Assembly (NCBI GenBank): GCA_945860165.1
Contig: CAMAPL010000015.1
Span: 1 to 62,891 of the forward strand
Reading direction: 5' to 3'
DNA from: Rhizobium sp. Q54
GTDB lineage: Bacteria; Pseudomonadota; Alphaproteobacteria; Micropepsales; Micropepsaceae
Length of the DNA: 62,891 nucleotides
The position numbers were made by a program, and so were the translations under genes. The notes beneath the pieces are model-generated. The model saw only the letters and a list, made by a program, of their open reading frames with translations. It ran no database searches and was not told the DNA's origin. This document shows, in pieces, positions 1 to 62,891 of this stretch; within the stretch, counting starts at the first letter, position 1; each line of letters begins with the position of its first letter.

Positions 1-195
1 ATCAATCCCCACCTGCTGCGCGACTGTGCTGCATCGAGCATGTGGCCAAGGTCACCTTCAGTTGCCTTGGCCGCCGGTCATCTTCTCGGCCACACCAATT
101 TCAGGACCACCGAAAAATACTACATCCATGCGAAGCAAATCGAAGCCGGCCGCAAGGTAAGCCAGGTGCTCTGTGAACTAAGCGAGGGCACCTAG
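1..195 (+). CDS. Tyrosine recombinase (phage-type integrase), C-terminal fragment, 5' end outside window
   Basis: Reading frame 1 is open from the first base to a TAG at 193-195 and encodes 64 residues. The fragment carries the second half of a tyrosine-recombinase catalytic domain: an HxxR box (HLLRD, His4 and Arg7), LLGHT (His31) and EKYYIHA, whose second Tyr (residue 41) is the expected nucleophile. This layout matches integrases of mobile elements rather than housekeeping XerC/D. The middle (residues 13-26) fits the family less well. Whether the gene is intact upstream cannot be seen. It ends 255 bp before trpG, so an integrated element, or its remnant, has its edge at the trp locus. Confidence 0.72.
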   Translation: MNPHLLRDCAASSMWPRSPSVALAAGHLLGHTNFRTTEKYYIHAKQIEAGRKVSQVLCELSEGT

Positions 196-377
196 GTGGT
201 CTTTGGGCCTGTGCAGCCCCCCACCTGTCTGCCGCCGCTCAGGCGCGCCCCGCGGGCCGCTTACCGGGCCCTGAGCAGCCCAAAGGCAGGCTGCCGATGT
301 ACGAAACTGGAAAATCGGCTAAAATTGCGTCCCCGATCGCTATGGTTCGCTATTGTTCAAGAGCAACCGCGACAATT

Positions 378-401
378 GGGGGTACCAATGGGGGTACCAA
401 T
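378..401. repeat. Tandem 12-bp repeat GGGGGTACCAAT x2
   Basis: Two exact, adjacent copies of GGGGGTACCAAT lie at 378-389 and 390-401. With the preceding bases, the first copy forms a dyad ATTGG-N5-CCAAT. The repeat lies between the integrase end and the AT-rich trpG promoter region. It could be a recombinase arm-binding or attachment-site element, or an operator. Position and symmetry are the only evidence. Confidence 0.5.
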
Positions 402-416
402 TCTACAAGGTAAAAT

Positions 417-432
417 TATAATCTAGTATAAT
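417..432 (+). promoter_or_regulatory. Candidate trpG promoter: two overlapping-register TATAAT boxes
   Basis: Perfect -10 hexamers TATAAT occur at 417-422 and 427-432, in an AT-rich stretch (411-450) that contrasts with the GC-rich surroundings, 19-34 bp upstream of the trpG start. No convincing -35 element is present at 17 bp from either. The stretch 196-416 holds no gene I can support. The AT-rich segment may derive from the adjacent integrated element, in which case trpG expression could now depend on it. Confidence 0.35.
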
Positions 433-450
433 CAAATAGATAGGTCTGAT

Positions 451-1041
451 TTGTTTCTTCTCATCGATAACTACGACAGCTTCACCTACAATATTTTCCA
501 CTATCTGGGTGAGCTGGGGGCGGAGGTGCGCGTGGTGCGCAACGATGAAATCGCAGCTGGTGAGGCGCTGGCTCTGAAGCCCGAAGGCATTGTCCTGTCA
601 CCCGGCCCCTGCACCCCCAACGAAGCCGGCATCTGCCTGGACATTATCAAACAGGCCAATGGCGCGATGCCGATCCTGGGCGTTTGCCTGGGGCATCAGG
701 CCATCGGCCAGGTTTATGGCGGCAAGATCGTGCGCGCCCCCGAACCGATGCATGGCAAGCTGTCGCGCATACATCACAGCGGCAAGAGCGTGTTCCGGGG
801 TCTCAATAACGACTTCCTCGCCACCCGCTATCATTCCCTGACCATTGATCCGCCGTCGATGCCGGAGAGCCTCGAAGTCACCGCCACCAGCGATGACGGG
901 GTTATCCAGGGCGTGATGCACAAGTCCCATCCCGTGCACGGCGTGCAGTTCCATCCCGAAAGCATCGCTTCCGAAAACGGCCATGCCCTGCTGAACAACT
1001 TCCTGACCATCGCGCGCGACTTCGCCAAAGTCCCGGCATGA
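451..1041 (+). CDS. trpG: Anthranilate synthase glutamine amidotransferase component
   Basis: This subunit supplies ammonia from glutamine to the TrpE synthase subunit in the first committed step of tryptophan synthesis. The 196-residue protein is a full-length class I amidotransferase. It has LLIDNYDSFTYN at the N-terminus, the nucleophile loop LGVCLGHQAIG with the catalytic Cys, and HPES near the C-terminus supplying the His-Glu pair. The start is TTG at 451, chosen because MFLLIDNYDS is the normal family N-terminus; there is only a weak Shine-Dalgarno upstream. It overlaps trpD by ATGA. No trpE is adjacent: an integrase end lies upstream instead. Confidence 0.96.
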   Translation: MFLLIDNYDSFTYNIFHYLGELGAEVRVVRNDEIAAGEALALKPEGIVLSPGPCTPNEAGICLDIIKQANGAMPILGVCLGHQAIGQVYGGKIVRAPEPMHGKLSRIHHSGKSVFRGLNNDFLATRYHSLTIDPPSMPESLEVTATSDDGVIQGVMHKSHPVHGVQFHPESIASENGHALLNNFLTIARDFAKVPA

Positions 1042-2069
1042 CAGTGACCAGTGCTCCGGCCGATTTTCCCGCCGCACTGGCCATCGTGCGCGGCGGCGGC
1101 TCCCTCGACGCCGAGGCTTCCGCGCGCGTCTTTGAAACCATCATGTCCGGCGCGGTGCCGGACGATGATCTCGCCGCCTTCCTGATCGCCCAGGCTGAAC
1201 GCGGCCCCACCGTGCCTGAGATTGTGGGTGCGGTGCGGGCGATGCGCGCCGCCATGCGTGCGGTGGACGCGCCCGAAAACGCCATAGACCTGTGCGGCAC
1301 CGGCGGCGATGGCCATGGCACATTGAATATATCCACGGCGGCGTCCTTTGTGGTGGCGGGGGCGGGCGTTCCGGTCGCCAAGCATGGCAACCGTTCCGCC
1401 TCTTCCAAGAGCGGCGCCGCCGATATCCTCGAAGCGCTGGGCGTGAAGATCGGCCTGGAACCGGATGCAGCCGCAAAGGTGCTGGCCGAGACCGGCATCG
1501 TCTTCCTGTTCGCCCAGGTGCATCACCCGGCGATGCGTCATGTCGCGGCGGTGCGCAAGAAAATCGGCCGCCGCACCATCTTCAATCTGCTGGGGCCACT
1601 GGCCTCGCCCGCCCGGGTGACGCGCCAACTGGTTGGCATCTACAGCGCCGACTGGCTGACTCCGTATGCGCAGGCCTTGCAGGCGCTGGGCAGCAGCCGC
1701 GCCCTGGTGGTGCATGGCGAAGACGGGCTGGACGAACTGACCACCACCGGCAAGACCTTTACCGCCAGCCTGGAAGATGGCCGGATCACCCGCGGCGAGA
1801 TCACGCCGGAGGATGCCGGGCTGAAACGCGCCAGCCTGGCTGACCTGAAAGGCGGCGATGCGGCGCAAAATGCGGCAGCCCTGCGGCGCCTGTTCGACGG
1901 CGAACGCGGCGCATACCGCGATATCGTGCTACTAAATGCGGGCGCTGCCCTCATGGTGGCGGGCATGGCAAAAGATGTAAGCTCCGGTGTTTCCCTGGCG
2001 GAGCAGGCTCTGGACAGCGGCGCGGCCAAAACCAAACTTGCGGCATTGATCGAAGCAACCAATTCATGA
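1038..2069 (+). CDS. trpD: Anthranilate phosphoribosyltransferase
   Basis: TrpD transfers phosphoribosyl from PRPP to anthranilate. The protein has 343 residues, the usual length. It shows the PRPP-binding glycine-rich segment [17 protein letters not shown] (residues about 85-101), the [15 protein letters not shown] segment that binds PRPP and anthranilate, and [11 protein letters not shown]. The start ATG overlaps the trpG stop by 4 bp and the end overlaps trpC by 4 bp, so the three genes are translationally coupled. Confidence 0.97.
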
Positions 2070-2863
2070 GCATCCTCGACAAGATCCTCGGCTACAAAAA
2101 GGAAGAAGTCGCCGTCGCCAAGACCAAGGCGAACACGGCGGAACTGGAGGCGCGCGCCAAGGATGTCGAAGCGCCGCGCGGCTTCCTCGCCGCGCTGGAC
2201 GACAAGAAGGACAGCGGCGAATACGGCCTGATCGCCGAGATCAAGAAAGCCAGCCCGTCCAAGGGCCTGATCCGCGCCGATTTCGATCCGCCCGCGCTGG
2301 CCATGGCCTATGAGGAAGGCGGCGCAGCCTGTCTTTCCGTGCTCACCGACGCGCCATCGTTCCAGGGGGCACCAGAATATCTGACCCAGGCTCGCGAAGC
2401 CACCCGCCTGCCCGTGCTGCGCAAGGACTTTATGATTGAGCCCTATCAGGTGATCGAGGCGCGCAGCTGGGGCGCGGATTGCATCCTGGTCATCATGGCG
2501 ACCCTGACCGACGACCAGGCCCGCGCCCTGCTGGACGAGGCGGCACGCTGGAAAATGGACGCGCTGGTGGAAGTGCATGACGAAGCCGAGCTGGAACGCG
2601 CGCTTGACCTCGATGCCCACCTGATCGGCATCAACAACCGCAACCTGAAAACCTTTGTCACCGACATGGGCGTGACCACGCGGCTGGCGAACAAAATTCC
2701 GCGCGACATGCATGTCGTGTCAGAAAGCGGCATCTCCGCGCCCGCCGACCTCAAGCGCCTGGCCCAGGCGAAAATCACCACCGTGCTGGTGGGCGAAAGC
2801 CTGATGCGGCAAAAAGATGTGCGCGCCGCCACCGCTCTGCTGCTGGGCAACGGCTTTCGGTGA
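2066..2863 (+). CDS. trpC: Indole-3-glycerol phosphate synthase
   Basis: TrpC converts carboxyphenylaminodeoxyribulose phosphate to indole-3-glycerol phosphate. At 265 residues it is a monofunctional single-barrel enzyme with no fused TrpF. It contains the family signatures [38 protein letters not shown] and VSESGI, which follow the order of the beta/alpha barrel. The start ATG overlaps the trpD stop. The stop is shared in a GTGA overlap with the next gene, so the HTH protein is likely made from the trp transcript. Confidence 0.97.
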
Positions 2864-3261
2864 CAGATAAGGCTCCGCCGGTTCGGCGCTCTGCAGGCAT
2901 GCGCGGCACCCCCAGCAATGACGCGCCAAAGCCGCCGCCGGCTCCGGTGTTGAAAGCACGTGCGGTGGCGACCCAGCCGGTGCGCACCACCGCATCACGC
3001 TTTGCCAAGCCAAAAATACTGATTGGCGAAACCGATGCGCCAAAACTCGGCAAGGGCGAAGCGATCCGGGCCCAGCGCGATGCCTTCCGTGCCTTCATGA
3101 CCAAACATCGCCTGCGCCCCACGGCATGGGCGCGCGAAGCGGGCGTTGCGCCCGGCGAAATCCTCGGCTTCCTGACGGGACAGACCCGCAGCATCGCGCC
3201 CGCTACCTTGGATAAACTCGCCGCCGTGGCCAAAGCCTCTCCCGACGACCTGCTGCGCTGA
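2860..3261 (+). CDS. Small helix-turn-helix protein downstream of trpC
   Basis: This 133-residue protein starts at a GTG that overlaps the trpC stop (GTGA), so it is translationally coupled. Residues 1-65 are rich in Pro, Ala and Lys and look disordered. Residues about 76-130 resemble a Cro/C1-type HTH with a recognition helix near [17 protein letters not shown]. From memory, moaC and moeA often lie between trpC and lexA in Alphaproteobacteria; here this gene occupies that place. It may be a DNA-binding regulator, but the target is unknown. Coding quality is good and GC matches its neighbours. Confidence 0.6.
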
Positions 3262-3304
3262 AGAAAACGACCTTCAGGAAATCCACTTCCCCACTTGGGA
3301 TGCG

Positions 3305-3334
3305 TTGACGGCGTGGGTGGAACTAAAGTAGAAC
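3305..3334 (+). promoter_or_regulatory. lexA promoter with perfect LexA (SOS) box
   Basis: A -35 box TTGACG (3305-3310) is followed after 18 bp by TAGAAC (3329-3334). Overlapping the -10 is GAAC-TAAAGTA-GAAC (3320-3334). This is the reverse complement of the alphaproteobacterial LexA box GTTC-N7-GTTC with exact spacing. LexA bound here would block RNA polymerase, giving autoregulation. The box is 50 bp upstream of the lexA ATG. Confidence 0.85.
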
Positions 3335-3384
3335 GATTCGCATCGTACCGGCTTTGTTCGCGCCGGTTCTCTGGGAGAAAACCG

Positions 3385-4131
3385 ATGCTGACCCGCAAGC
3401 AATATGAACTGCTGATGTTCATCCACGAGCGCGTGCGCGAAAGCGGCATCCCCCCCTCCTTCGACGAAATGAAGGAGGCGCTGGACCTCAAATCCAAGTC
3501 CGGCATCCACCGTTTGATCACCGCACTGGAAGAGCGCGGCTTCCTGCGCCGCATGGAAAAGCGCGCCCGCGCCCTGGAAGTGCTGAAGCTGCCCGACAAC
3601 ATGGCCGAGACCATCCGTCCCGCCACCACCCGCAGCCAGGCCCAGCGCAGCACCAGCAGCCGCATGGGCGGCCATGGCCGCACCGATATCCGCATGGCCG
3701 ATGCCCGCTCGCCCGCGCCGCGCCGCAGCTATGGCGAAGGCGGCGAAGGCACCGTCAATGTGCCTCTGGTCGGGCGCATCGCGGCTGGCACCCCGATCGA
3801 GGCGCTGCAGACCAAGATGAGCGACATTCCGGTGCCCGGCGGCATGCTGGGGCGCGGCAGCCACTACGCCCTGGAAGTGACCGGCGACTCCATGGTCAAT
3901 GCCGGCATTCTCGATGGCGACACCGTGATCATCCAGGAAGCGGACACCGCCAACACGGGCGAGATCATCGTCGCGCTGGTTGACAATGAAGAAGCAACGC
4001 TAAAGCGGCTGCGCCGCCGGGGTGACTCCATTGCCCTCGAGGCCGCCAACCCCGCTTATGAAACCCGCCTCTATGGCGCCGACCGGGTGAAGGTGCAGGG
4101 CAAGCTGGTCGGGCTTATGCGGCGATACTGA
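3385..4131 (+). CDS. lexA: LexA repressor, SOS response
   Basis: LexA represses SOS genes and self-cleaves when stimulated by RecA-ssDNA. The ATG at 3385 follows GGGAG and gives the canonical [10 protein letters not shown] start; 248 residues. The N-terminal winged HTH (1-70) includes [11 protein letters not shown] and KSGIHRL. A long basic linker follows. The C-terminal S24 peptidase domain has the Ala134-Gly135 cleavage bond, nucleophile Ser169 (TGDSM) and general base Lys207 (ATLKRL). The gene has its own promoter with an exact LexA box. It ends 7 bp from the convergent comEC end. Confidence 0.97.
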
Positions 4132-4138
4132 TCTCGAG

Positions 4139-6166
4139 TTAATAAAGCTTCGCCACCCACGGCCGGTCGCCGCGCCATTCACGCACGCTTACGGCTGTCG
4201 GCGGCGATGACAGGGTGATTTCCCAGCCCTGCCCGTCCGCTGCGGATTTCTGATCAATCACGATTGCCGGACCCTTGCAGTTACCTGTTGCTGTGCTGAT
4301 CACGACCGATGCGCGGGCGCAGTCCTCCGCCAGAGCTTCCGGCCTGAGCCCTGCGGCAATCATCGGCGGGCGGTTCACCACGCAACCCAGGCCACCGCAG
4401 CGAAGGCCCGGCATCCCGACCGCATCGGCAATGTCGCGTCCGTCACCATCGCGCTTCAGCCATTCACGAACGGCGAACTTATCTTTTGGCTTGCGCAAGA
4501 AATACAGCAGCCCGTCACTCCCGCGCACCGCGATGGTCATGGCGTCACGCGCCACCAGCATGTCCGGCTGCGGCGCGAAGCCGGCCAGCAAAGCGCCCGC
4601 CAACAGCGCCAGGCCGCCCCACCAGCGCCAGGACTTGCGCCAGATCGCCAGCCACAATCCGCCCAGCGAGACCAGCACCAACGCGGATAGCGGCATGGCG
4701 CTGGACAACGAGACCGCACCAGGCAGCTCCGAGACCCAAAGCCCCATCGCCACCATCACACCGATCCCCTCGCCCAGCAGGCCGGTTGCTAAATGCTCCA
4801 GCCCGTACGGCATCAGCACCACCGCCAGCGCCGCGGCGGGCATGATCCAGAAGCCCATCACCGGCATGGCGATCAGGTTTCCCAGCACGGCGTAATGGGC
4901 CGCACGTTCGAAGTGAAACAGGGTGAAAGGCAAGGTGGCGAGGCTGGCGAACAGGCTGGTCACGAAGATGCCGCGGGCATAGCGCAGCAGCATTCCGCGC
5001 GGCGCGTTGGTCGCCCGCTGCTGCTCCCACTCCGCCACCGCCACCAGACCCGCCACCGCCGCGAAGGACATCTGGAATCCCGCCTCGATGATGGTTTCGG
5101 GCCGCGCCAGCAGCAGGACGGCGGCTGCCAGGCCGAGGCTGCGCATGGTCAGGGCTGGACGGTCGAGCAATACCGCCGTTATCACCGTACCCAGCATGAC
5201 AAAGGAACGCACAGCAGGCGGCGCCGCGCCGCTGAGCACCAGATAGAAAGCCGATGCCAGCAAAGCAAAAGCCGCGGCCCATTTCTAGACCGGATAGCGC
5301 AGCGCCACGGCCGGGATCGCCGCCAGCAATGCCCGCACCAGCCAAAATATGCCGCCACCGACCAGCGCGATGTGCAGGCCGGAAATGGACAGCGCATGCG
5401 CCAGGCCCGCGTAACGCAGCGCCGCGTCATCCTCATCGCTGATGGTACCGCGCGTGCCGGTGATCAGCGATGCCGCGATGCCGCCCGCGCTGCCCGGCAA
5501 ACCCGCATGAATCCGGTCCGTCATTCGCACCCGCAGACCTTCCACCGATTGCGACATGCGCTCTGACAGGGTTGCGTCACGCGCAGGCGGAATGGTGCGC
5601 GCCCGGCCATAGGAAAATCCCGTGGCGCCGATGGACTGGAAATAAAGCCAGCGTCCGAAATCGCTGGTGCCCGGCGCCACCGGCACGGACGGTGTATCGA
5701 GCCGGGCTGTCAGGCTGAGCCATGCGCCGGGATGAAAATCCGCGCCATTCGGCAATGTCACACGTATCCGGCGCGGCGTCTGTCCCGGCGCAAAGGCGCC
5801 AGAGCGGACCTCGTCCATTACCAGCCGCGCGTCGCGTTCGCGCGGCTCGATGCTGACGATGCGCGCTGTCAGATGCGCCACGATGGCATGATCGAGCACC
5901 GGGGTGGCGATGGCTGCCTCGCGCAGCTTGGCCAAGCCGAAGCCCAGGAGCACCGCCGCCAGCAGGGCCATGGCAACGCGCGCCCGTCTGGCAAATGCGA
6001 TTGTGATTGCCAGCAGGGCAGCGGCCAGCGCCGCCCATCCCATAGTGATTGAAGGCTCAACCGGCAGGGCAAAATAGCCGCCGGCGCCAGCGCCCAGCGC
6101 CACCGGTAGCCATAACGGCCACCGATCCCGCTCATCGGCCCAAAACGCAATCAGTCCTAGGTTCAT
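4139..6166 (-). pseudogene. comEC: ComEC/Rec2 DNA-uptake channel, interrupted by an in-frame TAG
   Basis: ComEC is the inner-membrane channel that imports single-stranded DNA in natural competence. Two open segments in the same frame (6166-5288 and 5284-4139) join into one protein of about 674 residues. The first carries the DUF4131 region and the start of the competence domain (SISGLHIALVGGG). The second continues the transmembrane competence domain (LSGAAPPAVRSF). They are separated only by TAG at 5285-5287, in a context RYPV-stop-KWAAA where the family usually has Pro-Ile-Lys-Lys-Trp. A single AAG or CAG to TAG change explains it. No HxHxDH metallo-beta-lactamase domain is seen at the C-terminus, as in many alphaproteobacterial forms. 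It could be a recent pseudogene or a sequencing error. Confidence 0.85.
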
Positions 6167-6214
6167 CGCAGGGGTTTTGCTAAACGAAGGCCCCCGAGCC
6201 CACACTGAAAGATC

Positions 6215-7627
6215 ATGTCGCAAAACCCCAAACCTGTCCTGCGCTTCGCCCCCTCACCCACAGGCATGCTGCATATCGGCGGCGCCCGCACCGCCTTTTT
6301 CAACTGGCTCTATGCCCGCAATACCGGCGGCAGTTTTTTGCTGCGGATCGAGGATACCGACCGCGAACGCTCCACCCCCGAAGCGGTGCAGGCCATCCTG
6401 AACGGCATGACCTGGATGGGGCTGAACTGGGACGGCGAGGTGGTCTATCAATTCGCCCGCGCCGCCCGCCACCGTGAAGTGGCCGAAAAACTGCTGGCTG
6501 AGGGCAAGGCCTATCGCTGCTATGCAACGGGCGAAGAACTCACCGCCATGCGCGAAGAACAGAAGGCCGCCGGCAAATCGATGCGCTATGACGGCCGCTG
6601 GCGCGATCGCGCCCCCGGGCCTGACGAAAAAGACAAGCCTTCCGTCGTGCGGCTGAAGGCGCGGCAGGATGGCGAGACCATCGTCCATGATAAGGTGCTG
6701 GGCGACGTGCGGTTCGAAAACAGCCAGCTGGACGACATGGTCCTGCTGCGCAGCGACGGCAACCCCACTTACATGCTGGCGGTGGTGTTGGACGATGCTG
6801 ATATGGGCGTTACCCATGTGATCCGCGGCGCCGACCATCTCAACAATGCGGCGCGGCAGCTGCAGCTCATCGAAGCGATGGGCGCCGCCGTGCCGGTGTA
6901 CTGCCATCTGCCGCTGATCAACGGCCCGGACGGCGCCAAGCTGTCCAAGCGCCACGGCGCCCTGGCGGTGGAGGCTTACCGCGACATGGGTTACCTGCCA
7001 GAAACCATGCGCAACTATCTGCTGCGACTGGGCTGGAGCCATGGTGATGACGAAATCATTCCCACCGCGCAGGCCATCGAATGGTTCAACCTGGATTCTA
7101 TCGGCAAGAGCGCCGCGCGGATGGATTACAAGAAGCTGGACAATCTGAACGGCCATTACATCCGCGAAACCGCCAATGACGTGCTGGTGGCGGAAGTCAC
7201 CGCCTTCCTGGCGCGCGAAACTCCTCCGCGCATCCTATCGATGACGGCGCGGCAACGTCTGGAATCGGCCATGACCTCGCTGAAAGAGCGCGCCAAGACC
7301 CTGGTCGAACTTGTTCAGGGTGCGGAATTTCTGTTTACGGACGGTCCCCGCAGCCTGGACGCCAGCGCCGACAAGCTGCTGCCCCCCGAAGCCCGCGCCG
7401 CGCTGGCCCAAGCCCTGCCCGCACTGGAAGCGACCGACTGGTCAGGACCCGCGCTGGAAGCCGCCGCCCGCAATTTTGCGGAAAGTGCCGGACTCAAGCT
7501 GGGCCAGGTTGCCCAGCCCTTGCGCGCCGCCCTGACCGGAAAGGCCTCCTCGCCGCCACTTTTCGAGATGTTGGCACTGTTGGGCCGTGAAGAATCACTA
7601 ACCCGCCTAATGGCTTACACCGCTTAA
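6215..7627 (+). CDS. gltX: Glutamyl-tRNA synthetase
   Basis: This enzyme charges tRNA-Glu (and in many Alphaproteobacteria tRNA-Gln as well, for later amidation). The 470 residues form a class I synthetase. The HIGH-type motif is in [17 protein letters not shown] near the N-terminus, followed by [11 protein letters not shown], and the KMSKS-type motif is KLSKRHG. The C-terminal anticodon-binding domain is complete. ATG at 6215 is used. The divergent comEC start is 48 bp away, so the two promoters share this short gap. Confidence 0.95.
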
Positions 7628-7733
7628 GGAAATAGTGTGGTGCGGTGCCGCAAAAGGAGTGACGGACTATCAAAAGCGTGGCTTTATTGCGGCGCAAGAT
7701 AAAACCGGCCAGACCGGTACGAAGGGGACTGTC

Positions 7734-9044
7734 ATGAGAGAGAGCAAGATCAAGCCAGCAGGCAAAGCCAGCCTGAACTATGAGGGCAAGGACTTCGAAC
7801 TGCCGGTGTTCGCCGGCACCCAGGGCCCCAATGCCGTGGACATCCGCAAGCTCTACGACCAAGCCGACATCTTCACCTACGACCCCGGCTTCACCTCGAC
7901 CTCATCGACCGAGTCCAACATCACCTTCATCGATGGCGACAAGGGCGTGCTGCAGTATCGCGGCTATGCCATCGGTGACCTGGCCGAACATTCCAGCTTT
8001 CTGGAAACCTGCTACCTGCTGCTCTACGGCGAACTGCCAACCGGCGCGCAGATGGCCAAGTTCGACCATTCCATCACCCACCACACTATGGTGCATGAGC
8101 AGCTGGCGACCTTCTTCCGAGGCTTCCGCCGCGACGCCCATCCCATGGCGATCATGTGCGGCGTGGTCGGCGCCCTGTCGGCCTTTTATCACGACAGCAC
8201 CGACATCAACGATCCCAAGCAGCGCGAAGTCGCCAGCCACCGCCTGGTCGCCAAGCTACCGACCATCGCGGCGATGGCGTTCAAGTATCACGTCGGCCAG
8301 CCCTTCGTGTATCCGCTGAACAAGCTGGGCTATACCGAGAACTTCCTGCGCATGTGCTTCTCGGTCCCGGCCGAGGAATATGTCGTAAATCCGGTTCTGG
8401 CCAAGGCGCTGGACACGATCTTGATCCTGCATGCCGATCACGAGCAGAACGCCTCGACCTCGACCGTGCGCTTGGCCGGCTCATCCGGCGCCAATCCGTT
8501 TGCCTGCATCGCGGCCGGCATCGCCTGTCTGTGGGGCCCGGCCCATGGCGGCGCCAATGAAGCGGCGCTCAATATGCTGGAGGAAATCGGCACCGTTGAC
8601 CGCATTCCCGAATTCGTCGCCAAGGCGAAGGACAAGAGCAACGGCTTCCGCCTGATGGGCTTTGGCCATCGTGTCTACAAGAATTACGATCCGCGCGCCA
8701 AGGCGATACAGATCCAGGCCCATGCCGTGCTGGACGAACTGGGGCTGCATGACGATCCACTGCTGAAGGTGGCGATGGAGCTGGAAAAGGTCGCACTCAG
8801 CGATCCCTATTTCATCGAAAAGAAGCTTTATCCCAATATCGACTTCTATTCGGGCATCACCTTGAAGGCGCTGGGCTTCCCCACCTCCATGTTCACCGTG
8901 CTCTTCGCCCTGGCCCGCACCGTGGGCTGGATCGCGCAGTGGAAGGAAATGCTGGAAGACCCGCACCAGAAGATCGGGCGTCCGCGCCAGATCTATACGG
9001 GGCCGACGGAACGCAGCTACGTTCCAATGCCCAAGCGGAAGTAG
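7734..9044 (+). CDS. gltA: Citrate synthase (type II)
   Basis: GltA condenses oxaloacetate and acetyl-CoA at the entry of the TCA cycle. ATG at 7734 follows GAAGGGGAC, a good ribosome binding site, and gives 436 residues; longer in-frame extensions upstream lack support. Catalytic elements are visible: the histidines in [15 protein letters not shown] and [10 protein letters not shown], the [13 protein letters not shown] segment, and the aspartate in PNIDFYSGI. Length and the long N-terminal beta region fit the hexameric Gram-negative type. It is convergent with lpxB, with 3 bp between the stops. Confidence 0.96.
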
Positions 9045-9047
9045 CTT

Positions 9048-10205
9048 TCAGCTTTCGACGAAATCGAGCAACACGCGGGCGGCGCGGGTGGAAGGCGGTT
9101 CATCGCCCTCCCCCAGCCGGTGCGCGAATTCGTTCATCGCGGCGACTTGGCTGGCACGGGCGGCAGGATCGGCAAACAGCCGCGCCACCGCATCGGCCAG
9201 CGTTTCGGGCGTGGCGGCGGCTTGCAGATATTCCGGCACCGCTTCGCGCACCAAGAGGATGTTGATCAGGGTGAAATGCTTCACCGTCATCATCCAGCGC
9301 GACAGGAAATAGGTTAGCCCGCCCACCTTGTACGCCACCACCATGGGGGTGCGTGACAGCGCCAGTTCGGCCGTCACCGTACCGCTTGCGGCCAGCGCCG
9401 TATCGGCGGCGTCGAAGGCGGCATACTTGTCGGCTTCGCTTTCCACGATATGCAAGGGCGTTGCCCAACCCGCCGTCGCGGCGCGGACCTTGCCGGCGAC
9501 ATGCGGTACGGTCGGCAGCACCGTCACCAGCCCGGGAATTTTTCGCGCCAGGATATCCACCGCCGCCCGAAAAGCCGGCAGGATAAAACGTATCTCGCTG
9601 GTGCGGCTGCCCGGCAGCAGCGCCAGCAGCGGCGCATCCGCCGCGATTCCAAGCCGCACCCGCAAAGCCGCGCCGCCGGTCATGCGGGCGGCGCGTTCGA
9701 CCACCGGATGGCCGACAAAGACCGCCTTCAAGCCATACCTCTCGAAGAACGGCACCTCGAACGGAAACAGCGCCAGAACCAGATTGAAATAGCGGGCCAT
9801 CGCCTTGGCGCGATAGGCGCGGGACGCCCAGACCTGCGGCGCGACATAATCCACGGTAGGAATCGAGGGATCGCGTTTTTTAAGGGCGCGCGCGACGCGG
9901 TGGGTGAAATCGGGACTGTCGATCACCACCACGGCATCGGGCCGGGTCTGGATGGCGAAATCCACCGCCTGTTTCACGCGGCGCATAATGGCGGGAATGG
10001 CAGGTACCACTTCGCGCAGGCCCATCACCGCCGTGGCGTCCAGCGGATAGAGGCTTTTCAGGCCTTCGCGTTCCATCGCCAGCCCGCCCACGCCAGTAAA
10101 GGCGATGCGGTCGCCCGCCAGCGCCTTGAGGCCGGCCATCAGCTGGGCGCCCAGCGCGTCACCCGACGGCTCGCCGCACACCAGCATAAGCGTGATAGTC
10201 CTCAC
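9048..10205 (-). CDS. lpxB: Lipid-A-disaccharide synthase
   Basis: LpxB joins UDP-2,3-diacylglucosamine and lipid X to form the lipid A disaccharide at the inner-membrane face. It has 385 residues with the GEPSGDALGAQLM N-terminal glycosyltransferase signature, PDFTHRVAR, and LLPGSRTSEI in the UDP-binding half. The start overlaps the lpxI stop by 4 bp. It is the last gene of the envelope cluster, next to convergent gltA. Confidence 0.95.
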   Translation of the reverse strand: MRTITLMLVCGEPSGDALGAQLMAGLKALAGDRIAFTGVGGLAMEREGLKSLYPLDATAVMGLREVVPAIPAIMRRVKQAVDFAIQTRPDAVVVIDSPDFTHRVARALKKRDPSIPTVDYVAPQVWASRAYRAKAMARYFNLVLALFPFEVPFFERYGLKAVFVGHPVVERAARMTGGAALRVRLGIAADAPLLALLPGSRTSEIRFILPAFRAAVDILARKIPGLVTVLPTVPHVAGKVRAATAGWATPLHIVESEADKYAAFDAADTALAASGTVTAELALSRTPMVVAYKVGGLTYFLSRWMMTVKHFTLINILLVREAVPEYLQAAATPETLADAVARLFADPAARASQVAAMNEFAHRLGEGDEPPSTRAARVLLDFVES

Positions 10206-11095
10206 GGCTTGAGGCCGATGACGAACAGGCCCAGCCGGTCGGCTTCCGCCGCCACGGCCGTCTTGTCTAGGATCAGCGATGCCCCGGCTTCCAACGCGAT
10301 ACCGGCCAGATGCGCATCCGCCGCGCCGCGCACCGTGGCGATGCCGACCACCGGCATGTCGGTCCTGGAGTCCTGGGTGGGCTTCAATGCCTTGACCAGC
10401 ACGCCGCGCGGCCTAGCCGCCGTGCCTCGCAGGCTTTCGCGCAACGACGAAATGCGGGCCAGCATGGCATCGGTGCCTTCCGCCGCCTCGACCGCCAGAG
10501 CCAGCCCATCGCACACCACCGCCGCCTGTCCCACGTCCAGCGCGCCCAGCGCATGCACGATCTTGAAAGCGGAGATGATGTCGGCGCGATGTTCATCGCT
10601 GGGCGCAACGCGCCCCAGCACGCCCTCGCCACATACCAAACCGGGGGCGGCCTGGGCCACGCTGATCGCCGCAAGACCCTCGTTTTCGCAGATGCCGACG
10701 ATGAACCGCAGCAGCGCATCATCGCCCTGCCGCGCCGCCGCCACGGCCTTGGGCAGCAGCATCATGCCCTTGGCGTCCAGCTTCATGTCGGAAAATTTCG
10801 GCCGGTCCACCTTGCCGCACAGCAGAATCTCGCTCACGCCATGCGATTTCAGCGCCTTGATGATGCGCCCCGGCTCCCCTGGCGACAGGAATTCATGGGG
10901 AAAATCGGTGACCCATTCGCCGGTGGCGCTGCCGACCAGCGGCACGACAAAAACATCGCGCCCGCCGGCGCGCGCCGATTTCGCCACCGCGCGCGGCAGG
11001 TCACCACCGCCCGCGATCAAACCTAATGTTTGTTTGGTCGCACCGCCGGACAGCTCCGCTGACGCTCCGCTTGGCGGTCGCTCCGGCGCGCTCAC
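10202..11095 (-). CDS. lpxI: UDP-2,3-diacylglucosamine pyrophosphatase LpxI (DUF1009)
   Basis: LpxI hydrolyses UDP-2,3-diacylglucosamine to lipid X and UMP. It is the alphaproteobacterial replacement for LpxH, and no lpxH is seen here. The 297-residue protein has TLGLIAGGGDLPRAVA, LCGKVDRPKFSD, FEN-type ENEGL and a C-terminal GATLI-like ASLILDK. The start overlaps the lpxA stop by 4 bp; this gives an N-terminal extension of about 22 residues over the core fold, so the true start may be slightly internal. Its position between lpxA and lpxB fixes its role. Confidence 0.93.
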   Translation of the reverse strand: MSAPERPPSGASAELSGGATKQTLGLIAGGGDLPRAVAKSARAGGRDVFVVPLVGSATGEWVTDFPHEFLSPGEPGRIIKALKSHGVSEILLCGKVDRPKFSDMKLDAKGMMLLPKAVAAARQGDDALLRFIVGICENEGLAAISVAQAAPGLVCGEGVLGRVAPSDEHRADIISAFKIVHALGALDVGQAAVVCDGLALAVEAAEGTDAMLARISSLRESLRGTAARPRGVLVKALKPTQDSRTDMPVVGIATVRGAADAHLAGIALEAGASLILDKTAVAAEADRLGLFVIGLKP

Positions 11096-11898
11096 GCTGC
11101 GTCTCCGCCGCGCCGCCGCGCCTGACAGAGTTCCTGTTTGGCGTCGGCCAGAACGAAATCGGTGATTTCGGCCACTTCCGTTACATCGGGAAAGCGGGCT
11201 TTGGCTTTACGCGCCCGGTCGGCAAGACTGCCGCCACTGGCATGGAATATGGCGCGGAAGGTCGCCCGCATGGCGTTGATGGTGTCGCGCGAAAGCCCGC
11301 GCCGCTTCAGGCCGATCAGGTTCAGCCCCGCCAGTTCGGCATGGTCGCCGAACGCCATGGCATAGGGAATGATGTCCCGGTTGACGCCGGTCAGGCCGCC
11401 GACCATCGCGCCCCGGCCGACGCGGCAGAATTGCTGGACCGCCGACAGGCCGCCAAAGATCACCCCGTCGCCAATCACCGAATGCCCGCCCAGCGCCACG
11501 CAATTGGCGAAGGTGACGTCATCGCCGACAATACAGTCGTGCCCGACATGGCTGCCGGCCATGAAATAGCCGCGCGCGCCTACCTTGGTGACGCCCTGGT
11601 CGCGGTTGCTGCCGACATTCATCGAGACTATTTCGCGCAGTACGCAGCCGGTGCCGATCTCGAGCCGTCCGTCGGCGAAATCATTGCCCCGGATCTGGCT
11701 CTCGCCGCCCAGCACCGCGCCGGGATAAACCTTGCAACCCGCGCCCAGAGTGGTGACTCCGCTGATGGAGACATGGGAAACAAGCGTCACGCCGTCGCCC
11801 AGGGTTACGCGCGCGCCCACATGACAGAACGGTCCGATCTCGACGCCCGCGCCCAGCTTCGCGCCGTCTTCCACCACAGCATTGGGATGGATCGTCAT
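11092..11898 (-). CDS. lpxA: UDP-N-acetylglucosamine acyltransferase
   Basis: LpxA adds the first 3-hydroxyacyl chain to UDP-GlcNAc, the first step of lipid A synthesis. The 268-residue protein is a left-handed beta helix of hexapeptide repeats (IHPNAVVEDGAKLGAGVEIGPFC onward). The catalytic-His segment is in GSHVGHDCIVGDD, and the C-terminal helical region includes GLNLIGLKRRGL. It abuts fabZ, sharing one base, and overlaps lpxI. Confidence 0.96.
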   Translation of the reverse strand: MTIHPNAVVEDGAKLGAGVEIGPFCHVGARVTLGDGVTLVSHVSISGVTTLGAGCKVYPGAVLGGESQIRGNDFADGRLEIGTGCVLREIVSMNVGSNRDQGVTKVGARGYFMAGSHVGHDCIVGDDVTFANCVALGGHSVIGDGVIFGGLSAVQQFCRVGRGAMVGGLTGVNRDIIPYAMAFGDHAELAGLNLIGLKRRGLSRDTINAMRATFRAIFHASGGSLADRARKAKARFPDVTEVAEITDFVLADAKQELCQARRRGGDAA

Positions 11899-12353
11899 CA
11901 GCCCGCCGCGCCGACGGAAATCATGGCGCTGAACTCAGCTTCCGCGCACAGCACATCACCGACAAAGGCCTGGCCCTGGAATTTCCACACCGGCCCGCGG
12001 CTGCGTATCAGCTTGACCGGCATCCGCAGCAGATCGCCCGGGCCGACCGGCTTGCGGAAGCGCGCCTTTTCGATGGTCATGAAATAGACCGCTGGGCTGA
12101 CCGCTGCATTCCGGCTGTGCACCACCAGCGCGCCGGCGGTCTGCGCCATGGCTTCCACGATCAGCACGCCCGGCATCACCGAACGCTGCGGAAAGTGGCC
12201 CATGAAAAACGGTTCGTTGATGCTCACCGCCTTGTAGCCCGTGGCGCTCTGGTTCGGCACGATGTCGGCCAGCTTTTCCACGAACAGCATGGGGGCGCGA
12301 TGCGGCAGCAGTTTCTTGATCTGTTCGACATCCAGAACGGTGTTATCGGTCAT
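11898..12353 (-). CDS. fabZ: 3-hydroxyacyl-ACP dehydratase
   Basis: FabZ dehydrates 3-hydroxyacyl-ACP in fatty acid elongation and competes with LpxA/LpxD for the same substrate, which explains its place in the lpx cluster. It has 151 residues with a hot-dog fold. The active-site His and Glu are in [33 protein letters not shown] is the typical N-terminal segment. The start overlaps the lpxD end by 11 bp. Confidence 0.96.
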
Positions 12354-13398
12354 TTTCGTCCTGCGTGCGGCGCTTTGCCAGTCTGGTGACGGCGTGAATC
12401 TCCCGCGCCCATTCTCTTACAGGTTTCGCCGGAGCCCCGCCATAATCTACCCCGCCGGGCAGGACAATGCGCGAGCCGGTGCCGGACCGCGCGCCCATCC
12501 TGGCGCCTGCGCCGACGCGGGTGTGATCGCCCAGCCCCACCTGCCCGGCCAGTATCACGCCGTCCTCCAGCACCACGCTGCCGGCCAGGCCGGCCTGGCC
12601 CGCGATCACGCAGTTCCGTCCGATCTGACAATTGTGGGCGATCTGCACCAGGTTATCGATCTTGCTGCCTTCGCCGATGACGGTGTCCCCTAGGGCGCCG
12701 CGGTCGATCGTGGTGGCCGATCCGATCTCGCAATCGTCCTGGATGATGACGCGGCCCAGTTGCGGCATCTTGATATAGCCAGTGCTGCTAGGGGTGAATC
12801 CGAAACCCGGCTGGCCGATATGCGCGCCCGGCAAGATGACCACACGGTCGCCGATATAGGCATGGAGGATGGTGGCATTGGCGCCGATCTCGCAATTTCG
12901 GCCGATGGCGACGCCGGGACCGATCACCACGCCCGGCGCGATCCGTGTGCCCTCGCCGATCTCCGCGCCCGAACCTATTGCCACGCCAGGTGCGATCCGG
13001 GTGCCGGCACCGATGCGGGCGTCCGGCGATATCGCGTCCGTCTGCGACCATAAAGGCTGCGAACTTTCGGGATAGAACATCCGGGCGACCATCGCAAAGG
13101 CGTGCTGCACGGAAGCCGCTTCCAGCAACGTCATGCCGGACTGGGAAACCTTGCCCGCCTGCGCCGAAGACGAAAGCGGGATCAGGCAGGCGCCGGCGCC
13201 CGAGCCGGCGAACGCTTCGCGCAGCAGTCTATTGCCGGAAAAAAACGTGATGTGCGCCGGTGATGCGCCCGCCAGGTCGGCCAGGTCGGATATCGTTTTC
13301 GACCCATCGGCGTCCGCCGGAAGCATGCTGCCGATCTTTTCGCAAATCTGCGCCAGCGTGAAGGGCCCGAGATTTTCAAAAAAGCGGGGATCGGCCAT
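12343..13398 (-). CDS. lpxD: UDP-3-O-(3-hydroxyacyl)glucosamine N-acyltransferase
   Basis: LpxD adds the second acyl chain in lipid A synthesis. The 351 residues begin with a UDP-binding domain ([13 protein letters not shown]). A long series of hexapeptide repeats follows (residues about 125-310), including [20 protein letters not shown] with the catalytic His. The tail is helical. It lies 8 bp downstream of the skp stop and overlaps fabZ. Confidence 0.95.
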
Positions 13399-13406
13399 AC
13401 GGCGCC

Positions 13407-13985
13407 CTACTGCCTCTGCGGCTGCGTCGGCACGGGCGGCGCGTTGAGGTTGACCCTGAAGGTCGGCATTTTCTGGTTCAGCCGCTCGATCACCTCGGCG
13501 GTGATGTCAAAGCTATTGGCCGTGGCGAACACCACCGCCTGCTTGTCCACCACGATGTTGGCGCCGCGTTCCTTCACGACTTCCTGCAGGATCGGTCCCA
13601 GCGCCTGCTCCATCGCCTGGCGCGCCTGGAAGAAACCAGCCTTGATCTGCTCGTCCTTCTTCTGGGCGGCGCCCTGAAGGTCGCGTTCCCTCGCCTGGAA
13701 GGCCGAAAGGCGCTTGGCCTTGGCGTCGGGCGCAAGGATCGCCACCTGCTGCTGCAGGGCGCGGCCCTCGGCCTGCAAGGCCCGGCCCTGGGCGGTCAGG
13801 TCGTTCTTGGCCTGGTTGGCGATCGCCTGAACCTGGCGGGCTACATCCTGTCCGACCTTGGACATCTGCATGATGGCGACCTTGTCGATCACCACGAGCT
13901 TGGTGGGCGACGGCGCCGACTGCGCCAAGGCCGGGATGGCCAGGCTCGCGAGGCCCGCCAAAGCGAACGCCAAGATTTTCGTCAT
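13407..13985 (-). CDS. skp: Periplasmic chaperone Skp/OmpH family
   Basis: Skp holds unfolded outer-membrane proteins in the periplasm on their way to BamA. ATG at 13985 gives 192 residues with a clear Sec signal ([21 protein letters not shown], cleavage after ALA). Upstream in-frame codons overlap bamA and are not used. A coiled-coil central part (residues about 45-130, rich in Gln, Ala and Lys) and a C-terminal VVDKQAVVF beta segment fit the family. It starts 2 bp after the bamA stop. Confidence 0.92.
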
Positions 13986-13987
13986 GG

Positions 13988-16465
13988 TCAGTATCCTGTG
14001 GCAGTGCTGAAGTGGATAATCTGGGCTCTGTCGTATTCGGTCTTGAAGATCGGCAAGCCGAGGTTGATCTGGACCGGGCCGACCGGTGACCGCCACTGTA
14101 TACTGAGGCCGGCAGAGGCGCGGAAGGCTAGATTGTCCTTCACGCAGCTGCCGACGCCAGAAAATTGCGCGCCGGTGCAGGTGCGGGTGGCGATATTGTC
14201 CAGATGGCCAATGGTGCCGAAATCGGAGAACAGGCCGGCCTGGATGCCATAGCTTTCCGGGATCAACCCCGGCATGCGCGCTTCCAGGCTGCCGATGGCG
14301 TAGACCGTGCCGCCCAGCGCGCCGGAGTTCTGCGGAGCCACCAGGTCCCGCGCGCCGACACCGGCCAGCGAGAAGCCGCGGAAGGTCTCGCCGCCCATGA
14401 AGAAGCGTTCGTTGAACGGCACCAGCGAACCGTCATACCCGGTGATATAGCCGCCGCGGCCCGACAGGCTGGCGACGACACTGCCTTCGAAAAACGGCTT
14501 GTAAGTCGAGAAATTGCTGCTTGTGCTGATGTATTTTAGGGTGCCGCCAAACCCTGCAAAGCCCTGGCTGAAAGAAAAGGTCGAGCCGCTTGTGGGCTTA
14601 CGCGAATCGTCCAGGTCGTTATACGAATAGGAAAAGCCGATGATCGAACCACTGGCCGATCCCGCCGCCAACTGTACGTCTAGGGGCGCGCCCGCAAAAG
14701 GTAGGACTTCTTCGATCTTATAAGTATAGCTGACGCCAACGCTGCTGAATTCCGAAATCGGAAAACCCATGCGCGCCACCGCGGCGGTCACGTCGCTCTG
14801 ATAGGTGGACTGCTCGAAATTTGTCTGCACCTGGTAAAGGTCAAAACCGGCCGCCAGTTCGCGGTCCAGGAACCAGGGCTCGGTGAAGCTGAACTGCGCC
14901 GACTTGGTAATATAGGACGCCTGGATGCTGAGGCGCATGTTCTGGCCCCGCCCGAAAAGATTCTGCTCAGTATAACTGATCTCGCCCAGCAGCGAGGTGA
15001 ACGAGGAATAGCCTAGGCCGACCTGTAATGAACCGGTGGATTGCTCCACGACATTGACAGTGAGGTTGGTGCGGTCCGGCTGGCTGCCCGGCACGTTCTT
15101 GACATCGACGTCCTTGAAGAAGCCCAAGGAGCGGACGCGGGTGCGCGACCGGTCGATCAGCACGCGGTTGAAGGCGTCGCCTTCCTGCAGGCGGAACTCG
15201 CGGCGGATCACCTTGTCCAGGGTACGGGTGTTGCCGGCGATGTTGATCTTTTCGATATAGACACGCGGGCCCTGAGCGATCTCGAAGCCCAGATCGATGG
15301 TGCGCTTTTTCTCGTTGCGCTTGATGCGCGGATGGACTTCAGCGAAGGCATAACCCTGGGTGCCCGCCGCATTGGTCAGGGCATCGATTGCCTTCTGCAC
15401 CACTTCCTGGGAATAGGTGTCGCCTTCTTGCGCATTGATCATCGGCCGCAGGCTGGTCGGGGTCAGTTCGCGAATTTTGGAATCGATGGTGATATTGCCG
15501 AACTTGTAGCGAACACCCTCGTCCACCGTGAAATTGACGTAAAAGCTTTCGCGGTTGGGGGTTAACTGGGCCACCGCGCTGACCACCTTGAAGTCGGCAT
15601 AGCCGCGCGTGGTGTAATAGCGGCGTACCGATTCCTGATCGAACTCGAGGCGGTCGGGATCGTAATTGTCGTTGGTGGCGAAAAATTTCCACCAGCGGCT
15701 TTCTTCGGTGGCGATCTGGCCCTTCAGCGTACCGTCGTCGAATATCTTGTTGCCGCTGAAATTGATACGGCTGACGCCGGTGGTCGGCCCGTCGGTGATG
15801 GAGAAAATCAGGTCGACGCGATTTTGCGGCCGCTGGATGATCTGCGGATCGACGCGCGCAGCGAATTTTCCATTGCGGCGGTAAAGTTCGATGATTCGCT
15901 GCACGTCCGCCTGGATCTTGGTGCGCGTGAAGACGGCGCGCGGCCTGATCTGGACTTCCTTGGTGAGATCCTTGTCGCTGACCTTCGTGTTACCCTCGAA
16001 CACCACCTGGTTGACGATGGGGTTTTCGGTGACGCGGATGGTCAACGTGCCGGTGCTGGTCTCGAAGCTGGTCTTGACGTCGGAGAAAAGCCCGGTGGCG
16101 GTCAGCGCCTTCAGCGCCTGGTCAACGTCGGCGGGCGTATAATTGTCGCCTTCACGCACGCCGATATAGGTCAGAACCGTGCCGGGTTCGACGCGCTGGG
16201 TGCCCCGCACCACAATATGCTGGATGACACGTGGCGCGGCTTGTACAGGTGCCACGGTGGCGGCGGGATTGGCAGCCGCGGCGGCGGCTTCGTTGCCGGC
16301 GGGCCGCTGGCGGTTGAGTTCCTCCGCGCGCTCGGCGGCGCCGGGACGCAACTGCGCTCCCACCGGCGTGGACGCCAGTGCCAGGCAAAGGCCCGTTGAG
16401 GTCGCGCGCAACAACCTGCTTCTGAGGCGCAATATTCGCATCCCGGTTCCGGCCAACTTGTCCAT
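13988..16465 (-). CDS. bamA: Outer-membrane protein assembly factor BamA
   Basis: BamA is the Omp85 insertase that folds beta-barrel proteins into the outer membrane. At 825 residues it has a basic N-terminal signal (cleavage near TPVGAQ), a Pro/Ala-rich spacer, five POTRA domains (about 75-420) and a 16-strand barrel. The conserved lid-loop motif is visible as GGETFRGFSLAG. A start at ATG 16441 (residue 9) is also possible. The barrel ends with a terminal Tyr. It follows rseP by 25 bp in the same operon. Confidence 0.96.
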   Translation of the reverse strand: MDKLAGTGMRILRLRSRLLRATSTGLCLALASTPVGAQLRPGAAERAEELNRQRPAGNEAAAAAANPAATVAPVQAAPRVIQHIVVRGTQRVEPGTVLTYIGVREGDNYTPADVDQALKALTATGLFSDVKTSFETSTGTLTIRVTENPIVNQVVFEGNTKVSDKDLTKEVQIRPRAVFTRTKIQADVQRIIELYRRNGKFAARVDPQIIQRPQNRVDLIFSITDGPTTGVSRINFSGNKIFDDGTLKGQIATEESRWWKFFATNDNYDPDRLEFDQESVRRYYTTRGYADFKVVSAVAQLTPNRESFYVNFTVDEGVRYKFGNITIDSKIRELTPTSLRPMINAQEGDTYSQEVVQKAIDALTNAAGTQGYAFAEVHPRIKRNEKKRTIDLGFEIAQGPRVYIEKINIAGNTRTLDKVIRREFRLQEGDAFNRVLIDRSRTRVRSLGFFKDVDVKNVPGSQPDRTNLTVNVVEQSTGSLQVGLGYSSFTSLLGEISYTEQNLFGRGQNMRLSIQASYITKSAQFSFTEPWFLDRELAAGFDLYQVQTNFEQSTYQSDVTAAVARMGFPISEFSSVGVSYTYKIEEVLPFAGAPLDVQLAAGSASGSIIGFSYSYNDLDDSRKPTSGSTFSFSQGFAGFGGTLKYISTSSNFSTYKPFFEGSVVASLSGRGGYITGYDGSLVPFNERFFMGGETFRGFSLAGVGARDLVAPQNSGALGGTVYAIGSLEARMPGLIPESYGIQAGLFSDFGTIGHLDNIATRTCTGAQFSGVGSCVKDNLAFRASAGLSIQWRSPVGPVQINLGLPIFKTEYDRAQIIHFSTATGY

Positions 16466-16490
16466 GGGTCCGCGCGCGGACGCCGTGTTT

Positions 16491-17627
16491 TCAGAAAAGA
16501 TTCAGCCGGACCAGGTCATTCCAGGTCGTCAGGAGCATCAGCCCCAGGACCAAAACCAGCCCAAGCCTAAATCCAACGTCCTGGGCCCGCTCACCGAGCG
16601 GGCGCCCCAAAACAGCTTCCACTGCATAGTACAGAAGATGCCCCCCGTCGAGGAGCGGAATCGGGAAAAGATTGACCAGCCCGATACTTACAGAAAGTAT
16701 AGCTACCAGATTGAGCAGCGGCAGGAAGCCGAAATCCGCCACCTGGCGGGTCATGTTCGCAATCCCAACCGGCCCCCTGAGCTGGTCGGCGCTGGCCCGG
16801 CCCGTGATCATCTGGGAAACACCCACAATCGTACCGTGGATGATGTTCCAGGTTTCCGAACAGGCGGCGCTGAAAGCTCCGATCGGGCCATAGGATTCGC
16901 GCCGCACCGGCGTCTTGGCATCGGGGCGCACCCCGATCACCATCTGGCTGGTGGGGTTGCCCAGAACATCCGTCGTCTTCATCAGCTTGGGGGTGACGTT
17001 CACCGTCAGGTCACGGCCCTGCCGGATCAGGCCGATGGTGAGGCGTTGGCCGCCGCTGAGGGAAATGATCTCCGGCAGCTGCTGGAAGTCGGTGACTTCG
17101 GTGCCATCGATCTGGGTCACGCGGTCTCCGGACTGGATGCCGGCCAAGGCGGCGGGACTGCCCTTGGTCACCTGCCCGATGACTGGCGACATCACGCTGT
17201 GGCCGCTGTACATAAACAGGCCAGTCAACAGCACGATAGCAAGCGCGAAGTTGGCGAAGGGGCCGGCCGCCGCCACCACCGCGCGCTGGCCCACCGGTTT
17301 GAACATGAGGGTCGCGCTGCGCTCCGCCGCGCTCATCCGGCTGGCGGCTTCCTCGTCGGGGCGCGAAGAGACATCGGCATCGCCGGCGAATTTCACATAG
17401 CCTCCGACGGGAATCCAGCTCAGCTTCCAGCGGGTGCCATGCCTGTCGTTCCAGCCGAAAATTTCCTTGCCGAAACCGACCGAGAAGACCAGCACCTTCA
17501 CGCCGTAATAGCGCGCCGCCGCGAAATGGCCCAGCTCATGGAAAAACACCACCAGCGTGATGACGAACAGGAACGCAGGCAGCCCCATCGGGGTCCAGGC
17601 GATCAGGCTCTGTATCGTGTCCAACAT
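16491..17627 (-). CDS. rseP: Site-2 intramembrane metalloprotease RseP
   Basis: RseP cleaves membrane-spanning anti-sigma factors and signal-peptide remnants. The 378-residue protein has the zinc motif in FFHELGHFAAARYYG in the first membrane segment, one PDZ region (about 120-210), and the second active-site motif NLFPIPLLDGGHL in the C-terminal membrane segment. It starts 1 bp after the dxr end, between dxr and bamA, as is common in Proteobacteria. Confidence 0.95.
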   Translation of the reverse strand: MLDTIQSLIAWTPMGLPAFLFVITLVVFFHELGHFAAARYYGVKVLVFSVGFGKEIFGWNDRHGTRWKLSWIPVGGYVKFAGDADVSSRPDEEAASRMSAAERSATLMFKPVGQRAVVAAAGPFANFALAIVLLTGLFMYSGHSVMSPVIGQVTKGSPAALAGIQSGDRVTQIDGTEVTDFQQLPEIISLSGGQRLTIGLIRQGRDLTVNVTPKLMKTTDVLGNPTSQMVIGVRPDAKTPVRRESYGPIGAFSAACSETWNIIHGTIVGVSQMITGRASADQLRGPVGIANMTRQVADFGFLPLLNLVAILSVSIGLVNLFPIPLLDGGHLLYYAVEAVLGRPLGERAQDVGFRLGLVLVLGLMLLTTWNDLVRLNLF

Positions 17628-17628
17628 C

Positions 17629-18867
17629 TTATGTACCTACCCGCTGACAAATTTCTTCGGCAATAATTCGCGCCCGCGCATCGGTGCCCAGCACGCTTTC
17701 CAGATCACCCGCCATGCCGTTGCTGCCGCAATCCTGGTCCAGCGCGGCGGCCACCACGCGCGGAATATCGAGAAAGCCGATTCGGCGATCCAGGAATGCC
17801 TGCACCGCGATCTCGTTGGCGGCATTCAGAACCGTCGGCGCCAGGCCGCCGGAGCGCATGGAACCGATGGCGAGATTCAGTGCCGGGAAACGGTCGTGCG
17901 CCGGCGGGTGAAAGACCAAGCTGCCCAGCGCCGTGATGTCCAGGCGGCGCGATGGCGAAGGGATCCGGCGCGGCCAGCCCAGCGCATGGGCGATGGGCGT
18001 GCGCATGTCCGGCGCCGACAGATGCGCCATGGTGGTGCCGTCTTCATACGACACGAGGCAATGGACGATGGACTGGGGATGCACCACCACGTCGAGCTTT
18101 TCTGGCGGCAGAGCGAAAAGTAAATGCGCCTCGATCAGTTCCAGGCCCTTGTTCATTAGGGTGGCGCTGTCGAGCGAGATCTTGCGGCCCATCGCCCAGT
18201 TGGGATGGGCGACCGCCTCTTCCACCGTCGCGCCGCGCATGCGTTCGAGCGACCATTCACGAAACGGCCCGCCCGAAGCGGTGATGGTCACCAATTCGGC
18301 CTCGGACGCATCACCGCTGCCCAAGACCTGGAAAATGGCATTGTGCTCGCTGTCGACGGGCAGTATCTGTGCCCCGGATTTCTCCATCGCGTCGCGGAAC
18401 ACCGCGCCGGCCGACACAACACATTCCTTGTTGGCCAGCGCCACCACGACGCCCCGCCGGATCGCGGCCAGCGCCGGCTCGATGGCCGCCGCGCCCATGA
18501 TCGCCACCATCACGAAGTCGGACGGGCGTGCGGCGGCGGCGATCACGGCCAGGCGGCCCGCCGCGACCTCGATCCCGGTGCCTGACAGGCCGGCCTGCAA
18601 TTCGCCGAACTTCTGCTCATTGCCGATCACCGCCAACTTCGGCTTCATCGCCTTGGCCTGCTCGATCAGAATTTTGACATTCTCGCCCGCAGTCAGCGCG
18701 GTGATGGGCATGGCATCCGCCCCATGCAGCTTCCTGACATGGGCGATGACATCCAGCGTGTTCACGCCGATCGAGCCGGTGGAACCCAGAACCGCGATGC
18801 TGCCCGCCAGCACTTCCTCCAGCGGGGGCAATTCATCGAAAACCTTGGTGGCCGCTATCGCCTTCAT
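17629..18867 (-). CDS. dxr: 1-deoxy-D-xylulose 5-phosphate reductoisomerase
   Basis: Dxr makes MEP, the committed precursor of isoprenoids through the non-mevalonate pathway, which feeds UppS in the same cluster. Its 412 residues begin with about 20 extra residues, then the NADPH motif VLGSTGSIGVNTLD. ANKECVVSAG, LPVDSEHNAIFQ, and ASGGPFREW with MNKGLELIEAHLLF carry metal- and substrate-binding residues. The ATG overlaps the cdsA stop by 4 bp. Confidence 0.95.
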   Translation of the reverse strand: MKAIAATKVFDELPPLEEVLAGSIAVLGSTGSIGVNTLDVIAHVRKLHGADAMPITALTAGENVKILIEQAKAMKPKLAVIGNEQKFGELQAGLSGTGIEVAAGRLAVIAAAARPSDFVMVAIMGAAAIEPALAAIRRGVVVALANKECVVSAGAVFRDAMEKSGAQILPVDSEHNAIFQVLGSGDASEAELVTITASGGPFREWSLERMRGATVEEAVAHPNWAMGRKISLDSATLMNKGLELIEAHLLFALPPEKLDVVVHPQSIVHCLVSYEDGTTMAHLSAPDMRTPIAHALGWPRRIPSPSRRLDITALGSLVFHPPAHDRFPALNLAIGSMRSGGLAPTVLNAANEIAVQAFLDRRIGFLDIPRVVAAALDQDCGSNGMAGDLESVLGTDARARIIAEEICQRVGT

Positions 18868-19729
18868 ACGCGCCCCCCGAACAGAGGATTGAACCCCAGC
18901 CCGAAGACCAGCAGAGCCAACACCACACTGGCGGCAAACATGGAATCCATGCGGTCCAATACCCCGCCATGTCCCGGGATCAATCTACCAGAGTCTTTGT
19001 AGCCAAAATGGCGCTTCACCAGGGATTCAAACAGGTCGCCGCCATGGGCGACGACGCTGAAGGCAAAGGCGAAAATCATCGCTAAAATTGCGTCGAAGCC
19101 AAACCACAACGCGATGTAGAGCCCATATACCAGCGCCGCAGTGATGCTGCCGCCAATGGTGCCGGCCCAAGTCTTGCCCGGCGACAGGCGCGGCGCGATC
19201 TTAGCGCCGCCGACCAGCTTGCCGAACACGAGCGCGCCCGTGTCGGTGGCCCACACGATCAGGAATAATCCCAACACATACCAAACACCCTGTGCCGGAA
19301 ACTCCCGCAAACTCACCAGGGCCAATGACGGCAGCCCGATATAGAATACGCACACGGCATGCCAGACCGGATTGTCGCGGCGCAGGCGGGCCCAGAGAAA
19401 AGACGCAGCACTACCTGCAGCCAGGAATACGAAAGCCAGCAGCACAAATTTGAACAGCAACGCCGCCACCGCGCAGGCGATGGCGGAGGCGGAGATGATA
19501 GTCTGGATATGGAGCTCGGCGATTTCACGCTGAGCCGGCGAGCGCACCATTCGGTGCCATTCGCGCGCTGCAAAAAGGCCCATCAGCACGGTGACGATGG
19601 CAAAGGGCTCAGGCGTGGCCCACAGGACCAGGAAAATAGCGACAATGGCCAGGAACACACCAAAAAGGACGCGCAGCACGCCTTCGCTGTAGGTGCGGCC
19701 AACAGGCCCGATTTGGTACTGACTCATGG

Positions 19730-19733
<4 letters not shown>
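18864..19733 (-). CDS. cdsA: Phosphatidate cytidylyltransferase
   Basis: CdsA makes CDP-diacylglycerol for phospholipid synthesis. The protein is about 289 residues with roughly eight membrane segments. The C-terminal signature runs from GGDLFESLVKRHFG through KDSGRLIPGHGGVLDRMDS. The start is either GTG 19733, which overlaps the uppS stop as GTGA, or ATG 19727 two codons later. The overlap suggests coupling to uppS. Confidence 0.93.
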
Positions 19734-20469
<736 letters not shown>

Positions 20470-20470
<1 letters not shown>

Positions 20471-21030
20471 TACACCTGCATGATTTCCTGCTCCTTGGTG
20501 TGGAGCGCGGTGTCGATGTCCTTGATATGAGCGTCCGTCAGCTTCTGCAGATCCTCGCCCTTCGTATGATGATCGTCTTCGCTGATCTTCCTGTCTTTTT
20601 CCAGGCGCTTGAGCAGGTCCATGCCGTCGCGGCGCACATTGCGGACCGCAACGCGGGCGGCCTCGGCATATTTCGCGGCCAGCTTGGAAAGCTCCTTGCG
20701 GCGCTCCTGATTCAGTTCGGGCAGCGGAATGCGCAGCAGCTGGCCGTCCATCTGCGGGTTCAGACCCAGGCCGGCATCACGGATCGCCTTGTCCACCGCC
20801 TTGGCCAGGCCCTTGTCCCACACCTGTACCGTGATCATGCGGGCTTCGGGGGTGGAGATGGAGCCGACCTGGCTGACCGGCACGGAGTTGCCATAGGCTT
20901 CCACCATGACGGGATCGAGCAGCGCCGGGCTGGCGCGCCCGGTGCGCAGACCACCAAACTCGCTTTTCAGGGTCGCGACCGCGCCTTTCATGCGACGGTC
21001 CAGTTCGTCCTTGCTATAGGCCTCGGCCAT
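20470..21030 (-). CDS. frr: Ribosome recycling factor
   Basis: Frr splits the post-termination ribosome together with EF-G. ATG at 21030 gives [14 protein letters not shown] and 186 residues, the usual length; a further ATG five codons upstream is not needed. [14 protein letters not shown] and the C-terminal [14 protein letters not shown] and ISEDDHH segments are diagnostic. It follows pyrH by 57 bp and overlaps uppS. Confidence 0.96.
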
Positions 21031-21087
21031 GTCACTTCGCTCCAACGCACCCCAGGTGAGAGACTACCCTTAAACCGGGGCGCCGCT

Positions 21088-21810
21088 TCACTTTTCTTCG
21101 ATAATGGTTGCTCGGCCCCGGCCCTGAAGGACCTCGGCCAGGGCGCCGGGCTCGGCCAGCGAAAATACCAGGATCGGAATGCGGTTCTCCCGGGACAGGG
21201 AAATGGCCGCCGCATCCATGACCTGAAGATTTTTGGCTAACACCTCGTGATAGCTCAGAGAATCATACCGCTTGGCGTCCGGAAATTTTTTGGGATCGGC
21301 GCTATAGACCCCGTCCACCTGGGTGGCCTTAAGCATGGCGTCACAAGCCATCTCGGCCGCCCTGAGGGCGGCCGCGGTGTCGGTGGTGAAGAAGGGGTTG
21401 CCGGTGCCGGCGGCGAAGATCACCACCCGCCCCTTTTCCATGTGCCGGATGGCCCGGCGGCGGACATAGGGCTCGCAGACATTGTTCATGGCGATGGCCG
21501 ACTGGACCCGGGAGGACACCCCCGTCCGCTCCAGCCCGGCCTGCATGGCCAGGGCGTTCATCACCGTCGCCAGCATGCCCATGTAATCGGCGGTGGCCCG
21601 GTCAATGCCCTTGGCCGATCCGGCCAGGCCGCGGAAGATATTGCCGCCGCCCACCACCATGCAGATCTCGCTGCCGGCTTCGGCCGCCTCTTTCACATCG
21701 CGGGCGATCCGGTCGATGGTGTCAACGTCGATGCCGAACTGGCCATTGCCCATCAACGCCTCGCCGGAGACCTTGAGCAGGACCCGGCGGTATTTTGGCG
21801 CGGTGGGCAT
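21088..21810 (-). CDS. pyrH: Uridylate kinase
   Basis: PyrH phosphorylates UMP to UDP. The 240-residue protein belongs to the amino-acid-kinase fold: [14 protein letters not shown] at the N-terminus, [10 protein letters not shown], and [19 protein letters not shown] are the nucleotide- and UMP-binding signatures. It lies 15 bp after tsf and upstream of frr, the order found in most bacteria. Confidence 0.97.
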
Positions 21811-21825
21811 AGTTATGGACCTCGG

Positions 21826-22749
21826 TTAGCGGGTGCCTGCCATCTGGGCGACTTCATCGGCGAAGTCGGAATCGACCTTCTCGATACCTTCGCCCACCTG
21901 GAAGCGGACAAAGCCTTCAATCTCGACTAGCGCGCCCAGATCCTTGGACGCCTTCTCGATCAGCTTGGCAATCTGGGTTTCGCCGTCGATCACGAAGGTC
22001 TGCTGCAGCAGCACGGTCTCTTCGTAATATTTGCGCATGCGGCCTTCCATCATTTTCTCGACAACGGCTTCCGGCTTGCCGGACTGCATCGCCAGGTCTT
22101 TCTGGATCGCATATTCGCGGTCCACGACTTCCTTGGACATATGCGCCTGGGTCAGCGCCAGAGGCGAGGCGGCGGCGACATGCATGGCAAGCTGCTTGGC
22201 CAGGGCCGACAGCTTGTCCTTGTCAGCGGTGGATTTGAGACCGACCAGCACGCCGATCTTGCCCAGTTCAGGAGACGACGGATTGTGAACATAGGCGGCG
22301 ACCACACCGGGATCGACCGACAGCGCGGCAGCACGGCGCACCGACATGTTCTCACCAATCTTGGCGACCATTTCGGTCAGGGTCTGCTGCACAGTGGACG
22401 CACCCATCGGGTGCGCCAACAGCTTCTCCAGGTCGCCGCCCTGCTGCAGGGCCAGCTGGGAGGCGTCCTTCACGAAGGTCTTGAATTCTTCATTGCGGGC
22501 GACGAAGTCGGTTTCCGCGTTCACTTCCAGCAGCACGCCGGTATTGGCATCCACGGCAACGCCCACCAGGCCTTCGGCAGCGGCGCGGCCGGCCTTCTTG
22601 GCAGCCTTGGAGATGCCTTTCTTGCGCAGCCAGTCGATGGCGGCTTCCATGTCACCATCGGTCTCAGTCAGCGCGTTCTTGCAGTCCATCATGCCCGCGC
22701 CGGTCTTGTCGCGCAGGTCCTTCACCATGCCGGCGGTGATGTTTGCCAT
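21826..22749 (-). CDS. tsf: Elongation factor Ts
   Basis: EF-Ts recycles EF-Tu by nucleotide exchange. ATG at 22749 (MANITAGMVKDLRDKTG) follows GGAG and gives 307 residues; an in-frame ATG four codons upstream is too close to the ribosome binding site. The N-terminal UBA-like domain with TGAGMMDCKNAL and the core TDFVARNEEFK are typical. A strong hairpin lies just upstream in the rpsB-tsf gap. Confidence 0.97.
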   Translation of the reverse strand: MANITAGMVKDLRDKTGAGMMDCKNALTETDGDMEAAIDWLRKKGISKAAKKAGRAAAEGLVGVAVDANTGVLLEVNAETDFVARNEEFKTFVKDASQLALQQGGDLEKLLAHPMGASTVQQTLTEMVAKIGENMSVRRAAALSVDPGVVAAYVHNPSSPELGKIGVLVGLKSTADKDKLSALAKQLAMHVAAASPLALTQAHMSKEVVDREYAIQKDLAMQSGKPEAVVEKMMEGRMRKYYEETVLLQQTFVIDGETQIAKLIEKASKDLGALVEIEGFVRFQVGEGIEKVDSDFADEVAQMAGTR

Positions 22750-22765
22750 ACTCGTCTCCATTCAT

Positions 22766-22808
22766 GCCCGCACGTGCCCCTCTTCGGGAGAAAAGCGCAC
22801 GTGCGGGC
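22766..22808 (-). promoter_or_regulatory. 12-bp perfect stem-loop between rpsB and tsf
   Basis: GCCCGCACGTGC (22766-22777) and GCACGTGCGGGC (22797-22808) are exact inverted repeats with a 19-nt loop. In the minus-strand transcript this forms a very stable hairpin between the rpsB stop and the tsf ribosome binding site. There is no U-tract after it, so it is more likely an attenuating, processing or stabilising structure than a full terminator. It may set the rpsB:tsf expression ratio. Confidence 0.7.
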
Positions 22809-22824
22809 TCTGTCTTTGGGTAAT

Positions 22825-23604
22825 TTAAGCAGTCGCCGGTTCGGCTTCGACCAGCTTGGCGCCGGTGTCTTCGATTTCCGCAGCCGCGCCCAGGTCCACT
22901 CCGGCTTCGGTCTGGCCCTGGCTGAGACCATCGATCACCGCACGGGCGGCCAGATCGCAATACAGGGCCAGCGCGCGGGCGGCATCGTCATTGCCCGGGA
23001 TCGGGAAGGCGATGCCGTCGGGATTACAGTTGGAATCCAGCACCGCCATGACGGGAATGCCCAGCTTGCGAGCTTCGGCGATGGCAATGGCTTCCTTGTT
23101 GGTGTCGATCACGAACAGCAGGTTGGGCACACCGCCCATTTCCTTGATGCCGCCCAGCGAACGTTCCAGCTTGTCCTGTTCGCGCAGCAGGCCCAGCAGT
23201 TCCTTCTTGGTCAGGCCGGACTGTTCGGCGGTCAGCAGCGTCTCTTCGATCGAGCGCAGGCGGCGGATCGAATGGCTGATGGTCTGCCAGTTGGTCAGCG
23301 TGCCACCCAGCCAGCGATAGTTCACATAATACTGGGCGCAGCGCTTGGCGGCGGCCGCGATCGGCTCAGACGCCTGGCGCTTGGTGCCGACGAACAGGAT
23401 GCGCCCGCCACCGGCGGCGACTTCGCGAAGCGCGACCAGCGCCCGGTGCAGCAGCGGCACGGTCTGGGTCAGGTCGAGAATATGGATGTCGTTGCGCTGC
23501 CCATAGATGAAGGGCGCCATCTTCGGATTCCAGCGCTGCTGGCGGTGGCCGAAATGGGCGCCCGCTTCGAGCAGTTGACGCATGGAAAATTCTGGCAAAG
23601 CCAT
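22825..23604 (-). CDS. rpsB: 30S ribosomal protein S2
   Basis: S2 is an essential small-subunit protein. The 259 residues start [20 protein letters not shown] after [35 protein letters not shown] and [13 protein letters not shown] are conserved family segments, and the tail is acidic. It is the first gene of the minus-strand supercluster and has a good promoter 114 bp upstream. Confidence 0.97.
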
Positions 23605-23717
23605 AGATTCAGTCTCCTTTACCGGTTAGCCAGATGCGCGGGTTACCCCTTTTGGGAGCACCGGACGGCGACAGCGGAACACCCGCCGAAAGCCACCCGC
23701 GCATGCGAGATAGGGGG

Positions 23718-23746
23718 CTTATAGGGATTCGGGCGGTGTTTCGCAA
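23718..23746 (-). promoter_or_regulatory. rpsB promoter (sigma-70 type)
   Basis: On the minus strand, TTGCGA (23746-23741) and TATAAG (23723-23718) are separated by 17 bp. Transcription would start near 23711, giving a leader of about 105 nt before rpsB, long enough for S2 autoregulation. The leader holds short GC-rich repeats but no structure I can name. Confidence 0.6.
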
Positions 23747-23824
23747 GCACTGACCCAGCCGGAAAGGCCGAATTTTCCCAGGCTTTTCAAGGTTCCTTAA
23801 TCGAAAAAAGCCCAAAATCCCGCC

Positions 23825-24917
23825 ATGTCGGCGAAGCGCTTTTGGGGTCTGGACGGGCTGCGCGGGGTTTGTGCCCTGACGGTCGTGCTGCTCTATGCCA
23901 GCGGGCTTTTCTGGAGCGGACCGATCTTCCAGCACGGCTACCTGGCCATGGACATGTTTTTCCTGCTCAGCGGCTTTGTCATCGCCTTCGCCCATGAGGG
24001 CCAACTGCGCACCGGCCTCGGCCTTGCCCGCTTCCTGAAGGTCCGCGCCCGGCGCCTGTTGCCGGTGTTCTGGATCGGCGCGGTTTTCAATATCGCCATT
24101 TTCATCGCGATGGCATCGGCCGGCTATTATCCCGGCTATGGCACCGCCATAGTCTGGCTGATCGTGCCACTTACCACGCTATTGATGCTTCCCGCCTTCG
24201 GGACGCCCGGCAACAGCTTCGCGCCCGCCATGATGAGCGTCACCTGGTCGCTGGCGGTCGAATGGCTGGTCAATATCGCTTACGCCGCCTTCGGCTTTCG
24301 CTTGCGTGCGCGCACCTTGGCCACCTTCGCGGTGGCGGGCTGGGCGGCCATGGCCATCGCGGGCTATGCAACCGGCAAGGGCTGGTGCGTCGGCATCACC
24401 CGCGACGACTTTTTTTCCTACGGCATGATGCGCGGCGCGCCGGCTTTCGCGGCGAGCGTGGTGCTGTTCAGGGTTCATGCGCGGGGCTGGTTCACCCGCC
24501 TGCCTGTTGTCGCACCGCAATTGCTGCTGACCTTCTGGTTCTGCATCGCGGCAATGCCGACCCTCACCGCGACCCCGACCTTCGACTGGATCGCCGTCAC
24601 ACTGCTCTGCCCCCTGCTCATCTTGCTACTGCTGCGGGCCAATGACATGGCCCCGCCTTTCTGCAAAAGCCTAGGCGAAATTTCCTATCCGCTTTACGTG
24701 ATCAATCCGGGAATAATTTTTGCTGGCGCAGAAAACGCCTTTGTTCGGGCTGGACCATGGTCCAGGTTCGCTGCGCGCGCTTCTGGTCGTCGGCCTTTGC
24801 GTTGGCGCGGCATGGATGGTGAGCGCGCTTTGCCGCCTGCGCCCGCTGCGCCAGCCCGCCGCCGCCTTAACAATCCAGCCCTGCAAAAAGCACCTGCGAC
24901 GCCTGCGCAAGCCGTGA
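23825..24917 (+). CDS. Acyltransferase 3 family membrane protein, apparent C-terminal frameshift
   Basis: This is an OafA/ExoX-like integral membrane O-acyltransferase. It has the N-terminal GLDGLRGVCALTVVL signature, the MDMFFLLSGFVIAF segment, the basic FLKVRARRLLPVFW, and about nine further membrane segments. The frame that starts at 23825 stays open to 24964 but becomes Arg/Pro-rich after residue about 300. From 24720 the +1 frame instead encodes a normal last membrane helix (SLRALLVVGLCVGAAWMVSA) and a basic tail ending at TGA 24917. Removing one T from the T5 run at 24717-24721 restores this. The substrate is unknown. The recovered end leaves 12 bp before the aminotransferase. Confidence 0.7.
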
Positions 24918-24929
24918 TAAAGACAGGCC

Positions 24930-26108
24930 ATGCGCCCCATTCGTCCCGTCATCGCAAGTCTTGAACCCAGCGGCATCAGCAAGGTCACGGCGCTGGGATT
25001 GGGCAATCCCGATGTGCTGCCGCTGTGGTTCGGCGAAACCGACCTGGTGACGCCGCCCTTCATCCGCCAGGCGGCGGCGCAGGCGCTGGAGGATGGCCAC
25101 ACTTTCTATACCAATGCGCGCGGCATCCTGCCCTTGCGCGAAGCGATCCGCGATTTTCACAAGCGCATCACCGGCGCCAATATCGCAGTGGAGCGCATCA
25201 CCATTCCCGGCGCCGCCATGCTGGCGGTGACCACGGCGCTGCAGATGTGCTGCGAAACCGGTGACAATATCGTGATCGTCTCACCGATCTGGCCAAATGT
25301 TTTTCAGGCGGCAAAAGTTGTGGGCGCCGAGCCCCGGCTGGTGCGGCTGGACGAAGACTGGGTGGCCGGACGCTGGCGGCTGGACATGGACAAATTGTTC
25401 GACGCCTGCGACAGCCGTACAAAGGCGATGTTCCTGGCCTCACCCGGCAACCCCACCGGCTGGATGCTGACGGTGGAGGAACAGAAGACCATCCTGGGTT
25501 TCTGCCGCCAACGCGGCATCGCCATCATCGCAGACGAAGTCTATGGAACGCTGATTTACGATGGCGCGGCCCATGCAGCATCCTTCCTCACCATCGCGGA
25601 TGAAAACGATGCGGTGTTCGGGATCAACAGCTTCTCCAAGCCCTGGGCGATGACGGGATGGCGAGTCGGCTGGCTGGTGCATCCCAAAAGCTTGGAAGGG
25701 GCCGCCGCCGCCATGGCCCAGTGCAACAATACCGGCAGCACGCACTTTGCCCAGTATGGCGCCCTCGCCGCGCTGTCGCCCGAAGGCGAAGCCTTTCGCG
25801 CCAGCCTGCTGGAACGCTGCCGGGCCGGACGCGATGTGGTGGAAAAGTGGATCGGACGCCAGAACCGGGTGCGCTGGATGAAACCGGACGGCACCTTTTA
25901 CGGCTTCCTGCATGTTGACGGTTTGAAAGACAGTCTGGGTTTCTGCCAGCGCGCGGTGGTGGAGGATCAGGTCGGCGTTTCGCCCGGCTGGGCCTTCAGC
26001 TTGGGCGATCCGCAGGACGATTCTTATCTGCGCATCTGTTTCGCGCAGGATGCGGCGCGGCTGGAGCAGGCGCTGACGCGGCTCGAAGGCGCCATCAGAA
26101 AACTCTGA
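24930..26108 (+). CDS. PLP-dependent class I/II aminotransferase
   Basis: This is a 392-residue fold-type I aminotransferase of the aspartate aminotransferase superfamily. Visible elements are FYTNARGILPLREAIRDF, PGNPTGWMLT, DEVYG (the Asp that contacts the PLP ring nitrogen), the Schiff-base lysine in NSFSKPWAMTGWRVGW, and a C-terminal LRICFAQ. The family covers aspartate, aromatic and other amino acids; substrate cannot be decided here. It starts just after the acyltransferase, and a palindromic repeat lies directly downstream. Confidence 0.88.
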   Translation: MRPIRPVIASLEPSGISKVTALGLGNPDVLPLWFGETDLVTPPFIRQAAAQALEDGHTFYTNARGILPLREAIRDFHKRITGANIAVERITIPGAAMLAVTTALQMCCETGDNIVIVSPIWPNVFQAAKVVGAEPRLVRLDEDWVAGRWRLDMDKLFDACDSRTKAMFLASPGNPTGWMLTVEEQKTILGFCRQRGIAIIADEVYGTLIYDGAAHAASFLTIADENDAVFGINSFSKPWAMTGWRVGWLVHPKSLEGAAAAMAQCNNTGSTHFAQYGALAALSPEGEAFRASLLERCRAGRDVVEKWIGRQNRVRWMKPDGTFYGFLHVDGLKDSLGFCQRAVVEDQVGVSPGWAFSLGDPQDDSYLRICFAQDAARLEQALTRLEGAIRKL

Positions 26109-26110
26109 TT

Positions 26111-26216
26111 GTCATTCCCGCGAAAGCGGGAATCCACCTTTCGCACCCCGCTGTTACGGAGAGTCTTTCCGCTCGCGGACGCTCGCGAGATGAATTCCCG
26201 CTTTCGCGGGAATGAC
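26111..26216. repeat. Palindromic intergenic repeat, copy 1
   Basis: The left arm at 26111-26135 begins GTCATTCCCGCGAAAGCGGG. The right arm at 26192-26216 is its near-exact inverse (23 of 25 positions), around a 56-bp core. Each arm is itself a hairpin (CCCGC-GAAA-GCGGG type). It fills the gap between the convergent ends of the aminotransferase and dnaE, where it could terminate transcription from both sides. A related copy is at 34913-35026. Confidence 0.8.
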
Positions 26217-26225
26217 AGTTGGGAT

Positions 26226-29200
26226 TTAAACTGCTTCTACCGACATCACGCCCGGCAAGGCCGCAACGCGGTTGCGCAAGGTCGCACTGACGGCGATGCG
26301 CTTGGTCAGCGCGATCTCCACTTCTTCGCCCGTGCCGCCCGGCACCACCAGGCTGACCAGGCCTTTGCCCGGCTGTGCGAGCTCTGCATAGAGAACGCCC
26401 AGCGACGAAGCATCCGACAGGCGTATGGTCATGCCCTCGCCCGCCTGTGCCGCCGCCTGATCCAGGTCCAGGATCGAGGCCGCGCGCAGTTTCAGTTCGT
26501 CGCCATCCCATTCGGCGCTGGCCGTGATCAAAAGAGACTTGCCCGCTTCCAGCAGCGGCCGGCTGGCCGCCAGCACTTCGGGAAACAGCATGATCTCGAA
26601 CATGCCGGTGGGATCGGAAAAGGACACAAAGGCATACATCTGGTCGTTGCGGCCACGCCGCTCCGACTTCTTGATCACGGTCCCGGCGATCTTGGCCTTG
26701 AAGCCGGCGCGGCGGCGATCTTCCACCAGCGCGGCATAGGTCGAGGCGCCCAGTCGCTTGAGCGCCGGGCCATAGGAATCCAGCGGATGGCCGGAGAGAT
26801 AAAAACCCATGGCCGAGAATTCCTCGCCCAGCCGCTCATGCACCGGCCAGTCAGGCATTGCCGTCAGCCGCAGCTCTTCCGCCGGACCACTGTCGCCGCC
26901 GAATAGCGAGACCTGGCCGCTTTCGCGTTCGCGCTGCGCCGCCTGCGCCCCGCCCAGAATGCGGTCGGAACATTCCACCAGCTGGCGGCGATTGGGATTG
27001 AGGGTGTCGAACGCCCCTGCCCGCACCAGGTTTTCAAAGGCCCGCTTGTTGACCAGGCGCGGATCTACCCGCCGGGCAAAATCGGACAGGGATTTGAACT
27101 TGCCGCCCTGCGCCCTCGCCTCCACGACATGGTCCATGGCCTGGCGGCCCACGCCCTTCACCGCCGCGAGGGCATAGAACACCGTGTTGGCCTCGGCATC
27201 GCAGGTGAACACCGCTTCGCTGACATTGATGTCGGGCGGTGCCACCTTCACGCCCAGCCTCTGCGCTTCCTGGCGGAAAATGTTGAGCCGGTCGGTGGTG
27301 CCGATATCCAGCGTCATCGAGGCGGCCAGGAATTCGACCGGATAATTCGCCTTGAGATAGGCGGTCTGGTAGGCGACCTGGGCGTAAGCTGCGGCATGGC
27401 CCTTGTTGAAGCCGTAGCCGGCGAATTTTTCCGCCTGCTCGAAAATGGTTTCGGCGACGCTGCGGATGATGCTCCGCTCCGCCGCGCCTTTCATGAATTT
27501 TTCGCGCTGCGGAATCATTTCCGCCGGAATCTTCTTGCCCATGGCGCGGCGCAGGATGTCAGCCTCGCCCATCGTATAGCCGGCCAGTTCCCGGGCGATG
27601 CGCATGACATCGTCCTGGTAGGTCATGACGCCGTAGGTTTCCTTGAGGATCGGCTCGAGGGCGGGGTGCAGATATTCCACTGCCTCCTTGCCGTTCTTGC
27701 GGGCGATATAGGTCGGAATGGCGTCCATTGGACCGGGGCGGTACAACGCCACCAGCGCCACCAGATCGTTGATGTGATTGGGCTTCATCTTGCGCAGAAG
27801 ATCGCGCATGCCGGCGCCTTCCATCTGGAAGACGCCAACGCTATCGCCGCGGCTGAGCATTTCAAACGTGTGGGGATCGTCGAAATCGATGGTCTGGGTG
27901 TGCAGCGCCACGCCGCGTTTTTTCAGCAGCTCTTCGGCCTTGGCGATGACGGTCAGCGTCTTTAGGCCCAGAAAGTCGAACTTCACCAGGCCGGCTTTTT
28001 CCGCATCCTCATAGTCGAACTGCGTCACCGGCATGTCGGAGCGCGGATCGCGATAGAGTGGCAGGATCTCGTCCAGCGGGCGGTCGCCGATCACCACGCC
28101 GGCCGGATGGGTCGAGGCATGACGATAAAGGCCTTCGATCTGCCCGGTGATCTGGAACAGCCGCTGGGCCATCGGTTCCTGTTCGGCGATCTGTTGCAGG
28201 CGGGGTTCGCTGTCCACCGCTTCCTGCAGGGAAATGGATTTTCCCGGCGGATTGGGGATCAGCTTGGCGATGCGGTCCACCAGCCCCAGCGGCATCTGCA
28301 GCACGCGGCCCGCATCGCGCACCGCGGCGCGCGCCTGAAGCGATCCCAGCGCGATGATCTGCGCCACGCGGTCGGCGCCATATTTGTCGCGCACATAGCG
28401 CACCACCTCGTCGCGCCGCTCCTGGCAGAAGTCGATATCGAAGTCCGGCATGGACAGACGTTCGGGATTGAGAAAGCGCTCGAAGAACAGGCCGAAGCGC
28501 AGCGGGTCCAGGTTGGTGATGTCCAGCGCCCAGGCCACCAGCGAAGACGCACCGGAACCGCGCACGCCCACCGGAATGCCGCGTCCCCGGGTCCATTTCA
28601 TGAAGTCCGAAACGATCAGGAAGTAGCCAGGAAAACCCATCCGGTTGATGATGCCCAGTTCATAGTCCAGGCGCTCGTCATAGACACTGCGTTCCGCCGC
28701 CAGCTTGGCGCCGGTCAGCCGCCGCTCCAGCCCTTCCAGCGCCTGTGTCTTCAATTCAGCTTCCGCCGTCAGGCCAGATTCCGGCACGAACACCGGCAGG
28801 ATCGGCTTACGCTTCATCGGGCGGAAGGCGCAGCGGCGCGCGATCTCGATGGTGTTCTCGATGGCTTCCGGCAGGTCGGCGAACTGGGCCTGCATTTCCG
28901 ACGGGATCTTGAAACGATGCTCCCGGGTCAGACGGCGTCGGTCGTCCTGGGACACGAAGGCGCCATCGGCGATGCACAGCAGCGCGTCATGGGCTTCATA
29001 CATATTGGCCCGGCCGAAATGCACGTCATTGGTCGCCACCAGCGGCAGCCTTGCCGCATAAGCCATGTCCAGCAGCCAGTCTTCGGTGGCGCGTTCTTCC
29101 GCCAGTCCGTGGCGCTGCAGCTCGACATAGAGACGGTTGGGAAACGCGGCGGCGATTTTCGCCAGCAACATCTCGGCGGCTTCCTTCTGGCCCTCCAGCA

Positions 29201-29642
29201 GCAACTGGTTGACCGCGCCGCCCGGCCCGCCGGTCAGGGCGATCAGGCCACCCGAATGCGCAAAGAGCTTTTCGGCCTTCACATGCGGCCAGTCGCCTGC
29301 TTCCACGTCGAGATAGGCGGCCGACAGGAGCTTGGTCAGGTTCTGGTAGCCGGCTTCATTCTGCACCAGCAGCGGTATATGCGGCGGCTTCTTGCGCGAG
29401 CCGGTTTGCAGGGGGCTGCGGGGCGCGAACTCCACCGACAGCAGCGCGCCCACGATGGGCTGGATGCCGGCCTTGGCCAGGGTGTCGGCGATCTCATAGA
29501 CCCCGAACAGGTTGTTGGTGTCGGTGACCGCTGCCGCGGGGCTTCCCGCCTCACGCGCCAGGTCCGCCAGTTCCTGGGGGCGCACCGCCCCTTCCAGCAG
29601 CGAATAGGCGCTTTTCACGCGCAGATGAATGAAGGACGCCAT
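26226..29642 (-). CDS. dnaE: DNA polymerase III alpha subunit, replicative (DnaE1 type)
   Basis: This is the catalytic subunit of the replicative polymerase. The 1138 residues include an N-terminal PHP domain (FIHLRVKSAYSLLEGA), the polymerase core with catalytic aspartates in MPDFDIDFC (residue about 400), and the tandem HhH and OB-fold regions. Its length and the intact DnaE1-like N-terminus argue against the error-prone DnaE2. It lies downstream of a short LexA-controlled ORF with a 93-bp gap that holds a weak hairpin, so partial SOS read-through is possible. It ends at the palindromic repeat. Confidence 0.96.
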   Translation of the reverse strand: MASFIHLRVKSAYSLLEGAVRPQELADLAREAGSPAAAVTDTNNLFGVYEIADTLAKAGIQPIVGALLSVEFAPRSPLQTGSRKKPPHIPLLVQNEAGYQNLTKLLSAAYLDVEAGDWPHVKAEKLFAHSGGLIALTGGPGGAVNQLLLEGQKEAAEMLLAKIAAAFPNRLYVELQRHGLAEERATEDWLLDMAYAARLPLVATNDVHFGRANMYEAHDALLCIADGAFVSQDDRRRLTREHRFKIPSEMQAQFADLPEAIENTIEIARRCAFRPMKRKPILPVFVPESGLTAEAELKTQALEGLERRLTGAKLAAERSVYDERLDYELGIINRMGFPGYFLIVSDFMKWTRGRGIPVGVRGSGASSLVAWALDITNLDPLRFGLFFERFLNPERLSMPDFDIDFCQERRDEVVRYVRDKYGADRVAQIIALGSLQARAAVRDAGRVLQMPLGLVDRIAKLIPNPPGKSISLQEAVDSEPRLQQIAEQEPMAQRLFQITGQIEGLYRHASTHPAGVVIGDRPLDEILPLYRDPRSDMPVTQFDYEDAEKAGLVKFDFLGLKTLTVIAKAEELLKKRGVALHTQTIDFDDPHTFEMLSRGDSVGVFQMEGAGMRDLLRKMKPNHINDLVALVALYRPGPMDAIPTYIARKNGKEAVEYLHPALEPILKETYGVMTYQDDVMRIARELAGYTMGEADILRRAMGKKIPAEMIPQREKFMKGAAERSIIRSVAETIFEQAEKFAGYGFNKGHAAAYAQVAYQTAYLKANYPVEFLAASMTLDIGTTDRLNIFRQEAQRLGVKVAPPDINVSEAVFTCDAEANTVFYALAAVKGVGRQAMDHVVEARAQGGKFKSLSDFARRVDPRLVNKRAFENLVRAGAFDTLNPNRRQLVECSDRILGGAQAAQRERESGQVSLFGGDSGPAEELRLTAMPDWPVHERLGEEFSAMGFYLSGHPLDSYGPALKRLGASTYAALVEDRRRAGFKAKIAGTVIKKSERRGRNDQMYAFVSFSDPTGMFEIMLFPEVLAASRPLLEAGKSLLITASAEWDGDELKLRAASILDLDQAAAQAGEGMTIRLSDASSLGVLYAELAQPGKGLVSLVVPGGTGEEVEIALTKRIAVSATLRNRVAALPGVMSVEAV

Positions 29643-29703
29643 GGTGATCTCGCGAAGGTCTGGGACCAGTTCCGGAGCCAGTATCGCCCGCCAGCTTCCG
29701 ATA

Positions 29704-29724
29704 AGGGCGCTGCCTGTGCGCCCT
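29704..29724 (-). terminator. Weak hairpin after the SOS ORF, before dnaE
   Basis: AGGGCGC (29704-29710) and GCGCCCT (29718-29724) form a perfect 7-bp stem with a 7-nt loop, beginning 12 bp after the stop of the small ORF. There is no real U-tract after it on the minus strand. It may act as an inefficient terminator or attenuator between the SOS ORF and dnaE. Confidence 0.4.
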
Positions 29725-29735
29725 ATCCACAGCGA

Positions 29736-29840
29736 TCAGGTGCTGGAACCCAGAATGGCGTGGGCGCCGCCGGCCAGCACAAAGGCCGACACCATGAAAA
29801 GAATAAGCCCCGCACCCGCTGCCGCATCCTTGATCCACAT
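29736..29840 (-). CDS. SOS-controlled 34-residue single-span membrane protein (SidA-like in design)
   Basis: ATG at 29840 follows GGGAG with ideal spacing, and the ORF stops at TGA 29736. The protein starts MWIKD, then has one long hydrophobic segment (about residues 6-30, including GLILFMVSAFVLAGG), and ends in a short polar tail. An exact LexA box lies 29 bp upstream, overlapping a -10 like that of lexA. In Caulobacter, SidA is an SOS-induced single-span membrane peptide of about 29 residues that blocks division. The size, topology and control are alike; sequence homology is not established. The neighbour downstream is dnaE. Confidence 0.7.
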   Translation of the reverse strand: MWIKDAAAGAGLILFMVSAFVLAGGAHAILGSST

Positions 29841-29869
29841 GATCGCAATCTCCCGCTTGATCGATTTTT

Positions 29870-29884
29870 GTTCTACTTTGGTTC
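29870..29884 (-). promoter_or_regulatory. LexA (SOS) box upstream of the 34-residue ORF
   Basis: GTTC-TACTTTG-GTTC at 29870-29884 is an exact GTTC-N7-GTTC LexA box. Read on the minus strand it is GGAACCAAAGTAGAAC, differing by one base from the lexA operator GGAACTAAAGTAGAAC. A -35 TTGTTT lies 17 bp upstream of TAGAAC, the same arrangement as at lexA. The stretch 29885-30052 holds no gene I can support. Confidence 0.85.
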
Positions 29885-30052
29885 CATCCAGAAAACAAGA
29901 ACAAAACGTGACCGAATTGCGGGAGACCTTGGCGGCGTTTGACAAATAAAGTGGGTTGCGCTGAAAGCTCATGTGCAGACAAGCATCCGCACACGGATCA
30001 GTTGCATTCGTTCCGGCAAAATCCGCCCGTTAACGTTTGGCCGCGCCAGAAG

Positions 30053-30745
30053 TTAACGCGAAAGCTGCGTGCCCTCGATCAGCTTGCCCTGGTGCAGCAG
30101 CAAGGCGCGATCCATGCGCGATGCCAGTTCGAAATTGTGGGTCGCGATCAGCGCCGCCAGGCCTTCGGCGCGGGTGATGGCGATCAGGGCGTCAAACACC
30201 CCGCCCGAGGTGCGCGGATCCAGATTGCCGGTGGGCTCATCGGCCAGCAGGATGCGCGGGCGATTGGCCAGGGCGCGGGCGATGGCAACGCGCTGCTGCT
30301 CGCCGCCCGACAGCTGCGAGGGCAGATGCGACAGCCGCTTGCCCAGCCCCATCACCTCCAGCAGCCGCGCCGCTTCCACCGCCGCATCCTTGCGCGACAC
30401 ACCCGCGATCATCTGCGGCAGGATCACATTCTCCAGGGCGTCGAATTCCGGCAACAGGTGATGGGCCTGATAGACAAAGCCGATCTTCTCGCGGCGTATA
30501 CGGGTGCGCTCCTGATCCGGCAGTTTCGACGTGGCCACGCCTTCGATGGTGATCTCGCCGCTGGTCGGCGCTTCCAGCAGGCCCGCGATATGCAGCAGCG
30601 AGGACTTGCCCGCCCCGGACGGCCCCACCAGCGCCACGATCTCGCCCGGCTTCAGGACCATCGACAATTCGCTGAATACTTCCAACTGGCCCTCACCCTC
30701 CTTGTAGAGGCGGGTGATGTTCTCAAGCTTCAGCACCTCATCCAT
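30053..30745 (-). CDS. lolD: Lipoprotein-releasing ABC transporter ATPase
   Basis: LolD powers release of outer-membrane lipoproteins from the inner membrane to LolA. The 230-residue ATPase shows Walker A (GPSGAGKSS), the Q-loop region, the signature [15 protein letters not shown], Walker B ([12 protein letters not shown]) and the H-loop (IATHNFELA). It overlaps the lolC end by 8 bp, so the two are one operon. Confidence 0.95.
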
Positions 30746-32012
30746 GGCGCAGCGCCTCGACCGGATCGAGCCGCGCTGCCCGCCAGGACGGATACAGGGT
30801 GGCGATGAAGGTCAGCACCAGCGCCATCACCACCACCGCCACCACCTCGCCGGGATCCATCTGGGCGGGCATGCGCGACAAGAAATAAACGGTGGGATCG
30901 AACAGCGTCTTGCCGGTCAGGCTCGACAGGAACTGCCGGATATTCTCGATATAGGTGCAGAACAGGACCCCGATGATCAGGCCGATTAGGGTGCCGGCCA
31001 CGCCGATGCTGGCGCCGGCGATGAAGAACACCCGCATCATGGCACCGCGCGTCGCGCCCATGGTGCGCAGGATGGCGATGTCGCCGCTCTTATCCTTCAC
31101 CAGCATGATCAATCCCGACACAATGTTCAGCGTTGCAACCAGAATGATCAGCGACAGAATCAGGAACATGGTGCTGCTCTCCACCTCCAGCGCCTGAAGG
31201 ATGGTGTTGTTGAGTTGCTGCCAGGTGACCAGCCGCATCTGCGGCCCCGCTGCCTTGCTGATTTCGGGCACCAGCGCCAGATCGGCTTCGGGATCGCGCA
31301 CCATCAGTTCGATGCCGTTCACTGCTTCGCCGGTGTTGAAATAGAGCTGCGCCTCGCCCAGCGGCATGAAGATGTAGTTGTTGTCGTACAGCGTATTGCC
31401 GATGCGGAAGGTGCCGATCACATGATAGGTCTTGATGCGCGGCGTGACGCCGAAGGGCGTGACATTGCCCCGGGGCGAAATCAGGGTGATGTCGCCGCCC
31501 AGCCGCAGGCCCAGCTTGTTGGCCAACCCCTGGCCGATGATGACCGATTCATCGCCTTCAAAATATTGCAGGGCGCGGGGCGAAATTTTCTCGACCAGCA
31601 CATTCACATTGGCGAGGTCGGCGCGCCGGATGCCCCGCACCAGCACGCCGGAGGTGGCACCGTTCTGGCTGGCCATCACCTGCCCGTCCACGATGGGGAC
31701 CGCGCGCGTGACGCCCGGGATCGCCTTCATACGCTGGGTGATGGCATCGTAATCGGCCAGGTTGCCCATCTGGGACTGGACGGTGATATGACCCGACAGG
31801 CCCAGGATGGAGCGCAGCAGCTCGACCCTAAAACCGTTCATCACCGACATCACGATGATCAGGGTGGCGACGCCCAGGGCGATGCCGATCAGCGAGAACA
31901 GCGAGATGACCGAAATGAAGCTTTCCTGCCGCTTGGCACGCAGATAGCGGGCGGCGATCATCCACTCGAACGGCGCGAAAATACCTATCTTTTTACGAAG
32001 CGATTCTGGCAT
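30738..32012 (-). CDS. lolC: Lipoprotein-releasing system permease (LolC/E family)
   Basis: This is the membrane partner of LolD. The 424-residue protein has one N-terminal membrane segment ([20 protein letters not shown]), a large periplasmic domain (about 50-280) and three C-terminal membrane segments, the standard LolC/E layout. Only one permease gene is present, as in many Alphaproteobacteria, so it presumably forms a homodimer. It is divergent from the MFS gene with an 83-bp shared gap. Confidence 0.92.
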
Positions 32013-32095
32013 GCGGCCAAGGTAAGGGGGCTGCGCAAATCCGTCTATCGCAAAGGCTTGCGCCGTTTTGGCATCGGCCCCATACCCCTCGTGCG

Positions 32096-33325
32096 ATGAC
32101 CCATTCCGCCGCCCCCAGTGATTCCTTCACCCGCGCCAATCTTACGGGAAGAAGGCGGATCGAGCTGATCGCCCTGTTCGGGCTGCTGACGGTCTTCATC
32201 CCCATCGGCATCGACATGTATCTGCCGGCTCTTCCCACCATCGCGCGGGAGTTCGGCGCCCCCGTCGCCGCCATCGAACATTCCCTGGCGGCGTTTTTTC
32301 TGGGGATGTGCGTGGGCCAGGCGGTGTTCGGCCCGCTCTCGGACCGGTTTGGGCGGCGGATGCCGATCCTCGTCGGGCTGGGCCTGTACATCCTGGGCGC
32401 CGCCGGCTGCGCCTTGGCGCAGGGACCACTCACACTGGATGCGCTGCGCTTCCTGCAGGCCGTCGGCGGCTGCGCCGGCATGGTGCTGGCGCGCGCCTGT
32501 GTGCGCGACCTGTTCCCCCCGGCGCAAGCCGCGCGCATCTTCGCCCAGATGCTGTTGATTTTATCGGTGTCGCCGCTGTTCGCGCCCTTTGTCGGCGGCT
32601 TCCTGCTGCCGCTCACCGGCTGGCGCAGCCTGTTCTGGATTCAGGCGGGCGCCGCGTTGCTCACATGGGGCCTGGTGTGGTGGCGGCTGCCCGAGAGCCA
32701 TCCCGGCTCCGACCGCCGACTGCACCCCTTGCATGTGTTGGCCGATTACTGGGCGATCGCGCGCGACCGGCGTTTCTACCGCCTGATCGTTCCCGCCACC
32801 TTCACCGGCGCGGGCCTCTACGTTTTCCTGACCGGCTGGCCGAATGTGGTGATCGGCATGTTTCATGTGGCGCCGGAATATTTCGGCTTCACCTTTGTAC
32901 TGAACGGCATCGGGTTGATCATCTTCAGCCAGAGCTCCGCCCGCTGGCTGAAAAACCATCCCGGTGAGCCGCTGTTCTTGGCCGCGCTGGCCGCCAACGC
33001 CACCGCCGCATGTCTGGGGTTGTTGTTCGGCTTGACCGGCTGGGGCGGGCTGGTGGGACTGATACCATGGATCTTCGTCTATTGCGCCATGATTGGCTCG
33101 ATCAACGCTACCGCGGCGGGACTGACCATGCAGCATTTCGGACATGCCGCCGGCATGACCTCGGCCCTGATCGGCATTGTTATGCACGGTGGCGGCTTTC
33201 TCGCCTCGCTGCTGATGGGGGCCTTCAACGCCCGGACGCCGGTGCCGATGACCGCCCTGATGTGCCTGTTCGGCCTGAGCGGGCTGGCGACTTATATCCT
33301 GTTCAGGCCACCCGCCCCGCGCTAA
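32096..33325 (+). CDS. MFS drug-resistance transporter, Bcr/CflA family
   Basis: This 409-residue major facilitator has twelve predicted membrane segments. The N-terminal FIPIGIDMYLPALPTIAREF and the loop PLSDRFGRRMPILVG are typical of the Bcr/CflA drug:proton antiporter group; RACVRDLF is the family motif in TM5. The substrate is unknown. It is on the plus strand with proS, 36 bp upstream of it, and divergent from lolC, so it probably leads a two-gene unit. Confidence 0.85.
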   Translation: MTHSAAPSDSFTRANLTGRRRIELIALFGLLTVFIPIGIDMYLPALPTIAREFGAPVAAIEHSLAAFFLGMCVGQAVFGPLSDRFGRRMPILVGLGLYILGAAGCALAQGPLTLDALRFLQAVGGCAGMVLARACVRDLFPPAQAARIFAQMLLILSVSPLFAPFVGGFLLPLTGWRSLFWIQAGAALLTWGLVWWRLPESHPGSDRRLHPLHVLADYWAIARDRRFYRLIVPATFTGAGLYVFLTGWPNVVIGMFHVAPEYFGFTFVLNGIGLIIFSQSSARWLKNHPGEPLFLAALAANATAACLGLLFGLTGWGGLVGLIPWIFVYCAMIGSINATAAGLTMQHFGHAAGMTSALIGIVMHGGGFLASLLMGAFNARTPVPMTALMCLFGLSGLATYILFRPPAPR

Positions 33326-33361
33326 GAGGGGCGCGGAACTTTGCCGCTTTTGGAGCCTTCG

Positions 33362-34891
33362 ATGCAGCGCGCCCTGGACATAAACCGCAGCCGGTTTGCC
33401 GACTGGTACCAGGCGGTGGTGCGCGACGCCGACATGGCCGAAAGCTCGCCGGTGCGCGGCGCGATGGTGATAAAGCCCTGGGGCTATGGCGTGTGGGAAC
33501 AGATCCAGCAGGAGCTGGACCACCGCATCAAGGCGACCGGCCACGAGAATTGCTACTTCCCCATGTTCATCCCGCTCTCCTTCATCGCCAAGGAGGCCGA
33601 GCATGTCGAAGGCTTCGCCAAGGAAATGGCGATTGTCACCCATCATCGCCTGAAGATGATCGACGGCAAGCTGCAGCCCGATCCGGATGCGAAGCTGGAA
33701 GAGCCGCTGGTGGTGCGCCCCACCTCAGAAACCATCATCGGCGACGCCTTTGCGCGCTGGATCAAGAGCCATCGCGACCTGCCGCTGCTGATCAACCAGT
33801 GGGCCAATGTGGTGCGCTGGGAAATGCGCCCGCGCCTGTTCCTGCGCACCACCGAATTCCTCTGGCAGGAAGGCCATACCGCCCATGCCAGCGAGGCAGA
33901 AGCGGTGGAAGAAACGAAGAAGATGCTGGAAGTCTATCGCACCTTCGCCGAAGACATTCTGGCCATGCCGGTGATCGCGGGCGAGAAGCCGGAAAATGAA
34001 CGTTTCCCCGGCGCGGTGAACACCTATTCCATCGAAGCCATGATGCAGGACGGCAAGGCCCTGCAGGCCGGCACCTCGCATTTCCTGGGCACGCACTTTG
34101 CCGAAGCGCAGAGCATCAAGTTCCAGGATGAAGCCGGCGCCCTGTCGCTGTGCAACACCACCAGCTGGGGTGTCTCCACCCGCCTGATCGGCGGCGTGAT
34201 CATGACGCACGGCGATGATGATGGCTTGCGCCTGCCGCCCGCCATCGCGCCGCGCCAGATCGTGGTCGTGCCGATGCTGCGCGACAAGCCCGAAGACGCC
34301 GAAGTTCTGGCCTATTGCGAAAGCCTGGTCGAGGCGCTGAGCAAGCTCAGCGCCTTCGGCCAGCGGCTGCGGGTTCTGCTGGACCTCAAGAAGATCAAGT
34401 CGGCGGAAAAGCGCTGGAACTGGGTAAGGCGCGGCGCCCCCATCATCATCGAGATCGGCCCGCGCGATGCCGCCGGCGGCAACATCACCTATATGCGGCG
34501 CGACGCCTTGCGTGACGGCGACAAGGTCAAATCCAACGCCGTGGGCAAGCAGGAATTCATCGAGGAGAAGGCGGTGCAGCTGCTGGCCGAAATCCAGCAC
34601 GGCCTTTATGCCGAAGCCAAGGCGCGGCTGGATGCCAACATCAAGAGCGGCGTCACCGACTGGGCCGGGGTGGAAAGCTATTTCTCCGGCAGCGATGAAG
34701 AGTTCAAGGGCTGGCTGCGCGTCTCATGGTCCAAGCCGACTGGTGCGGAACTGGACAAGGTGGATGCCAAACTCAAGACCCTCAAGCTGACAGTGCGCAA
34801 CGCGCCGCTGCAGCAGCCGGACAGTTTCGCGCCCTGCCTGTTCACGGGCGCGCCGGGGGTTGAAGAAATCCTGATTGCCCGCGCTTACTGA
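33362..34891 (+). CDS. proS: Prolyl-tRNA synthetase, archaeal/eukaryotic type
   Basis: ProS charges tRNA-Pro. ATG at 33362 follows GGAG and gives 509 residues; a TTG 21 bp upstream is less likely. It is a class II synthetase with VVRPTSETIIGDAF, motif 2 RWEMRPRLFLRTTEFLWQEG and motif 3 HGDDDGLRLPPAIAPRQ. These, and the C-terminal extension that ends in a terminal Tyr (ARAY), are features of the archaeal/eukaryotic ProRS form. Alphaproteobacteria usually carry a shorter bacterial form of about 440 residues. It sits between rnj and lolC, where proS is normally found, but on the opposite strand to its usual partners. Confidence 0.93.
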   Translation: MQRALDINRSRFADWYQAVVRDADMAESSPVRGAMVIKPWGYGVWEQIQQELDHRIKATGHENCYFPMFIPLSFIAKEAEHVEGFAKEMAIVTHHRLKMIDGKLQPDPDAKLEEPLVVRPTSETIIGDAFARWIKSHRDLPLLINQWANVVRWEMRPRLFLRTTEFLWQEGHTAHASEAEAVEETKKMLEVYRTFAEDILAMPVIAGEKPENERFPGAVNTYSIEAMMQDGKALQAGTSHFLGTHFAEAQSIKFQDEAGALSLCNTTSWGVSTRLIGGVIMTHGDDDGLRLPPAIAPRQIVVVPMLRDKPEDAEVLAYCESLVEALSKLSAFGQRLRVLLDLKKIKSAEKRWNWVRRGAPIIIEIGPRDAAGGNITYMRRDALRDGDKVKSNAVGKQEFIEEKAVQLLAEIQHGLYAEAKARLDANIKSGVTDWAGVESYFSGSDEEFKGWLRVSWSKPTGAELDKVDAKLKTLKLTVRNAPLQQPDSFAPCLFTGAPGVEEILIARAY

Positions 34892-34912
34892 TCGAACCGC
34901 ATCAAGTTAAAT

Positions 34913-35026
34913 GTCATTCCCGTACCCCGGTCCGCGCAAAGCGCGGCCGGAGTATAAACTCCAGCGGGAATCCATTTCACCGCCAGTGTGAAATCAACCA
35001 TGGATGCCCGCTTTCGCGGGCATGAC
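34913..35026. repeat. Palindromic intergenic repeat, copy 2
   Basis: The element begins GTCATTCCCG at 34913 and ends CGGGCATGAC at 35026, with the right arm ATGCCCGCTTTCGCGGGCAT a perfect hairpin. An inner GCGGGAATCCAT segment is shared with copy 1 at 26111-26216. The core holds another hairpin, CCGCGC-AAA-GCGCGG. As with copy 1, it lies between two convergent gene ends (proS and the 47-codon ORF). It is a small, non-coding, MITE- or REP-like element. Confidence 0.75.
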
Positions 35027-35056
35027 AACAAGTGGTTTTGCCTGATGAATTCCGAC

Positions 35057-35200
35057 CTAGAGGCGGCTGACCGCTTCGAACACCATGACAATGGCGGCCA
35101 TCACGGTCAGCAACGGGCCCATGACCGAACGCTTGCGGGGGTGGAAAATCCACTTCTTGGGATGGCGCGCTTCGCATAGACCCCAGCTGTCCTGAAACAT
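35057..35200 (-). CDS. Small membrane protein, 47 residues, unknown function
   Basis: ATG at 35200 to TAG 35057. The first 25 residues are polar and basic (PKKWIFHPRKRS at about 14-25). Residues about 26-44 form one hydrophobic segment (GPLLTVMAAIVMVF), so the protein would have its N-terminus in the cytoplasm by the positive-inside rule. The ribosome binding site is weak (GGGGACGGG). I do not recognise the family. It sits in the accessory patch between proS and the orphan gene. Confidence 0.45.
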   Translation of the reverse strand: MFQDSWGLCEARHPKKWIFHPRKRSVMGPLLTVMAAIVMVFEAVSRL

Positions 35201-35297
35201 CGTCCCGTCCCCAAATCGTCGTCGGCTCTCTTTGATACGACGCTAGGGTGTGGCGGTTACCATCGCTTTAAGAAGCGTCCTAAAATGCGCCACATCG

Positions 35298-35951
35298 TTA
35301 TTGCAGCGCGCGCCGGTCGCTGGCGGACCCCGGCATGCGCTGCACCCAGGGCGCGCGGCCCGGCATTTGTGCAATCAGCCCGCGAATATCCACATCCTGC
35401 GGCCCGGCTGTCACTCCGGTCTTGCGATCCACTTGCCCGCGCATCTGGGCCTGGACCGCATACCAGCGGCGCTTGCCCTGCTGGTCGGGGCAAGCCTGGC
35501 TGTCATCGCCCCAGCGCAGCTCGACACAGTGATAGGGATCGAAGGACATGGCGAACAGGCGGCGGGACATGTCGTCGAAGGTCAGCGGCACCGGGCGCTT
35601 GTCGCTGGACAGATAGGTGATGGTGCAGCCCTGGCTCTGCTGGTCATAGGTCCGCAGCAGGTCGGTTTTCAGATCCTGTCCGTCATAGACGATGCGCGGA
35701 TCGCGGTTCAGCCACAGCCCGATCATCCGCGCCAGGTCGCGCCGGAAAGCGACAAAGCCGGCCTTCAGCCGGCTGTCGCGCGCCGGGGTGGCATAGCTTT
35801 CCCACTCCCCGTCATCGCTGCTGTAGATGTTGGGCGGGATCGACGACGGATGCAGCTTGGCCGAGATGCCGTTGGCGACACCTTCGTAAATCAAGGTCAT
35901 GCCCTCATCCTCGACGCGATCACGGTAGGGAGCGTTAGGACGAGTCGACAT
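35298..35951 (-). CDS. Hypothetical protein, unknown function
   Basis: The frame is open from 36056, but the likely start is ATG 35951 (MSTRPNAPYRD), giving 217 residues; the upstream codons look non-coding. An internal ATG at 35900 (MTLIYEG) is also possible. No signal peptide or membrane segment is seen. It is rich in Arg, Asp and Tyr, with two or three Cys residues (CTITY, YHCVEL, QACPDQ). The segment PYRDRVEDEG-TLIYEG recalls, from memory, the N-terminus of some endonuclease-like proteins, but no HNH core follows, so I do not name it. It is flanked by the 47-codon ORF and DUF1467. Confidence 0.6.
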   Translation of the reverse strand: MSTRPNAPYRDRVEDEGMTLIYEGVANGISAKLHPSSIPPNIYSSDDGEWESYATPARDSRLKAGFVAFRRDLARMIGLWLNRDPRIVYDGQDLKTDLLRTYDQQSQGCTITYLSSDKRPVPLTFDDMSRRLFAMSFDPYHCVELRWGDDSQACPDQQGKRRWYAVQAQMRGQVDRKTGVTAGPQDVDIRGLIAQMPGRAPWVQRMPGSASDRRALQ

Positions 35952-36071
35952 AAGGAAAATTGAACGTCTGCCCCGAAGTCGAAAATTCATCCCACGCTGA
36001 AGACTCGTGCCTTCGGTTTGGCACATATTCAGGTAGGTAATGACTCCGCCCCGCAATTCAGGCCTCCTGCC

Positions 36072-36305
36072 TTAAAGCTCTAGCCATCCAAAACCGATAA
36101 GGGCGTAGAACACCGCCCACACCACCGCCGCGATGCCGCTCGCCCAGATCATCTTCTTCTTCAGCATGGGATTGAGCGGCGCGCCGGTTTCCGGGTCCAT
36201 CGGCCCGCTCATGCCGATGGGCAGCAGACAGAACAGGGTGATGAACCAGATCACCACATAGGCGCTGAAAATCACGACATAGTGCAGGCCGTCTGCGATG
36301 GTCAT
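36072..36305 (-). CDS. DUF1467 family small membrane protein
   Basis: This 77-residue protein has two membrane segments (about 8-30 and 53-73) around a loop with GMSGPMDPETGAPLNP. That layout is DUF1467, a family of unknown function found mainly in Alphaproteobacteria, often beside rnj and proS. It starts directly after the rnj stop with no gap, so it is co-transcribed with rnj. Confidence 0.85.
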   Translation of the reverse strand: MTIADGLHYVVIFSAYVVIWFITLFCLLPIGMSGPMDPETGAPLNPMLKKKMIWASGIAAVVWAVFYALIGFGWLEL

Positions 36306-37958
36306 CTATATCTCCGCCACCAGTACCCGTGTCAGGGGTTTCTTGCCCCAGGCATCATGGGCGGCGCGGCGGGCGGCGCGGCGGATATTTTCCGCCAGAT
36401 TGTCCGGGTCGCTGCCCTTGTTGCGGGCGATGGTGCCTTCCACCGCCTTCAGCACCGCTTCCTCGACCGCGTCGGGCATGCCTTCGCCCAGCACCACGGG
36501 ATCGGCGGCGACCCTGCCCTTGTGATCCACCACCAGCGACACCACCAGCAATCCGGCATAGGCCATGGCGCGGCGGTCCTTGCACAGGCCCTCGCCTTCC
36601 GCGATCAGAATGCGCCCATCCATGTGAATACGGCCCGCCGGCACTTCGTCGATCAGTTCAGGGCGGCCCGGCGCCAGGCGGAACATCTGGCCATTCTCGG
36701 GCACCATGGCCTGCGGCACCTGCAGTTCGCGCGCCAGCTTGGCATGCGCCACCTGGTGGCGCATCTCGCCATGCACCGGCAGCGCCAGCTTGGGCCGTAT
36801 CCAGCGGTACATCTGGGCCAGCTCGTCGCGGCAGGGATGGCCGCTGACATGCACGAAATGGTCTTCCGCCGTCAGCAGCACGATGCCGCGCGCCGCCAGG
36901 CTGTTCTGCATTTCTCCGATGGCGAGTTCATTACCGGGAATGACGCGGCTGGAAAAGATCACCGTGTCGCCTTCGGTGAGGTGGACATGGGGATGCTTGT
37001 CGGCGGCGATGCGGGCCAGGGCCGCGCGCGGCTCGCCCTGGCTGCCGGTGCACAGATACAGGATCTTGTGCGCCGGCATGTCGGCCACCTCGGTTTCGTC
37101 CAGCACGGTCGGGAAGTCTTTCAGATAACCGGTCTCGCGCGCCGCGCTCACCATCTTCTGCATTGAGCGGCCGACCAGCGCCACACGGCGGCCATGCGCC
37201 TTGGCGGCGCGGGCCACCGTGTCCAGCCGCGCCACATTGGAGGCAAAGCCCGTCACCGCCACCCGGCCCTTCAAGGTGCCTATCAGTTCGATCAGGCTTT
37301 CGCGCACCTTGCTTTCCGAACCTGAGCTGCCCGACACCAGCGCATTGGTGGAATCGCAGACCAGCGCCAGCACGCCCTCATCGCCCAGTTTTTCCAGTGC
37401 GGCGGTGTCCGTCGCCTCGCCCAGCATGGGATTGGGATCGATCTTCCAGTCGCCGGTATGGGCCACCACGCCCAGGGGCGTGCGGATCGCCAGCAGGTTA
37501 GGCTCCAGGATGGAATGGGTGATGGAAATGAAATCCAGGGTGAACGGTCCCAGGGTCAGACTGCCGCCGACCGGCACTTCCTTGACATGGACTTTCGACG
37601 ACAGGCCGGCTTCGTCCAGCTTGCCGGTGATCAGCCGCGCGGTGAACGGTGTGGCATAGATCGGGCAGCGCAGCGACGGCCACAGGGGCGCGATGGCGCC
37701 GATATGATCCTCATGGGCATGGGTGGCGATGATGCCCAGGATATTCTCAGCCTGCTCCGCCAGGAAGCGGGCATCGGGCATCAGCATGTCCACGCCCGGC
37801 GTATTGCCTTCGCGGCCGAACAGCACGCCGCAATCCACAATGATCCATTGGCGATCGTCCGGCGGACCGAAGCCATAGGCATTGAAATTCATGCCGATCT
37901 CGCCCGACCCGCCCAGGGGCAGGAAAACCAGCTCGTCCTGCGGTGCGAAGCGATCCAT
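36306..37958 (-). CDS. rnj: Ribonuclease J
   Basis: RNase J is a metallo-beta-lactamase/beta-CASP nuclease with 5'-3' exonuclease and endonuclease activity in RNA maturation and decay. ATG at 37958 overlaps the coaX stop by one base (TAATG) and gives 550 residues. The N-terminus is FLPLGGSGEIGMN. The metal motif is THAHEDHIGA, the beta-CASP motifs include CTGSQGEPRAAL and VHVSGHPCRDEL, and PVHGEMRH follows. The C-terminal domain ends near DAWGKKPL. Confidence 0.95.
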   Translation of the reverse strand: MDRFAPQDELVFLPLGGSGEIGMNFNAYGFGPPDDRQWIIVDCGVLFGREGNTPGVDMLMPDARFLAEQAENILGIIATHAHEDHIGAIAPLWPSLRCPIYATPFTARLITGKLDEAGLSSKVHVKEVPVGGSLTLGPFTLDFISITHSILEPNLLAIRTPLGVVAHTGDWKIDPNPMLGEATDTAALEKLGDEGVLALVCDSTNALVSGSSGSESKVRESLIELIGTLKGRVAVTGFASNVARLDTVARAAKAHGRRVALVGRSMQKMVSAARETGYLKDFPTVLDETEVADMPAHKILYLCTGSQGEPRAALARIAADKHPHVHLTEGDTVIFSSRVIPGNELAIGEMQNSLAARGIVLLTAEDHFVHVSGHPCRDELAQMYRWIRPKLALPVHGEMRHQVAHAKLARELQVPQAMVPENGQMFRLAPGRPELIDEVPAGRIHMDGRILIAEGEGLCKDRRAMAYAGLLVVSLVVDHKGRVAADPVVLGEGMPDAVEEAVLKAVEGTIARNKGSDPDNLAENIRRAARRAAHDAWGKKPLTRVLVAEI

Positions 37959-38743
37959 TATGCTCTGTTGTTTTTTGGGACGTTGCGGGCGTGGATCAGC
38001 ATCAACCCGCGCATGGTCAGGTCCGGATCGATGTGTTCGATGGCGGGAATGTCGGGGCGGAACAGGTTGGCCAGCCCGCCGGTCGCCACCACCGTCATGG
38101 GCTTGCCGTATTCGGCCTTGATGCGGCTGATCAGTCCGTCGATCAGTCCGACATAGCCCCAATAGACGCCCGACTGCATGCTGGGCACCGTGTCACGCCC
38201 GATCACCGTCTGCGCCCGCTGGATGGTGACGCGCGGCAGCAGCGCGGCAGCCTGGTGCAGCGCCTCGATGGACAGGTTGGCGCCCGGCGCGATCACGCTG
38301 CCGTCGAAATCGCCATTCTCGGCCACGATGTCGAAATTAGTGGCGGTGCCGAAATCCACCACGATCACCGCGCCACGATAGCTGGCATGGGCCGCCACCG
38401 TGTTGCACAGCCGGTCGGCGCCCACCGATTGCGGCCGGTCGACATTGGCTTTCATGCCCATGTCCAGCGCCGGATCACCGACGATCATGGGCTCGCATTT
38501 GAGATAGTTGCTGCACAAGGCGCGAAGGTCGAACAGCGCCGCCGGCACCACCGTGGCGATGATGGCTTCCTTGAGGTCGGCAAAAGACAGGCTTTCCAGC
38601 GCCAGCAACTGGCTGAGCCAGACGGCATACTCGTCGGCGGTGCGCGACACCTGGGTGACCGCGCGCCACTGGGCGCGCATCTTGTCGCCGTCATACAGCG
38701 CGAAGACGATATTGGTGTTGCCGGCGTCGATGGCGAGCAGCAT
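37958..38743 (-). CDS. coaX: Type III pantothenate kinase
   Basis: CoaX phosphorylates pantothenate, the first step of coenzyme A synthesis, without feedback inhibition by CoA. The 261-residue protein has the ASKHA phosphate loop AIDAGNTNIVFALY, the GADRLCN segment, VDFGTATNFD with a catalytic Asp, and GGLANLF. It overlaps rnj by one base and abuts birA, the common alphaproteobacterial order nuoN-birA-coaX-rnj. Confidence 0.95.
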   Translation of the reverse strand: MLLAIDAGNTNIVFALYDGDKMRAQWRAVTQVSRTADEYAVWLSQLLALESLSFADLKEAIIATVVPAALFDLRALCSNYLKCEPMIVGDPALDMGMKANVDRPQSVGADRLCNTVAAHASYRGAVIVVDFGTATNFDIVAENGDFDGSVIAPGANLSIEALHQAAALLPRVTIQRAQTVIGRDTVPSMQSGVYWGYVGLIDGLISRIKAEYGKPMTVVATGGLANLFRPDIPAIEHIDPDLTMRGLMLIHARNVPKNNRA

Positions 38744-39462
38744 CAGAAAAACACCTCGCCCGCCGCGATGGTGGTGACCTTGCCCTGCTCGTTCAGCAAA
38801 AGTGCGCCGTTGCCGTCAATGCCTTCGAACACGCCATGGCGGGTTTCATGCGGCAGGCGGGCGCGGATGGGAAGGCCCAGCCCGCCGGCCCGTGCCAGCC
38901 AGGCCGCGCGCAATGTCTCAAAACCACCGCTCATCCAAGCATCATACCAGTGGGCGAAGCGCGCGGCGAGCAGGGCCAAGGCGTCATCCGGCGACGGCGG
39001 CTCTACAAATTTCGCCAGCGCCGTGGCGGGAAACTCTGTATTCGCGGGCGCGGCGGCCAAATTGATGCCGATACCCACCGCCAGCCAATCAGGACCGGAT
39101 TCCAGCAGGATGCCCGCCAGTTTCTTGCCGTCGGCCAGCACATCGTTGGGCCATTTGACCGTGATCGCCGTGGCGGGCGCGAAATACGCCGCCACATCGG
39201 CCACCGCCAAAGCGGCGGCAAAGGATAATTGCGCTGTGGCCTCACGCGGCACACTCGGGCGCAGCAACAGGGTGGCCGCCAGGTTACCGCTTAGTGTTTC
39301 CCAGCTGCGGCCGCGCCGCCCGCGCCCGGCGCTCTGGCGCTCCGTCATGATCCAGAGCGGGCCGCGCTCGCCCGCTTGCGCCAGGCGGCAGGCTTCGCTG
39401 TTGGTCGAATCCAGTTCGACATGCCGCGCCAGCGCATAGCCTTGCGGCCAGATGGTCATCAA
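38743..39462 (-). CDS. birA: Biotin-[acetyl-CoA-carboxylase] ligase, monofunctional
   Basis: BirA attaches biotin to the carrier domain of biotin enzymes. The 239-residue form has only the catalytic and C-terminal domains; the N-terminal DNA-binding HTH of E. coli BirA is missing, so it cannot repress. SAGRGRRGRSW is the biotinyl-AMP loop and KWPNDVLADGKKLAGIL the biotin site. The start overlaps the nuoN end by 4 bp. Confidence 0.94.
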   Translation of the reverse strand: MMTIWPQGYALARHVELDSTNSEACRLAQAGERGPLWIMTERQSAGRGRRGRSWETLSGNLAATLLLRPSVPREATAQLSFAAALAVADVAAYFAPATAITVKWPNDVLADGKKLAGILLESGPDWLAVGIGINLAAAPANTEFPATALAKFVEPPSPDDALALLAARFAHWYDAWMSGGFETLRAAWLARAGGLGLPIRARLPHETRHGVFEGIDGNGALLLNEQGKVTTIAAGEVFF

Positions 39463-40895
39463 GGAAACAGGGAGCGGGCGGCCGCGTCGGCGGCATTGAT
39501 CAGGGGCGACGGCGCGACCAGCAGCACCAGGGTCACCGCGCCCGAGACCAGCATAATCGCGGTCGAGCCGAACGCCCTGCCCTTGTCCAGCGCCGGCGCA
39601 GGTTCATTGAAGAACATGATGGCGGTCAGGCGCAGGTAATAGACAAGGCCCACACTGCTGGCCAGCACGCCGATCACCGACGGCCAGATCAGCCCGGCCT
39701 CGATTGCTGACAGGAAGATGTAGAATTTGGCGACAAAACCGGCCAGCGGCGGCAGGCCCGCCAGGCTGAGGAACAGCATCGAGAAGAGCAGCGCCAGTTT
39801 CAGGTCGGTGCGCGCCAGGCCCGCCAGGTCGGAAATATTCTCCACCGCCTTGCCGTCGCGCCGCATCGCCTGGATACAGGCAAAGACACCGATATTGGTG
39901 GCGACATAGACCGCCAGATAGATCAACACACCGCGCACGCCCAGGGTGGTGCCCGCCGCCAGGCCCAACAGTGCATAGCCCATATGGCCGATGGAGCTGT
40001 AGGCCATCAGGCGCTTGATGTTGGTCTGGCCTATGGCAGCGACGGCGCCCAGCACCATGCTGAGGACCGAGATGAAGATGATGATCTGGCGCCACTGATG
40101 GATCAGGTCGGGGAACGGAATGAGGATGGCGCGCAGGAACAGGCACAGCGCCGCCACCTTGGCGGCGGTGGCGAAATAGGCAGTGACCGGGGTGGGCGCG
40201 CCTTCGTAAACGTCGGGCGTCCACATATGGAACGGCACGGCGGAGACCTTGAAGGCGAGTCCCGCGATCAGGAAGACAAGACCGAAGATCACGCCAAGGC
40301 CCGCGCCACTGGCGGCGGTAACAGAAGCAATGGCGGCGAACTCGGTAGAACCGGTAAAGCCGTAGATCAGCGAGATGCCGTATAGCAGCATGCCCGACGA
40401 CAGCGCTCCCAGGACGAAATATTTCAGGCCCGCTTCGGTGGACCGCAGGTTGTCGCGGTTGAAGGAGGCCAGCACGTACAACGCCAGGGATTGCAGCTCC
40501 AGTCCCATATAAAGCGACAGGAAGCTGGCAGACGACACCATCAGCATCATGCCCAGGGTCGCGAGCACCATCAGGACAGGCAGTTCAAAGCGCGACAGGT
40601 TAAGGCGCGCGAAATACTCCTCCGCCAGCAGGATGCTCAGCGCCGCGCCGACCAGGATCAGCAGCTTGGCGAAACGCGAAAAACCGTCGGAGACAAAGGC
40701 ATTGTGGAAGGCGGTGGCCTGTTCCGGCCCTATCACGCAGGCGAGACCGGCGGCGAGCAACAGCGCGATGGCACCCCAGCTGATCAGCGGCGCGGTCTTT
40801 TCACCGCCGATAGCACCCGCCAGCAGCAGCGCCATGGCGCCGATCGCCAGGATCAGTTCGGGAAGCAGGACCATAAGGTCGGCGCAGAGGTTCAC
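39459..40895 (-). CDS. nuoN: NADH-quinone oxidoreductase subunit N
   Basis: NuoN is one of the three Mrp-antiporter-like proton channels of complex I. It has 478 residues with about 14 membrane segments. The conserved lysine-containing helices appear in [20 protein letters not shown] and in [15 protein letters not shown]. It overlaps nuoM by 4 bp at its start and birA at its end. Confidence 0.96.
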
Positions 40896-42409
40896 TGTGC
40901 GGCTTCCTTCTGCACGATAGCGACTTTGCCGCCAGCCTTATCCATCGCCAACGCGGTCTTGTTGTCGTTGATCAGCTTGGCCACGGCGGGCGTGGTGACG
41001 TCGAACACCGGCTTGGGATAGATGCCCAGCCCGATGGTGATAATCACCAGCGGCGCCAGCAGGGCAATTTCCCGCGGCGTCAGGTCCTGGATGGTCTTGA
41101 GCGACGGCTTGACCAGCGCCCCGAAGATGATGCGGCGGTAGAGGAACAACGCATAGGCCGCCGACAGGATCACGCCGGTCGCCGAGAAGATCGCCAGCCA
41201 GCTATTGTGCAGGAAGGCACCCAGCATGGTGAGGAATTCGCCGATGAAGCCGCTGGTGCCCGGCATGCCGACATTGGCCAGCGTAAAGACCATGAAAAAG
41301 GCGGCATAGAGCGGCATGCGGTTGACCAGCCCGCCATAGGCGGCGATCTCGCGGGTGTGGATGCGGTCGTAAACCACGCCGACACAGAGGAACAGTGCGC
41401 CCGACACCACGCCGTGACTGAGCATCTGGAAGATGCCGCCCTCGATGCCCTGATGGTTGACGGTGAAGATACCCATGGTGACGAAGCCCATATGGGCGAC
41501 AGACGAGTAAGCGATCAGCTTCTTCATGTCCTCCTGCGCCAGCGCCACCAGCGAGGTGTAGATGATGGCGATGAGCGACATGGAAAAGACCAGCGGCGCG
41601 AACATCTCGGTGGCCGAGGGGAACATCGGCAGCGAGAAGCACAGGAAGCCGTAACCGCCCATCTTCAACAGGATGCCCGCCAGGATGACGGAGCCTGCGG
41701 TGGGAGCTTCGACATGGGCATCCGGCAGCCAGGTATGGACCGGCCACATCGGCATCTTGACCGCGAAGCTAGCGAAGAAGGCCAGCCACAACCAGGTCTG
41801 CATATGGGGCGGGAAGTTCGGATTCTCCAGCAGCGCCACGATGTCGGTGGTGCCCGTGTACCAGTACATGCTCATGATCGCGAGCAGCATCAGCACCGAG
41901 CCGATAAAGGTGTAGAGGAAGAACTTGAAGCTGGCATAGACGCGCCGCTTGCCGCCCCACACGCCGATGATCAGGAACATCGGGATCAGGCCGCCCTCGA
42001 ACAGCACATAGAACAGCACCAGATCCAGCGCGCAGAACACGCCGATCATCATGGTTTCCAGCACCAGAAAAGCGACCATATATTCGGCGACGCGGGTCTC
42101 GATGGATTCCCAGCTGGCCAGGATACAGAACGGCATCAGCCCCGCCGTCAGCACCACGAACAGCATCGAAATGCCGTCCACGCCCATATGATAAGAGATG
42201 CCGCCGCCCAGCCAGTCCAGCTTTTCGACCAGCTGGAAGCCGGGATTGGAATTGTCGAAATTGGCCCATATCAAAAGCGACAGGGCGAAGACGACTACCG
42301 TCGTGCCCAGCGCGATCCAGCGCGCGCTTTGCGCCTTGGGCACCACCAGAATGGCCAGCGCGCCCAGCAGGGGCACGAAGGTGCAAAGAGAGAGAATGGG
42401 CAGGCTCAT
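40892..42409 (-). CDS. nuoM: NADH-quinone oxidoreductase subunit M
   Basis: NuoM is a proton-pumping antiporter-like subunit of complex I. ATG at 42409 ([16 protein letters not shown]) overlaps the nuoL stop by 4 bp; 505 residues. About 14 membrane segments include [21 protein letters not shown] and [16 protein letters not shown] with the channel lysines. The glutamate of the TM5 region lies in [11 protein letters not shown]. Confidence 0.96.
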
Positions 42410-44427
42410 GGCGCGCCTCCCGAAATCATGAACCAGGTCGCCAGCCCGACCACGCCCAGCAGCATCGCCAGCGCATAGTGATAGACATAGCCGGTCTGCA
42501 GCCGGACCGCGCCGCGCGTCGCGTCCAGCACCCGGGCGGCGATGCCGTCGGGACCCAGCCCGTCGATCACCGTGCCGTCGCCGCGCTTCCACAGGAAACG
42601 GCCGAACCGCCGCGCCGGACGGACGAACAGAAAATCATACAGCTCGTCGAAATACCACTTGTTGTAGAAGAACAGGTACAGCAGGCCCTGTTTTGCCTGC
42701 ATCCGCGCCGCGACTTCAGGATGCAGGATGTAATAGTAATAGGCGATCAGGAAGCCGATGGCGGTGACCACCAGCGGCCCGAACTCCACCCACAGCGGCA
42801 GATGGCCTTCATGGCCCTCGACCACCACCAGCGAATGACGCCAGAATTCGTGGGCGCCCTCGCCCAGGAAGGCATGGAAGAATCCGGCACCCGCGAACAG
42901 CGCACCCAGCGCCAGGATGCCCAGCGGCACCAGCATCACCAGCGGCGCTTCATGCACTTCGCTGAGCTTGGGAGCGTGATGGTGACCATGATCGTTTTCC
43001 AACGGCTCGTCATGGGCGTGATCGTCCGCCGGCTGATGGCCGTGATCGACATGGGCATCACCGCGATAGGGACCGTGGAAGGTCATCAGGAACTGGCGCC
43101 AGGCATAGAAGCTGGTCATGCCGGCGGCGAGCAGCAGCAGGGTGAAGGCGTAGGAGCCAACACCGCTATGGGCTGCGAAGGCCGAATTGATGATCGCATC
43201 CTTGGAATAGAAGCCGGCAAAGCCAATATGTAGCAGCGGGATTCCGACACCGGTCAGCGCCAGGTTTCCGATCAGCATCATGGCCCAGGTGAAGGGAATG
43301 GCCTTGTAGAGGCCGCCCATCTTGCGCATTTCCTGCTCGTGATGCATCGCATGGATCACCGAGCCGGCACCCAGGAACAGCAGCGCCTTGAAGAAGGCGT
43401 GCGTGAACAGGTGGAACATGGCGGCGTTGTAGGCCATCACGCCGGCGGCGGCGAACATGTAACCCAGCTGGCTACAGGTGGAATAGGCGATCACCCGCTT
43501 GATGTCGTTCTGGAACAGACCGACCGTCGCGGCGAAGAAGGCGGTGGTGGCGCCGACAATGGTCACGAAGGCCAGCGCCGTGGGCGCCAGCTGGAACATG
43601 GGTGAGCAGCGGCAGACCAGGAACACGCCCGCCGTCACCATGGTGGCGGCATGGATCAGGGCCGAGACGGGGGTCGGGCCTTCCATCGCGTCCGGCAGCC
43701 AGGTGTGCAGGCCCAGCTGGGCCGACTTGCCCATCGCGCCGACGAACAGCAGCAGGCAGAGCGTGGTGAGGATGTCGGGGTAGAAGCCGGCGAATTCGAA
43801 GGTCCTGCCGACCATGGACGGGGCGGCGGCAAAGACCTCGTCAAAGTCCAGGGTACCGAACACCGCCCAGATGCCGAAGATGCCCAGCGCGAATCCGAAA
43901 TCGCCGACGCGGTTGACGATGAAGGCTTTCATGGCGGCGGCATTGGCCGAGGGCCGGGTGTGCCAGAAGCCGATCAGCAAGTATGAGGCCAGGCCTACGC
44001 CTTCCCAGCCGAAGAACAGCTGCAGGAAGTTGTTGGCCGTCACCAGCATCAGCATGGCGAAGGTGAACAGCGACAGGTACGAGAAGAAACGCGCCCGGTG
44101 CGGATCGTCCGCCATGTAACCGAAGGAATAGAGGTGCACCAGCGACGACACGCCGGTCACCACCACCAGCATCACCGCCGTGATCGTATCGACACGCACC
44201 ATCCAGTCGGCTACGAAGCTGCCGGAATGAATCCAGGACAGGATCGGAATGATCTGGGTTTCACCGCCGCCCAGCGCGACCTGGGTGAAAGCCACGACCG
44301 ACAGCGCCGCGGACACGAACAATAGTCCGGTGGTGACAAGTTCGCTGGCGCGGGCGCCGATGACGCGCCCGAACAGGCCCGCGATCACGGAGCCCAGAAG
44401 CGGCAGGAAGACGATGGCGGCGTACAT
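42406..44427 (-). CDS. nuoL: NADH-quinone oxidoreductase subunit L, with His-rich loop
   Basis: NuoL is the distal antiporter-like subunit and carries the long lateral helix. The 673 residues include [20 protein letters not shown] and [18 protein letters not shown]. Residues about 450-485 form a loop very rich in His and Asp ([19 protein letters not shown], then NDHGHHHAP) between membrane segments; such loops occur in some NuoL proteins but this one is dense. It starts 1 bp after nuoK and overlaps nuoM by 4 bp. Confidence 0.96.
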
Positions 44428-44428
44428 G

Positions 44429-44737
44429 CTAGCCCTTCATCATATTGACGTCCTCAACCGCGATGGTGCCGCGGTTGCGGAAATAGACGACCAGAATGGC
44501 CAGCCCGATGGCGGCCTCGGCGGCGGCGACGGTCAACACGAACAGCGCAAAGACCTGGCCCACCAGATCGCCCAGATAGACCGAGAAGGCGACAAAATTG
44601 ATGTTCACCGCCAGCAGGATCAGCTCCACCGACATCAGGATGATGATGATGTTCTTGCGGTTGAGGAAAATGCCCATTACCCCGATGGTGAACAGGATGG
44701 CCGCAACGGTGAGATATTGGGTGAGACCGATAACCAT
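44429..44737 (-). CDS. nuoK: NADH-quinone oxidoreductase subunit K
   Basis: NuoK is a small three-helix membrane subunit of complex I in the proton path. It has 102 residues; the conserved membrane Glu residues lie in [11 protein letters not shown] and [13 protein letters not shown]. The start shares one base with the nuoJ end. Confidence 0.96.
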
Positions 44738-45354
44738 TATACGCCCCCCTCTGACCCTTGGCCCGGCTTGAGATCATGCATGTCCACCGCCATGGCGGCG
44801 GTGCGCGCATTCTGGACGGAGATCACCTGGCGGCGCACGCCGGGGCGCGAACGCAGGGTCAGAACGATGGCGCCGATCATCGCCACCAGCAGCACCAGCC
44901 CAGCGATCTGGAAGTAGTAGATGTAGTCTGTATAGAGGATGCGCCCCAGCGCCTCGGTATTGGTGATGCCGGCCGGCGTGGCACTGGCCATCGCCGATTG
45001 GGCGACGGGCTTGAGCACCCAGGCGCTGCCCGCCATCACCAGCTCGGCCACCAGGATCAGTCCGATCAGCGCGCCGAAGGGCAGATATTGCAGGCTGCCA
45101 CGCTTCAGTTCGGCGAAATCGATGTCCAGCATCATCACCACGAACAGGAACAGCACGGCGACGGCGCCGACATAGACCACAATCAGGATCATCGCCAAGA
45201 ACTCCGCCCCCAGCAGCACGAACAGGCCGGCGGCATTGAAAAAGGCCAGGATCAGGAACAGCACGGAATGCACGGGGTTGCGCGCGGCAATGACCATGAC
45301 CGCGCTGGCGATCAGGATCGCCGAGAAGAAGTAGAAGGCTATCGCTTCAAACAT
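44737..45354 (-). CDS. nuoJ: NADH-quinone oxidoreductase subunit J
   Basis: NuoJ is a five-helix membrane subunit next to NuoA and NuoK. The 205 residues contain [19 protein letters not shown], the family's best-conserved helix with the pi-bulge region. The hydrophilic C-terminal tail (about 40 residues) is in the cytoplasm. It lies 14 bp after nuoI. Confidence 0.95.
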
Positions 45355-45368
45355 TCGTTTTCCTGCGC

Positions 45369-45854
45369 CTAACGATAAGGCGCGTCCAGTTCCAGATTAC
45401 GGGCAATTTCGCGTTCCCAGCGGTCGCCATTCGCGAGCAGCCGGTTCTTGTCGTAGTAAAGTTCTTCGCGCGTCTCGGTGGAGAACTCGAAATTCGGCCC
45501 TTCCACGATCGCGTCCACCGGGCAGGCTTCCTGGCAGAAGCCGCAATAGATGCACTTCACCATGTCGATGTCATAGCGGGTGGTGCGGCGCGAACCGTCT
45601 TCGCGCGGTTCCGCCTCGATGGTGATGGCCTGGGCCGGGCAGATCGCCTCGCACAATTTGCAGGCGATGCAGCGTTCTTCGCCATTGGCATAGCGGCGCA
45701 GCGCATGTTCGCCGCGAAAGCGCGGGCTCAGCGGCCCCTTCTCGAAAGGATAGTTCAGGGTCGCCTTGGGGGCGAAGAAATAGCGCATGGTCAGGATGAA
45801 GCTCTGGATGAACTCCCAGAAGAAAATCTGACGCGCGGTACGGTCGAAGTTCAT
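45369..45854 (-). CDS. nuoI: NADH-quinone oxidoreductase subunit I
   Basis: NuoI carries iron-sulfur clusters N6a and N6b in the peripheral arm. It has 161 residues with two ferredoxin motifs, [12 protein letters not shown] and [12 protein letters not shown], plus [10 protein letters not shown]. It starts 7 bp after nuoH. Confidence 0.97.
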
Positions 45855-45861
45855 AAATGCC

Positions 45862-46893
45862 TCACGCGGGCTGACGGAAGACGAGGACCCAGGCCGCCGT
45901 CACCACCACCCACAAAAGCGACGTCGGCAGGAACACCTTCCAGCCCAGACGCATCAACTGGTCATAGCGGTAGCGCGGCACCATGGCCTTCACCATCGCG
46001 AACATAAAGAAGAAGAAACAGATTTTCAGCAGGAACCAAAGAATCCCAGGCACGGCGTTGAGGGGCCAGATATCCAGCGGCGGCAGCCAGCCGCCCAGGA
46101 ACAGGATCGAGCACATCGCGCACATCAGGACGATGGACAGATACTCGCCCAGGAAGAACAGCAGGAACGGGGTCGAGGAATATTCCACGAAGAAGCCTGC
46201 CACCAGTTCGCTTTCCGCTTCGACCAGGTCGAAGGGCGGGCGGTTGGTTTCCGCCAGCGCCGAGACGAAGAAGATCGGCAGCATGGGGAACAGGATAGTG
46301 AAAACGAACCAGTGATTTTGCTGTGCTTCAACGATCTTGGACAGGTTCAAGGAACCCGCGAACAACAGCACGGTGATGATGACAAAGCCGATGGAGACTT
46401 CATACGACACCATCTGGGCCGCAGCGCGCAGCGCCGAAAGGAAGGGGTACTTCGAGTTCGAGGCCCAGCCCGCCATGATGATGCCATAGACGCCCAGCGA
46501 CGACATCGCGAACAGGTACAGAATGCCGACATTGATATCGGCCACCACCCAGCCCTTGTCCAGCGGCACCACCGCCCAGCCGGCAAAGGCCAGGGTCACG
46601 GTGACCAGCGGGGCCAGCATGAAGACGACCTTGTTGGAGCCCGCCGGGATGATCACTTCCTTGAGCAGGAACTTGGTCAGGTCGGCGAAGGTCTGCAGCA
46701 GGCCGAAGGGACCCACCACATTGGGACCGCGCCGCATCTGCACCGCCGCCCAGATCTTGCGGTCGGCCAGCAGCAGATAGGCGATCATCACCAGCAGCAC
46801 CACGTCGAAGATCAGGATCGACAGGAACTGGCTGAGGAACCACGCGAAGGAGTGGTTCATGCCCAGGCCGGCAAAGAGATCGGTGAAAAGCAT
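45862..46893 (-). CDS. nuoH: NADH-quinone oxidoreductase subunit H
   Basis: NuoH forms much of the quinone-binding chamber at the membrane junction. ATG at 46893 overlaps the nuoG stop by one base (TAATG); 343 residues, eight membrane segments. [18 protein letters not shown] and [20 protein letters not shown] are the diagnostic segments, the latter with conserved acidic residues. Confidence 0.96.
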
Positions 46894-49040
46894 TATTCCG
46901 CCGCCATCTTCGTGGAGCCGGAGACGAACTCGCGGCTGCATAGCGCCATGGTCTCGCTGGCCCGCGCAACCGGGTTGGTCAGATAGAAATCGGTGATCGC
47001 GGCAGTGACCGGCGCATGCTCCAGCGCACCGCTTTCGCCGATCCCGCCCCAGGTCGTGGCCGCGGTGTCGGAATGGACCGGCGAGTCATTGAGCGTGGCG
47101 AAATGCGTCACATCCTTTTCGAGCGCGGCGATCAGCGTGGCGCGGTCGTCATAGGGCAGCTTTACGCCCAGAACCTCGGACAGCGCCCGCAGGATGGCCC
47201 AGTCTTCCTTGGCCTCGCCCGGCGGGAAGGTGGCGCGGCGGGCGCGCTGCACCCTGCCCTCGAAATTGGCATAGAGGCCGTCTTTTTCGGTATAGGCGGC
47301 GCCTGGCAGAACCACATCGGCATGATGCGCCCCGGCATCGCCGTGGCTGCCCTGATAGACGATGAAGGCGCGGCCCAGATGGGCGACATCGAGCTCGTCC
47401 GCGCCCAGCAGGTATATAAAGTCGATCTCACCCTTCTGTGCGCCGTCGACGATGCCAGCGACATCGCGGCCATTTGCGCCGGGCAGAAAACCCAGGTCGA
47501 GCGCCGCCACGCGCGACGCGGCGGTGTGCAGAATGTTGAAGCCGTTCCAGCCGCCTTCGGCGTGGGGTCCGGCCGGACCGATCATGCCGGTATCGCCGGC
47601 GATCTTGGCGGCCAGTTTCAGGATGACGGCGCCATCCTTGCGGGTGAGCGCACCAGCGCCCAGCACGATCATGGGACGCTTGGCATCGCCCAGGATTTTC
47701 GCGAAATCATGGCTGCCGCTGGCGATCTGCTCCAGCACCGCAATATCAGTGCCCAGTTGCTCGGCCGGATAGGTCAGGTCCACCGCCGGGCCGATATTGG
47801 CGATCTTCACGCCGCTGGCCAGCCAGGCCTTGCGGATGCGGGCGTTCAGCACCGGCGCGTCCCAGCGCGGATTGGCGCCCACCAGCAGGATGGCGTCGGC
47901 AGCTTCCACGCCCGCAATGGTGGAATTGAACAGATAGGTCTGGCGCGGGATCTTTTGGCCGGAAGAATTGGCCGCGATTTTCGCGCCATCCTGGCGGCAA
48001 TCGATATTGGAGACACGCAGGGCGCCCATCAGGTCCTTCAGCGCCTTGATCTCTTCGGCCGCGGCCAGATCGCCGACAATGGCGGCCATGCGGTCCGGCA
48101 CCGTGTCCTTCACCTTGGCGGCGATGGCGGCAAAGGCTTCGGCCCAGCTTGCGGGCTTCAGCTTGCCGCCGACGCGGATATAGGGCCGGTCGAGACGCTG
48201 GCGCGAAAGCCCGTCACAGGCATGACGCGTCTTGTCAGAAATCCATTCCTCATTGATCTCTTCGTTCAGGCGCGGCAGCACCCGCATCACCTGCGGGCCG
48301 CGCGTGTCGACCCGGATGTTGCAGCCCTGCGCATCCATCACGTCGACGCTTTCGGTCTTGCGCAGCTCCCAAGGGCGGGCGTTGAAGGCATAGGGCTTAG
48401 ACGTCAACGCGCCCACCGGGCACAGGTCCACCACATTGCCGGACAGTTCAGACGCGAACGCCTTCTCCAGATAGGTGGTGATTTCCATGTCCTCGCCGCG
48501 CCCCGTCGCGCCCAGGTCGGGCACGCCAGCGACTTCGGTGGCAAAGCGCACGCAGCGGGTGCACTGGATGCAGCGGGTCATGATGGTCGCAACTAGCGGG
48601 CCCATATACTTGTCTTCGACGGCGCGCTTGTTCTCGTTGAAGCGGTGGAAGGCGGCGCGGCCATAGCCCATCGCCTGGTCCTGCAGGTCGCACTCGCCGC
48701 CCTGGTCGCAGATCGGGCAATCCAGCGGATGATTGATCAGCAGGAATTCCATCACGCCTTCGCGGGCCTTGCGCGCATACGGCGAAGTCGTGTTGATCTT
48801 GGCGGGCGTGCCGTCCTTGTTGGGAAAGATGTCCTTGACCTGCAAGGCGCAGCTGGCTTGCGGCTTGGGCGCGCCGACCCATTCCACCAGGCACATGCGG
48901 CAATTGCCCGCCACCGACAGGCGCTCGTGATAGCAGAAGCGCGGAATCTCCGCGCCGGCCTGCTCACAGGCCTGCAGCAGGGTCAGGTTTTCTTCCGCTT
49001 CGACTTCCTTGCCGTCAACGATCAGCTTGCGCGCGGCCAT
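46893..49040 (-). CDS. nuoG: NADH-quinone oxidoreductase subunit G
   Basis: NuoG carries clusters N1b, N4 and N5. The 715-residue protein has the N-terminal 2Fe-2S motif ([15 protein letters not shown]), the HxxxCxxC segment around [18 protein letters not shown] and the [10 protein letters not shown] motif. A degenerate molybdopterin-oxidoreductase domain follows. It starts 3 bp after nuoF. Confidence 0.96.
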
Positions 49041-49043
49041 GGC

Positions 49044-50321
49044 TTACTCCGCTGCCAGTCGGGAAAAGTCGGCGATGCGTTTTTCGATTTCGGGGCGGAA
49101 GTGCCGGATCAGTCCCTGGATCGGCCAAGCCGCCGCGTCGCCCAGGGCGCAGATGGTGTGGCCTTCAATTTCCTTGCTGACTTCCTGCAGCAGGTCGATC
49201 TCGGACACCTGGGCATCGCCCTTCACCATGCGTGTCATCACCCGCCACATCCAGCCGGTGCCTTCGCGGCAGGGCGTGCACTGGCCGCAGCTTTCATGCT
49301 TGTAGAAATAGGCCAGCCGCTGGATCGCCTTGATCACGTCGGTGGACTTGTCCATCACGATCACGGCGGCGGTGCCAAGGCCCGTCTGCGCTGCTTTCAA
49401 ACTGTCGAAATCCATCAGGATGTCGTCGCAGGTGGCCTTGGGCAGCAGGGGCACCGAGGCGCCGCCCGGAATTACAGCCAGCAAATTGTCCCAGCCGCCG
49501 CGCACGCCGCCGGCATGACGCTCGATCAGCTCGCGCAGCGGAATGCCCATTTCCTCTTCGACATTGCAGGGTTTGTTCACATGGCCCGAGATGCAGAACA
49601 CCTTGGTGCCGGTATTGTTGGGCCGACCGATGCCGGCGAACCAGTCGCCGCCACGGCGCAGGATGGTCGGCGCCACCGCAATGCTCTCGACATTGTTGAC
49701 GGTGGTGGGACAGCCATAAAGGCCAACATTGGCCGGGAATGGCGGCTTCAGGCGCGGCTGGCCCTTTTTGCCTTCGAGCGATTCCAGCAGCGCAGTTTCC
49801 TCGCCGCAGATATAGGCCCCTGCCCCGTGATGGACGTAAAGGTCGAAATCCCAGCCATGGATATTGTTCTTACCGATCAGCTTTGCGGCATAGGCCTCAT
49901 CGACGGCGTGCTGCATCGCCTCGCGCTCGCGAATGAATTCTCCGCGCACATAGATGTAACAGGCGTGCGCCCGCATCGCGAAGCTGGCGACCAGGCACCC
50001 TTCGACCAGCGTATGCGGATCGTGACGCATGATGTCGCGATCCTTGCAGGTGCCCGGCTCGGACTCGTCGGCATTGACCACCAGGTAATGCGGACGCTCC
50101 TTCACTTCTTTCGGCATGAAGGACCATTTGAGTCCGGTGGGAAAACCGGCGCCGCCGCGGCCGCGCAGTCCCGACTTCTTCATGATGTCGATGATGCCGT
50201 CGGGGCCCAGCGCCAGGATGGCCTTAGTATTGTCCCACTGGCCGCGCTTCTTCGCAGCTTCCAGACCGGGGCTGTGGAGGCCGTACAAGTTGGTGAAAAT
50301 GCGGTCCTTGTCGGCGAGCAT
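49044..50321 (-). CDS. nuoF: NADH-quinone oxidoreductase subunit F
   Basis: NuoF binds NADH, FMN and cluster N3. The 425 residues include [16 protein letters not shown] (FMN and NADH site), [15 protein letters not shown], and [15 protein letters not shown] with a later Cys for the 4Fe-4S cluster. The start shares one base with the nuoE end. Confidence 0.97.
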
Positions 50322-51073
50322 CAGGTGGCGGCTCCCGGCGGTTTTTGCTTGGGCGATTCACGGTCGCTGGCAGCCTTGGTCGGCTTCTTGGCGTCCGCAT
50401 CGGTGTTGGCGGGCTGCGGCGGCACCGGCGCGACAACCTTGTACTTGCCGATGATGGAGCCATCATACAGCGCCGCATCGGTCAGGCTGGTGGCGCCGCC
50501 CTCCGGCTCGGAGGATTTGCGTGCGTTCTGCGGGCCGGGCCTCAGCGCCTTGCCGGCGCGCAGATCGGCGATCATCTGTTCGGTGATTGGGCCGTCAATG
50601 TCTTCATAGAAGTCGCTGCCGATCTGCAGCATCGGCGCATTCACGCAGGCGCCCAGACATTCGACTTCCATCCAGCTGAACTTGCCGTCCACCGAAACCG
50701 TGTGCGGGTGCGGATGAATATGCTTCTTGCAAGCGTCCATCACAGCATCCGATCCGCGCAGCCAGCACGGCGTCGTGGTGCAGACCTGCACCAGATAGGT
50801 GCCGACCGGCTGCAGGTTGAACATGGTGTAGAAAGTCGCCACTTCCAGCACCCGGATGAAGGGCATGTTCAGCATCCTGGCGATGCTTTCGACCATGGGA
50901 TGGCTGACCCAGCCATCCTGCTCCTGGCCGCGCCACAGCAGCGAGATCACCGCGCTGGCCTGACGGCCTTGCGGATACTTCGCGATGGCCGCCTTGGCCC
51001 ATTCCGCATTTTCGCCATTGAACGCGAAACTGGCGGGCTGGATATCCGGCGGGGCAAGGCGGCGAAGCGACAT
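50321..51073 (-). CDS. nuoE: NADH-quinone oxidoreductase subunit E, with long C-terminal tail
   Basis: NuoE carries the 2Fe-2S cluster N1a. The thioredoxin-like domain has [10 protein letters not shown] and [13 protein letters not shown], giving the four cysteines. The protein is 250 residues; after residue about 175 there is a low-complexity tail rich in Pro, Lys and Ala ([20 protein letters not shown]), absent from short NuoE forms but seen in some Alphaproteobacteria. It begins 4 bp after the NTF2-like gene. Confidence 0.95.
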
Positions 51074-51077
51074 GGTC

Positions 51078-51410
51078 CTACTTTGCGAAATCGACGCGGC
51101 TGATCAGCCCGTCTTTGAAGGTGTAGATTGCGATGATCTCGAACTGCTCGCCGCCGGGGGCGCGGATCACCAGTTCGTGATCGACCACAGTGTTACCGAC
51201 GGCGATACGGTTTTTCAGTTCCGCCTTGTTCTGCGGGAACTGGACGAAGGCCTTGGCGTAACGCGCATGAAGCGCGTCGCGACTGGTTTCGGTGGGCGTG
51301 CCGTTCAGGCCCGAGATCACGCAGTCCATAGTGAAATAAGAGACATAAGTGTCCAGGTCCTGGGCGTTGTAAGCGTCGAGCTGTTTCTGGGCGACAGTAA
51401 CGTTGCTCAC
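51078..51410 (-). CDS. NTF2-like/SnoaL-type protein inserted in the nuo operon
   Basis: GTG at 51410 overlaps the nuoD stop (GTGA), giving 110 residues; the longer open frame upstream lies inside nuoD. The order is helix [20 protein letters not shown], strand DCVISGL, helix [10 protein letters not shown], then a sheet ending [17 protein letters not shown]. This is a cone-shaped NTF2 fold of the nuclear-transport-factor-2/SnoaL group, which includes ketosteroid isomerase-like enzymes and binding proteins. No cofactor site is obvious. The position between nuoD and nuoE and the tight coupling suggest co-expression with complex I; the role is unknown. Confidence 0.8.
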
Positions 51411-52615
51411 CGGTCCACCTCGCCAAACACGATGTCGAGCGAACCCAGGATCGCCGAAACGTCGGCCAGCATATGGCCCTTGCACATGTAATCCATCGCC
51501 TGCAGGTGCACGAAGCTGGGCGCGCGGATCTTGCAGCGATAGGGCTTGTTGCTGCCATCGGCCACCAGGTAGACGCCGAATTCGCCCTTGGGCGCTTCGA
51601 CCGCAGCATAAGTCTCGCCCGCCGGCACATGGAAACCTTCGGTATAGAGCTTGAAGTGATGGATCAGGGCTTCCATCGAGATCTTCATTTCGCCGCGGCG
51701 GGGCGGCACCACTTTACTGTCGGCGCTAACCACCGGACCGGCCGGCATCTTTTCGATGCACTGGCGCATGATCTTGGTAGATTCGCGCATTTCTTCCATG
51801 CGCATCACATAGCGATCGTAATTGTCGCCGTTCTTGCCGATCGGAATCTTGAAATCGAGATCGTTGTAGCACTCATAGGGCTGGCTGCGGCGTAGGTCCC
51901 ATTTCACGCCGGTGGAGCGCAGCATCACGCCCGACATGCCCCACATTTCAGCTTCGGCGCGGGTCACGACGCCGATGTCGACATTGCGCTGCTTGAAGAT
52001 GCGGTTTTCGGTCAGCAGGCCTTCGATATCGTCCAGCACGGTGACGAAATGGTCGCAGAATTTGAGAATGTCATCGGCCAGGCCCGGCGGCATGTCTTGA
52101 TGCACCCCGCCGGCGCGGAAATAAGCGGCATGCATCCGGCTGCCGGAGATACGCTCGTAGAACACCATCAGCTTTTCGCGCTCTTCAAAGCCCCATAGCG
52201 GCGGGGTCAGCGCGCCCACATCCATCGCCTGGGTGGTGACGTTGAGCAGATGGTTGAGCAAACGGCCGATTTCCGAGAACAGCACGCGGATATACTGGCC
52301 GCGCCTGGGCACTTCCATGCCGATCAGCTTTTCAATCGCCAGGCAGAAGGCATGCTCCTGGTTCATCGGCGCGACATAATCGAGCCGGTCGAAATAGGGC
52401 AGCGCCTGCAGATAGGTCTTGTGCTCGATCAGTTTCTCGGTGCCGCGATGCAGGAGCCCGATATGGGGATCGACGCGGGTGACGATCTCGCCGTCCAGGT
52501 CCAGGATCAGGCGCAGCACGCCATGCGCGGCGGGATGCTGTGGCCCGAAATTGATCGTCAGCTGCGGATCATCCGACTGATGACCCTCTTTGGCGTCGAG
52601 CCTAACCGTACTCAT
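51407..52615 (-). CDS. nuoD: NADH-quinone oxidoreductase subunit D
   Basis: NuoD, the 49-kDa-type subunit, lines the quinone pocket. ATG at 52615 ([11 protein letters not shown]) overlaps nuoC by 4 bp; 402 residues. [16 protein letters not shown] with the quinone-site His, [10 protein letters not shown], and the C-terminal DIVFGEVDR are family hallmarks. NuoC and NuoD are separate genes here, not fused. Confidence 0.97.
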
Positions 52616-53244
52616 GGCTTCTTCCCCGGATCGCCGGAAGATGCATTGGGCGCCATGGCGGCCTTCTCGTCGCCGGGAAGAATGTGCGGTGCGCCTTCCC
52701 AAGGGCTCATGAAATCGAAATCGCGGAATTCCTGCACCAGCTGCACCGGCTGATAGACCACGCGCTTCAGCTCGTCGTCGTAACGCAGCTCGACATAACC
52801 GGTGAGCGGAAAGTCCTTGCGCAGCGGATAACCGAAGAAACCGTAATCGGTGAGGATGCGGCGCATGTCAGGATGATCGGCAAACGGCACGCCATACATG
52901 TCGAAGGCTTCGCGCTCGAACCAGCCGGCCGCCGGATAGACGCCGATAATGGAGGCGATACTTTCGCCCTCCCCCACCTGCGTCTTGACGCGAACACGAA
53001 CATTCTTCGTCAACGACAACAGGTGATAGACGACATCGAAACGCTTGGCGCGCTGCGGCCAGTCATTGCCGCACAGGTCCACCAAAATCTTGAAGTCGGC
53101 TGCATTGTGAAGATGCACCATGACCTTGAGAATGTCGGCAGCCGCGACATCAATCGTCAGTTCGCCCCGCGCCAGCGTCACGCCGGTCACCGCGCTATCC
53201 AGCGCCGATTTGATGCTTTCGCCAAGGTGCGCCAGATCGCTCAT
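52612..53244 (-). CDS. nuoC: NADH-quinone oxidoreductase subunit C
   Basis: NuoC is the 30-kDa-type peripheral subunit. ATG at 53244 gives 210 residues. [28 protein letters not shown] contains the PROSITE-type 30-kDa signature, followed by [13 protein letters not shown]. It begins 1 bp after nuoB. Confidence 0.96.
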
Positions 53245-53245
53245 G

Positions 53246-53815
53246 TCAGCGCTCGATAGTGCCGGTGCGGCGGATTTTCCGCTGCAGCAGCAGGATGCCA
53301 TAGACCAGCGCTTCGGCGGTGGGCGGGCAGCCCGGGACATAAATGTCCACCGGCACGATACGGTCGCAGCCGCGCACCACGGCATAGGAATAATGGTAAT
53401 AGCCGCCGCCATTGGCGCAGCTGCCCATGCTGATGACGTAGCGCGGCTCGGGCATCTGGTCGTAGACCTTGCGCAAGGCGGGCGCCATCTTGTTGGTCAG
53501 GGTGCCGGCGACGATCATCACGTCGCTCTGGCGCGGTGACGCGCGCGGCGCGACGCCGAAACGCTCCAGATCGTAGCGCGGCATCGAGGCCTGCATCATC
53601 TCGACGGCGCAGCAGGCCAGGCCGAAGGTCATCCACATCAGGGAGCCAGTGCGGGCCCAGTTCACCAGGGCTTCCGAGCTGGTGACCAGAAAGCCTTTGT
53701 CGGCCATCTCGGCCTGCAGCGCCTTGAAATAGGGATCGTTGTCGGTGATGGAGGCGGCGGCGCCTTCAACGCCGGCGCGCGCAGCAGCTCCCTGCGGTGT
53801 CAGGATCACTCCCAT
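53246..53815 (-). CDS. nuoB: NADH-quinone oxidoreductase subunit B
   Basis: NuoB carries cluster N2, the last electron donor to quinone. ATG at 53815 gives 189 residues; the tandem cysteines are in [12 protein letters not shown] and the others in [13 protein letters not shown] and [11 protein letters not shown]. It overlaps nuoA by 10 bp. Confidence 0.97.
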
Positions 53816-54171
53816 TCGAGCGCGCCCTTCTTCCACTCATAGATGAAACCGACGGTCAGCACGCCGAGAAAGGCCATCATGGACCAGAAGGCGAAGACGC
53901 CGGTGGTGCCCAGGGTAATGGCCCAGGGAAACAGGAAGGCCACTTCCAGGTCGAAGATGATGAAGAGGATGGCGACCAGGTAGAAACGCACGTCGAACTT
54001 CATGCGCGCATCGCCGAAGGCGGGGAAGCCGCATTCATAGGCGGACAGTTTTTCCGGGTCGGGCTTGCTGGGCGCCACGATCAGCGGCACCAGGATCAGA
54101 ACCCCGCCCAGAACGCCTGCCAGCCCGATGAAAATCAGGATCGGCAGATACTCCAGCAGCAGATCTTCCAT
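53806..54171 (-). CDS. nuoA: NADH-quinone oxidoreductase subunit A
   Basis: NuoA is a three-helix membrane subunit. ATG at 54171 ([10 protein letters not shown]) has GGGG at good spacing; an ATG two codons upstream is too close to it. The 121 residues contain [20 protein letters not shown], the family signature with the redox-sensitive loop Cys, and [14 protein letters not shown]. It is the first gene of the operon. Confidence 0.96.
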
Positions 54172-54247
54172 ACGCATACCCCGTGGTCCGTGCCCCAGCG
54201 CGAAAAGCGCCCCCAATAGGTCGAACCGGTGTTATTTCGCGGGTGCA

Positions 54248-54275
54248 GTATTAAGCCGGCACTGCCCTCGCGCAA
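54248..54275 (-). promoter_or_regulatory. Candidate nuo operon promoter
   Basis: On the minus strand TTGCGC (54275-54270) and TAATAC (54253-54248) are 16 bp apart, about 75 bp upstream of nuoA. The rest of the gap 54276-54454 holds a GCGGGCC-AAA-GGCCCGC hairpin (54423-54439) and no gene. Confidence 0.45.
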
Positions 54276-54454
54276 CGCGGGTTTAAAGGAAGATTCGGCG
54301 CAGAAAAACAGGAAAATTCACCCGACTGCGCATGTGCAAAGAAGGCAGTGGAAACAGTACGAATTGTTGCGAACCATTCTTAAAAAGATGCTGTTTTCGA
54401 AGGGAAATGCAGGCGCCTGCCGGCGGGCCAAAGGCCCGCGCCCTGGCCGCGCGT

Positions 54455-54491
54455 TCAAAAAATAACTGCCATTTTCGGAAAGGAAAATGGC
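54455..54491 (-). terminator. Intrinsic terminator of tRNA-Asp
   Basis: On the minus strand GCCATTTTC (54491-54483) pairs with GAAAATGGC (54476-54468) around a 6-nt loop and is followed by AGTTATTTTTTG. The hairpin's first four bases are the tRNA discriminator and CCA end, so the terminator begins inside the mature tRNA. Confidence 0.75.
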
Positions 54492-54564
54492 GGGAGCGAC
54501 GGGGCTCGAACCCGCGACCTTCGGCGTGACAGGCCGACACTCTAACCAACTGAGCTACGCCCCC
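54488..54564 (-). tRNA. tRNA-Asp (anticodon GTC)
   Basis: The 77-nt gene has a 7-bp acceptor stem (GGGGGCG with CGCTCCC), D-loop AGCTCAGTTGGTTAGAG, anticodon loop CTGTCAC, and T-arm GGGTTCGAGCCCC. CCA is encoded (54490-54488). It is followed by its own terminator. Confidence 0.95.
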
Positions 54565-54641
54565 GCAGCGCTTCCTGACGTAAGGCCCGCGAAGGTGGCC
54601 GATGTAGGGGAGCCCCCCTGCCAAGTCAAGCAAATCGCTGA

Positions 54642-55151
54642 CTATTGGGCCGGCGGAGGCGACGTATCGCTGGCGGGTTCCACGGCGCCTTCGGCTGGCT
54701 TTCCAGCCGGGCGAAGGCCCCGCTCCAGCGGCGTCAGCCTAGCGTCCCGATTGCGGTCCAGCTGGTCGAACAGCGAATAGGGCGCGGCGGAAAATTCCGT
54801 GTATTTGATGCAGCCGTCCTGGTTCCAGTCCATCAGCGGCGTGGCGGTGGATTGATCGGCGTCCACGCGCTCCTGGTTTATTTCCGCGACCTGATCCCAA
54901 TCCAGGCAACCATTGCGCTTCACATCATGGACCGCGAACTCGGCCCTGAGGCCGGCAATCAGTTCATCGCGCGCCACGATGCCGTCCTTGTTGGCGTCAA
55001 ACTTGAGCAGCATGGCGGAAGGACCGCCGCGGTAATTTTCATCGCGCGGCTTCTCGGTCGGACGCATCCAGGGTGACGGCTGGTTACGCCCAGCGCTGCA
55101 CGCGGTGGCCAAAAAGGCGATGCTGAGCAAGACCGGCAGGGCAATGCGCAA
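54642..55151 (-). CDS. EF-hand lipoprotein (calmodulin-like), probable calcium binding
   Basis: This 169-residue protein has a lipoprotein signal: basic start, hydrophobic core, and lipobox LATAC, giving a lipidated Cys at residue 18. Four EF-hand-like loops follow: DANKDGIVARDE, DVKRNGCLDWDQ, DWNQDGCIKYTE and DRNRDARLTPLE. The first and third keep most calcium ligands; the second and fourth are degraded. The C-terminal tail is Pro/Ala-rich. It is probably periplasmic and anchored to a membrane. It sits alone between two tRNA genes. Confidence 0.85.
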   Translation of the reverse strand: MRIALPVLLSIAFLATACSAGRNQPSPWMRPTEKPRDENYRGGPSAMLLKFDANKDGIVARDELIAGLRAEFAVHDVKRNGCLDWDQVAEINQERVDADQSTATPLMDWNQDGCIKYTEFSAAPYSLFDQLDRNRDARLTPLERGLRPAGKPAEGAVEPASDTSPPPAQ

Positions 55152-55206
55152 GAGGACTTCCCTATTGTTTCAGGCACGTTTATGGCGTCGCGAAACGCGG
55201 CGATCA

Positions 55207-55281
55207 TGGTGGGCGGTGACGGGATCGAACCGCCGACCCTATCGATGTAAACGATACGCTCTACCGCTGAGCTAACCGCCC
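55207..55281 (-). tRNA. tRNA-Val (anticodon TAC)
   Basis: The 75-nt gene has acceptor GGGCGGT paired with ACCGCCC, D-arm AGCTCAGCGGTAGAGC, anticodon stem TATCG with loop TTTACAT, and T-arm GCGGTTCGATCCCGT. The CCA end is encoded (55209-55207). It lies just downstream of the hupB terminator. Confidence 0.95.
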
Positions 55282-55296
55282 ATAGTCTCAGTATAG

Positions 55297-55336
55297 GCAA
55301 AAACAATGCCGCGTAGGCCAATGGTCTACGCGGCAT
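55297..55336 (-). terminator. Intrinsic terminator of hupB
   Basis: ATGCCGCGTAG (55306-55316) and CTACGCGGCAT (55326-55336) form an 11-bp perfect stem with a 9-nt loop, followed on the minus strand by TGTTTTTGCC. It lies 70 bp after the hupB stop and ahead of tRNA-Val. Confidence 0.85.
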
Positions 55337-55406
55337 CTGTCTGGATCCCCTTCCCTCGCGCGGCCTGATGGCCGCACTCGCCGGGGATGACATCGCTAAC
55401 GCGAGG

Positions 55407-55679
55407 TCAGTTCAGCGAATCCTTGAGCTGCTTGCCGGCGCGGAAGCGCGGCTGCTTGGACGGCTTGATGGTGATTTCCTCGCCGGTCTGCGGATTGCGG
55501 CCCTTACCGCCCGCCCGGGTCGCAACCACGAACACGCCAAAACCGGTCAGACGCACCTCGTCCCCCGCCTTTAGCGAGGCGGCGATGAGGTCGAACACCC
55601 CATCCACGGCCTTGGCGGCGTCATTCTTGATCAGGCCTGTCGTGTCCGAAAGCTTCTGGATGAGATCGTTTTTATTCAC
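55407..55679 (-). CDS. hupB: DNA-binding protein HU
   Basis: HU is a nucleoid-associated protein that bends DNA. It has 90 residues from a GTG start after AAGGAG. FGVFVVATRAGGKGRNPQTG is the DNA-binding arm with the conserved Arg and Pro. The tail KPSKQPRFRAGKQLKDSLN is typical. It follows lon by 194 bp with a lon terminator in the gap, the usual lon-hupB neighbourhood. Confidence 0.96.
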   Translation of the reverse strand: MNKNDLIQKLSDTTGLIKNDAAKAVDGVFDLIAASLKAGDEVRLTGFGVFVVATRAGGKGRNPQTGEEITIKPSKQPRFRAGKQLKDSLN

Positions 55680-55819
55680 GGATGGCTCCTTTTTCTATGG
55701 TCGCCCCGGCTTGGCCGGTGCTCCTCACGCGATTCTTTTCCCGTAGACAGACACTAGGGGGGGGACTTGCGCCGCGTAAAGCCGAAAAGTCGCGGAATCA
55801 GGGGATTTTTGGCTTTAAT

Positions 55820-55856
55820 CACCAAAGAAAAGGGCCCGGAACCTGCGTTCCGGGCC
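55820..55856 (-). terminator. Intrinsic terminator of lon
   Basis: GGCCCGGAAC (55833-55842) and GTTCCGGGCC (55847-55856) form a 10-bp perfect stem with a tetraloop, followed on the minus strand by CTTTTCTTTG. It begins 17 bp after the lon stop. Confidence 0.9.
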
Positions 55857-55873
55857 ATGACTTTGCGTCTTGC

Positions 55874-58312
<2,439 letters not shown>

Positions 58313-58421
58313 GTACATAACTCCTGCCGAAACAAACCGGCGTAATTCAGCTTCCCGACTGGGCAAGCTTACTAAGGAACCGCCCAACAATTCCGGGCCG
58401 ACTCCGGATACAGTAAAGTGG

Positions 58422-58437
58422 CCCCCCTAATGGGGGG
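58422..58437. promoter_or_regulatory. C6-TAAT-G6 hairpin in the lon upstream region
   Basis: CCCCCC (58422-58427) and GGGGGG (58432-58437) flank a TAAT loop, 110 bp upstream of lon and 152 bp upstream of the divergent lactonase-like gene. On the minus strand a CTTGAAA (58444-58438), like a sigma-32 -35 box, directly abuts it, but no -10 lies at normal spacing. The role is open. The rest of 58313-58588 shows only the lactonase ribosome binding site. Confidence 0.4.
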
Positions 58438-58588
58438 TTTCAAGGCGGCATAAGGGGTTGCGGGTGGTCCTGACCCACTTCTGCACAAAAAACCGCCAGG
58501 AATCTGCATTTTTTACCTTCCCGCGGCGAATTTGCTCGCCCACGGACCGCACGGCTATCGTTCTGAGAATCATAAGGGGAGGAACCCG

Positions 58589-59818
58589 TTGCTAAACCGT
58601 CGTTCGTTCACGCACCTGCTGGGCGCAACATTGGCGATGCCGGCCCGTGCGGCGGGCGGCACCCTGCCCTTCTATTCCAGCGTCGGCCCCGAACTGTCCT
58701 GGTACGGGCTGGATGAGGACAGCGCCGAACTGAAGCGGCTGGGAAACGTGCGGCTGCCGGCCAATGTGCAATATGCGTGGCCCGATCCGGCGGGCTTGCA
58801 CTTTTTGTATGTCGCAGCCAGCAGCAATCAGCCGGCTGGACCGAACGACCACTGCGTGCAAGCCTTTCATGTCGGCGCCGGCGGCGCGCTGACGCACCAT
58901 GGTGCGCGGGTAGCCCTGCGCCAACGCCCCGTCCACATCACGGTGGACGCCGCGTGCCGTTTCCTAGTCACCGCCTACAACCTGCCCTCCGCCATCAGCG
59001 TCCACCGCATCCATGGCGACGGCACCATCGGCGAAGAGATCGCGCAGCCCGCGCTCGATACGGGCATCTATGGTCATCAGGTGCGTTTCACACCGTCAGG
59101 CCGAAGCGTGGTGCTGGTTACCCGTGGCAACGACGCCCGCCCCGGCGCTCCCGAGGATCCCGGCGCGCTGAAAGTGTTTGGCTGGAACGACGGCAAGCTC
59201 TCCAACCTTCAGTCGCGGGCGCCCAAAGGCAATGGCCTTGGCTTCGGCGCCCGGCATGTGGATTTCAGCAAGCAATACTGTTTCGTGTCGGTGGAGCGCC
59301 AGAATGCGATCTGCGTCTATGGCCTGGAGTCCGGCGGCAGGCTCAGCGCCGAACCACTCTTTATCAAAAACGCCCTGCTCGACCCCGATTCCAAGAGTAA
59401 GCATCCCGGTCAGGGTGCCGGGCCGATTCATGTCCATCCGGGCGGGCGCTTCGTCTATCAGAGCAATCGTGGTTCGGGCACGGTGGAGTATAATGGCCAG
59501 CGGGTCTCGAACGGCGGCGAGAACAATATCGTGGTGTGGCGGATCAATCCCACCACCGGCGAACCGACCCGCATCCAGAACATCGACAGCCACGGCTTCG
59601 AAATTCGTACCTTTGCCATCACGCCGGACGGCAAGCTGCTGATCGCCGCAAGCCAGACAGCGATGGATGTGCGTGAAGGCGACGCCATCAGGCACGTGGG
59701 TGCGGGATTTTCGCTCTACCGGATCGGCGCGGACGGCAAACTGAGCTTTGTGCGCAAGCAAGATGTCGACACCAGCGCCGGGACGCAGTTCTGGAGCGGC
59801 CTTCTGACGATGGCGTGA
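58589..59818 (+). CDS. Tat-exported beta-propeller, 6-phosphogluconolactonase-like (lactonase family)
   Basis: TTG at 58589 follows a strong AGGGGAGG with 6-bp spacing; the frame upstream to 58532 lacks such support. The 409-residue protein begins with a twin-arginine signal (LNRRSFTHLLG, cleavage near ARAAGG). A seven-bladed propeller follows with repeats such as GHQVRFTPSGRSVVLVTRG, GAGPIHVHPGGRFVYQSNRGSG and IRTFAITPDGKLLIAASQ. This is the PF10282-type lactonase fold. Being periplasmic, it is unlikely to be the cytosolic pentose-phosphate enzyme; the substrate is unknown. The stop abuts the convergent clpX end. Confidence 0.85.
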   Translation: MLNRRSFTHLLGATLAMPARAAGGTLPFYSSVGPELSWYGLDEDSAELKRLGNVRLPANVQYAWPDPAGLHFLYVAASSNQPAGPNDHCVQAFHVGAGGALTHHGARVALRQRPVHITVDAACRFLVTAYNLPSAISVHRIHGDGTIGEEIAQPALDTGIYGHQVRFTPSGRSVVLVTRGNDARPGAPEDPGALKVFGWNDGKLSNLQSRAPKGNGLGFGARHVDFSKQYCFVSVERQNAICVYGLESGGRLSAEPLFIKNALLDPDSKSKHPGQGAGPIHVHPGGRFVYQSNRGSGTVEYNGQRVSNGGENNIVVWRINPTTGEPTRIQNIDSHGFEIRTFAITPDGKLLIAASQTAMDVREGDAIRHVGAGFSLYRIGADGKLSFVRKQDVDTSAGTQFWSGLLTMA

Positions 59819-61087
59819 TTAAGAGGCGGACTTCTCGCGCGTTTCCGCTTTATCGGAATACGTATAGAGCGGCCGCGCTTTGCCATCGACCACATCGCTG
59901 GTGATGACCACTTCCTGCACGCCCGACAGAGTGGGCAGTTCGAACATGGTCTCCAGCAGGATGCCTTCGAGGATGGAGCGCAGTCCGCGCGCGCCAGTCT
60001 TGCGCAGGATCGCGCGCTTGGCGATCGAGTGCAGCGCTTCTTCCTGGAAGCGCAGCTTGACGCCTTCCATCTCGAACATGCGCATATACTGCTTGGCCAG
60101 CGCGTTCTTGGGACGGGTCAGAATTTCGATCAGCGCCTGTTCCTGCAGGTCGCCCAGAGTGGCGAGCACCGGCAGACGGCCGATGAATTCCGGGATCAGG
60201 CCGAACTTCAGCATGTCTTCCGGCTCGACTTCGCGCAGCAACTCGCCGGTGCCGCGTTCATCAGGGCCCTTGGGATTGGAGCCAAAGCCCATGGAAGAAC
60301 CCTGGGTGCGCTGGGCGATGATCTTGTCCAGGCCGGCAAAGGCGCCGCCGCAGATGAACAGGATGTTGGTCGTATCCACCTGCAGGAATTCCTGCTGCGG
60401 ATGCTTGCGGCCGCCCTGCGGCGGCACGGAGGCAACGGTGCCTTCCATGATCTTGAGCAGCGCCTGCTGCACGCCTTCGCCCGACACATCGCGAGTGATG
60501 GAGGGATTGTCGGACTTGCGCGAAATCTTGTCGACTTCGTCGATATAGACGATGCCGCGCTGGGCGCGTTCGACATTGTAGTCGGCGGCCTGCAGCAGCT
60601 TGAGAATGATGTTCTCGACGTCTTCACCGACATAACCGGCTTCGGTCAGGGTGGTGGCGTCGGCCATGGTGAAGGGCACGTCCAGGATGCGCGCCAGGGT
60701 CTGGGCCAGCAAGGTCTTGCCGCAGCCGGTGGGGCCGATCAGCATGATGTTGGACTTGGCCAGCTCGACATCGCCGTTCTTGCCGGACGAATTGATGCGC
60801 TTGTAGTGGTTGTGGACGGCAACCGAGAGCACCTTTTTGGCGTGGCTCTGGCCGACGACATAATCGTCCAGCACCTTGAAGATTTCCTGAGGGGTGGGAA
60901 CACCCTCCTTGGATTTCATGAAGGAGGTCTTATTCTCCTCCCGGATGATTTCCATGCAGAGTTCAACGCATTCATCGCAGATGAACACGGTCGGGCCCGC
61001 AATGAGCTTACGCACCTCATGCTGGCTCTTGCCGCAAAAGGAACAGTAAAGCGTGTTCTTGGGCTCGCCGCCGCTAGCCTTGCTCAT
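59819..61087 (-). CDS. clpX: ATP-dependent Clp protease ATP-binding subunit ClpX
   Basis: ClpX unfolds substrates for ClpP. The 422 residues begin with the zinc-binding domain ([11 protein letters not shown] then CDECVELC), then Walker [13 protein letters not shown], Walker [11 protein letters not shown], the IGF-type loop region after [10 protein letters not shown], and sensor-2 [11 protein letters not shown]. It follows clpP by 219 bp, a gap with no ORF I support. Confidence 0.97.
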
Positions 61088-61306
61088 CGTCTTCCACCGG
61101 GCCCTTTCGACCCTTATCCCAGCCTTGCAGGCCGCTGATGCAGCCTTAGCCTAACCGGGCCATGCTGCTTTGCACAATGACAGGGCCACCGAAGCACCCC
61201 GCCTTCCCAACATTCGACCACGCTAAGGCCGATGGGATCAAGATTTGTTTAATCCGGCCAAAGGCCGAAACTCCTTGGAATCCCGGAACTTTAGCCGAAA
61301 ATCCGC

Positions 61307-61939
61307 CTATGGCGAGGCCGGCTCCGTCTCCGGGCGACGCTCCATGACCTGATCGATCAGCCCAAACGCCTTGGCTTCTTCGCCTGTCAAATAGGTATCC
61401 CGGTCCAGCATCTTTTCAATGGCTTCGACCGGCTGGCCGGTATGCTTGGCGTAAATCTCGTTCAGCCGCTTCTTGAGCTTCACGATCTCCTGCGCATGCC
61501 GGGCGATGTCCGCAGCTTGGCCATAAAAAGACGCCGAGGGCTGATGCACCATCACCCGGGCGTTGGGCAGGGCATAGCGATGGTCCTTTACACCCGAGCA
61601 CAGGAGCAGCGAGCCCATCGAGGCCGCCTGGCCGATGCAATAGGTGTGAATGGCGGGTCGGATGTACTGCATGGTGTCGTAGATCGCCATGCCCGCCGTC
61701 ACCAACCCGCCTGGCGAGTTGATGTACATATGGATTTCCTTCTTGGGATTTTCGGCCTCAAGAAACAGAAGCTGAGCGGTCATCAGGCTGGCGCCGTAAT
61801 CCTCGATCGGACCGGTGACGAAGATCAGCCGTTCCTTGAGCAGGCGCGAATAGATGTCGTAGGCGCGCTCGCCCCGGGCGGTCTGCTCGACCACCATCGG
61901 CACCAGGGTGTTGTTGTAGAACTCGGTCGGGTTGGACAT
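61307..61939 (-). CDS. clpP: ATP-dependent Clp protease proteolytic subunit
   Basis: ClpP is the serine peptidase barrel partnered by ClpX. ATG at 61939 ([14 protein letters not shown]) gives 210 residues; the upstream open frame is not needed. The triad is Ser in [11 protein letters not shown], His in [11 protein letters not shown], and Asp in [11 protein letters not shown]. It lies between tig and clpX, the classic order. Confidence 0.97.
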
Positions 61940-61997
61940 AAGCGGGCCTTTGCGATTCGTCAGCGTACAGTAGACGGAAAATCCTCCGGCCACGCTT

Positions 61998-62026
61998 AAT
62001 ATAGCGTTGCTTTGGCGAATTGCGAG
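61998..62026 (-). promoter_or_regulatory. Possible sigma-32-like promoter of clpP
   Basis: On the minus strand CTCG (62026-62023) and CTATATT (62004-61998) are 18 bp apart, close to the alphaproteobacterial heat-shock consensus CTTG-N17/18-CYTATNT, about 60 bp upstream of clpP. One -35 base is off and the -10 fits by register only in part. Confidence 0.3.
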
Positions 62027-62055
62027 GCGGCCGACGGCGCCGCCATCCTCAAAGA

Positions 62056-62891
62056 CTAGGCCTTGGTGGGCTCATCCTCGGGATCAGCGAACAAAATTTC
62101 CTTCTCCACCTTGCGCTCATTGACGGTGGCTAGTTCGGCGATGAAGTCCACCACCTTGTCCTCGAACAACGGCGCACGAATCTCGGCCTGGGCCTGCGGA
62201 TTGTTGGCGTAGAACTGGAACACCTGCTGCTCCTGGCCGGGGAACTGGCGGGCGCGGGCCATGATGGCGCGCTGCACTTCGTCACCAGCAATACTGATGC
62301 CGTTCTGCTCGCCCAGCTTGCCCAGCACCAGGCCCAAGCGAACACGGCGCTCGGCGATCTTGCGGTACTCGGCCTTGAGCTCGTCTTCGCTCTTGCCTTC
62401 GTCGGCGGCGGTCTTGCCTTCGCGCTTCAGTTCTTCCTCGACCTGGGCCCAGATGTTGGCGAACTCATGGTCCACCATGGCGGGCGGCAGCGGGAAGTCA
62501 TGGGCATTGTCCAGAGCGTCGAGTACGCGGCGCTTGAGATGTAGGCGGCTAGCGGACTTGAAGTCGCTGGTCAGCTGCTCGCGGATGCGGTCCTTGAGAG
62601 TGGCGATATCGTCCAGGCCCAGCTTCTTGGCCAGCGCGTCATCTATCCCGGCTTCTTCCGGCGCCTTCACCTCTTTCACGGTGACAGCGAAAATGGCGTC
62701 TTTGCCCGCCATTTCGGGGGCATGATATTCGGTGGGAAAGGTCACTTTCACGTCGCGGTTGTCACCGGCCTTGGCGCCGATCACCCCATCCTCGAACCCG
62801 GGAATGAAGGTGCCGCTGCCCAAGGTCAGGCTGAAATCGCTGCCCTTGCCGCCTTCGAACGGCACGCCATCGATGCTGCCTTCATAGTCGA
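62056..62891 (-). CDS. tig: Trigger factor, 5' end outside window
   Basis: Trigger factor is the ribosome-bound chaperone and prolyl isomerase. The 278 codons present start inside the FKBP domain ([13 protein letters not shown], then [20 protein letters not shown]) and continue through the C-terminal chaperone arms to an acidic-basic tail (DPEDEPTKA). The ribosome-binding N-domain lies beyond the window edge. It is upstream of clpP and clpX on the same strand. Confidence 0.95.

Follow-up and report, generated by a model that had tools for sequence, protein, structure and literature searches.

SidA of Caulobacter crescentus is a 29-amino-acid inner-membrane protein that acts on FtsW, with FtsN and FtsI also involved; as described in the available portion of PMC4211646, it is produced upon LexA cleavage, and division is blocked. 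In Caulobacter, SidA and a second inhibitor, DidA, are both suppressed by two mutations in ftsW and by one in ftsI (PMC4211646, same portion). According to the excerpted text of PMC12700426, the published LexA motif of Caulobacter is GTTCN7GTTC, and the filamentation of a lexA deletion strain requires sidA. Outside the division inhibitors, DinQ is described in extracts of PMC3567139 as an SOS-regulated, toxic one-helix peptide. In the titles, opening parts of abstracts, and passages of the literature available to us, no SidA relative outside Caulobacter was recognised. To our knowledge, damage-induced division arrest in alphaproteobacteria other than Caulobacter is largely unstudied.

The window (the whole stretch of DNA that was analysed, 62,891 nucleotides) carries a short ORF whose translation is MWIKDAAAGAGLILFMVSAFVLAGGAHAILGSST (34 codons and a stop). 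The original prediction had presented it as a 34-codon ORF with an ideal ribosome binding site, separated by 29 bp from an exact GTTC-N7-GTTC box, and we confirmed these coordinates and letters; the 29 bp are counted from the start codon of the ORF to the box. The features of this region are as follows.

29736–29840, minus strand: SidA-like ORF, 34 amino acids with one predicted membrane helix (translation, conservation in the genus, AlphaFold2)
29850–29854, minus strand: Shine-Dalgarno-like GGGAG, 9 nt 5′ of the ATG (sequence)
29870–29884, no strand assigned: LexA-type box GTTCTACTTTGGTTC, overlapping the −10-like hexamer (sequence, conservation in the genus loci)
29870–29875, minus strand: putative −10-like hexamer TAGAAC (sequence, spacing test)
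29893–29898, minus strand: putative −35-like hexamer TTGTTT, 17 bp from the −10-like hexamer (sequence, spacing test)

Since TTGTTT and TAGAAC stand at a 17-bp spacing on the strand of the ORF, the box lies over a promoter-like core. A TTG at a spacing of 16–18 bp was found in 29 of the 58 genus loci with the box, indicating that this promoter register is not universal. The product had been proposed to be one short membrane helix, and the predictions agree with this: the hydropathy maximum of the peptide was 2.24 in a 19-residue window, which is enough for one membrane helix, and AlphaFold2 run on the single sequence predicted one helix at residues 2–31 with a mean pLDDT of 86.8. The peptide had no match in NCBIfam or Pfam at E ≤ 10.

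As stand-alone evidence, the box was rejected because it occurs at chance level in both the window and the genome. Three boxes were found in the window versus 1.23 expected, and at least three appeared in 13 of 100 shuffles; genome-wide, there were 45 boxes versus 39 for the pattern read backwards. Besides the place of the SidA-like ORF, we inspected the neighbours of 17 of the 45 places (15 stretches and two places in the window). Among the neighbours listed after filtering, the only telling ones were lexA and recA-, ssb-, and mraZ-like genes, and most of the 17 places looked like chance occurrences. The lexA gene and its box are in the window.

3385–4131, plus strand: lexA repressor gene (TIGR00498, 171.7 bits, cut-off 110.95)
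3320–3334, no strand assigned: LexA-type box, 50 bp 5′ of lexA, with a spacer one base off that of the box of the SidA-like ORF

On the lexA strand this box reads GAACTAAAGTAGAAC, and that of the SidA-like ORF reads GAACCAAAGTAGAAC. The same class of box lies ca. 100 to 140 bp 5′ of genes of the same genome that read as recA and ssb, names given by inspection.

A GTTC-N7-GTTC box is also present at C6:107799-107813 of this genome (G000; L032 and L382), ca. 192 bp 5′ of a gene that we named mraZ-like by reading. mraZ heads the cluster of division and cell-wall genes. Of 26 genus genomes, 12 had a box no more than 350 bp 5′ of mraZ, with two main positions and orientations among them, as a raw count uncorrected for chance; a second link from LexA to division is possible but unproven. 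Separately, a second match to the S24 peptidase domain (C19:2943-3279; L035 and L077) adjoins an AT-rich GTTC-N7-GTTC box and is perhaps a UmuD-like SOS protein.

The signal above chance was conservation, not the box alone, and conservation was decisive. The peptide was present in 61 of the 69 genomes of the genus at E ≤ 0.01 and in 0 of the 27 genomes of the sister genera of the family at the same threshold. Of the eight genus genomes without it, six fall below 85% completeness; among these six, G050 gave a weaker match with an E value of 0.076. For the locus analysis, 59 genus loci were examined, leaving out the hits in G115, G116, and G120 and including G050 even though its E value is above 0.01. 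The exact GAAC-N7-GAAC box (as read on the ORF strand) was kept in 58 of these 59 loci. Among 23 disjoint genus pairs, pN/pS of the SidA-like ORF was 0.223, the differences at codon positions 1, 2, and 3 numbered 64, 40, and 180, respectively, and the 27-codon core was free of internal stops in every genus member. The low pN/pS, the excess of third-position changes, and the intact core indicate that the ORF is a translated gene under purifying selection. Conservation of the ORF and its box in relatives, which the original prediction had named as the check on its reading, was thereby borne out.

L023 was the sole locus among the 59 without an exact LexA box within 110 bp of the SidA-like ORF. 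The ORF of this locus may have escaped SOS control.

The ORF stands between the following features of its neighbourhood.

26226–29642, minus strand: dnaE, DNA polymerase III alpha subunit, 93 bp 3′ of the ORF (NCBIfam NF004226, 1377 bits)
29723–29731, minus strand: DnaA-box-like site TGTGGATAG, between the ORF and dnaE (genus-locus count versus shuffles)
30053–30745, minus strand: upstream gene for a lolD-type ABC ATPase (Pfam ABC_tran; the name lolD comes from motif and context)
30738–32012, minus strand: gene for a lolC/E-type permease (domains MacB_PCD and FtsX; named by its context)

The dnaE start motif was found beside the SidA-like ORF in all 59 genus loci, and the lolD motif in 34 of the 59. 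A DnaA-box-like site was present within 120 nt 3′ of the ORF stop in 51 of the 59 loci, compared with a mononucleotide-shuffle expectation of 0.5, and DnaA may control dnaE here. Because the ORF is located 93 bp 5′ of dnaE on the same strand, a single transcript is possible, and the ORF could then be a leader reading frame, with the box placing dnaE under SOS control. We regard this explanation as very improbable: the amino acids are conserved and the changes are mostly at third positions, the boxed ORFs of other genera start anywhere from 120 to 433 bp before dnaE, and the stretch between the ORF and dnaE folded no better than shuffles (z −0.56).

The suggestion that sidA may lie near dnaE, which the original prediction had made, holds for the Caulobacter genomes examined. 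In these genomes, reached via a DivK scan, an ORF of 29 codons lies 5′ of dnaE under a GAAC-N7-GAAC box. The ORF in this slot of Caulobacter sp. BP25 encodes 29 amino acids, with another in-frame start 11 codons upstream, and matched NF033228, 'cell division inhibitor SidA', with 70 bits (E 1.2e-19; cut-off 35), indicating that sidA occupies the slot upstream of dnaE. Caulobacter SidA ORFs start 128–145 bp 5′ of dnaE. No DnaE start was found in the MAG labelled C. vibrioides. In C. crescentus itself, the placement of sidA at dnaE rests on these relatives and on locus tags of two numberings, CCNA_02004 for sidA and CC1926 for dnaE, as they appear in the available parts of PMC10769358 and PMC1839093, respectively.

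We then counted genomes in which the dnaE-upstream region contains both the box and an ORF for a membrane peptide. In the first set reached via DivK, the exact box with a membrane ORF was found in 16 of 28 genomes by the stricter rule (shuffle mean 0.0) and, when up to one box mismatch and a looser rule were allowed, in 21 of 28; L255 (278 bp upstream) was left out of these counts, and L260, a second DnaE hit, was dropped. The second set had the exact box with a membrane ORF in 16 of 27 genomes, including Brevundimonas, Robiginitomaculum, Stappia, and a Rhizobiaceae MAG, a count that leaves out L379 (weak DnaE hit) and L380 and L381 (second DnaE hits) and in which L352 and L353 appear to recur in the class and family sets. 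The stretches of Methyloceanibacter, Filomicrobium, and Asticcacaulis that we examined had no box with a membrane ORF before dnaE. A class sample of 289 genomes contained no DivK match closer than 83%. In the class sample outside the genus, 19 of 124 distinct genomes, belonging to 10 families, had the box and a membrane ORF before dnaE. These 124 are a non-random draw, taken from the genomes whose listed DnaE hits were better, out of 276 non-genus genomes that had a hit; L320 was left out as the same genome as L095. The shuffle mean for this count was 0.035 with a maximum of 1, and the reverse strand gave 0. In the first 65 class genomes, an exact box in the orientation of dnaE and at most 450 bp away occurred in 12 regions, each of which had a membrane ORF as well. 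The sister-genus stretches had the exact box and a membrane ORF in 9 of 27, three of the 27 being without a good dnaE start; the combination was found in 0 of 5 stretches of sister genus g45 and 2 of 11 of g46.

In the alignment, the corner [W/F/I]-x-[K/R/Q/E]-[D/E] stands at the N terminus of the peptides, with the helix after it. By reading, this corner motif or a near form of it was present in 14 of the 19 boxed class ORFs, and six of the nine boxed sister-genus ORFs start like WLQE, WFQE, or WIEE. Boxed membrane ORFs without the W-x-K-D corner were seen before dnaE in L130, L294, L319 (family f41), L136, and L271 (for example, ..FEFVVFASVLATLVFWSEIVHSFTG). These corner-less ORFs are SidA that has diverged very far, or else an unrelated gene that has taken its place.

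The ORF in the window had no match to NF033228 at E ≤ 10. It is therefore not an equivalog in the sense of NF033228, and we claim relation by descent alone. Two Brevundimonas ORFs reached 26.9 bits (E 3.3e-6) and 23.7 bits with NF033228, below the cut-off of 35, and Brevundimonas ORFs (MTRWVRDLLSLASCGG..., the one with 26.9 bits) represent a step between the WVKD and IARE forms. No match was obtained for 11 more distant boxed ORFs (two in one search and nine of 10 in another). In the control genomes, NF033228 had matches in 9 of 14, C. vibrioides included, and exceeded the cut-off in one. Judged by these sequences, NF033228 covers the Caulobacter-like forms. The only match to NF033228 in the genome that contains the window, at C24:4889-4942 with 15 bits (below the cut-off), was rejected as chance; no dnaE-type setting was seen in the 400 bases around it.

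The peptide in the window and Caulobacter SidA have 15% identity, and the direct profile match from the genus to Caulobacter SidA failed. In hmmsearch with the genus profile, Caulobacteraceae ORFs did not rise above decoys, and a direct hhalign comparison between the genus and Caulobacteraceae was equalled in 6 of 200 shuffles and, in a second run, in 13 of 100, which is not significant. We therefore relied on intermediate profiles. Searched against the class stretches with hmmsearch, the genus profile matched the boxed ORF of L137 best (E 0.0015). By hhalign, the genus scored 36.8 with the sister genera (best of 100 column shuffles, 13.0), the sister genera 33.5 with other alphaproteobacteria (10.2), and the latter 33.3 with Caulobacteraceae (12.4). 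Two provisos apply to these scores: the intermediates were chosen in part by eye for their W-x-K-D corner, a choice biased towards a link, and the column shuffles retain the shape that every one-helix peptide has. Under the same provisos, the steps that skip an intermediate gave 15.9 for the sister genera with Caulobacteraceae (best of 100 column shuffles, 10.9) and 25.6 for the genus with other alphaproteobacteria (best of 200 shuffles, 14.3). Of the boxed class ORFs, L130, L136, L271, L275, L294, and L319 were left out of the profiles, as was L087, which is near-identical to L084; the sister-genus profile omits L335, L339, and L343 and contains L329, which has one mismatch. Position and box, which were unselected by motif, carry much of the weight for homology. 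The proposed comparison with SidA thus gave a mixed outcome: the stepwise profile chain connects the two, but their direct similarity is not significant and NF033228 missed the ORF.

Descent from a common ancestor with SidA would also be compatible with an SOS membrane peptide whose target is not FtsW but FtsN, FtsI, or another membrane protein. It is mainly the N-terminal W-x-K-D corner that is kept, with little of the helix shared with Caulobacter SidA, and DidA, which in the two-hybrid assay binds FtsN and neither FtsW nor FtsI, nevertheless acts as a block on the same complex, as stated in the accessible part of PMC4211646. We consider such a target unlikely, and because the ftsW and ftsI mutations suppress both SidA and DidA in Caulobacter, a block of division would still be a possible outcome even then.

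In size class, hydrophobicity, and LexA-type control, the peptide matches toxins of the TisB/DinQ kind as well. An SOS-induced membrane toxin of this kind would lower the membrane energy and slow growth, and division would not be stopped. TisB is a toxin acting on the membrane, and the translation of toxins of this kind is limited by an antisense RNA or a long structured leader. The fixed slot beside dnaE and the profile chain to SidA argue against a toxin, an explanation that we hold to be decidedly improbable.

The ORF is probably a divergent member of the SidA family that works as an SOS checkpoint on division. The original prediction of a candidate SidA-type SOS division inhibitor is in this respect supported by the conservation, the slot, and the stepwise profiles. 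The analysis directly supports the coding gene, the purifying selection acting on it, the box, the slot at dnaE, and the profile chain to SidA. From these we infer LexA binding, induction by damage, membrane insertion, filamentation, and a target in FtsW/I/N, which could be connected as follows. LexA bound to the box over the promoter would keep the gene off. Upon DNA damage, LexA would cleave itself and the peptide would be produced. The peptide would then enter the inner membrane as a single helix that begins with a short W-I-K-D segment, and it may keep the late divisome (FtsW with FtsI and FtsN) inactive until repair is complete.

It also seems fairly likely that SidA is not confined to Caulobacter, and that an SOS checkpoint peptide has stood 5′ of dnaE, after lolD, since early alphaproteobacterial history, diverging so fast that the family model and searches miss the forms unlike those of Caulobacter. 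The adjacency to dnaE, together with the DnaA-like box in between, may tie the checkpoint to replication. While SidA itself was already known, the breadth is new and suggests a checkpoint older and wider than one genus. Since the gene can be found by its position 5′ of dnaE and its GAAC-N7-GAAC box, candidates in many families can be collected together, and the natural series of diverged SidA-like sequences could allow the residues that touch the divisome to be read. A gene of ca. 30 codons can be traced class-wide through its place and promoter where direct sequence search fails.

Among known systems, YneA of Bacillus and SosA of Staphylococcus are likewise SOS-induced division inhibitors, and YneA acts on FtsW, so far as the partial sources describe them; they belong to another phylum, and we liken them to the peptide by description, not by sequence. 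TisB and DinQ of Escherichia coli share with it the character of short SOS-induced membrane peptides, and differ in being toxins that act on the membrane; this likeness, too, is by description. DidA of C. crescentus is a small one-helix inhibitor of the FtsW/I/N complex as well. In contrast to the peptide described here, it has 71 amino acids and is induced by DriD, not through LexA (PMC4211646, available portion). SidA of C. crescentus (NF033228; CCNA_02004) differs in starting with I/V-x-R-E, whereas the peptide in the window starts with W-I-K-D, and in the low identity and missed family model given above. The two share a LexA-type box, a length of ca. 30 amino acids, one predicted helix, the slot directly 5′ of dnaE (in the Caulobacter genomes examined), and stepwise profile similarity.
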